DNA from: Campylobacteraceae bacterium
Lineage (GTDB): Bacteria > Campylobacterota > Campylobacteria > Campylobacterales > Sulfurovaceae
Direction of reading: 5' to 3'
Length of the DNA: 35,650 nucleotides
NCBI GenBank assembly: GCA_027034975.1
Contig: JALVWQ010000041.1
Location: 1-35,650, forward strand
Shown here: positions 1-35,650 of the stretch, in pieces
Numbering within the stretch: the first letter of the stretch is position 1
How the letters are laid out: each line of letters begins with the position of its first letter
The notes under the pieces: model-generated
What the model saw: only the letters and a program-made list of their open reading frames with translations
What the model was told of the DNA's origin: nothing
The model's database searches: none
Made by a program: the position numbers and the translations under genes

Positions 1-490
1 TTTTACCATCGTCTTTTCTCCAAAGAATATCGGCAATACCATCACCATTAAGGTCAGAGGTAGATGCAATCTTGTAATGAGTTGTAATTGTACCTAAGCT
101 TTTAGTAGTATGAGCACCATCAGCCTTCATGTACCAAATAAGTATTTTACCATCATCTTTTCTCCAAAGGATATCGGCAATACCATCACCATTAAGGTCT
201 GAAGTAGAGACTACTTGATAGTGGGTACTAATAACATGTAAACTTTGGCTAATGTGTGTTCCGTCAGGTTGCATATGCCAAATTTTTGTTAAGCCAGTAT
301 CTTTTCTCCAAAGAATATCGGCAATACCATTACCATCTAAATCTTCTATTGCTGAAATTTTATAATGGTTAGAGATAGTACCTAAATTTTTACTAGAGTG
401 AGTACCATCAGCCTTCATGTACCAAATAAGTGTTTTACCATCATCTTTTCTCCAAAGGATATCGGCAGTTTTATCGTTATTATAAGTGTG
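1..490 (-). repeat. 144-bp tandem repeats encoding FG-GAP-like units
   Basis: The sequence cttttctccaaa recurs at 13, 157, about 301 and about 445, a spacing of 144 bases (48 codons). On the minus strand each unit encodes an ILWRKDDGK strand, an IWYMKADGTH-type strand and, except upstream of the first translated copy, a D-x-N/D-G-N/D-G-I-A-D loop typical of calcium-binding beta-propeller repeats. At least four copies are visible and the array continues past base 1. Nucleotide similarity between copies is high, which suggests recent homogenisation and possible copy-number variation. Confidence 0.9.
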
Positions 491-2575
491 TTTTGTATTA
501 TTTATATCGATATTGTTTATATTTAATCTACCCGCAGTTGCGACTTTGCCCTCTAAAGAGTCTAAGTGATCAACGCTGTTTAAGATTCGTTTTTTTCTAT
601 CTGCAGCACTTTGGTGATCATTTGGTTTAGAGATAAATGCAATAGCTCCGGTTACATGTGGTGTAGCCATAGATGTACCACTCATCATGGCATAGCGAGG
701 GTTCACTGTAAATGAACCTGTTGTAATTTTTATATCATCAATATTATAACCTTCGTAATTTGTAGACTCATTATTAATTTTAATTATTGCAAATTTTAAA
801 TTTTCGACATGTAAATTTGGTGTGAGTGCAAAAGAGATATTTGACCAATCATCAAAATTGTTAGAGGTTTGTCCTAAAACATACCAGTGATCACCATCAT
901 CTGGTGTTGCTGCTGCAATTAGTCTATCATAATCTTGTTCGGTTTGACCTTTTATTTTTAAAGAGAGACAGAGTGCTTGTTTGGTATTGACATCGCTTAA
1001 GTCGATTCCTTTTTTTAATTGTGCAATTTGGATTCTATCGTTAGTGTAGTTGCTATTTGGACTATCGCTAAGCGAGTAGCTACCACTATTTGATAAACTA
1101 TTATCTAATTTCCAGTGATCCTTAGGAATATCTTGTGAATCTTCGCTATATTTTACTGTAACCATATCCCAATTATCAATTCCATTTTCAAAATCTTCGT
1201 TAAAATAGGTATAGTCATCATTAGGGGTGCAAGTTAGAGTAGATGGATATGTGCTTAAAATTTTATCTCCTGGAGCAGCTAAATCTACAGAAGTTTCACC
1301 ATAGTTGCTAAAATAAGCTAATTCATCATTTGCATCTGTTGCTGCAACACTAATAACATTTGGTAGATCATAACTGGCTGGATAGCTTGGATTTTCGTCG
1401 TTATCATTGCTTTCATTACCAGCAGCAGCTACGAAGTTAATGCCTCTATCATTTGCTTCGGCAATAGCATCATGCATAATACTTGAATAATCTCCACCGC
1501 CCCATGAGTTATTGGTTGCAACAATATTTACACCAGCATCTTTAAGAGCATTAAAGTAGTTTATGCACTCAACTGCTCCATCTGTTGTTCCTTGACCATC
1601 GGCATTTAAAAATTTACAAGAAGCAATTTTAACTCTCCAGTTTACACCAACAATACCTTTATTGTTGTTGCCTGCAGCTCCGATTGTTCCTGCGGTATGC
1701 GTACCATGACCATTATCATCATAAGGATCGCTATCTCCATTTGCAGTATCAATTCCATAGTAGTCATCGACATAGCCGTTGTTATCGTCATCAACTCCTG
1801 GTTTTCCATTTATTTCTGCTTTATTTATCCATATGTTTGGTTTAAGATCTGGGTGGTAGTAGTCGATACCTGTATCTATATTTCCAACAACAATGCTTGA
1901 GTATCCTTTGTGTTTTACCCAAGCTTCTGGTGCATCGATATCAGCATCGATTACTCCATCGATTCCATTGTTATCACCATCGTTATGCAATCCCCACATG
2001 TTACTAAATAGGGTATCATTAGGTACTATTTTGGTAGTTTCGGGATTGGTTAAATTTATTTTAATAGGTTTAGACTCTTCGACAATGTCTACTCCAGGTA
2101 GTGTTTTAGCAAGTTCAATAAGTTTTTTTGCTGACATTTTATAAGACTCAAGAACCATAATGCTCTGTTTTTTGTTTGAAAGGGCACTTAACCCCCTTTT
2201 GCTCTTTACTAGCTTAAAACTCTTTACAAGATTTATACTGTTGCCATCTACACCTTTTGTTTTGATTATTGAGTTAAATATTTTTTGTGGGTCTACACCT
2301 GGTTTTAGCCGTATCATAATCCTTGCATAATTTGATGCTTTTTTGATTGATTGTTTCTTATTTGATTTAGTGTTTTTTGTAGCTATTTTTCTAAATGGGA
2401 TTTGAATTATAGGATTATTGGTAGTAGAATCTGAGATAGAATTGGAATTTTTATTATTTAATGAACTCTTTTTAACAGTTTGAATTAAATTATTTTCTGA
2501 CTTAGCAGTGCTAGATGCATCGCAAGAAGTTAATAAAGAGAGTGTTAGTAAAGAATAGACTATTTTATATTTCAT
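1..2575 (-). CDS. Subtilisin-like (S8) serine protease, lipoprotein, with FG-GAP-type C-terminal repeats; 3' end outside window
   Basis: Predicted extracytoplasmic serine endopeptidase. Translation from ATG at 2575 gives a lipoprotein signal (MKYKIVYSLLTLSLLTSC, lipobox LLTSC, Cys18 followed by Asp). A propeptide-like stretch of about 200 residues follows, then an S8 catalytic domain. The triad is visible: Asp234 in NIDTGID, His290 in NGHGTHTAGT, Ser635 in SGTSMATPH, with oxyanion Asn387 in AAGNESND. The Asn-to-Ser distance is about 250 residues. It holds an inserted segment (roughly residues 445-605, beginning near EDFENGIDNWD) that looks like a beta-sandwich or jelly-roll domain, inferred from composition only. 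From about residue 700, 48-residue repeats with a DLNGDGIADILWRKDDGK core (calcium-binding FG-GAP/VCBS style) run to the window edge. The gene is divergent from the capsule genes and is not obviously part of them. The protease assignment is firm; its substrate is unknown. Confidence 0.93.
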   Translation of the reverse strand, partial: MKYKIVYSLLTLSLLTSCDASSTAKSENNLIQTVKKSSLNNKNSNSISDSTTNNPIIQIPFRKIATKNTKSNKKQSIKKASNYARIMIRLKPGVDPQKIFNSIIKTKGVDGNSINLVKSFKLVKSKRGLSALSNKKQSIMVLESYKMSAKKLIELAKTLPGVDIVEESKPIKINLTNPETTKIVPNDTLFSNMWGLHNDGDNNGIDGVIDADIDAPEAWVKHKGYSSIVVGNIDTGIDYYHPDLKPNIWINKAEINGKPGVDDDNNGYVDDYYGIDTANGDSDPYDDNGHGTHTAGTIGAAGNNNKGIVGVNWRVKIASCKFLNADGQGTTDGAVECINYFNALKDAGVNIVATNNSWGGGDYSSIMHDAIAEANDRGINFVAAAGNESNDNDENPSYPASYDLPNVISVAATDANDELAYFSNYGETSVDLAAPGDKILSTYPSTLTCTPNDDYTYFNEDFENGIDNWDMVTVKYSEDSQDIPKDHWKLDNSLSNSGSYSLSDSPNSNYTNDRIQIAQLKKGIDLSDVNTKQALCLSLKIKGQTEQDYDRLIAAATPDDGDHWYVLGQTSNNFDDWSNISFALTPNLHVENLKFAIIKINNESTNYEGYNIDDIKITTGSFTVNPRYAMMSGTSMATPHVTGAIAFISKPNDHQSAADRKKRILNSVDHLDSLEGKVATAGRLNINNIDINNTKHTYNNDKTADILWRKDDGKTLIWYMKADGTHSSKNLGTISNHYKISAIEDLDGNGIADILWRKDTGLTKIWHMQPDGTHISQSLHVISTHYQVVSTSDLNGDGIADILWRKDDGKILIWYMKADGAHTTKSLGTITTHYKIASTSDLNGDGIADILWRKDDGK

Positions 2576-2594
2576 TTAATACCTTTTTATTTTT

Positions 2595-2600
2595 ATTGTA
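2595..2600 (-). promoter_or_regulatory. Candidate -10 element for the S8 protease
   Basis: On the minus strand a TACAAT hexamer lies 20 bases upstream of the ATG at 2575, with an AAAAGG ribosome-binding site between. No good -35 is visible, which is usual for sigma-70 promoters of Campylobacterota. Assignment is by pattern only. Confidence 0.35.
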
Positions 2601-2684
2601 TCGAATAAGTTTTAATTTTATCGAAATTAAAACTTGTATATGATTGCTATTAATATAATATTATAAAATTAATAAAATTAAATA

Positions 2685-2733
2685 TAACACTCTGAAATAT
2701 TTTAAGAGAAAAAACAGAATAGAGTGTTACAAT
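2685..2733 (+). promoter_or_regulatory. Dyad overlapping a candidate -10 upstream of kpsM
   Basis: A 9-base inverted repeat (TAACACTCT at 2685-2693, AGAGTGTTA at 2721-2729; arm starts 36 bases apart) overlaps a TACAAT -10-like hexamer at 2728-2733. It lies 45 bases before the kpsM ATG, in the divergent region between the protease and the capsule operon. It may be an operator for the capsule operon or a chance dyad in AT-rich DNA. Confidence 0.35.
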
Positions 2734-2778
2734 TGTTCGAAAAAATAGAAAATATTAATCAGGGCTAATTAGAAATAG

Positions 2779-3576
2779 ATGAAATTACGAAATTCGATAA
2801 AGATTTTTTTTGCAGTTATTAGGGCACTTTTTTTAAGAGAGCTAGAGATGCGTTTTAATTCTGGCAGAAGTGGACTTTTTTGGACCTTTTTTGAGCCCTT
2901 TATACAGCTTTTTGTATTTATTGCGATTCATGTGCTTATTACTGGACATAGTGGTAAAGCAGTGCATGCAAGAAGTTACGACTATACAGTATTTTTAGCA
3001 TCGGGATTTATAGCGTTTAACATGTTTAGACATATATTAAACTCTACTATTGGTGCATTTAAAGCTAATAGGGGGCTTTTTATCTATAAGCAAGTAAAGC
3101 CAATCGATACAGTAATAGCAAGGGTACTATTGCAACTTTTTTTAACAAGTGTAATTGTCTTAGCCTTTTTATTTATAGGTTTCTTCTTTCAATTGGCAAA
3201 TATTTTTCCTAAAGATGTTGCTATGGTGCTGCTTGGATATTTGTGGTTGGCTTTGTTTGCTTTTGGAGTTGGTTTGCTAGTTGCAGTTGGGAATACATTC
3301 TTTATGAGTATAGGTAAGTTTGTCAGCATAGCATCGTTTGGGTTATTGATATTATCGGCAGTATTTTATCCTTTGTCTATTGTTCCAAATAGTATTCGAA
3401 ATCTTTTGCTCTATAATCCGCTAGTACACTTTATGGAGTTTATACATGGTTACTATGTGTATGGATTAGATACTCATTTTGTAGATTATAGATACATGCT
3501 TATATGGACAGTAACACCACCATTTTTAGGTCTGTGGCTCTATTTAAAGTTGGAAAAAAGGATTATATCGGAATGA
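2779..3576 (+). CDS. kpsM: Capsular polysaccharide ABC transporter, permease subunit
   Basis: Integral membrane subunit of the group 2 capsule exporter, moving lipid-linked capsule polymer across the inner membrane with KpsT. The 265-residue protein matches the usual KpsM length (about 260). It has an N-terminal interface segment (FFAVIRALFLRELEMRF) with the LRELEMRF motif common in KpsM/Wzm proteins, then about six hydrophobic segments, including FLTSVIVLAFLFIGFFF and SFGLLILSAVFYPLSIV. The latter resembles the conserved ABC-2 segment before the last helix. Its TGA overlaps the ATG of kpsT (ATGA), implying translational coupling. It is the first gene of the long rightward capsule operon. Family assignment is confident. 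Confidence 0.95.
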   Translation: MKLRNSIKIFFAVIRALFLRELEMRFNSGRSGLFWTFFEPFIQLFVFIAIHVLITGHSGKAVHARSYDYTVFLASGFIAFNMFRHILNSTIGAFKANRGLFIYKQVKPIDTVIARVLLQLFLTSVIVLAFLFIGFFFQLANIFPKDVAMVLLGYLWLALFAFGVGLLVAVGNTFFMSIGKFVSIASFGLLILSAVFYPLSIVPNSIRNLLLYNPLVHFMEFIHGYYVYGLDTHFVDYRYMLIWTVTPPFLGLWLYLKLEKRIISE

Positions 3577-4241
3577 TTCAACTTAATAATGTAACAAAGT
3601 ATTTTTATACTAAAGTCGGTAAAAAGTATATTCTACAAGATGTTACGCTAACAATTCCTGAAGGCAATATTGGTATTCTTGGAAGAAACGGTGCGGGTAA
3701 ATCTACGCTTATGAGAATGCTTGGAAAAATCGAGTTTCCACAAAAAGGTAGAATAGTTTCAGAAAATAGCTTTTCTTGGCCATTAGGACTACGAGGCGGG
3801 TTTGTAGGCAATATGACTGGTCGTTCTAATGTAAAATTTGTATGTAATTTGTATGGTAAAAATAAAGAGGAGGCGCATCAGATTATAGAGTATGTAAAAT
3901 CTTTTAGCGAACTTGGTGACTATTTTGATATGCCAACGAAAACATACTCTTCTGGTATGAAGGGTCGATTAGGATTTGGTTTAAGCTTGGCTTTTGACTT
4001 TGACTATATGCTTATTGATGAGACACTATCAGTTGGTGATGCACGATTTCGAAAAAAAGCGAAAGAGGCACTCAAGAAAAAAATAGAGCAGTGCAATGTG
4101 ATTTTAGTAAGTCATGATATGAAAACTTTAAGCCAAATGTGTCAGACTGGCTTATTATTAAATAATGGTGAATTGCTCTATTATGATGATGTTAATGAAG
4201 CAATTGAACACTATAAAGAAATAAACAAAAAAGGAAAATAA
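3573..4241 (+). CDS. kpsT: Capsular polysaccharide ABC transporter, ATP-binding subunit
   Basis: ATPase subunit energising capsule export with KpsM. The start is placed at ATG 3573, overlapping the kpsM stop, because MIQLNNVTKYF is the usual KpsT amino terminus; an upstream in-frame ATG at 3504 lies within kpsM and is rejected. The product is 222 residues, typical for KpsT. Visible motifs are Walker A GRNGAGKST (residues 37-45, Lys43), a divergent signature YSSGMKGRLGF, Walker B YMLIDE and H-loop VSHD. The degenerate signature (SSGMKGR instead of LSGGQ) is characteristic of KpsT/Wzt ATPases. The stop is immediately followed by the kpsE start. Confidence 0.96.
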   Translation: MIQLNNVTKYFYTKVGKKYILQDVTLTIPEGNIGILGRNGAGKSTLMRMLGKIEFPQKGRIVSENSFSWPLGLRGGFVGNMTGRSNVKFVCNLYGKNKEEAHQIIEYVKSFSELGDYFDMPTKTYSSGMKGRLGFGLSLAFDFDYMLIDETLSVGDARFRKKAKEALKKKIEQCNVILVSHDMKTLSQMCQTGLLLNNGELLYYDDVNEAIEHYKEINKKGK

Positions 4242-5339
4242 ATGCTTAAATGGTTAATAAGGGTAATATTTATTGTATTGTTTATACTTGCTGCCTTCTA
4301 TATTACAAAAAAAGAGACTGTACGCTATGAATCAAATAGTATAGCACTTTTAAAAGATCTATCAAAGAAGCAAAAAATTGATATTGGGAATTTACTACTT
4401 GGACAGACATCAAGCACTATGAAAGATTCTAAGGTAATGGAACTTTATATTCGGTCACATGAAATGTTTGACTATATAGATAAAAAATATCATCTTCGAG
4501 AACACTACGCTTCTAAAGAGTTAGATTTTGCTCAAAGGTTATATAAGGACTCAATGTTGCCTATGTTTAAAATGAACGAGAGTAATTTCATGAAAAAATA
4601 TAATGATGATCTCTTAGTAACATATGATGAAGCATCAGGAACAATAGAGTTAAAATTTATACATACAGATCCAAAAATAGCACAAAATATATTAAAAGAT
4701 ATATTGAAGCATGCTGAAGATGTTATTAATCAATTTTCAAGAGAGAATGCAAAAGTTGCTCTTGGATTTATTCAGAAACAAAAACAACAGAAGCGAAAAG
4801 AGTTTATAAATAGTATTAGAAAGTTAATAAATTATCAAAATAAGCATAATACTATTGATCCAACAGTCGATGTAAATCGGAAAACAAAAATTTTGGCAAA
4901 TTTGGAGTCAGAGCTTATTAAATATAAAGTTGAGTACTCTAGTAAGTTAAAAATTTTGAGTCCTAATGCAGCAGAGATTAGAATGCTTCGTGAGACTATT
5001 TCCAGAATTACTGCTTCACTAAATAGGCTTAAAAAAGAGCTTTCAGGTAAAAAAAACAGAAAAGAGCTTAATGTAAATGTTTTTGATTTCCAGATATTAG
5101 AAAGTGATATGGAGTTCGCAAAAGAACTATACCGTCAAACACTTATTAATGAAGAAAAGACAAAAATAGAAGTTTCACAAAAAGCAAAACATATTGTAGT
5201 TGTTTCTCAACCAACTCTTGCGGATGATTATACATATCCAAATAAAGTATGGGATCTTTTTACAGTGATGATTGTATTATTATTTATATATAGTATTATA
5301 ATGACAGGTGTTACAATTGTGCAAAACCATAAAGATTAG
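4242..5339 (+). CDS. kpsE: Capsule export inner-membrane/periplasmic protein (PCP-3 family)
   Basis: Polysaccharide co-polymerase/export protein that spans the periplasm and links the KpsMT transporter to the outer-membrane exit protein. It is 365 residues against about 380 for E. coli KpsE. A single N-terminal membrane segment (LIRVIFIVLFILAAFYI) and a C-terminal one (FTVMIVLLFIYSIIM) bracket a charged, helical, coiled-coil-rich periplasmic domain. A PTLADDYTYPNKVWDL motif, like the conserved proline-rich stretch before the last helix in this family, precedes the C-terminal segment. The ATG directly follows the kpsT stop. The last ~120 codons are duplicated, in decayed form, at 8683-9043. 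No kpsD or kpsF is visible nearby. Confidence 0.92.
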   Translation: MLKWLIRVIFIVLFILAAFYITKKETVRYESNSIALLKDLSKKQKIDIGNLLLGQTSSTMKDSKVMELYIRSHEMFDYIDKKYHLREHYASKELDFAQRLYKDSMLPMFKMNESNFMKKYNDDLLVTYDEASGTIELKFIHTDPKIAQNILKDILKHAEDVINQFSRENAKVALGFIQKQKQQKRKEFINSIRKLINYQNKHNTIDPTVDVNRKTKILANLESELIKYKVEYSSKLKILSPNAAEIRMLRETISRITASLNRLKKELSGKKNRKELNVNVFDFQILESDMEFAKELYRQTLINEEKTKIEVSQKAKHIVVVSQPTLADDYTYPNKVWDLFTVMIVLLFIYSIIMTGVTIVQNHKD

Positions 5340-5414
5340 CAAGGTAAATTCTTTATAAATGCCTGACATAATTATATCTTTGGATGTTATTTAGGTAATA
5401 TTTGTTTATATATT

Positions 5415-5461
5415 ATTAATGATATATTGCAAGAGAGAAAACTTGTTACAATATCATTAAT
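5415..5461 (+). promoter_or_regulatory. 11-bp dyad overlapping a candidate -10 element
   Basis: ATTAATGATAT at 5415-5425 is the exact inverse complement of ATATCATTAAT at 5451-5461, and a TACAAT hexamer (5447-5452) overlaps the right arm. Arm starts are 36 bases apart, the same spacing as the dyad before kpsM, though the arm sequences differ. It lies in the 170-base gap between kpsE and the broken acetyltransferase gene. It could be a relic promoter/operator, a weak RNA hairpin or chance. Confidence 0.3.
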
Positions 5462-5509
5462 TTTGTTTCTAGTGAAAATAGATTTTAAAATTGGAATGTA
5501 GATATAAAA

Positions 5510-6409
5510 GTGAAGAAAACTGTTAGACTCTCATCTCAAGTAAGTATAGCCAAAGATATTAAAGTTGAATTGCCAGTTACGCTTTATGGCGCAGTGCAGG
5601 TAAAGAAAATTGTGGCATAGGTGCATTTAGTTTTATTAACTCAGGTACAACAGTTTATAGTAATACCACGATTGGTAGATATTGTTCAATTGGTAAAAAT
5701 TGTGAAATAGGAGCCTTTGAGTATCCGATTGATTGGCTTAGCACTTCGCCAATTTCGTATAATATGAAGTTGCATTTCCTTGGATACGAAGATAAAATAA
5801 AGCAAAAGAAGATTAAAAGACTAGAACATACATATATTTATTGGAAATGATACATAGATTGGATCTTTGGCAATAATTAAGCGTGGTGTAACTATCGGAG
5901 ATGGAGCAGTTGTAGCTGGTGGAGTGGTGGCACTGAAGATGCCCCCCCGTTTGCTATTGTAGGAGGTGTGCCAGCAAAGGTATTAAAATATAGATTTGAT
6001 GAAAATATAATCGAGCAGCTACTTACTTTAAAGTGGTGGAAGCTAGATATAGAACGGGTTAAAAATGTAGACTTTGATGATATAAAAATGCACTTAAGCA
6101 GATCAAGCAGGTTAAAGTTGATACAGTAAAATTACTTTTAGGTAAATTAAATAAAAAATCAGAGCAACAAAATAAAAAAATTTAATGAATTTTGATGAAG
6201 TTAGTCAAGTAATATCGTCTCGACTTTTAGAGGTAGAGATAGAGCAAAATACAATAGATGATATTTTCACACAGAATAGTAAAATGTATGTAGGCTATGA
6301 TGCTGAAGATGAATATGATCAAATGATATTACATTACAAAGTTGCGGCGATTATTGAGTTAGTGATTTCCGACAAAGAATATCAAGAAAATCGAACACTT
6401 TCTGAATAA
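5510..6409 (+). pseudogene. Decayed copy of the hexapeptide O-acetyltransferase gene
   Basis: This is a degraded paralogue of the intact gene at 9092-10036, recognisable along its length when frames are changed. Matching pieces are [42 protein letters not shown] and LTLKWWKLDIERVKNVDFDD. At least three frameshifts separate them: near 5600 (stop TAG in the first frame), near 5840 and near 5935 (by a C7 run). The probable catalytic His of the intact enzyme (His72 in DHPIDWL) is Tyr here (EYPIDWL). The last 74 codons (ATG 6185 to TAA 6409) remain open. They correspond to the extra C-terminal domain of the intact protein and might still be translated, although no ribosome-binding site is obvious. 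Confidence 0.92.
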
Positions 6410-6477
6410 GCACATAAAAAAATTAAAAAGATATTGAAAATAAAGCAATAAAATATTCAATAAGATTATATATGTGA

Positions 6478-6483
6478 TATAAT
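6478..6483 (+). promoter_or_regulatory. Candidate extended -10 for the cytidylyltransferase-oxidoreductase gene
   Basis: A perfect TATAAT preceded by TGTGA lies 43 bases before the start at 6527, in a very AT-rich leader. The -35 is weak. A private promoter would explain how this gene stays expressed downstream of a dead gene in the operon. Confidence 0.45.
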
Positions 6484-6526
6484 GATATTATATTTCAAAA
6501 AGAGATTTTCTTAAGGATTATGATGG

Positions 6527-7888
6527 ATGAATGAGAAAAAGAAAAAAATTGTTATCACATATGGAACATATGATATGCTACATATAGGACATCTCAATTT
6601 GCTTAAACGAGCTAAAGAGTTGGGTGATTACCTTATTGTAGGTGTTACATCTGAGGATTATGATAGATCACGAGGAAAGCTTAATACTAGTCAAAGCACC
6701 AAGAAACGCGTAAAAGCAATAGAGAAATTAGACTTTGTAGATAAAGTAATTGTAGAAAAACATAAAGGTCAAAAGGCACTAGATATACAAAAGTATGGTG
6801 TTGACATATTCGCAATAGGTGATGATTGGGTCGGTAAATTTGACTACTTAAAGGAGTATTGTGATGTTGTTTACCTTCCAAGAACAGAAGGCATTTCAAG
6901 TACAATGCTGCGAAAAGAGATACAAAAAAAGATTAAAATTGGTGTAATTGGTACAGGAAGAATTGCTAAAAGATTTGTTAAAGAGGCTGGGTATGTGGAT
7001 GATGCAGAAATACGCTCAGTTATGTCAAGAAATATAAAAAATGTCGAGAAGTTTATTGATGGAACTAAAATACAATATGGATTTGATAATATAGATTCTT
7101 TTCTTCAAGACTCTATAGATGCTGTATATATTGCCTCTCCGCATGAGCATCATTTTATGCAGGCAAAACAAGCTTTAGAGGCAGGTAGGCATGTTTTATG
7201 CGAAAAGCCAATTGCTTTAGAGAGCAAACACCTAAAAGAGCTAATTAAACTTGCTCGAAAAAATAATTTAATTTTAATTGAGGCTATTAAGACCGCCTTT
7301 ACTCCAGCATTTGTACAGCTTCAGGAGGAGATTAGTAATGGAGCCATAGGGGAAATAAAAGAGGTTAGGGCAACATTTACAAAACTCATTGATGATAAGG
7401 ATGCAAGAGAGTGGCAAACACCATATGGTGGAGCTACAAATGAGCTAGGAAGCTATCCTCTTCTGCTTGCCCAAAAAATTTTAGGTCCTGCTAAAAAAGT
7501 TGTTTTTTATGACCAAATAGAGAATGGAGTCGATCTTGCAAATAGAATTATATGCACCCACAAGAATGGTGCTATATCAATTTCGACAGTTGGGATTGGA
7601 GCTAAATCTGAAGGATGTGCTATTATTTCTGGAACAAAAGGTTATATTTATATACCAGCACCATGGTGGCTTACAAGAGATTTTTATATCCGTTACGAAG
7701 ACCCAACTAAACAATTGAGTTATCATTATGATTTTCAAGGCGATGGTATACGTTATGAGATATCAGAGTTTTGCACTAGAATAAAAAGAGGCAAGAAAAA
7801 ATCTTCAAGATTAAAATGGAAGGATATGGTAGAGATTAATAGAATAATTTCGAAGTATAATAAAAGAATAAAAGAGAAAGGCAATTAA
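6527..7888 (+). CDS. TagD-like cytidylyltransferase fused to a Gfo/Idh/MocA-type oxidoreductase
   Basis: A 453-residue two-domain enzyme. Residues 8-135 are a nucleotidyltransferase of the glycerol-3-phosphate cytidylyltransferase fold: YGTYDMLHIGH carries the HxGH motif (His19, His22) and RTEGISST the second signature. Residues 138-450 are a Rossmann-type oxidoreductase (GVIGTGRIAKRF; CEKPIAL with the conserved Lys227). A natural reading is a bifunctional enzyme that reduces a keto or aldo precursor and activates the product as a CDP-polyol for the capsule. The order of steps and the substrate are inferences. The TagD-typical WEQK substrate-region motif is replaced by KGQK, so the substrate need not be glycerol-3-phosphate. 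The start at 6527 follows an AAGGA site at 6514-6518. The stop overlaps the start of a dead PLD gene. No counterpart exists in copy B of the duplication. Confidence 0.88.
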   Translation: MNEKKKKIVITYGTYDMLHIGHLNLLKRAKELGDYLIVGVTSEDYDRSRGKLNTSQSTKKRVKAIEKLDFVDKVIVEKHKGQKALDIQKYGVDIFAIGDDWVGKFDYLKEYCDVVYLPRTEGISSTMLRKEIQKKIKIGVIGTGRIAKRFVKEAGYVDDAEIRSVMSRNIKNVEKFIDGTKIQYGFDNIDSFLQDSIDAVYIASPHEHHFMQAKQALEAGRHVLCEKPIALESKHLKELIKLARKNNLILIEAIKTAFTPAFVQLQEEISNGAIGEIKEVRATFTKLIDDKDAREWQTPYGGATNELGSYPLLLAQKILGPAKKVVFYDQIENGVDLANRIICTHKNGAISISTVGIGAKSEGCAIISGTKGYIYIPAPWWLTRDFYIRYEDPTKQLSYHYDFQGDGIRYEISEFCTRIKRGKKKSSRLKWKDMVEINRIISKYNKRIKEKGN

Positions 7889-8412
7889 TGAGACTTTGGA
7901 TTTTTTCCTATTGTTAACTTATTCTCTCTTTAGTTACAGTATTGAGCATTTTTTGATGCCTAAAGATGCTAAACGAGCCGAGGATACTCTTGCGCAATCA
8001 ATTTTGAATGCACAAAACTCTATAGATGTGGCAATGTTTATGATTACAAATAGGAGATTGGCAAATGTACTAAAAAGTGAGCCGAGATAGGTAATGTTAC
8101 TATACGAGTCGTTGCAGATGAAAAGTTTGATATTAATTATCCTAAAGAGTCTAAAGTTCGTTAGTTACTTGCTAAGAAAAATATATATACTTATCATATC
8201 AAAGGAAAAAAGAAAAAGAAAAAAAGTTTGGTGTTATACATGTTAAACTAATAATAGATAAAAAAATAGTTTTTGTGGGGTCAGTAAATTGGACTAAGTC
8301 AGCTTTTAAGTATAACTATGAAATTCTTATTGAAATTATAGATACAACCACTGCTAAGTATTATTAATATTATTTTAAAGATTTACTTCAAAATGCGAAA
8401 CTAGTATATTAG
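7888..8412 (+). pseudogene. Decayed copy of the phospholipase D-like gene
   Basis: This is a broken paralogue of the intact gene at 10067-10633. Shared stretches include SYSIEHFLMPKD, VAMFMITN, the lysine-rich run GKKKKKK and NWTKSAFKYNYEIL. An early TAG follows the SEPR codons near 8088, another TAG interrupts near 8162, a frameshift precedes the HKD region, and a TAA sits near 8366. The HxK part of the motif survives as IHVKLIIDKK, but the protein cannot be made in one piece. Its ATG at 7888 overlaps the upstream stop, so the two genes were once translationally coupled. Confidence 0.9.
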
Positions 8413-8427
8413 ACGAAGGATGTGTAT

Positions 8428-8512
8428 ATGTCATTAATAATTATAGGTCATAGAGGAAGTAAAGCAGAATATTATTACAGATAATCTAAAATATTTTTGC
8501 AATTTGACATAA
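8428..8512 (+). pseudogene. Remnant of a glycerophosphodiester phosphodiesterase gene (internal deletion)
   Basis: The first dozen codons (MSLIIIGHRGSKAE) match the start of the intact GDPD gene at 10605-11345. The sequence then jumps directly to the last codons, ending in TTGACATAA exactly as the intact gene does. About 650 bases are missing, removing all catalytic acids. The flank downstream (atagttgcaaagatttcttt) is shared with the intact copy, which confirms homology. Confidence 0.88.
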
Positions 8513-8569
8513 AAATATAGTTGCAAAGATTTCTTTGTTAGTATTCTAAAGAGAAAATGAAGGGAATGA

Positions 8570-8682
8570 ATGAGTAAGCTAACTAAATTTTTTAAGCACC
8601 CAATACAGTTTTTAGATTGCAGGTAAAGGGAAAAAGAAAGCTATAGAAAAGAAGGTTGTTGCTGCTGATAAAAAGAGATAGA
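8570..8682 (+). pseudogene. 5' remnant of the Lys/Ala-rich glycerophosphotransferase gene
   Basis: Begins ATGAGTAAGCTAACTAAA, like the intact gene at 11405, and follows it through the KHPIQF motif and the start of the Lys/Ala region. It has a frameshift near 8612, lacks the 21-base repeat array found in the intact copy and ends with TAG at about 8679. At that point sequence switches to the duplicated kpsE 3' end. It marks the right endpoint of the duplicated unit. Confidence 0.87.
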
Positions 8683-9043
8683 AGAATGCTTCGTGAAACA
8701 ATTTCTCGAATTACTAGTAATATTAACAAGGTTTAAAGAGAATTTTCTGGTAAAAAGCACAAAAGAGAGTTAAATTCAGATGTGTTTGATTTCCAGATAT
8801 TGCAGGGTGATATGGAGTTTGCAAAAAGAGCTCTATAGAGAAACTTTAATTAACGAAGAGAAGACTAAAATAGAGGTTTCTCAAAAAGCAAATCATATTG
8901 CAGTGGTCTCTAAACCAACATTGGCAGATGATTTTACATATCCAAATAAGGTGTGGGATCTATTTACAGTTGCAATTGTTCTGCTTTTTATTTATAGTGT
9001 TTTGATGACGATTGTTACTATTATACAAAACCATAAGGATTAA
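8683..9043 (+). pseudogene. Duplicated 3' fragment of kpsE
   Basis: Matches codons ~247-365 of kpsE (4242-5339), starting at agaatgcttcgtga. An in-frame TAA replaces a Lys codon near 8733 and one extra A causes a frameshift near 8826. Over the last 87 residues 74 are identical to intact KpsE by hand count, including PNKVWDLFTV and the terminal QNHKD. The fragment lacks the N-terminal membrane anchor and cannot be a working export protein. It marks the left endpoint of the duplicated unit. Confidence 0.92.
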
Positions 9044-9091
9044 GGTGGCTGATTATGCTATTATAGATACAAAAAACTTAAGAGGTTTTTT

Positions 9092-10036
9092 ATGATGAAT
9101 GAATCTAAAATATCGAATTATGCAAAAATCGCAAAAGATTTAGAAGTAGAAGATCCTGTAACCATATATGGTAGTGCAGTAATTAAGAATGAGTGCAGCA
9201 TAAAAAGTTTTAGTTTTATTAATTCTGGGACAACACTTTTTAGAGGAACAAAGGTAGGAAGATACTGTTCGATCGGTAAAAACTGCGAAATAGGTACAGT
9301 TGATCACCCAATAGATTGGCTAAGTACTTCTCCTTTTTCATATAATATGAAAGTACATTTTCCTAAATATGAAAATGTAGTTAATCAAAAAAAGCTCGAT
9401 CGGCCAAAAGAGACCTATATAGGTAATGATGTTTGGATTGGCTCTTTAGTAATTATTAAACGAGGAGTTACTATTGGTGATGGTGCAGTGGTTGCTGGCG
9501 GTGCAGTGGTTACTAAAGATGTACCACCATATGCGATTGTTGGTGGAATACCTGCAAAGATAATTAAATATCGTTTTGATAAAGAGACAATAAAACAACT
9601 ATTAAAGTTAAAGTGGTGGGAATTAGATATCAAGTTATTAAAAGATGTAGATTTTGATGATATTAAGAAAGCGGTAAAACAGATTAAACAGATAAAATTA
9701 GATTCCATAAAATCGGTTTTGGAACATATTGGTAATGCTAAAGATGAGTCTGGCAGTAGAAAGCCACCTATGAGTTTTGATGAACTTAGCGAAATTATTT
9801 CATTACAACTTATAGAAGCTGGCATAGATGAAGATTTGGCAAAAGAGATTCTAGAGGCAAATAAAAAGATGTGTTTAGAGTATAATTTAAATGATGAATA
9901 TGATCAAGTGATACTGTATCATAAAATATCTGCAATAGTTAATGTTATAGAGACAGATAGAAACTATAAAAAAAGTAAAAAAATCACTAACCAGTCGCAT
10001 AAGATTATTCAAAAAATCTTACAAACAAAGCTATAA
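9092..10036 (+). CDS. Hexapeptide-repeat (CatB-like) O-acetyltransferase with an extra C-terminal domain
   Basis: Likely acetyl-CoA-dependent sugar or polyol O-acetyltransferase decorating the capsule, cytoplasmic. Residues ~20-190 form a left-handed beta-helix: [23 protein letters not shown] (His72 probably catalytic, as in xenobiotic/CatB-type acetyltransferases), [40 protein letters not shown] and the terminal [13 protein letters not shown] signature. At 314 residues it is about 100 longer than typical members. The added C-terminal part (about 225-314; [19 protein letters not shown] onward) is helical, acidic and unknown to me. Two ATGs (9092, 9095) follow an AAGAGG site; either may be used. 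It is the intact partner of the pseudogene at 5510-6409. Confidence 0.87.
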
Positions 10037-10066
10037 ACACGGTAAATTTTATTAGGAGGAAAATAT

Positions 10067-10633
10067 ATGAAACATTTTATATTTTTTACACTATTGACTA
10101 ATTTGTTATTTAGTTATAGTATTGAACACTTTTTAATGCCCAAAGATGGCTCAAGGGCTCAAGAATCGATGATAAAAGATATTTTAAGTGCTAATAAAGA
10201 AGTTGATGTAGCAATGTTTATGATTACAAATAAAAAATTAGTTAAAGCACTTAAAGAGAGAGCAAAAAAAGGGAATGTACATATAAATGTAATTGCAGAT
10301 AAAAGCTTTGATATAGACCATTTTAAAGAGTCTAGGGTTAAAAAATTATTAGATACAAAAAATATTTTTGTATATCACCTAAGAGGTAAAAAAAAGAAGA
10401 AGAAAAAATTTGGTATTTTGCACTCTAAGTTGGTAGTTATTGATGATAAAATTGTCTATTTAGGGTCGGCAAACTGGACAAAATCGGCTTTTAAATATAA
10501 CTATGAAATTCTTGTAAAAATTGTTGATGGTGTTACTGCAAAGTTATATAAATATTATTTTGAAGAGATGATGCAAAATGCATGTTATTTAAAAGGAAAA
10601 AGTAGTGAAGGTTATAGGGCACAGAGGAAATAA
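10067..10633 (+). CDS. Exported phospholipase D-like phosphodiesterase (single HKD motif)
   Basis: A 188-residue PLD-superfamily protein with an N-terminal signal-like segment (MKHFIFFTLLTNLLFS) pointing to the periplasm. It has one HKD motif, HSKLVVIDDKIVYLGSANW (His119, Lys121, Asp126, Gly133, Ser134, Asn136), so it should work as a dimer, as in the Nuc-type subfamily. A run of seven lysines (about 104-110) precedes the motif. A strong AGGAGG site (10054-10059) decides the ATG at 10067. Known relatives cleave phosphodiesters in nucleic acids or lipids. Next to a GDPD gene and glycerophosphotransferases, a role in trimming or turning over a phosphodiester-linked capsule polymer or its lipid anchor is possible, but is inference. 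The gene overlaps the next by 29 bases. Confidence 0.85.
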   Translation: MKHFIFFTLLTNLLFSYSIEHFLMPKDGSRAQESMIKDILSANKEVDVAMFMITNKKLVKALKERAKKGNVHINVIADKSFDIDHFKESRVKKLLDTKNIFVYHLRGKKKKKKKFGILHSKLVVIDDKIVYLGSANWTKSAFKYNYEILVKIVDGVTAKLYKYYFEEMMQNACYLKGKSSEGYRAQRK

Positions 10634-11345
10634 AGCCGAATTTACAGAAAATACACTAGAGGGGTTTGAATCTGTAATTGCAGATAATAAAATAGATGGG
10701 TTTGAGTTTGATATTATAGTAAGCAAAGAGAAGAAACTAGTTATTTCGCATGATTATTTTTTAAAAGATAAGAATGATAAAAAACACATGCTTTACAATT
10801 TAACTCATGATAAGATGCTATCTTTATCAAAAGATAATCCACATATAAAAGAAAAAATAGGTAATCCATACCCACTACTTGAAGATCTATTTGCATTAAT
10901 ATCATCAAAAAAATATACTAAGTTGGTGCTTCTAGAAATAAAATCTATACCGTCAAAAATAGATATGCCTTTATCAATTACAGAAACTATTGCAAAAATC
11001 CATTTGCTAATTGCACAATATAGCTTAGAAAAAGTTGTAAAAATCATCTCTTTTGATTATAGGATCATTAAAGAATCATATAAACAGAATAGAGAAATAG
11101 AAATAGGATTAATATTGCATCGTAATCTTATACCCCTAGATGAAATTGTAAAATCACTAAACCTTTCTTTGTTAATTGTGGAAAAGAATTGGATTACTCA
11201 AGAACAAATTAAAGAAATAAAAAGAGATAATATTGAGATTTTTACATGGACAGTAAACACTCAGAATGAATATGATAGATTGAAACAAATTGGTGTGAAT
11301 GGTATTATTACAGATAATCCAAAATATTTTTGCAATTTGACATAA
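10605..11345 (+). CDS. Glycerophosphodiester phosphodiesterase family protein
   Basis: A TIM-barrel GDPD-family enzyme, 246 residues, normally hydrolysing glycerophosphodiesters to glycerol-3-phosphate and an alcohol. Catalytic residues are visible: His6-Arg7 in IGHRG, Glu34 and Asp36 in FEFDI, His49 in SHDYF, plus EIKS near the middle and ITDNP at the end. No signal peptide, so it is cytoplasmic. The start is GTG 10605, inside the upstream PLD gene, chosen because GDPD domains begin a few residues before HRG. In this cluster it could supply glycerol-3-phosphate for CDP-glycerol synthesis from phospholipid head groups. Alternatively it may recycle capsule fragments. Both are inferences. Confidence 0.92.
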   Translation: MKVIGHRGNKAEFTENTLEGFESVIADNKIDGFEFDIIVSKEKKLVISHDYFLKDKNDKKHMLYNLTHDKMLSLSKDNPHIKEKIGNPYPLLEDLFALISSKKYTKLVLLEIKSIPSKIDMPLSITETIAKIHLLIAQYSLEKVVKIISFDYRIIKESYKQNREIEIGLILHRNLIPLDEIVKSLNLSLLIVEKNWITQEQIKEIKRDNIEIFTWTVNTQNEYDRLKQIGVNGIITDNPKYFCNLT

Positions 11346-11404
11346 AAAATATAGTTGCAAAGATTTCTTTGTTACTATTTTAAAGAGAAAATGAAAGGGT
11401 ATGA

Positions 11405-12910
11405 ATGAGTAAGCTAACTAAACTTTTTAAGCACCCAATACAGTTTTTTTTAGATGCCGGCAAAGGGAAAAAGAAAGCTGCTGAAAAGAAAGCTATAGAA
11501 AAGAAAATTGCTGCTGCTGAGAAAAAAGCTGTTGCTGCTGAGAAAAAAGCTGCTGCTGCTGAGAAAAAAGCTGTTGCTGCTGAGAAAAAAGCTGCTGCTG
11601 CTGAGAAAAAAGCTGCAGAAAAGAAAGCTGCTGCTGATAAAAAAGAGACAGAAACGAAAGGAACTAAAACAATGTTAGCATCAATTATTAAGAGCATAAT
11701 TCCAGTTTCAAATGTGAATCTATCGCATATAGAAATAGTATTATACTTTGATGGAAAGATGGGAAATATATACCAAGTACAACAGTGGATAGGAACTCTT
11801 AATGAGCTTCACAAGAAAAAACCAATTTTGATTATTACAAGGGTAAAAGAAGTGTATGATTGGTTATCTGCACATACAGATTTTATAGTTGTTTATTGCC
11901 GTACTATCAATGATGTAATAGAGTTAAATGAAGAGAATAATTTCAAATGTATACTCTATGTAAATAACGGTGCAAAGAATTTTCAATCGTTAATCAATGG
12001 AAGGGCATTACATGTCCATATAAATCATGGAGAGAGTGATAAAACATCTACTATAACAAATCAATCAAAAGCGTATGATTATGTATTTATTGTTGGTGAT
12101 GCCGCATATGATAAGTACTACTTAAATCTTATTAAGAAAGATATGAGTAAATATATTAAAGTTGGTCGTCCTCAATTAGAACATATCGAAAGAATACCTC
12201 CGTTTGACTCTGGTTATGTAGAAATTCCTACTGTTGAAGAAAATTCATTAATGAGTCAAGAAAATGCGCAAAAAGTCCCTAGAAAAGTTATACTATACGC
12301 TCCAACGTGGGAAGGTACCCATGAGTCTATGAATTTTACCTCTTTAAATGATTTTGGAATGGCTATTGTACAGCAACTCTTGGCACATCCAGATTACTAT
12401 TTAGTTTATAAACCACATCCAAATACTGGATCGCGAGACTCTTTAACTAAAAAGATCAATGAGTCAATTATTAAGTTACTAGATAAGAACAGTAAAGGGA
12501 AAGCTATTTTAGGTGGGGATATTAACTCTTTATACGAACATATAGATTTAGCAATATTTGATAACTCTGCAGTTGCTATAGATTATTTACTAGCAGATAA
12601 ACCAATGCTAATGACAGATATGTTTTATAAAGTTAAAGATAGAGAGAGCAAACCAACAATTGTTAAAGCTGCAAGAATGATAACAGAGAGAGAAATGTAT
12701 GGTATTCCAATGATTGTTGCTGATGAATTAGAGAACGATAATCTGAAGGATGAACGAAATAAGGTTCGTAGATACTTTTTAGGAGACTTTAATTATGCAA
12801 AAAAGGAGAGTACTCATAAATTTATATCTACACTATTTGATATTTGCGATGAGAGGGATCACCTTGTAGATAATCTAAAAAAAATAAATGAAGATTACAC
12901 GATACTTTAA
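11405..12910 (+). CDS. CDP-glycerol glycerophosphotransferase-like protein with a Lys/Ala repeat region
   Basis: A 501-residue protein. Residues ~20-80 are a Lys/Ala/Glu heptad-like repeat (AAEKKAV/AAEKKAA units), predicted long charged helix or coiled coil. Residues ~95-490 resemble the TagB/TagF (Glyphos_transf) fold: ILYAPTWEGTHESMN, YKPHPNTGSR, and LAIFDNSAVAIDYLLADKPM with the conserved Asp/Ser-Asp-rich donor site, plus an acceptor-side HINHGES. The family transfers polyol phosphate from CDP-polyols, building teichoic-acid-like chains. The basic helix could tether the enzyme to the inner membrane or to a partner (inference). Start at ATG 11405 after AAAGGG; the ATG at 11401 runs into a stop at once. 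Its 5' end is duplicated at 8570-8682. Confidence 0.85.
   Translation: MSKLTKLFKHPIQFFLDAGKGKKKAAEKKAIEKKIAAAEKKAVAAEKKAAAAEKKAVAAEKKAAAAEKKAAEKKAAADKKETETKGTKTMLASIIKSIIPVSNVNLSHIEIVLYFDGKMGNIYQVQQWIGTLNELHKKKPILIITRVKEVYDWLSAHTDFIVVYCRTINDVIELNEENNFKCILYVNNGAKNFQSLINGRALHVHINHGESDKTSTITNQSKAYDYVFIVGDAAYDKYYLNLIKKDMSKYIKVGRPQLEHIERIPPFDSGYVEIPTVEENSLMSQENAQKVPRKVILYAPTWEGTHESMNFTSLNDFGMAIVQQLLAHPDYYLVYKPHPNTGSRDSLTKKINESIIKLLDKNSKGKAILGGDINSLYEHIDLAIFDNSAVAIDYLLADKPMLMTDMFYKVKDRESKPTIVKAARMITEREMYGIPMIVADELENDNLKDERNKVRRYFLGDFNYAKKESTHKFISTLFDICDERDHLVDNLKKINEDYTIL
11507..11611 (+). repeat. 21-bp coding minisatellite (five units)
   Basis: Five units of the pattern gct-g(c/t)t-gct-gct-gag-aaa-aaa, the first beginning att. 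Units 2-3 (11528-11569) and 4-5 (11570-11611) are identical 42-base pairs, indicating duplication of a dimer. The unit is a multiple of three, so copy changes keep the frame and change the length of the Lys/Ala helix. The decayed copy at 8641-8680 has no such array, so it expanded after the duplication or was lost there. Confidence 0.93.
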
Positions 12911-12941
12911 AATTTATATATGAAATGCGAGGTGTAACATA

Positions 12942-13410
12942 ATGAAAAAAAGAAAACTATTATCACCTACGGAACCTTCTTTGATATGTTTCATATTGGA
13001 CACTTAAAGCTTTTAAAGAGGCTCAAAAAGATGGGAGATGAGCTTATAGTTGCTGTTTCAATGGATAAATTTAATGAAGGCAAGGGAAAAAGGTTATGAT
13101 TTCTTATAGGCAAAGAGCCAAAATAGTGAAAAGTATAAAGTATGTTGATAAAGTTATCCCAGAAAAAAATTGGGAGCAAAAAGTTAAGGATGTAAAAAAA
13201 TATAAAGTTGATATTTTTGCCATAGGAGACGATTGGAAAGGTAAATTTGATTTTTTGCAAAAGTATTGCGAAGTTGTCTATTTACCAAGAATGAAAAATA
13301 TATCTACTACTAAGCTAAAAAAGTCTCTAACTAACTTTATATCAATTCCAAAAGAAGATATTATGAATGCTTTTAAAATATTGGAAGCTCTAAGAAAAGA
13401 TTTAGGATAA
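12942..13410 (+). pseudogene. tagD: Glycerol-3-phosphate cytidylyltransferase (TagD-type), frameshifted
   Basis: A TagD homologue that would make CDP-glycerol from CTP and glycerol-3-phosphate. Conserved parts are FHIGHLKLLKR (HxGH), PEKNWEQK, DIFAIGDDWKGKFDFL and LPRMKNISTTKL. It is closer to genuine TagD than the fused domain at 6527, because WEQK and GDDWKGKFDFL are kept. Two single-base losses break it. One lies in the A-run just after the ATG at 12942, so the start is out of frame with ITYGT. The other lies in an A5 run near 13091, where the frame ends in TGA. The active-site GTFD motif also has one extra Phe (GTFFDMF). The 3' part is open from ATG 13096. True decay or homopolymer sequencing errors are both possible. 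Confidence 0.8.
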
Positions 13411-13418
13411 GTTTTATC

Positions 13419-14597
13419 ATGCTAAGCAGATTTTTACGAAACAGAAAAAGAAAGAGTAAGTTTGTATCCTATTTAGATTCATTGTTTCCTAAGGATAAAA
13501 ATAAAATCTTACTTGTTGTTAAAGATAGAACATATTTCTCAGGAAACCTAAGGGTTGTATTGGAGTCTTTTTTAAATAATACTGATAAAAAACTGTATAT
13601 ATACAAAGATGGAGTATGTAATCAAAATATTATAAAAGAACTAGAGATACTGGGTGTTGTTGTGCTTTCAGGGTTTTCTATACGGGCAGTATGGCATATA
13701 GTGACCTCTGGTTTGGTAATTTTGTCACATAGTCCAAGGGATGCACATATTACAAAAAAAATAAGAAGCCGTAAAGTAGTAAATTTATGGCATGGTGCAG
13801 TGTTTAAAAAAATTGAGTTTTTAATGGATGGGATTGATCCAGAAAAATACAGTTTGATGCAAAATAATAGCACTCTTTATGATTTAATTGTTGCTAGTAG
13901 TAAAGAAGACAAAAAAAGAATTATGAAGGCTTTTGGTGTGTCTAGCAATAAAGTGTCCATCACAGGCCTACCTAGATATGAGATACTAAAAGATTCATAT
14001 ATAGCTAGTTTCTATTTGAAGCAACAAGAGAATGTAGTAAAGAAATTAAAAGGGAATAGGAAATTAGTTTTATATGCTCCTACCTTTAGAGAGTCTAGTG
14101 AATCACCACTAAAGCAGATTACGAAAGACGAGTGGATTAAGCTTAATCGTTTTGCAGAAATAAATGAGATTGTATTTGGAATTCGTCCACATCCATATGA
14201 TAAAGAATCTATAAACATAAAAGATAATTTTTATTTTTTTAGACATGATGATTTTCCTGAAACAAATCTATTGTTAAAAAATGTAGATATATTAATTGTA
14301 GACTACTCTAGCATATGGATAGATTATCTATTGTTGAATCGACCAATAATAGGGTTTGCTAAAGATTTTCAAAAATATATAAGTAATGAAAGAGCATTTA
14401 GTTATGATTTTAAATCTATTTTTCCATCAACATTTACTACAACTATTGAAGATTTGATGATGGAAATTAAAAAAATGCTTAAAGAGGATGTAGAAATAAA
14501 CTATGAACAGACTTTAAAAATATACCATGAGTATAATCTAAATGATAATTTCAGAGAAAAGATTTATACTGAAATAGTAAAACTAGATAAAAAGTGA
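13419..14597 (+). CDS. CDP-glycerol:glycerophosphate glycerophosphotransferase (TagB/TagF family)
   Basis: A 392-residue Glyphos_transf-family enzyme expected to transfer glycerol-phosphate (or another polyol phosphate) from its CDP form to a growing or priming acceptor at the inner membrane. Motifs are LWHGAVFKKIEF (catalytic-His WHG region), VASSKEDKKRIMKAFGV, ITGLPRYEIL, LYAPTFRES, IRPHPYDKES, and VDILIVDYSSIWIDYLLLN (donor site D-Y-S-S). All are classic TagB/TagF elements, better conserved than in the gene at 11405. It lacks the membrane and extra domains of long TagF polymerases, so primase or short polymerase is equally likely. The ATG lies 8 bases after the tagD stop, with an AGGATAAG site. 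This is the strongest evidence for a teichoic-acid-like capsule. Confidence 0.92.
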   Translation: MLSRFLRNRKRKSKFVSYLDSLFPKDKNKILLVVKDRTYFSGNLRVVLESFLNNTDKKLYIYKDGVCNQNIIKELEILGVVVLSGFSIRAVWHIVTSGLVILSHSPRDAHITKKIRSRKVVNLWHGAVFKKIEFLMDGIDPEKYSLMQNNSTLYDLIVASSKEDKKRIMKAFGVSSNKVSITGLPRYEILKDSYIASFYLKQQENVVKKLKGNRKLVLYAPTFRESSESPLKQITKDEWIKLNRFAEINEIVFGIRPHPYDKESINIKDNFYFFRHDDFPETNLLLKNVDILIVDYSSIWIDYLLLNRPIIGFAKDFQKYISNERAFSYDFKSIFPSTFTTTIEDLMMEIKKMLKEDVEINYEQTLKIYHEYNLNDNFREKIYTEIVKLDKK

Positions 14598-14610
14598 AGG
14601 TGTATAACAG

Positions 14611-15594
14611 TTGACCAAAGATAAAACTATAAAGAGGTATGCAACATCTCGGAAAATTATTAAAAATGTCAATAATTTTATAAATCTTGTATATTACTCT
14701 ACTTTCTCCCAAATATTTAAAAAAAAGGGCGTTTATTATGGTTGGGGTCGTAAAAGATCTGGTTTTAAAGCAATTGATTTAGCACTAAAATATGGAACAT
14801 CTTTTGTTTTGTTAGAAGATGGTTTTATTCGCTCTATTGGTCTTGGGATTGATGGTTCACCCTCGTTTTCTTTAGTGGAGGATAATATTGGCATCTATTA
14901 TGATGCTACAGCACCATCGAGACTTGAAGAAATTTTAAATAATTATGACTTTGATTCGGATGAAAAGCTGATGCAAGATACTAAAAAAGCAATAGAGTTG
15001 CTTTTGCGGTATAATATCTCTAAATATAATAACTCAAATAATGTGTCACCGGAGTATTTTGAAAAAGATGATGAGAAGAGGGTTCTTATTATTGCTCAAA
15101 CTGCTGGTGATGCATCTTTAGAGTATGGTATGCTAGATGATTACACAACAGAAGAGATGATAGAGGCTGCTATAAGCGAAAACCCAAATGCAAAAGTATA
15201 TATAAAGATACATCCTGATGTGCTTAGTGGTAAAAAAAAGTCAGATACTAATCTTGATTTTGTTAAAAAGAAATGTAATATTATTGAAGAAAATTTTAAT
15301 CCAATTTCACTTTTAAAATATTTCGATAAGGTTTATACAAAAACCTCACAAATGGGCTTTGAAGCACTGTTGGTTGGTTGTGAATGTGTCTGTTTTGGAA
15401 TGCCATTTTATGCTGGTTGGGGAGTGACTATTGACAAATCCAAGTGTAGCAGAAGAAAAAGAAAGCTTAGTATAGAAGAGATATTTGCTGGGGCTTATTT
15501 GCTTTATACTCGGTACCATAATCCTTACACAAATAAGCCTAGCGATATATTTGATACAATTGCTACGATAAAAAAGATGAGAAATCTATTATAA
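14611..15594 (+). CDS. kpsC: KpsC N-terminal module (beta-Kdo transferase) as a separate protein
   Basis: KpsC adds alternating beta-linked Kdo residues to the lyso-phosphatidylglycerol anchor on which group 2 capsules are built. It is normally one protein of about 675 residues with two related modules. This 327-residue gene holds only the first module: YYGWGRKRSGFKAI, LLEDGFIRSIGLGIDGSPSF, VEDNIGIYYDATAPSRLE, IKIHPDVLSGKKKSD and GMPFYAGWGVTIDKSKCSRR. The second module follows as its own gene after a 44-base gap. The start is TTG at 14611, the only in-frame start near the amino terminus, with AAGG 10 bases before. It lies 13 bases after the upstream stop. Confidence 0.92.
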   Translation: MTKDKTIKRYATSRKIIKNVNNFINLVYYSTFSQIFKKKGVYYGWGRKRSGFKAIDLALKYGTSFVLLEDGFIRSIGLGIDGSPSFSLVEDNIGIYYDATAPSRLEEILNNYDFDSDEKLMQDTKKAIELLLRYNISKYNNSNNVSPEYFEKDDEKRVLIIAQTAGDASLEYGMLDDYTTEEMIEAAISENPNAKVYIKIHPDVLSGKKKSDTNLDFVKKKCNIIEENFNPISLLKYFDKVYTKTSQMGFEALLVGCECVCFGMPFYAGWGVTIDKSKCSRRKRKLSIEEIFAGAYLLYTRYHNPYTNKPSDIFDTIATIKKMRNLL

Positions 15595-15638
15595 TTAGAA
15601 AGATTTGAGTAAGGAAAACTAAGAGCTTAGGAGAAGTT

Positions 15639-16754
15639 TTGCGTGGTTCAAGAGAACATTTGAAAAATAAAGCATACTTTTTTGGTTTCTCTAGATGGAA
15701 ACATGGGTTCATACGGCCATTTTTTTATGAATACTCTGCAAAAAATATCAACTTTATAAATCCACTTATTTCAACCCATTTAAAGTTAGCTTTAAGAAAA
15801 GGTTTAGATAAAGAGTCCCATATTTATATATGGGGGAGGAAGTCTTTCCCAGAAATAGAAAAATTTGCTAAAGAGAATGGCATAGATATTTATCGTGTCG
15901 AAGATGGATTCATTCGATCTGTTGGTCTTGGTTCTGATTTAACACAGCCATACTCTCAAGTAGTAGATAAACGAGGTATATACTTTGATCCCACTCACGA
16001 GAGTGATTTAGAATATATACTACAAAATTATAATTTTTCAAAGGAACCGGATCTTCTAAAAAGAGCTGAAGTTATCAAAGATGAAATTATAAAGAATAAG
16101 ATTTCGAAATATAATAGCGATGAAATCAAAAAATTAAATTTCCCTTCTCAACAAATAGTTGCCCTAGTAACTGGACAAGTAGAAGATGATGCCTCAATAC
16201 AATATGGTGCAAATGGAATGACAAATTTCGAGTTGCTTCAGATAGTTAAAGAGAAATATCCCGATAGATACATTGTATATAAACCTCATCCAGATGTATT
16301 AAGTGGTAATAGGGTAGGGGATATTCCTAGAGAAAAAGCTTTAGAATATTGTGATGAGATAGTTACAAATATCTCCATAGGAAGTTTGCTAGAGGTTGTT
16401 GATGAAGTACATACACTTACTTCGTTAACAGGTTTTGAGGGACTTATATATGGTAAAAAAGTATATACTTATGGTATGCCTTTTTATGCGGGTTGGGGTT
16501 TAACTGTTGATCTTCGAAAATGTAAAAGAAGAACAGCAAAACGCACTCTAGAAGAACTTATTGCAGCAAGTTATTTGCTCTATCCTCGCTACATTTCTGT
16601 TGAGACCAAAGGGATTTGTAGTGCAGAAAAGACAATTAAAGAGCTAAAGATACAAAAAGAAAAACTTAATAAATCGTCATTTTTTCGTATTAAATTTACG
16701 ATTTATAGTAGAATAAGTAGAATTATACAAAAACTTCTTTCTTTGGTGGTGTAA
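15639..16754 (+). CDS. kpsC: KpsC C-terminal module (beta-Kdo transferase) as a separate protein
   Basis: Second half of the split KpsC, 371 residues: FFGFSRWKHGFIRPFF, YRVEDGFIRSVGLGSDLTQP, VDKRGIYFDPTHESDLEYIL, VTGQVEDDASIQYGA, YKPHPDVLSGNR and GMPFYAGWGLTVDLRKCKRR. It is clearly paralogous to the preceding gene, as the two modules of KpsC are to each other. In characterised KpsC the modules make different Kdo linkages in turn, so the two proteins here probably act as a pair. The TTG at 15639 has a good AGGAG site (15629-15633) five bases upstream, so this is a real independent start and not a frameshift artefact. Two bases separate its stop from the kpsS start. Confidence 0.92.
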   Translation: MRGSREHLKNKAYFFGFSRWKHGFIRPFFYEYSAKNINFINPLISTHLKLALRKGLDKESHIYIWGRKSFPEIEKFAKENGIDIYRVEDGFIRSVGLGSDLTQPYSQVVDKRGIYFDPTHESDLEYILQNYNFSKEPDLLKRAEVIKDEIIKNKISKYNSDEIKKLNFPSQQIVALVTGQVEDDASIQYGANGMTNFELLQIVKEKYPDRYIVYKPHPDVLSGNRVGDIPREKALEYCDEIVTNISIGSLLEVVDEVHTLTSLTGFEGLIYGKKVYTYGMPFYAGWGLTVDLRKCKRRTAKRTLEELIAASYLLYPRYISVETKGICSAEKTIKELKIQKEKLNKSSFFRIKFTIYSRISRIIQKLLSLVV

Positions 16755-16756
16755 AC

Positions 16757-17956
16757 TTGCATAAAATATTTGAGATCATTGGCAATGTTGAAGGAAAAAA
16801 TATTCTCTTATTACAAGGACCAATGGGAAATTTTTTTAATAGACTTGATAAGCTATTCGTAGAGCATGGAGCCAATACATTTCGTATAGGGCTTAATGCT
16901 GGTGATGAATTTTTTGCAGATGCAAACCATTTTACACCTTATCGAGGTAAATTAGATGATTGGGAACTATTTATTGAAAAGTTTTTTAAAGATCATGCTG
17001 TAGATATAATTTTTCTATTTGGAGATTGTAGGGTTTATCAGGAAAAGGCAATTAAAGTTGCTAAAACAATTGGTGTCAAGGTTTATGTTTTCGAGGAGGG
17101 ATATATTCGCCCTGACTTTATTACTCTTGAAGAGGATGGAGTTAATGATAATTCCAAACTTCCAAGAGATAGAGAGTTTTATGACTCTTTAGAATATAAT
17201 TCAAAAAAGGGTTGCAAAAGAAAGGATTTAAAGCATTTTGGTAACACTTATGGGGCAATGGCAATACAAGCAACTATCTATTATCTTGTAGCAAATATGC
17301 TCTTTTTTCGATATCCTTACTATCAGCACCATAGAAAATTCTCTATTATGCTTGAAGCACTCTATGGTATTAGGAACCTTTTTAGAAAATATTGGTATAA
17401 AATTATTGAGAGAAATAAAATAAAGTTATTTAAAACTATATACAATAAACAGTACTACTTTGTAGCACTTCAAGCTTATGAAGATTTTCAGGTAAAGAGA
17501 CATTCCGATTTCAATTCGATAGAAGAGTTTATTTCTGAGGTTCTTCTCTCCTTTAGCAAGTTTGCTCCAAAGGAGACATTTATTGTCTTTAAACACCATC
17601 CTATGGATCGTGGAAAGAAGAATTATAAACGATTTATAACTAAATTAGCAAAAGAGTTGGAATGTCAAGAGAGAGTATTTGTGGTTTATGATCTTCATTT
17701 GCCAACACTTTTAAAAAACACGATTGCAACGATAACTATTAATTCTACTGTTGGGATATCATCTTTGTACCATAAAACACCTACAATTTGTCTAGGAAGG
17801 GCTTTTTATGATATTAAAGGGCTGACATCTAAAGGGATAAAAATTGATGATTTTTGGGAGAATTACCAACCAGTAGACTATACACTTTTTCAAAAATACA
17901 GATGCTATCTCGTAGAGAAAACTCAAATAAATGCAAGCTTTTATAAAGAATCATAA
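16757..17956 (+). CDS. kpsS: Capsule polysaccharide initiating beta-Kdo transferase
   Basis: KpsS transfers the first beta-Kdo to lyso-phosphatidylglycerol, starting the glycolipid anchor that KpsC extends. The 399-residue length is normal. Diagnostic motifs are LLLQGPMGNFFNRL, FRIGLNAGDEFF, IFLFGDCRVYQEKAI, VYVFEEGYIRPDFITLE, FIVFKHHPMDRG and ATITINSTVGISSLYH. The start is TTG 16757, right behind the kpsC module. As the last gene of the capsule operon it ends 33 bases before the 3' end of the convergent tRNA operon, with no clear hairpin terminator between them. Confidence 0.94.
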   Translation: MHKIFEIIGNVEGKNILLLQGPMGNFFNRLDKLFVEHGANTFRIGLNAGDEFFADANHFTPYRGKLDDWELFIEKFFKDHAVDIIFLFGDCRVYQEKAIKVAKTIGVKVYVFEEGYIRPDFITLEEDGVNDNSKLPRDREFYDSLEYNSKKGCKRKDLKHFGNTYGAMAIQATIYYLVANMLFFRYPYYQHHRKFSIMLEALYGIRNLFRKYWYKIIERNKIKLFKTIYNKQYYFVALQAYEDFQVKRHSDFNSIEEFISEVLLSFSKFAPKETFIVFKHHPMDRGKKNYKRFITKLAKELECQERVFVVYDLHLPTLLKNTIATITINSTVGISSLYHKTPTICLGRAFYDIKGLTSKGIKIDDFWENYQPVDYTLFQKYRCYLVEKTQINASFYKES

Positions 17957-17989
17957 AAATATTTATTTAAAAGTAAACTAATTAAGAAG

Positions 17990-18074
17990 TGGTGCGGATG
18001 AGAGGAGTCGAACCTCCACGCCTTGCGGCACTAGATCCTAAGTCTAGCGTGTCTGCCAGTTCCACCACATCCGC
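17990..18074 (-). tRNA. tRNA-Leu (UAG)
   Basis: 85 bases on the minus strand including encoded CCA. The acceptor GCGGATG pairs with CATCCGC, discriminator A. The anticodon stem CTAGA/TCTAG encloses loop CTTAGGA (anticodon TAG). A class II variable arm and the T-loop sequence GGTTCGACTCC are present. Last gene of the tRNA operon. Confidence 0.96.
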
Positions 18075-18077
18075 AGG

Positions 18078-18154
18078 TGGTACACCCGTTAGGATTCGAA
18101 CCTAAGACCGCCCGCTTAGAAGGCGGGTGCTCTATCCAGCTGAGCTACGAGTGC
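18078..18154 (-). tRNA. tRNA-Arg (UCU)
   Basis: 77 bases with encoded CCA. Anticodon stem CCCGC/GCGGG, loop CTTCTAA (anticodon TCT), T-loop GGTTCGAATCC. Acceptor GCACTCG pairs with CGGGTGT, including a G-U first pair. Only three bases separate it from tRNA-Leu. Confidence 0.96.
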
Positions 18155-18171
18155 ATTGTATAATAATTTAG

Positions 18172-18248
18172 TGGTACGCCAGAGAGGACTTGAACCCCTA
18201 ACCCTCTGATCCGAAGTCAGATGCTCTATCCAGTTGAGCCACTGGCGC
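18172..18248 (-). tRNA. tRNA-Arg (UCG)
   Basis: 77 bases with encoded CCA. Acceptor GCGCCAG/CTGGCGT, anticodon stem TCTGA/TCAGA, loop CTTCGGA (anticodon TCG), T-loop GGTTCAAGTCC. Reads CGA/CGG codons. Confidence 0.95.
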
Positions 18249-18269
18249 TCGGTCGGGTTAAAAATCAAA

Positions 18270-18346
18270 TGGGGTAGGCGATGGGACTCGAACCCACGAC
18301 AACCAGTGCCACAAACTGGCGCTCTACCAACTGAACTACGCCTACC
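18270..18346 (-). tRNA. tRNA-His (GUG)
   Basis: Includes an encoded G at position -1 opposite discriminator C73, the tRNA-His identity pair, and encoded CCA. Anticodon stem CCAGT/ACTGG, loop TTGTGGC (anticodon GTG). Confidence 0.96.
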
Positions 18347-18408
18347 ATATAATAATATGAGCGACCAAAATCTATTACTAAATTATTAAAAAAGTACATA
18401 TTTTACAA

Positions 18409-18485
18409 TGGTCGGAGTGAAAGGACTCGAACCTTCGACCCCCTGGTCCCAAACCAGGTGCGCTACCAGACTGCGCTACACTCCG
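18409..18485 (-). tRNA. tRNA-Pro (UGG)
   Basis: 77 bases with encoded CCA. Acceptor CGGAGTG/CACTCCG, anticodon stem CCTGG/CCAGG, loop TTTGGGA (anticodon TGG). First gene of the operon after the promoter at 18503-18531. Confidence 0.96.
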
Positions 18486-18502
18486 TAACAAAATGGAGTG
18501 CA

Positions 18503-18531
18503 ATTATAGGAAAAAAAATTTAAAATGTCAA
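18503..18531 (-). promoter_or_regulatory. Consensus sigma-70 promoter of the tRNA operon
   Basis: On the minus strand TTGACA (18531-18526) and TATAAT (18508-18503) are both perfect and 17 bases apart. Transcription should start near 18496, about 10 bases before tRNA-Pro, and read through His, Arg, Arg and Leu. Confidence 0.88.
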
Positions 18532-18612
18532 GAGTTTTTTTGTAAAAAGCTTTATTTTTTATAAAATAAGGCAAATTAAGCACTTTTTATAGTGATTTAA
18601 CTACAATTTAGT

Positions 18613-19023
18613 ATGGTTTATCTCACTCTCTTTTTTATTGCATTTTTAAGTGGATCGCTACTGCCGCTTGGGAGCGAGGCACTCTTTTTGTATGATTTGC
18701 AAGCTGGCTATAGTGCTATTACACTAGTGCTTTTTGCAAGTGTAGGGAATATACTTGGTGCTTTACTAAACTACTATTTAGGGCTAAAAGGCGAGGAGTT
18801 TTTATTGTATAAGGGGTATTTGAAGGAGGCTTCTTTGCAAAAGGCTCGTAAGCGTTTTGATCGTTTTGGTGGATATGTTCTCCTCTTGAGTGCGGCTCCA
18901 ATTATTGGTGATCCATTAACATTTATTGCTGGTATGATGGGGTATCGTTTGCGATATTTTCTATTTTTTGTTACTCTTTCTAAAACCGTTCGTTATGCCC
19001 TGCTTGCTCTATTTTTTATATAG
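18613..19023 (+). CDS. YqaA/DedA-family (SNARE-associated Golgi-type) membrane protein
   Basis: A 136-residue integral membrane protein of the VTT/DedA superfamily, YqaA branch. A first hydrophobic helix carries SGSLLPLGSEALFLY, followed by a re-entrant-type segment with GNILGALLNYYLG, a basic amphipathic stretch (KRFDRFGG) and SAAPIIGDPLTFIAGMMG, the family's second signature. DedA proteins are linked to undecaprenyl-phosphate or phospholipid recycling; function here is unknown. No ribosome-binding site precedes the ATG, and a TACAAT at 18602-18607 lies so close that the message may be leaderless. It is transcribed away from the tRNA operon. Confidence 0.85.
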   Translation: MVYLTLFFIAFLSGSLLPLGSEALFLYDLQAGYSAITLVLFASVGNILGALLNYYLGLKGEEFLLYKGYLKEASLQKARKRFDRFGGYVLLLSAAPIIGDPLTFIAGMMGYRLRYFLFFVTLSKTVRYALLALFFI

Positions 19024-19095
19024 AGTGATTAAATTAACTTGAGAGTGGCGGCTGAGAGTACGAATAGATATAAGATAAAATTTGAGGAGGCTAAA

Positions 19096-19659
19096 GTGGA
19101 AATTAGTGTAATTTACATTCATGGTTTTGGAAGTTCTGGTTTTGGGGTGAAGGCGGAGCTCTTTCGGCAATACTTTAAGAGTCGAGGGGTGCAGTTTTTG
19201 GCTCCGTCGCTCTCGTATGTGCCGCAGCTTGCGATGCAAACACTTACTGAGATAGCGAAGTGTTGCAAAAATCCAGTTTTTATTGGCTCATCGCTTGGTG
19301 GGTTCTATTCGCTCTATTTGGCAAATAAGTTTAATACAAAGGCAGTTTTAATAAATCCGGCTCTCTATGCAGAGTCGACTCTAAGACGCCATATAAAGGG
19401 GTATGCAACAAACTTTTATGACCTAAGTAGATTTGAGTGGAACGATAATCACTTGAGTATGCTCAAAAAGTATAAGGTAGATTCGCCTAAAGAGGAGAAT
19501 CTCTTTGTTTTGCTGCAAAAAGGTGATGATATTTTAGATTACAGAGATGCTTTGGCACTTCTGCCCAATGCAAAAGTTGTCGTAGAAGAGGGTGGTTCAC
19601 ACTCTTTTGATGGGATAGAGCGATATTTTGCCCAAATTGAAGCCTTTTTACTTGCATAA
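19096..19659 (+). CDS. YqiA-like alpha/beta-hydrolase (esterase)
   Basis: A small cytoplasmic alpha/beta-fold esterase of the YqiA/UPF0227 type, 187 residues. It begins SVIYIHGFGSSGFGVKAEL, has the nucleophile elbow GSSLGGFYSLYLA (central Ser), an Asp in LLQKGDDILDYRDAL and the catalytic His in GGSHSFDGIERYF. The start is GTG 19096, five bases after a strong GAGGAGG site at 19084-19090. A longer reading frame from 19039 would add 19 residues before the conserved strand and is less likely. Physiological substrate unknown. Confidence 0.87.
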   Translation: MEISVIYIHGFGSSGFGVKAELFRQYFKSRGVQFLAPSLSYVPQLAMQTLTEIAKCCKNPVFIGSSLGGFYSLYLANKFNTKAVLINPALYAESTLRRHIKGYATNFYDLSRFEWNDNHLSMLKKYKVDSPKEENLFVLLQKGDDILDYRDALALLPNAKVVVEEGGSHSFDGIERYFAQIEAFLLA

Positions 19660-19686
19660 TTTTCGATACGCGAAGTAGAGTTTGTG

Positions 19687-19692
19687 TATAAT
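19687..19692 (+). promoter_or_regulatory. Candidate extended -10 for the second polysaccharide operon
   Basis: Perfect TATAAT preceded by TGTG, 30 bases upstream of the TTG start at 19723. The following 12 bases (atcattaatttt) are identical to those behind the TACAAT at 5447, which may reflect a shared start-site context or chance. Confidence 0.5.
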
Positions 19693-19722
19693 ATCATTAA
19701 TTTTATAGAGTGAGGATAGATC

Positions 19723-21162
19723 TTGAGTAAGATTAATAAGAGTATATTTCGAGAGTATGATATTAGGGGAGTATTTGAAGAGGATTTAAATGAGACCTCG
19801 GTAAAGCTAATTGGTTACTTTTTAGGGAAGCGAATTGGTGGTGCAAAGATTGTTGCAGTTGGTTTTGATGCAAGGGAGCACTCTCCTATTTTGCGTGACT
19901 ACTTAGTATCTGGGCTCAATGCTGCTGGGTGTAGAGTGATCGATATGGGGTTGGTAGCAACGCCTATAAACTACTTTAGTAACTACCAGCCTCTCAATAC
20001 CCTTTTGCCAGAGGATTCTGCAATTTTAGCTGCTGTTAGCAACAAAAAGTCTTTGATTGATGGCTCGATTATGATTACAGGATCACACAATCCTAGTGAG
20101 TATAATGGTTTTAAGATTACAATCGACAGAGCACCATTCTTTGGCGAAGATATCTATGCTTTGGGCGATGAAATAGTTGCCAATGAGAGCTTAGAGATAG
20201 AGAGAAACTTAGAGCGAGAAGAGGTGGATGTGAAGCGGCTCTATGTCGATTTCATGCTTCAAGAGTTTGCACACCTTAAGGGTTTAGAGAAGAGAATTAT
20301 TATCGATTGCGGTAATGGTGTTGCTGGAACGGTGATAAATGATATCTTTGATGGCTTGGGGCTTGACTATAAGGGGCTCTACTGTGAGCCTGATGGAAGA
20401 TTTCCAAATCACCATCCAGATCCATCGGTAGAGAAGAATTTAGCAGATCTTAAAGCAGCTCTTGCGAAAGAGGGAGATATTGGTTTTGCTTACGATGGCG
20501 ATGCTGATAGAATTGCTGTTTTAACCAAGAAGCACAATATCAAGGGTGACCAGATGGCACTACTTTATGCTTTGTCAATGGAGCAGCCAACGGTTATTGG
20601 CGAAGTAAAGTGCTCGCAGGTGATGTATGATGAGCTAGAGCGAAGAGGGTGCAAAGCGGTAATGTATAAGACGGGGCACTCAAACCTGAAAGTGAAGATG
20701 AAAGAGCTTAATGCCGATTTAGCGTGTGAGGTGAGTGGGCATATCTTCTTTAAACACCGCTATTTTGGGTATGATGATGCAATCTATGCAACTTTAAGAA
20801 TGCTTGAGCTAATTCAAAGTGGTGTCGATTTAGATAGCGAAATAGAGGCACTTCCAAAAGTCTTTTCGACAGAGGAGATTAAGGTGGAGACAAGTGATGA
20901 GGAGAAGTTCGCTCTTGTAAATAAGGTTAAAGAGTTGCTTGCTAATCCAAGTGAGGATTTTCCTAAGATTAAGAGCCTTATCGATGTTGATGGTGTGCGG
21001 ATAAATTTTGAGCATGGCTGGGGCTTGGTGCGAGCAAGCAATACGACTCCAGTACTAGTAACACGATTTGAATCGACCGATGCCAATTTAGCAAAACTCT
21101 ATGAAGAGCGAGTAAATAGCTTAATTGGGCGAGCAAAAGTGCTTCTTGGAGAGGAGCGATGA
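19723..21162 (+). CDS. manB: Phosphomannomutase/phosphoglucomutase
   Basis: Interconverts hexose-6-phosphate and hexose-1-phosphate, feeding GalU (and possibly GDP-mannose) synthesis. The 479-residue alpha-D-phosphohexomutase has its phosphoserine in TGSHNPSEYNG (Ser121), the Mg-binding loop DGDADR (Asp258, 260, 262), the sugar-specificity loop CEVSGH and the phosphate-binding RASNTTP near the C terminus. The start is TTG 19723 after a GTGAGGA site; IFREYDIRG near the start is the usual amino terminus. The GEVSGH-like loop suggests a PMM/PGM of dual specificity. The stop overlaps the pgi start (ATGA). Confidence 0.92.
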   Translation: MSKINKSIFREYDIRGVFEEDLNETSVKLIGYFLGKRIGGAKIVAVGFDAREHSPILRDYLVSGLNAAGCRVIDMGLVATPINYFSNYQPLNTLLPEDSAILAAVSNKKSLIDGSIMITGSHNPSEYNGFKITIDRAPFFGEDIYALGDEIVANESLEIERNLEREEVDVKRLYVDFMLQEFAHLKGLEKRIIIDCGNGVAGTVINDIFDGLGLDYKGLYCEPDGRFPNHHPDPSVEKNLADLKAALAKEGDIGFAYDGDADRIAVLTKKHNIKGDQMALLYALSMEQPTVIGEVKCSQVMYDELERRGCKAVMYKTGHSNLKVKMKELNADLACEVSGHIFFKHRYFGYDDAIYATLRMLELIQSGVDLDSEIEALPKVFSTEEIKVETSDEEKFALVNKVKELLANPSEDFPKIKSLIDVDGVRINFEHGWGLVRASNTTPVLVTRFESTDANLAKLYEERVNSLIGRAKVLLGEER

Positions 21163-22391
21163 AGAGTCGATTGCACTTTGATGAGCAACTCTTAAGTAGG
21201 GAGCGAAAGCGGTTACTAGAGCAGATAGAGAAGGAGCAGGAGCATATTGGCTACTATAGCTTGCCCAATCAAGATATATCGCCAATATTGGAGTTTGCCC
21301 AGAGTTTTGATGATACTATAGAGACTATTGCAGTTATTGGAATCGGTGGGAGCTCTTTAGGGGCAAAGGCTGTCTATGAGTTTTTGCGGCCTGTAAAGAA
21401 GCTAAAGCGAAGACTCTACTTTTTTGAGTCGACCGATCCTATTAATATAGAGAGTCAGTTAGAGAGTATTGATATTGAGAAGTCGCACTTTTTAGTAATT
21501 AGTAAATCGGGTACAACTGTTGAAACAATGGCTATCTTTAAATATATCTATAGTCTTGATAGCTCAAGGGATCGATTTACCTTTATTAGTGAAGAGGGCT
21601 CGAAGTTAGATCAGTTTGCCCAAAAGATTGGAGCAACAAGGTTCCATCTACAAGAGAGTGTAGGGGGGAGATTTTCTGTACTGAGTGTTGTGGGGCTCTT
21701 GCCGCTCGCTTTAAGTGGTGTTGATGTTGTAGAGCTTCTAAAGGGGGCTTCTCGGATTAAGGAGAGCTTCTTTAATGATGGCTACATTAAAGAGTTGCTC
21801 TTAAATAAAGCCTCTTTTTATGCAAAGAATCATGCTATATATAATATTAACTGTCTCTTTGCCTATAGTGAAACGCTGCGATATTTTATTCAGTGGTATG
21901 TGCAGCTTTGGGGGGAGAGTTTAGGGAAGAAGCAGCGACATAGTGCCTTTAATGTGGGCCTTACTCCGATTGGACTGATTGGTCCAAAAGACCAGCACTC
22001 CTTTTTACAGCTGATTATGGAGGGGACTCGCGATAAGTCGATAAGCTTTATTGAGATTGCTGATTTTCAAAAGAGTTTAGAGATACCAGATATTTCACTG
22101 CCACATTTAGAGGATATGGATCTTTTAAATGGTGTGAAGTTTAGCGATCTTATATCGATGCAGAGCCAATCGGTGCTAGAGGCACTTTTAGAAGAGGGTG
22201 ATATACCAATAGATGAGATAGTGATTGACCGTGTGGATGAGGCAAGTATGGGGGAGCTTATCTACTACTATGAGCTCTTAACCTCACTTGTAGGCGAGTT
22301 GATTGATGTAAATACCTATGACCAACCAGGCGTAGAAGCCGGAAAGAGAATATTAAAAGAGAAACTAGAAAAAAGGAAAAAGAATGATTAA
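21159..22391 (+). CDS. pgi: Glucose-6-phosphate isomerase
   Basis: Interconverts glucose-6-phosphate and fructose-6-phosphate. The 410 residues match the short Pgi typical of Campylobacterota (E. coli has about 550). Motifs: AVIGIGGSSLGAKA, VISKSGTTVETMA (phosphate binding), QESVGGRFSVLSVVGLLP, and GPKDQHSFLQLIMEG with the conserved Gln-His. Near the end, YDQPGVEAGKRILKE is the PGI C-terminal signature. It overlaps manB at the start and galU at the end (8 bases), so the three are translationally coupled for UDP-glucose synthesis. Confidence 0.96.
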   Translation: MKSRLHFDEQLLSRERKRLLEQIEKEQEHIGYYSLPNQDISPILEFAQSFDDTIETIAVIGIGGSSLGAKAVYEFLRPVKKLKRRLYFFESTDPINIESQLESIDIEKSHFLVISKSGTTVETMAIFKYIYSLDSSRDRFTFISEEGSKLDQFAQKIGATRFHLQESVGGRFSVLSVVGLLPLALSGVDVVELLKGASRIKESFFNDGYIKELLLNKASFYAKNHAIYNINCLFAYSETLRYFIQWYVQLWGESLGKKQRHSAFNVGLTPIGLIGPKDQHSFLQLIMEGTRDKSISFIEIADFQKSLEIPDISLPHLEDMDLLNGVKFSDLISMQSQSVLEALLEEGDIPIDEIVIDRVDEASMGELIYYYELLTSLVGELIDVNTYDQPGVEAGKRILKEKLEKRKKND

Positions 22392-23214
22392 AAAGTGCCT
22401 ATTTCCTGCAGCTGGGTATGGGACAAGATTTCTACCAGCTACAAAAGCAACACCAAAAGAGATGCTCCCAGTGTTAACAAAGCCACTTATTCAGTATGGT
22501 GTAGAGGAGGCGATATCTGCAGGGTGTGATACGATGGCTATTGTTACAGGTCGTGGAAAGAGAGCTATAGAGGACCATTTTGATATTAGCTATGAGTTGG
22601 AGCATCAAATCAGAAATACACCTAAAGAGTACTTTCTACATGAGATTCGTTCTGTTATTAACTCTTGCCAATTTACCTATACAAGACAAAATGAGATGAA
22701 AGGGCTTGGGCACGCTATTTTAACTGGTGAAGCTCTCATTGGAAATGAGCCATTTGCTGTTATTTTAGCCGATGACCTTTGTGATAATGGGGATGGTGAG
22801 AGTGTATTAAAGCAGATGGTAGAGGTTTATGAACGCTACAGCTGCTCTGTTGTTGCCCTGCAAGAGGTACCCAAAGAGGAGACCTCTAAGTATGGGATTA
22901 TTGAGGGAAAATTGATCGATCAGAGTGATGATATTTACAGAGTTAGTAGTATGGTTGAAAAGCCAGATATGGATGAAGCACCAAGCAATTTAGCCATTAT
23001 TGGGCGGTATATATTAGATCCAGAGATCTTTGATGCCATAAGAGAGACAAAACCGGGTCGCGGTGGAGAGATACAAATTACAGATGCACTGATGGAGTTG
23101 GCAAAGAAAGGTCGAGTCATTGGGTATAAGTTTAAGGGTAAACGGTTCGACTGTGGGAGTGTCGAAGGGTTTGTAGAAGCAACAAATTGGTTCTATGAAA
23201 AGAGTGCTAAGTAG
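22384..23214 (+). CDS. galU: UTP-glucose-1-phosphate uridylyltransferase
   Basis: Makes UDP-glucose from UTP and glucose-1-phosphate. 276 residues, normal for bacterial GalU. The amino terminus CLFPAAGYGTRFLPATKATP is the nucleotide-binding signature, followed by KEMLPV, KGLGHAIL, FAVILADD (metal-binding Asp), VEKP and GRGGEIQITDAL. It supplies the UDP-glucose dehydrogenase encoded next, after a 65-base gap with its own candidate promoter. Confidence 0.96.
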   Translation: MIKKCLFPAAGYGTRFLPATKATPKEMLPVLTKPLIQYGVEEAISAGCDTMAIVTGRGKRAIEDHFDISYELEHQIRNTPKEYFLHEIRSVINSCQFTYTRQNEMKGLGHAILTGEALIGNEPFAVILADDLCDNGDGESVLKQMVEVYERYSCSVVALQEVPKEETSKYGIIEGKLIDQSDDIYRVSSMVEKPDMDEAPSNLAIIGRYILDPEIFDAIRETKPGRGGEIQITDALMELAKKGRVIGYKFKGKRFDCGSVEGFVEATNWFYEKSAK

Positions 23215-23245
23215 GCAATAAAACCGATTAAAAGTAAATTTAAGC

Positions 23246-23251
23246 TACAAT
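23246..23251 (+). promoter_or_regulatory. Candidate -10 before the UDP-glucose dehydrogenase gene
   Basis: TACAAT lies 28 bases before the GTG start, in the only sizeable gap (65 bases) of this stretch, with an AAGGTAGAG ribosome-binding region after it. No clear -35. Confidence 0.35.
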
Positions 23252-23279
23252 ACTTCAGATTTTAACTGAAGGTAGAGTT

Positions 23280-24470
23280 GTGAAGATTGCAATAGCTGGT
23301 ACGGGATATGTAGGTTTATCAAATGGGTTACTTTTAGCACAACACAATGAGGTTGTAGCACTTGATATTGTCAAAGAGAAGGTGGAGATGCTTAATAAGA
23401 GGCAATCTCCAATAGAGGATACAGAGATAGAAGCCTTCTTGCAAAGAGATGATATTAATTTTCGAGCAACGCTTGATAAAGAGGAGGCCTATAAGGGTGC
23501 GGAGTTTATTGTAATTGCGACCCCTACAGATTATGACCCCCAAACAAACTATTTTAATACAAAGAGCATAGAAGCTGTAATTGGTGATGTCTTAGAGATC
23601 AATCCAGATGCAACGATGGTGATAAAATCGACTGTGCCAGTAGGATATACGAAGAGTGTACGAGAGCAGTTTAATACGAACAATATTATCTTCTCTCCAG
23701 AGTTTTTAAGAGAGGGGTGTGCTCTTTATGATAATCTTCATCCTAGCCGTATTATTGTTGGCGAAAAGAGTGAGCGAGCAAAAACCTTTGCGAGATTGCT
23801 GCAAGAGGGGGCGATAAAAAAAGATATTCCACTTCTCTTTACAGACTCTACCGAAGCTGAAGCAATTAAGCTCTTTGCCAATACCTACTTAGCGATGCGT
23901 GTAGCCTTTTTTAATGAGCTCGATAGCTACTGTATGGCACACAACTTAGATACTGAACAGATTATCCAAGGGGTTGGCTTAGACCCACGAATTGGAACAC
24001 ACTACAATAATCCAAGCTTTGGTTATGGTGGCTACTGCTTACCTAAGGATACCAAGCAGCTTTTAGCAAACTATAACCAGGTGCCAAATAACCTTATAGA
24101 AGCAATTGTTAATGCCAATAGAACGCGAAAAGATTTTATTAGTGATACCATTATAGAGAAGCTAAAATCGATGGGAAAATTGCAAGATGGTGTTGTAGGG
24201 ATTTATCGGCTTGTGATGAAAGAGGGGAGCGATAACTTTAGAAGCAGTGCAATTCAAGGGATTATGAAGCGACTCAAAGCAAAAGGGATAGAGGTTATTG
24301 TCTATGAACCGGTACTCAAAGAGGAGCACTTCTTTAACTCTGAGGTAGTAAAAGATTTTGAAGCATTTAAAAAACGATCAGATATTATTGTCGCTAATAG
24401 ACTTGGAGAAGAGTTGCAGAGTGTAAAAGAGAAGGTCTTTACAAGAGATATCTTTAATAGCGATAAGTAG
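23280..24470 (+). CDS. ugd: UDP-glucose 6-dehydrogenase
   Basis: Oxidises UDP-glucose to UDP-glucuronate with two NAD. The 396-residue short-type enzyme has the Rossmann motif [58 protein letters not shown] and the catalytic Cys253 in [15 protein letters not shown], followed by the UDP-binding domain. The GTG start is directly in the Rossmann strand context ([10 protein letters not shown]). The product feeds the adjacent 4-epimerase, six bases downstream. Confidence 0.95.
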
Positions 24471-24476
24471 GGTTGC

Positions 24477-25529
24477 GTGAAGATATTAGTTACCGGAAGT
24501 GCCGGCTTTATAGGGTACCATTTAACAAAAAGGCTTTTAGAGCGAGGGGATGAGGTAGTAGGCGTTGATAATATTAATGACTACTACGATGTGGCACTCA
24601 AATTTGGACGATTAAATGAGCTTGGAATTAGCAAAGATGCACAAGAGTGGGGAAAGAGGGTAGACTCTTCGCTCTACGAAAAGCATCATTTTTATAGGAT
24701 AGATTTAGCCGATAAAGAGGCGGTAGAGAAAATCTTTAAAGCAGAGCGTTTTGATGCAGTTGTCAATTTAGCGGCACAAGCAGGAGTACGCTACTCGATA
24801 GAGAATCCAGATGTCTATATACAGAGCAATGTTGTTGGATTTTTAAATATTTTAGAGGGGTGCCGTAACTTTGGGGTAAAGAACCTCTGTTATGCTTCGA
24901 GTAGCTCTGTATATGGCTTGAATGAGTCGCAACCCTTTAAGACGAGTGATAGGACTGAACACCCAATTAGCCTCTATGCTGCAACAAAAAAGAGTAATGA
25001 GATGATGGCACACACCTATGCCCATCTCTATGGCATACAAACAACAGGTTTACGATTTTTTACAGTCTATGGACCATGGGGCCGTCCCGATATGGCACCA
25101 ATGCTCTTTACAGATGCAATTTTGAGTAATCGAGCGATAAAGGTCTTTAATAATGGGAAGATGTCGCGAGACTTTACCTATATTGATGATATTGTAGAAG
25201 GGATAGTTAAAGTTATCGATAAGCCAGCAAAACCAAATGAAAACTGGAGCGGTAAGGAGCCCGATATTGCCTCGTCGAGTGCCCCCTATAGGCTCTATAA
25301 TATTGGGAATAATGCACCAGTTGCTTTGATGGATTTTATTCAAGAGTTAGAGAGAGCTCTTGGTAAAGAGGCAGAGAAAAAATTTATGCCACTGCAAGAT
25401 GGCGATGTTGTCTCGACTTATGCAGATGTAAGTGGGTTAATCAAGGAGTTTGGCTATAAGCCACAAACACCACTTAGTAAGGGAATTGCTGAGTTTGTGA
25501 AGTGGTATAGAGAATTTTATAAGAGATAA
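24477..25529 (+). CDS. UDP-glucuronate 4-epimerase (extended SDR)
   Basis: Extended short-chain dehydrogenase epimerase of 350 residues. NAD-binding TGSAGFIGYHL, catalytic Tyr167-x-x-x-Lys171 in LYAATKKSNE, Ser-rich YASSSSVYG, and RFFTVYGPWGRPDMAP, the signature of the UDP-glucuronate 4-epimerase branch. NDYYDVALKFGRL near the start also fits this branch. Expected to give UDP-galacturonate. It lies directly after ugd, supporting the substrate. The GTG start is six bases after the ugd stop. Confidence 0.9.
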   Translation: MKILVTGSAGFIGYHLTKRLLERGDEVVGVDNINDYYDVALKFGRLNELGISKDAQEWGKRVDSSLYEKHHFYRIDLADKEAVEKIFKAERFDAVVNLAAQAGVRYSIENPDVYIQSNVVGFLNILEGCRNFGVKNLCYASSSSVYGLNESQPFKTSDRTEHPISLYAATKKSNEMMAHTYAHLYGIQTTGLRFFTVYGPWGRPDMAPMLFTDAILSNRAIKVFNNGKMSRDFTYIDDIVEGIVKVIDKPAKPNENWSGKEPDIASSSAPYRLYNIGNNAPVALMDFIQELERALGKEAEKKFMPLQDGDVVSTYADVSGLIKEFGYKPQTPLSKGIAEFVKWYREFYKR

Positions 25530-25540
25530 AGAGGTAATAA

Positions 25541-26809
25541 ATGGCAGATAAGATAGCAATCATCGGCTTAGGGTATGTTGGCTTGCCTTTGGCACATGCA
25601 TTTAGTAAAAAGTATAAAGTAGTAGGTGTAGATATAAACCCAGAGCGAATAAAAGAGCTAAAGAGTGGTTTTGATAGGACTCTAGAGTTAAATGAGTCTC
25701 AGGTAAAAGAGTGTATCGATAATGGTATGGAGTTTACAACCAATATAGAGGATGCGAAAGAGTGCAATATCTATATTGTAACAGTTCCAACCCCTATTAA
25801 TGAGGAGAATGAACCAGATTTAACACCTATTAAAAAATCTAGTGAGGCAGTTGGGAGTGTTTTGAAAAAAGATGATATCGTAATCTATGAATCGACAGTC
25901 TACCCAGGTGTAACAGAAGAGGTCTGTGTGCCTATTTTAGAAGAAACAAGTGGGCTGAAATTTAATAAAGACTTTTACTGCGGTTACTCTCCAGAGCGTA
26001 TCAACCCAGGCGATAAAGAGCATACTGTTACAAAGATACTTAAAATTACCTCCGGTTCAACCCCAGAGATTGCAAAAAGAGTAGACGATCTCTATAGGAG
26101 TATTATTGAGGCAGGAACCCACTTAGCCCCATCAATAAAAGTAGCTGAGGCTGCAAAAGTGATCGAAAATACCCAACGAGATGTTAATATTGCTTTGATG
26201 AATGAATTAGCTCTTATCTTCGATACTCTTGGTATCGATACAAACGCAGTAATAGAGGCAGCTGCAACAAAGTGGAACTTTATTAAATTAACACCAGGAC
26301 TTGTTGGAGGGCACTGTATTGGAGTAGACCCATACTACTTAACCTATAAAGCTCAAGAGCTAGGCTATACCCCAAATCTTATTTTAGGAGCAAGACAGAT
26401 TAATAACTCTATGAGTAAATTAATAGCCGAAAAAGCAATAAAATACATGGTAAAAGCTGATAAAAAGCTCAATGGAGCAAATGTATTAATCTTAGGGGTA
26501 ACCTTTAAAGAGAATTGCCCCGATATGCGAAATACAAAAGTTGTTGATATTATAAAAGAACTTAAAGAGTATGAGTGCAATGTAGATGTGTATGACTACT
26601 GGGTAGATAAGAGTGATAAAGAGAGTAAAAATCTTCCATTTATTGATGAGTTGCCATTAAATTCTAAAAAGTATGACTCTATTATAGTAGCAGTTGCCCA
26701 CGATAAGTTTAAAGAGATTACTAAAGAGCAGTACGAAAGTATGAGTAGAGGCGAGCCTATTGTGATTGATGTTAAAGGGATTGTGGAAAATCCTACTTGG
26801 AGATTGTAA
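25541..26809 (+). CDS. Nucleotide-sugar 6-dehydrogenase (TviB/WbpO/WbpA type)
   Basis: A second UDP-sugar 6-dehydrogenase, 422 residues, of the UDP-N-acetylhexosamine branch. Rossmann IIGLGYVGLPLAHAFSKKY, TVPTPINEENEPDLTPI, YESTVYPGVTEE, GYSPERINPGD, VIENTQRDVNIALMNE and catalytic Cys259 in VGGHCIGVDPYYLTYKAQ. This branch acts on UDP-GlcNAc or UDP-GalNAc. The following wbpB/D/E genes need UDP-GlcNAc-uronate, so a UDP-GlcNAc substrate is the best inference. GalNAc cannot be excluded from sequence alone. Purine-rich repeats begin three bases after its stop. Confidence 0.9.
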   Translation: MADKIAIIGLGYVGLPLAHAFSKKYKVVGVDINPERIKELKSGFDRTLELNESQVKECIDNGMEFTTNIEDAKECNIYIVTVPTPINEENEPDLTPIKKSSEAVGSVLKKDDIVIYESTVYPGVTEEVCVPILEETSGLKFNKDFYCGYSPERINPGDKEHTVTKILKITSGSTPEIAKRVDDLYRSIIEAGTHLAPSIKVAEAAKVIENTQRDVNIALMNELALIFDTLGIDTNAVIEAAATKWNFIKLTPGLVGGHCIGVDPYYLTYKAQELGYTPNLILGARQINNSMSKLIAEKAIKYMVKADKKLNGANVLILGVTFKENCPDMRNTKVVDIIKELKEYECNVDVYDYWVDKSDKESKNLPFIDELPLNSKKYDSIIVAVAHDKFKEITKEQYESMSRGEPIVIDVKGIVENPTWRL

Positions 26810-26811
26810 GT

Positions 26812-26844
26812 AAGGTAGAAGGAAGAAGGTAGAAGGTAGAAGAG
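26812..26844 (+). repeat. Purine-rich GAAGGTA repeat, block R1
   Basis: Tandem variants of aaggtagaagg/aagaagg fill the gap between the dehydrogenase and wbpB; a related gaagggaag just before the wbpB ATG may act as its ribosome-binding site. Same family as the blocks at 27814, 28203, 29555, 29609 and 29679. Confidence 0.85.
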
Positions 26845-26867
26845 ATTAAATTAAAGAAGGGAAGAGC

Positions 26868-27833
26868 ATGAGTAGCGTAAAAAACTTTGCATTAATAGGG
26901 GCGAGTGGATATATCGCTCCAAGACATATGAAAGCGATAAAAGATACAGGCAATGAGTTAGTCGTTGCTTATGACCCATATGATGGAATAGGGATAATGG
27001 ATTCTAACTTTCCACAAGCAGAGTTCTTTACAGAGGCAGAGCGGTTTGAAGATTTCCTCTCGAAGTGGAGACGCAGTGGGGAGAGAATGGATTATATAAG
27101 TATTATGACTCCAAACTATCTGCATAAAAGCCATATTCGACTAGCACTAGAGAATGGTTCAGATGCCATATGTGAAAAACCACTAGTGCTTAATCCTAGT
27201 GATATCAATGAATTAAAAGAGATAGAAGAGCTTACAGGCAAAAGAGTCTATAATATCCTACAGCTAAGGCTCCATGAATCTATTATAGCACTCAAAGAGA
27301 AAGTAGCAAAAGAGATAGAAGAGGATCCAAATAAAATATACGATATAGACTTAACATACCTTACAAGCCGTGGAAAGTGGTACTTTGAGAGCTGGAAAGG
27401 GAAAGAGGAGAAAAGTGGTGGATTGGCTTCGAATATTGGTGTACACTTCTATGATATGCTTACATGGATATTTGGCGAAGTAGAGGAGAATGTAGTTCAC
27501 CTAAAAAGAGCAGATGCAAGTGCTGGGTACTTTAAACTCAAGAATGCAAAGGTAAGATGGTTCTTAAGTGTAAACTACGACTACATCCCTGATAGTGTGA
27601 AAGCTCAGGGACAAAGAACCTATAGAAGCATAACAGTAGATGGAGAAGAGATAGAGTTTAGCGGCGGCTTTACAGAACTGCATACAAGAAGTTACGAAGA
27701 GATACTCAAAGGCAATGGCTTTGGATTGGATGAGGCAAGAGGCTCTATAGAGATTGTATCGACTATTCGTAATCTTCAGCCTCTTGGACTGAAGGGAGAG
27801 TTTCATCCATTTTGTAGAAAGGTAGAAGAGTGA
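26868..27833 (+). CDS. wbpB: UDP-GlcNAc-uronate 3-dehydrogenase (Gfo/Idh/MocA family)
   Basis: WbpB/WlbA oxidises the 3-hydroxyl of UDP-N-acetylglucosaminuronate, giving the 3-keto sugar for amination by WbpE. 321 residues: Rossmann FALIGASGYIAPRHMKAIKD, ISIMTPNYLHKSHI, CEKPLVLNPSD with conserved Lys104, and GGLASNIGVHFYDMLTWIFG with the conserved His of the active site. The YIAPRHMKAI and SGGLASNIGVH stretches are specific to the WlbA/WbpB group. Its last codons (RKVEE) are encoded by repeat block R2, and its TGA overlaps a GTG of the inserted downstream gene. Confidence 0.93.
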   Translation: MSSVKNFALIGASGYIAPRHMKAIKDTGNELVVAYDPYDGIGIMDSNFPQAEFFTEAERFEDFLSKWRRSGERMDYISIMTPNYLHKSHIRLALENGSDAICEKPLVLNPSDINELKEIEELTGKRVYNILQLRLHESIIALKEKVAKEIEEDPNKIYDIDLTYLTSRGKWYFESWKGKEEKSGGLASNIGVHFYDMLTWIFGEVEENVVHLKRADASAGYFKLKNAKVRWFLSVNYDYIPDSVKAQGQRTYRSITVDGEEIEFSGGFTELHTRSYEEILKGNGFGLDEARGSIEIVSTIRNLQPLGLKGEFHPFCRKVEE

Positions 27834-27850
27834 AGGGAGAAGGAAGAAGG
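27814..27850 (+). repeat. Purine-rich repeat, block R2 (left arm around four-helix-bundle gene)
   Basis: gtagaaaggtagaagagtg followed by aagggagaaggaagaagg, spanning the end of wbpB and the first codons of the next gene. It forms an inverted pair with block R3 at 28203-28234 on the other side of that gene. Confidence 0.85.
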
Positions 27851-28201
27851 AATAGTTATCGCGATTTAATTGTTTGGCAAAAAGGGATGCTTTTATGTAA
27901 AGAGGTTTATCTTTTGACTAATAATTTTCCCAAAGAGGAAGTTTATGGTTTAACTTCTCAGATAAGAAGATGTGCTATATCTATTCCTAGTAATATTGCT
28001 GAAGGTAGAGGAAGAAATGGAGATAAAGAGTTTATTAGATTTTTACAAATATCACTAGGTTCACTATATGAACTTCAAACACAATTGGAACTCTCTTTGC
28101 AATTAGGTTTTATCCAAGATATTGAAAATATTTCAAATTTATCAATAGAGATAGAAAAAATGTTAAATACATTAATCACAAAAAAAGGTGGTCGAAAATG
28201 A
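27830..28201 (+). CDS. Four-helix-bundle protein (23S rRNA intervening-sequence family)
   Basis: A 123-residue member of the four-helix-bundle family first seen in 23S rRNA intervening sequences; it is related in fold to the Avd protein of diversity-generating retroelements. Signatures: [60 protein letters not shown]. Such proteins are small, basic oligomers suspected of nucleic-acid binding; no enzyme activity is known to me. It has no role in sugar synthesis, yet sits between wbpB and wbpD. GTG 27830 overlaps the wbpB stop and its TGA overlaps the wbpD ATG. The first codons (KGEGRR) come from repeat R2. It looks like a passenger of a repeat-flanked insertion. Confidence 0.88.
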
Positions 28202-28773
28202 ACCCTTCTACCTTCTACCTTCACCCTTCATCCTATGTTGATGACAATGTTCAAATAGGAGAAAACACTAAAATTTGGCATTTTAACCATATTTTACCTC
28301 AAACAGTTATAGGCAAAGATTGCTCTTTTGGACAAAATTGTGTGGTTGGTCCAAGGGTCAATGTTGGCAATGGTGTAAAGGTGCAGAATAATGTCTCTAT
28401 CTATGAGGGGGTAGAGATAGAAGATGATGTCTTTTTAGGCCCTTCGATGGTCTTTACTAATGTTATAAACCCAAGAGCATTTATCCAGAGAAAAGAGGAG
28501 TTTAAAAAGACACTTCTTAAAAAGGGGTGCTCGATTGGAGCAAATGCTACTATTGTTTGTGGTGTGACTATTGGAGAGTACGCACTTATTGGAAGTGGTG
28601 CGGTAGTGAATAGAGATGTAAAGCCTTATGCTTTAATGGTTGGGGTTCCTGCCAAGCAGATTGGTTGGGTTGGAATTTCTGGCAATACTTTAGAGTTCAG
28701 CGAAGATATTGCAGAGGATGAGTTTGCGGTTTATAGGTTAGTTGATGATAATTTAGAGGTGAGAAGAAAATGA
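28198..28773 (+). CDS. wbpD: UDP-2-acetamido-3-amino-uronate N-acetyltransferase
   Basis: WbpD/WlbB acetylates the 3-amino group made by WbpE, giving the UDP-2,3-diacetamido-uronate. 191 residues forming a left-handed beta-helix: [63 protein letters not shown] (family-specific catalytic region), [19 protein letters not shown] and [20 protein letters not shown]. The first ten residues ([10 protein letters not shown]) are encoded by repeat block R3; homologues normally start close to an HPSAYVD-like stretch, so the amino terminus was replaced or extended by the repeat. ATGA overlaps exist with both neighbours. Confidence 0.93.
28203..28234 (-). repeat. Purine-rich repeat, block R3 (right arm, inverted)
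   Basis: cccttctaccttctacctt and cacccttcatcct, the reverse complement of the GAAGGTA-type unit. It lies at the start of wbpD and mirrors block R2, so the four-helix-bundle gene is bracketed by inverted arms. Confidence 0.87.
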
Positions 28774-29921
28774 AGATAGATTTCGCAAAGCTACAGTACC
28801 AGTATCAGCTCTATAAAGAGGAGATAGACCAAGCAATTCATAGTGTATTAGATAAATCAAACTACATTATGGGGCAAGAGGTAAAAGAGCTAGAGGAGAA
28901 TCTACAAAGCTTCACTGGTGCAAAACATGCTATAACTTGTGCGAGTGGAACAGATGCCCTGCTTCTTGCTATGATGGCATTAGATATTAAGCCTGGTGAT
29001 GAAGTAATTACCACACCATTTACCTTTATTGCGACTGCTGAGACTATCGCATTTTTAGGGGCAACTCCTGTATTTGTAGATATTGATGAGCAAACCTACA
29101 ATATTGATGCAAGTAAAATAGAAGAAAAAATCACACCAAAAACTAAAGCGATTATCCCTGTAAGTCTTTATGGACAACCAGCAGATATAGATGCTATACA
29201 AACTATAGCAGATAAATACAATTTAAAAGTTATCATAGATGGTGCACAGAGCTTTGGAAGCACCTATAAAGGAATAACAGACTCTAATTTAGGCGATATA
29301 TCGACTACTAGCTTCTTCCCTGCAAAACCATTAGGTTGCTTTGGAGATGGGGGAGCAGTGTTTACAAATAGTGATGAGCTCGCTGAAAAGATAAGAATGT
29401 TAAGAGTACATGGGCAAAATAAGCGATACCACCATAAATATATCGGTATGGGCGGACGAATGGATACTATTCAGTGTGCTGTTGTGAATGTAAAGCTTAA
29501 ACACTATAAAGATGATTTAGCTAAAAGGCAAGAGGTGGCTCAAAAATATACAGAAAGGTTGAAGGCAGATGGCAGAAGGGAGAAGGGGAGTGAATGGTTA
29601 GAACTTGATCCTTCTACCTTCATCCTTCTACCTTCTACCTCAAACAACACTACATCTGCTTGGGCACAATACTCTATAAGGGTGAAGGGCGAAGGGAGAA
29701 GGGAGAAGGTGCAAGCTCTATTAAAAGAAGCTGGTATTCCAACAGCAGTACACTACCCGATACCTTTGCATCTGCAAGAGTGTTTTTCTTATCTTGGATA
29801 TAAAAAGGGAGATTTTCCAGTGGCTGAAAAAATAAGTAAAGAGATAATGAGCCTGCCAATGAACCCTTATTTAAGCGATGAAGAGATTGGGTATATTGTA
29901 GAGAGGGTTAAAGTCTCTTAA
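28770..29921 (+). CDS. wbpE: Sugar aminotransferase (DegT/DnrJ/EryC1 family)
   Basis: PLP-dependent aminotransferase converting the 3-keto UDP-uronate from WbpB to the 3-amino sugar. 383 residues: [15 protein letters not shown] (phosphate binding), [30 protein letters not shown] (Asp contacting PLP) and [16 protein letters not shown] with Schiff-base Lys186, then [14 protein letters not shown] and [14 protein letters not shown]. Two segments, about residues 262-291 and 303-314, are encoded by the purine-rich repeat family and replace a normally short variable stretch before the AQYSIRV strand. The frame is kept. Whether activity survives is untested, but all catalytic residues lie outside the inserts. 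Confidence 0.93.
29555..29641. repeat. In-frame palindromic repeat element inside wbpE (R4)
   Basis: Left arm 29555-29590 (variants of gaagg, ending agaagggagaaggggag) and right arm 29609-29641 (tccttctaccttcatcctt then ctaccttctacctc) are in opposite orientation, separated by 18 bases. It is a small hairpin-capable element in the coding sequence, lacking any internal gene. It encodes roughly [19 protein letters not shown] and following residues. Confidence 0.85.
29679..29712 (+). repeat. Purine-rich repeat inside wbpE (R5)
   Basis: agggtgaagggcgaaggg followed by agaagggagaaggtgc, in the plus orientation, encoding [18 protein letters not shown] is the same peptide encoded by R2 at the start of the four-helix-bundle gene, so the same repeat was used in the same frame twice. 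Confidence 0.85.
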
Positions 29922-31909
29922 TGAAGATACCAATAGTTACTCACTCCCTAAAGTATAATCCAGCGTTAGATGGTTTACGAGGAATTGCAATACTATTGGT
30001 TCTCTTTTTTCATCTTTTCCCAAACTATTTTTCGTTTGGTTATATTGGCGTTGATATATTTTTTCTTCTTTCTGGTTTTTTAATCACCCAAATAATCTAT
30101 ACAAAGTTAGAGAAAAATAGTTTTTCGTTTCTCGAGTTTTATCGTAATAGGATTCGTAGAATCTTTCCAGCACTTATTATTGTTTTAATTTTTACACTGA
30201 TTATTGGATATCTCTTTCTTTTTCCTTCAGAGCTTGCTGATTTAGGGAAACATCTAAAATCTTCAGCCTTTTTCTACCAAAATTTTCAATTAATGCATGA
30301 GGTTGGTTATTGGGATAAAGCTGCAGAGTTAAAGCCACTTTTACACTGCTGGTCACTTTCGATAGAGGAGCAGTTTTATCTGCTTTGGCCACTTACTATT
30401 CTGTTAATATATAAAAGTAGGGTAGACCTGCTTATTGCACTGCTTATTGTAGTATTTCTTTTGATGGTATCACCATTTTTATTTAATATTGATACTTTTT
30501 ACCACTCAGTGAGTAGATTTTGGGAACTTGCTTTTGGTGGTTTAACTTATGCACTTACAAGGAGTAGTTTTTATAAATATTTTAATTTAAGAAGTTGGGT
30601 AGTAGTTTTACTTTTTGTAGCAGCACTTATATATGTTTACGGTAATAGCAGTTATAGTTTTTTAAAAACATTTGTAGTTGTATTAACCACAGCACTTACA
30701 ATACTCTATGTTACAAAAAATAGTCATGATAAATTTTTTGCCTCAAAATTTTTAGTTTTCTTTGGATTAATTAGTTATCCGCTCTATCTTTGGCACTATG
30801 TTTTTATAAGTTATCAACATATTTTTGGTTTTAATGTACAAAAGTATGCAGTGGCTACAATTGTACTTTCAATACTTTTCTCTTTTTTAACCTACAGGTA
30901 TATCGAAATTTATGCTCGAAGATCAAAGAGTTACCTTTTTGCTACTATTTTGTTCGTAATCCTTCTTAGTATAGGTTTTTTAGGGAACTATATCTATAAA
31001 GAGAGGGGCTTACCGTCTCGGAGTTTTTTAATAGATAATAGAAAGTTCCAAAAACAGTTTATTCGAACACCAGCGAAAAATGCTTTGGGTTTCAATTTAG
31101 TAAGTAAGGTTTTAGGATATAGACCCTCTAATGATTATATAAAAGCCACTTCAGATGATCTACATAGAGAGTATGTAGTAATAGTAGGTGATAGCCATGC
31201 ACACACCTCTTATCCAGGATTTGCTCAGATGTTTAAAAAAAGAGGCTTAGAGACACTACTCATTGCAAACTCATCATGTCCACCATATGTAGGGGGAGCA
31301 ATGGGGAGTACATTAAATAAGGTTCGAGAGTGCCAAAAGAAGATTAATGATATTTATAAAACAATTAATAAAATTCCACATATTAAAAAATTAATATTTG
31401 CTACAAGAGGCCCTACATATATTTACGGTATCGGATATGGTGTTGTGGATGGGGGCAATGAAGTTCCATACTCTGGTTCTAAATTTATTGAATATTTTGT
31501 TGATCGAAAACTTTGGAATCAAAAAAGGCAATTTTTTAATAAAATAGAGAGAACCTTTCAATATTTTAGTAGTAAAAAATTTAAAACATACTATTTAATC
31601 GAAGATCCTGAGCTTGGTTTTTTACCAAAAAATTGTATGGAGCGGCCGTTTGGTATATTACCATCTCAATGTAGGATAAGCTATAGTGATTATATTCATA
31701 GGGCGGGAGAGTATAGGGAGAGAGTATATCAGATAGGAAAAAAATATCCAGTCATAACTATTTTAGATCCAAAGTGGTTGTATTGTGATCATGAATACTG
31801 TTATGCAGTTAAAGATGGTAAAATGTTGTATGTGGATGATGACCATCATAGTATAGATGGCTCTATTATGCAAGCAAAATTTTTTAAAGATAAGTTACTC
31901 CATGATTAA
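29921..31909 (+). CDS. OafA-like membrane O-acyltransferase with C-terminal SGNH domain
   Basis: Two-domain polysaccharide O-acetyltransferase, 662 residues. The N-terminal acyltransferase-3 domain (residues ~10-350, about ten membrane helices) begins YNPALDGLRGIAILLVLFFH with the conserved RG and His, has FLLSGFLIT, FYRNRIRRIFPAL, LLHCWSLSIEEQFYLLWP and LYLWHY. The periplasmic SGNH domain has GDSH (Asp424, Ser425, His426) and a C-terminal DDDHHS with the likely catalytic Asp and His. In OafA-type enzymes the membrane part passes the acetyl group and the SGNH part adds it to the glycan. Starts at the base where wbpE ends. Confidence 0.93.
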   Translation: MKIPIVTHSLKYNPALDGLRGIAILLVLFFHLFPNYFSFGYIGVDIFFLLSGFLITQIIYTKLEKNSFSFLEFYRNRIRRIFPALIIVLIFTLIIGYLFLFPSELADLGKHLKSSAFFYQNFQLMHEVGYWDKAAELKPLLHCWSLSIEEQFYLLWPLTILLIYKSRVDLLIALLIVVFLLMVSPFLFNIDTFYHSVSRFWELAFGGLTYALTRSSFYKYFNLRSWVVVLLFVAALIYVYGNSSYSFLKTFVVVLTTALTILYVTKNSHDKFFASKFLVFFGLISYPLYLWHYVFISYQHIFGFNVQKYAVATIVLSILFSFLTYRYIEIYARRSKSYLFATILFVILLSIGFLGNYIYKERGLPSRSFLIDNRKFQKQFIRTPAKNALGFNLVSKVLGYRPSNDYIKATSDDLHREYVVIVGDSHAHTSYPGFAQMFKKRGLETLLIANSSCPPYVGGAMGSTLNKVRECQKKINDIYKTINKIPHIKKLIFATRGPTYIYGIGYGVVDGGNEVPYSGSKFIEYFVDRKLWNQKRQFFNKIERTFQYFSSKKFKTYYLIEDPELGFLPKNCMERPFGILPSQCRISYSDYIHRAGEYRERVYQIGKKYPVITILDPKWLYCDHEYCYAVKDGKMLYVDDDHHSIDGSIMQAKFFKDKLLHD

Positions 31910-33185
31910 TAAGTTCAAGCCAAAGTCTGAGTTTTCAAAAAATGTCTTAACTTTAATGACAGGGACTACTGTTGCACAAGCCATACCTATAGCAATAAGT
32001 CCCATATTAACAAGACTCTACTCTCCAGAGGATTTTGGGGTGTATGCCCTCTTTATCTCTTTGGCAACTATCTTTGGGAGTGTTGCAAATGCCCGCTATG
32101 AGTTGGCGATTATGCTTCCAAAACAAGAGGAGAGTGCGATTAATATTGTAGCACTAGGTTTATTGATTAATATTGCACTCTCTTTGGTGCTCTCTATTCT
32201 TATTTGGCTTTTTCATGGCCCTCTTGTGAGACTTTTAAATAATAAAGAGATCTCAGTATGGCTCTATTTTATACCAGTTGTTGTTTTTTTTATGGGAATA
32301 TGGAATCTGCTTACCTACTATAATAACCGAAAAAAAGAGTATAAAGATATTGCAAAAGCAACCGTTATTAAAGCAGTGATTACTGCAGTGGTGCAGCTTT
32401 TATTAGGTTTTTTAAAACAGGGTTCTGTGGGTCTAATAAGTGGACAGATGCTCTCGCAACTCTTTGCAAATAGGCAGCTTGCTCAAAATATCTATAGAGA
32501 TAAGAGGCTTTTAGCAAAAGTATCGAAGCTAAAGATTATTGCTGTAGCAAAGAGGTATAGAGATTTTCCAAAATTTTCGATGCCATCTGTATTTATCTAC
32601 ACTCTTTCGCAAAATGCAACAAACATTATTATAGCCCATCTCTACAGCAGTGCGACATTAGGGTTTTTTACTCTTGTACAAAGAGTCTTAGGGATGCCCT
32701 CTTCGTTGATAGGCGGCTCAATTGGGCAAGTCTTTTTTCAAGAAGCGACGCAAGAGAAGCAAAGAAGTGGCAAAGCGATTAAGAGCTTTAGAGTGACATT
32801 GAAGCGGCTAACGCTCATAGGATTCCCAATTTTTCTGCTCCTTTTTTTTACAGTAGAGGATATTTTTGCAATCGTATTTGGCCAAAAGTGGAGAGTTGCA
32901 GGAAGTTATGCACAAATTCTTATTCCACTCTTTTTTATCCGTTTTATCAATACACCTGTGAGTTCAATGAATATTGTTTATGAGAGAAACAGAGATGGAC
33001 TCTATATCTATCTTTTGCAGTTAATTACACTTTTACTAGTAGCTGCAATTGCTTTTTTATTCTCTTTGGATGCAAAAGGGTTTTTTATACTCTTTGCGAT
33101 ACTCTTTAGTCTTCTCTATCTTGCTTTGTTATACTACTACTATCAATTGGCACTTGGGAGATACGAAGAGGGGCATAAAAGTTAA
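31902..33185 (+). CDS. Wzx-like polysaccharide repeat-unit flippase (MOP superfamily)
   Basis: Polytopic membrane protein, 427 residues from ATG 31902, about 12 hydrophobic segments. FSKNVLTLMTGTTVAQAIPI, PILTRLYSPEDFGVYALFIS and ARYELAIMLPK are hallmarks of the Polysacc_synt/RfbX flippases that move undecaprenyl-linked units across the inner membrane. The start at 31902 (8-base overlap with the acyltransferase gene) is preferred to an in-frame ATG at 31857, which would add 15 non-conserved residues. A Wzx-type protein here, beside the ABC-type capsule exporter upstream, shows the second cluster makes a separate glycan by the Wzx/Wzy route. Confidence 0.9.
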   Translation: MINKFKPKSEFSKNVLTLMTGTTVAQAIPIAISPILTRLYSPEDFGVYALFISLATIFGSVANARYELAIMLPKQEESAINIVALGLLINIALSLVLSILIWLFHGPLVRLLNNKEISVWLYFIPVVVFFMGIWNLLTYYNNRKKEYKDIAKATVIKAVITAVVQLLLGFLKQGSVGLISGQMLSQLFANRQLAQNIYRDKRLLAKVSKLKIIAVAKRYRDFPKFSMPSVFIYTLSQNATNIIIAHLYSSATLGFFTLVQRVLGMPSSLIGGSIGQVFFQEATQEKQRSGKAIKSFRVTLKRLTLIGFPIFLLLFFTVEDIFAIVFGQKWRVAGSYAQILIPLFFIRFINTPVSSMNIVYERNRDGLYIYLLQLITLLLVAAIAFLFSLDAKGFFILFAILFSLLYLALLYYYYQLALGRYEEGHKS

Positions 33186-33279
33186 AATTAGTCAAAAGAT
33201 AGGATTATTATAGTAGAATTATGTAAGCAAAGTGGCAATATAAAAGTATATTGTAGGGTTAAAAAAATTAGGAAAGAGA

Positions 33280-34002
33280 ATGCAAATAGACTCAAATAGA
33301 TTTTGGAGCCAAGCGTGGGTTCGACATATTGAAGAGTATCTTAAGAGTGTGCCAAGAGCTGGTATCTTTTTAAGAAACTATTTTGCCAAGGAGCGAACTG
33401 TTTTAGAGGTTGCTGGAGGCAGCTGTAGAGATAGCAGATATTTAGCTAACAATGGCTTTGTTGCAACCTGCAGCGATTTTGATGCACAAACAATTAAGTA
33501 CCTTAAAGAGGTGCGTTTTCCAAATGATCTGTTACGCTACAGCGTAGAGGATGCTTTTGCCTTTAGCTATAAAAAGAGGAGTTTTGATTTAGTCTTTCAT
33601 AACGGCTTTTTTATCTACTTTGATGATGCACAGATAATGCAGATGCTTCAAGAGCAAGCAAGAGTAGCAAAACACTATATTGTCTTTTTTGTACACAATG
33701 GGGAAAATAGGGAGCTTATAGAAACTTTTCGCAAGAGGGCACAAAGCGATAAGCTCTTTGATATTCGTTTTTTTAGCCAAGATGAGTGCATTACTCTTGT
33801 AAAGAGCAGCGGTATTGAGGCAAAGCGTATTAAGATAGCAAAATTTGGCGGTTTTTTTGATCTCTTCTATAAAAAGCGATTTAAAAGGGTAATTCCTAAT
33901 CCCCTCTATCCATTAAGGGAGTATATTGTTCCAAGGCTCTATTGGCTGCAGAGGTGGGAGAATACGGAGCGAATATGTTGTATTGTAGAGTTGCATAGAT
34001 GA
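33280..34002 (+). CDS. Class I SAM-dependent methyltransferase-like protein
   Basis: A 240-residue protein with a Rossmann-type methyltransferase core: motif I VLEVAGGSCRDSRYLANNG, acidic post-I strand CSDFDAQTI, and SFDLVFHNGFFIYFDD like motif IV. Motif I has AGGSCRD in place of the usual G-x-G-x-G, so SAM binding is likely but not certain. The C-terminal third is basic and aromatic (KRFKRVIPNPLYPLREYIV), as in proteins near membrane-bound substrates. A 94-base gap precedes it, and its TGA overlaps the next start (ATGA). With the following ATP-grasp and deacetylase genes it forms a coupled trio. Substrate unknown. Confidence 0.75.
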   Translation: MQIDSNRFWSQAWVRHIEEYLKSVPRAGIFLRNYFAKERTVLEVAGGSCRDSRYLANNGFVATCSDFDAQTIKYLKEVRFPNDLLRYSVEDAFAFSYKKRSFDLVFHNGFFIYFDDAQIMQMLQEQARVAKHYIVFFVHNGENRELIETFRKRAQSDKLFDIRFFSQDECITLVKSSGIEAKRIKIAKFGGFFDLFYKKRFKRVIPNPLYPLREYIVPRLYWLQRWENTERICCIVELHR

Positions 34003-35015
34003 AAAAAGTTCTTATTTTTGAAGCCAATTCTAATCAGGCGATCTCTTTAGCGAAGTATCTAAAGAGGTTTGGCAACTTCTCTATTACTGGTGTAATCAAT
34101 AGCGATAAGGCAAGCCGTTTTCTCAAAAGATATTACGATAGAATCATTTTTGGAGAGTGTAGCAAAATCGATAGAGAAGGGTATGACTATATTGTTCCAA
34201 CAGGAGCCAAGAGCAGTTATGAGATACTCTCACAATATAAAAAGCTCTTTTTTGAAAATGGTATTGTTATGTGTGATAAGAATTTACAATTTTTTAATAA
34301 GCCCCACTCTTTAGAGCTTGCAAAAGAGTTAGCTATTCCTATACCTCAAAGCTACCCTTCAAGAGAGGAGATAGAGAGATTTCCAATCTTTTTTAAAGAG
34401 CGTTTTGAGAGTGGCGGAGGGGTGCGTGGCATTGCAAGGAGTACTTTAGAGATTCCAAAGAGAGGGGATCTTATCTTTCAAGAGTATATCGATACCCCTT
34501 CGACATATGGGGTTGGATTTTTAGCTATCGATGGAGAGATAGTAACAGCAACGAGCTATAAAGAGGTGATAAGTTATCCCAAAGAGGGAGGTTCAGCAAT
34601 AGTTGTAGATAGTTTTGAGGATCCAAGATTGCTAGAGTATACAAAAAGGGTGCTAAAGAGAACAAACTACAGCGGCTGGGGCTTGGCTGAGTTTAAATAT
34701 TGCAAAAGAAGAGAGGATTTTGTCTTTATGGAGGTGAATGCAAAACTTTGGGCTTCGCTTGAGTTTGTACTGCTTAATAACCAAAAGTTTCTAGAACTTC
34801 TTTTTGGTCTCAAAGGAGAAAAGATAGTATCAAGTGGGGCAAGAGATGTTATCTATCTTGATAGACTGCTTAGTCTAGAGCCTAAAAGTATTCTTAAAAA
34901 TAGCCGCTACCTATTTGGACGAAAGGTGCTCTACCAGAGCAATATCTTCTACCTTGTGTTGCGAAAAATGGTACCTGATTTTGCAGTAGATTGGTTTAAA
35001 GGGTTGCTAAAGTGA
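33999..35015 (+). CDS. ATP-grasp family protein
   Basis: A 338-residue ATP-grasp enzyme of the carbamoyl-phosphate-synthase-like/PylC type. The N-terminal part is a pre-ATP-grasp Rossmann-like domain (KVLIFEANSNQAISLAKYL). The central ATP-grasp part has FFKERFESGGGVRGI (glycine-rich, ATP-binding Lys), LIFQEYIDTPSTYGVGFLA, WGLAEFKYCKRREDFVFMEV and VNAKLWAS (metal-binding Glu/Asn). Such enzymes ligate a carboxylate to an amine. Among polysaccharide genes this suggests an amino-acid or amide decoration of a uronic acid (inference). It is translationally coupled to both neighbours. Confidence 0.85.
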   Translation: MKKVLIFEANSNQAISLAKYLKRFGNFSITGVINSDKASRFLKRYYDRIIFGECSKIDREGYDYIVPTGAKSSYEILSQYKKLFFENGIVMCDKNLQFFNKPHSLELAKELAIPIPQSYPSREEIERFPIFFKERFESGGGVRGIARSTLEIPKRGDLIFQEYIDTPSTYGVGFLAIDGEIVTATSYKEVISYPKEGGSAIVVDSFEDPRLLEYTKRVLKRTNYSGWGLAEFKYCKRREDFVFMEVNAKLWASLEFVLLNNQKFLELLFGLKGEKIVSSGARDVIYLDRLLSLEPKSILKNSRYLFGRKVLYQSNIFYLVLRKMVPDFAVDWFKGLLK

Positions 35016-35650
35016 AAGTTACTATTCCAAATAACAATATTCCTGAGCGAAAGTATATTCTAGAGGTTATTTTAGGTGAGTTTTTAGGGCTTGAGTTTAG
35101 CATAGCAATTGGATCGAGCAATTGGGTAATAGAGCATAATGGCAAAGAGTTAGTTATAGAGGATACCTTTTTTAATCGATTTCCGAATGATTTAGAGTAC
35201 CTAAAGAGGGAGAATATTCCAAAGAGTATTGAGGAGTTAGATCTATTTGCTGCAAGCTTTTTTATGCTAACACGCTGGGAGGAGTATGTCAATCGAGCCA
35301 GAGATAACCATAATAGATTCCCTGCCAGAGAGAGTTTGGCTTTTAAGCAGGGGTTTTTACATAGACCCATTGTAAATGAGTATGTAGCGTGGTTAAAGCA
35401 GAGGCTATTGGAGTTAGATAGCAGTTTGCGTTTTCAAAAGAGGGAGTTTGAGCTTGTTTTGACCCATGATGTGGATGAGATCTATTTTTGGAGGAGCTGG
35501 CAGCAACTTTTAAGAGTTGTTGCTGGAGATATTCTAAAAAGGGGCTCACTCTCTTTAGCTATCCAGAGAATAAATGAGTTTTTTTCGATAAAATGGGGAA
35601 AAAGAAAGGATCCTTACGATACATTTGATTGGTTAATGGATAGAAGCGAA
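35012..35650 (+). CDS. Polysaccharide deacetylase-like protein (NodB-type), truncated by the window edge
   Basis: 213 codons visible from GTG 35012, which overlaps the ATP-grasp stop (GTGA). The first ~140 residues form a separate N-terminal domain (IPERKYILEVILGEFLGLEF, DLFAASFFMLTRWEEY, NRFPARESLAFKQGFLHRP) that in known proteins precedes a NodB-like domain. At residue 151 the metal site begins, THDVD (Asp153, Asp155). The rest of the catalytic domain lies beyond the window. Probably a deacetylase acting on N- or O-acetylated sugars; the trio with methyltransferase and ATP-grasp genes suggests a shared glycan-modifying role. Confidence 0.82.
   Translation, partial: MKVTIPNNNIPERKYILEVILGEFLGLEFSIAIGSSNWVIEHNGKELVIEDTFFNRFPNDLEYLKRENIPKSIEELDLFAASFFMLTRWEEYVNRARDNHNRFPARESLAFKQGFLHRPIVNEYVAWLKQRLLELDSSLRFQKREFELVLTHDVDEIYFWRSWQQLLRVVAGDILKRGSLSLAIQRINEFFSIKWGKRKDPYDTFDWLMDRSE

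Follow-up and report, generated by a model that had tools for sequence, protein, structure and literature searches.

One gene in the capsule locus of this Campylobacteraceae genome would encode a bifunctional CDP-alcohol synthase for a capsule-type polymer, in which a TagD-like cytidylyltransferase is joined to a Gfo/Idh/MocA oxidoreductase acting as a reductase; in other members of the family an SDR reductase or an aminotransferase encoded nearby appears to replace the oxidoreductase. Judged from sequence and predicted structure, we put the probability of this reading at roughly one half. The partner-replacement rule is the new part of the finding. A CDP-polyol synthase in a capsule locus had already been proposed in a preliminary description of the window (the whole 35,650-nucleotide stretch of DNA analysed here), and that role is supported as a likely one.

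The gene (Table 1) has 453 open codons from its ATG, with many stops on the opposite strand, and an AAGGA ribosome-binding-like site lies at 6513-6517, 9 nt upstream of the start. In an alignment with 133 distinct full-length fused homologs, gathered from several phyla, the window protein matches all 96 positions that are conserved in at least 90% of sequences. Such integrity amid neighboring pseudogenes argues that the gene has been kept by selection. An AlphaFold2 model of the fused protein, built from a 45-row alignment, gave a pLDDT of 92.7 and a pTM of 0.88. The original observation that TagD-like and sugar-oxidoreductase domains share one polypeptide is thus borne out by the intact reading frame, by the TIGR01518 and PF01408/PF22725 matches and by the fused homologs.

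Table 1. Coordinates of the fused gene, its domains and motifs, and neighboring genes and remnants in the window
Feature	Position	Strand	Evidence or remark
Hexapeptide acetyltransferase remnant (copy A), 5' of the fused gene	5500..6460	+	direct repeats D4, D5
Fused TagD-like cytidylyltransferase / Gfo-Idh-MocA oxidoreductase gene	6527..7888	+	453 aa; ORF scan, family-conserved positions 96/96 kept
TagD-like cytidylyltransferase domain	6545..6928	+	aa 7-134; TIGR01518 132.8 bits
Gfo/Idh/MocA oxidoreductase domain	6929..7885	+	aa 135-453; PF01408 and PF22725; Foldseek to 3e9m, 4nhe, KijD10
NAD(P)-binding glycine motif GTGRIA	6950..6967	+	aa 142-147
EKP motif with catalytic-type Lys227	7202..7210	+	Lys kept in 53/133 homologs
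Tyr310, second catalytic-type residue	7454..7456	+	Tyr in 44/53 Lys-keepers
PLD-like gene remnant (copy A)	7889..8413	+	direct repeats D7, D10 with copy B; stops, frameshifts
GDPD gene remnant (copy A)	8428..8510	+	first and last codons only: MSLIIIGHRGSKAEYY then stop; 3' part resembles copy B
Intact GDPD gene (copy B)	10605..11345	+	PF03009 99.8 bits
Glyphos_transf-family (TagF-like) protein, Lys/Ala-rich N-terminus	11405..12910	+	PF04464 46.2 bits
Standalone canonical TagD, WEQK kept	12941..13410	+	two frameshifts in assembly: near start, mid-gene
Glyphos_transf-family CDP-glycerol glycerophosphotransferase homolog	13419..14597	+	PF04464 159.9 bits

The contig carries an ABC-transporter type capsule locus, and the source genome that was searched, of Sulfurovaceae type within Campylobacterota, comprises 1.77 Mb in 68 contigs at 96.9% completeness. 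The family name follows from the near identity of L033, a named Sulfurovum MAG, to L015, which shares the GTDB family. Positions 4973-8680 (copy A) form a decayed tandem copy of positions 8676-11448 (copy B). Apart from the fused gene, copy A consists of remnants with stops and frameshifts, namely the acetyltransferase, PLD and GDPD genes and the 5' end of a GPT-like gene; the fused gene ends and the PLD remnant begins within the sequence TAATG, stop and start overlapping. The acetyltransferase-PLD gap in copy B is 30 bp long and lacks any counterpart of the fused gene, which was therefore either lost from copy B or inserted into copy A. Its description as the sole survivor of copy A stands. 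The accompanying claim, that survival implies need, holds for this genome, whose only other TagD-type match is the frameshifted standalone gene, but membership of the fused gene in the duplicated unit is unsupported.

The tandem duplication at 4973-9042 is old (72-80% identity) and spans the segment kpsE-end, acetyltransferase, PLD and GDPD. Its tail is 94-98% identical between 8470-8613 and 11303-11448, as if converted or re-duplicated later. The reverse strand at positions 2-2575 encodes a secreted, subtilisin-like lipoprotein whose C-terminus carries 48-aa repeats and whose gene runs off the contig end. A cluster of five tRNA genes (Leu, Arg, Arg, His, Pro) at 17990-18485 separates the capsule block from the sugar-nucleotide genes.

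The oxidoreductase half of the fused protein matched PF01408 over aa 136-251 with 87.7 bits (gathering score 24) and PF22725 at aa 262-374. It thus belongs to a family other than those of TarJ and Bcs1, as had been stated for TarJ. In the AlphaFold2 model the second domain resembles 3e9m (TM 0.88 by target, Foldseek), with further Foldseek matches to 4nhe, mammalian dihydrodiol dehydrogenase and KijD10; for the first domain the nearest solved chain is 1coz, the Bacillus subtilis glycerol-3-phosphate cytidylyltransferase (E=4e-38). The KijD10 sugar 3-ketoreductase and the dimeric dihydrodiol dehydrogenase (3rc9, 3rc7, 2o48) share with the window protein the fold, the EKP lysine with a tyrosine, and their spacing, but they are single-domain enzymes with TDP-sugar or diol substrates. 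KijD10 structures include K102 and Y186 mutants according to their titles, and the distance from Lys227 to Tyr310 equals that from K102 to Y186 within 1-2 residues. All three Gfo/Idh/MocA sequence features, GTGRIA, K227 and Y310, were found in the window protein. Taken together with PF01408 and the fold, they lead us to read the domain as catalytically competent: it is probably active in redox, and the protein is probably a member of a redox-competent branch of the fused family.

A view of the fusion as exceptional is not supported: TagD-Gfo fusions constitute a widespread, uncharacterized family. An origin as a by-product of local duplication or of assembly is ruled out by the 133 distinct fused homologs. 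Strong matches occurred in 35 of 175 genomes of the GTDB family of the window, mostly as full fusions, and 43 of 348 Lachnospiraceae-type genomes (the family of genome G191) had a match. A genome scan yielded 80 loci, of which BLAST showed 77 to be full fusions; the loci come from Bacteroidota, Bacillota, Campylobacterota, Fibrobacterota, Spirochaetota, Actinomycetota and two Pseudomonadota MAGs. The plasmid search returned one full-length fused homolog, from R. albus 7, labeled by NCBI only as 'adenylyltransferase/cytidyltransferase family protein'. No description of the fused TagD-Gfo architecture was found in the open-licence papers searched.

Frequent neighbors of the fused genes encode LicD, Glyphos_transf and related transferases, an IspD-like cytidylyltransferase, GDPD, a short-chain dehydrogenase, a class-V aminotransferase (best NCBIfam model PhnW-AepZ) and a HisC/CobD-like aminotransferase. 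Because CDP-activated alcohol phosphates are the substrates of LicD and Glyphos_transf proteins, a CDP-alcohol product fits the fused family. The class-V aminotransferase beside Lys-less fused genes (L037:1467-2540 and relatives) strongly resembles PDB entry 3f0h, at 311 bits; this entry was deposited under the bare title 'Aminotransferase', and such proteins may be the transaminase of the fused-gene pathway. Proteins of about 600-660 aa in which a Gfo/Idh/MocA domain is fused to GDPD were also observed (L108, L085, L165, L199-L202), in several cases directly 3' of the TagD-Gfo fusion, and those retaining EKP occur in several Bacillota genomes.

The family divides according to the lysine of the EKP motif, which is kept in 53 of the 133 homologs and lost in 80, where the motif reads ENP, ETP, EIP, ESP and others. 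We counted as a partner any class-V aminotransferase, HisC-like aminotransferase or SDR reductase encoded within 4 kb of the fused gene. Across the 133 distinct sequences, a partner accompanies 73/80 Lys-losers vs 4/53 Lys-keepers. In the first set of sequences, the lysine was absent from all 73 with an adjacent aminotransferase or SDR and present in 26 of the 29 without one. Three genes break this pattern. L096 is followed at once by a HisC-like aminotransferase gene, and L112 is cut by the contig end and retains an aminotransferase fragment there; L113 is a genuine exception, having lost the lysine without gaining a partner, and fits neither class. A second set, mostly from Bacillota, was gathered after the pattern had been noticed and played no part in noticing it; here an aminotransferase is found near 16 of 21 Lys-losers and 2 of 27 Lys-keepers. 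In the combined set the exceptions are four Lys-keepers with an aminotransferase nearby and seven Lys-losers without a partner, L113 included. The plasmid homolog, with ESP and an aminotransferase, is in line with the rule. GDPD genes show the opposite distribution, being present within 4 kb of 22/53 Lys-keepers (usually directly downstream) vs none of the 80 Lys-losers. This link counts against our proposal, in which GDPD takes no part. The window locus has the lysine and a downstream GDPD and lacks the aminotransferase and SDR partners.

Fisher p-values for the tables were 6e-24 and 6e-11, which overstate the evidence by ignoring the relatedness of the sequences. On the tree the lysine state changed about three times, two of these changes being forced by well-supported branches, and a tree-based pairing test had too few pairs for significance. 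The window protein is the first branch of the Campylobacterota clade, whose remaining members lack the lysine; all of these have an adjoining aminotransferase except L113, the nearest relative of the window gene. The GxG pattern of the nucleotide-binding motif is intact in 53/53 Lys-keepers and 60/80 Lys-losers. Twenty-five positions are at least 95% identical across both Lys groups. The Gfo domain is therefore strongly conserved even without its lysine and should retain some role there that lies outside the proposed model.

Comparison of the SDR-partnered and aminotransferase-partnered Bacteroidota sisters showed their TagD domains to be 88-90% identical, which suggests one shared cytidylylated compound before the diverging step. 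Every fixed difference between these sisters lies in the Gfo domain; the TagD domain is so conserved, however, that no more than about one was to be expected in it, and we give this location little weight as evidence. That two unrelated aminotransferase families occupy this position suggests that a carbonyl is aminated. Phosphonate biosynthesis was rejected as a general reason for the PhnW/AepZ-like aminotransferase, as PEP mutase passes its cut-off in just one of 16 genomes. We found no further conserved oxidase or dehydrogenase around the aminotransferases, which makes it likely that the carbonyl compound is a phosphate from central metabolism or the CDP-linked form of one. Across these gene neighborhoods, the lysine-bearing Gfo domain, the SDR and the aminotransferase almost exclude one another as partners of a single TagD-like domain, and the simplest reading is that they consume one carbonyl in three ways.

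In the pathway that we propose, the N-terminal TagD-like domain would transfer CMP from CTP onto a small phosphorylated compound, most likely of three carbons and probably a ketone, and the C-terminal Gfo/Idh/MocA domain would reduce the carbonyl to an alcohol, acting on this compound or on the CDP-linked form. A TagF-like or LicD-like transferase would then place the alcohol phosphate on a glycan. In the wider family, where the Gfo lysine is gone, the same carbonyl would instead be reduced by the adjoining SDR or aminated by the adjoining aminotransferase. We infer reduction as the direction of the Gfo domain, a C3 substrate and use of the CDP-alcohol for a surface polymer. TagD-type pockets accommodate C2-C3 phosphates. 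For this reason, and because Campylobacter jejuni Cj1437 converts dihydroxyacetone phosphate to serinol phosphate by transamination for capsule decoration (PMC11800397), dihydroxyacetone phosphate is the leading candidate. Cytidylylation before reduction is slightly favored. In C. jejuni HS:5, CTP and fructose-6-P give CDP-6-D-fructose, which is then reduced to CDP-6-D-glucitol (PMC10918830); Bcs1 is a precedent for the opposite order, going by the title of a reference in that paper. Within the window, the TagF-like protein with the Lys/Ala-rich N-terminus is a possible user of the CDP-alcohol, and its homolog follows the fused gene in L113. The long Lys/Ala/Glu-rich N-terminal segment of this protein is made of 21-bp repeats (D2) and is probably variable in length.

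A bolder version, which we hold only tentatively and consider doubtful, is a modular CDP-C3 pathway that runs through an undescribed intermediate such as CDP-dihydroxyacetone, with the finishing enzyme setting the decoration. The built-in Gfo domain would then yield an alcohol, the SDR an alcohol perhaps of other stereochemistry, and the aminotransferase an amine such as serinol phosphate, while a replaced Gfo domain would become a non-catalytic, partner-tuned binding domain.

The Gfo domain might also work in the direction of oxidation: TagD would make CDP-glycerol from glycerol-3-phosphate, and Gfo would turn it into a CDP-ketone or CDP-aldehyde. This product would either serve as the precursor of the polymer or pass to the partner enzymes for amination or for renewed reduction with other stereochemistry. 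Gfo/Idh/MocA enzymes as a family run both ways, aminotransferase partners would need an oxidized substrate, and the same window encodes a Gfo and aminotransferase pair for UDP-sugars (26868-27833 and 28770-29921), which, from established pathway knowledge, we take to be a dehydrogenase followed by an aminotransferase. However, it is precisely the loci with an aminotransferase or SDR, those that would most require oxidation, that have lost the lysine, and a Bacillota clade has lost the GxG motif as well, so that we regard oxidation as unlikely. Reduction remains the preferred direction.

The motifs of the cytidylyltransferase half are HIGH (aa 19-22), R49/K51, EKHKGQK (aa 77-83) and RTEGISST (aa 119-126), which include the nucleotidyl-transfer motifs HxGH and RTxGIS[ST]T, and residues H19, H22, R49, K51, E77, Q82, K83, D100, R119, T120, S124 and S125 are invariant in all 133 homologs. 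TIGR01518, the equivalog model for glycerol-3-phosphate cytidylyltransferase, aligned to aa 9-132 below its curated cut-off of 165.4 bits, and fused TagD domains scored singly gave 105-133 bits. The L106 homolog reached 169 bits as the total of two TagD-like copies; in this protein (L106:4816-6645) both copies stand ahead of the Gfo domain. Standalone TagD controls from similar loci scored 170, 206 and 211 bits, and one standalone TagD, from genome G179, scored 162. By the curated score, then, the TagD-like domain is predicted not to be a standard glycerol-3-phosphate enzyme.

The preliminary description noted a changed WEQK motif and suggested an unusual activated alcohol. The change is real, EKHKGQK standing in its place, and is family-wide, Trp74 of TagD being absent from 133/133 fused homologs. 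As proof of a new substrate it was rejected: Staphylococcus aureus TarD (2b7l) already shares the E-to-G part of the change (GWGQK), and the loss of Trp alone is family-specific. An unusual alcohol is nevertheless plausible, because the fused TagD domains fall below the curated cut-off that the standalone TagD of related loci pass. Two loci, L113 (genome G167) and L070 (a Fibrobacter genome), carry the fused gene together with a canonical standalone TagD, which suggests different products.

These observations bear on the view that the protein acts on glycerol-3-phosphate like any ordinary cytidylyltransferase of the TagD type, its oxidoreductase domain being inert or structural. The TagD catalytic motifs are indeed intact, with B. 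subtilis TagD as the best structural homolog. The standalone TagD of the window is frameshifted while the TagF-like gene adjoining it is intact, so the fused gene may now supply CDP-glycerol in this strain. Orthologs of this standalone TagD are intact in relatives (L113, P0005, 170 bits; L124). The low single-domain scores, the coexistence of both genes in one locus, the universal absence of Trp74 and the intact Lys, Tyr and GxG motifs of the window protein all argue against this view, leaving it quite unlikely.

As regards known systems, the TagD-like domain shares with TagD/TarD (TIGR01518; 1coz, 2b7l) the fold family, the HxGH, RTxGIS[ST]T, QK and DDW-type motifs, and a capsule- or teichoic-type context. 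It differs in being fused to an oxidoreductase as well as in its score and missing tryptophan, and its family coexists with canonical TagD in some loci. Bcs1 and TarI/TarJ, which produce CDP-ribitol, likewise combine a reductase with a cytidylyltransferase to give a CDP-polyol, Bcs1 also on one polypeptide. They pair an IspD-type cytidylyltransferase with an SDR- or MDR-type reductase. In contrast to their PF01128 and SDR/MDR domains, the window protein has only PF01467 with PF01408/PF22725. HS5.18/HS5.17 of C. jejuni (PMC10918830) provide a Campylobacterota capsule precedent for a paired cytidylyltransferase and reductase, with NADPH and cytidylylation first; however, PF01128 and PF01370 are there on separate genes and the product is a hexitol, whereas the window protein contains neither domain. 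The Lys-losing loci resemble PntC-AEPT of Treponema denticola (6pd1) in coupling a cytidylyltransferase to a class-V aminotransferase, but that protein belongs to a phosphonate pathway, and among the 16 tested genomes with an aminotransferase-type fused locus 15 lack PEP mutase.

By analogy with the capsule locus of pneumococcal serotype 23F, where gtp1 is annotated as a glycerol-2-phosphate dehydrogenase and gtp2 as a nucleotidyl transferase (PMC3493582), the protein could be a CDP-2-glycerol synthase, the fused equivalent of the reductase Gtp1 and the cytidylyltransferase Gtp2, and the symmetric C3 product could, speculatively, suit the loss of Trp74; the pneumococcal CDP-2-glycerol functions (gtp1, gtp2, gtp3) are encoded by separate genes in one locus, and no Gtp3-like phosphotransferase was noticed among the main conserved neighbors of the fused genes. 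We assign this possibility a low probability.

If the proposed reading is true, the TagD-Gfo fusion would represent a further, structurally unrelated route to CDP-activated alcohols, after the Bcs1/TarIJ and Mnp/HS5 pairs. This route would be spread across gut Bacteroidota and Bacillota, Campylobacterota and others. The EKP lysine together with the neighboring gene would then predict whether the glycan of a given strain bears a neutral alcohol phosphate or an amino-alcohol phosphate, and the choice between these decorations would alter its surface charge.
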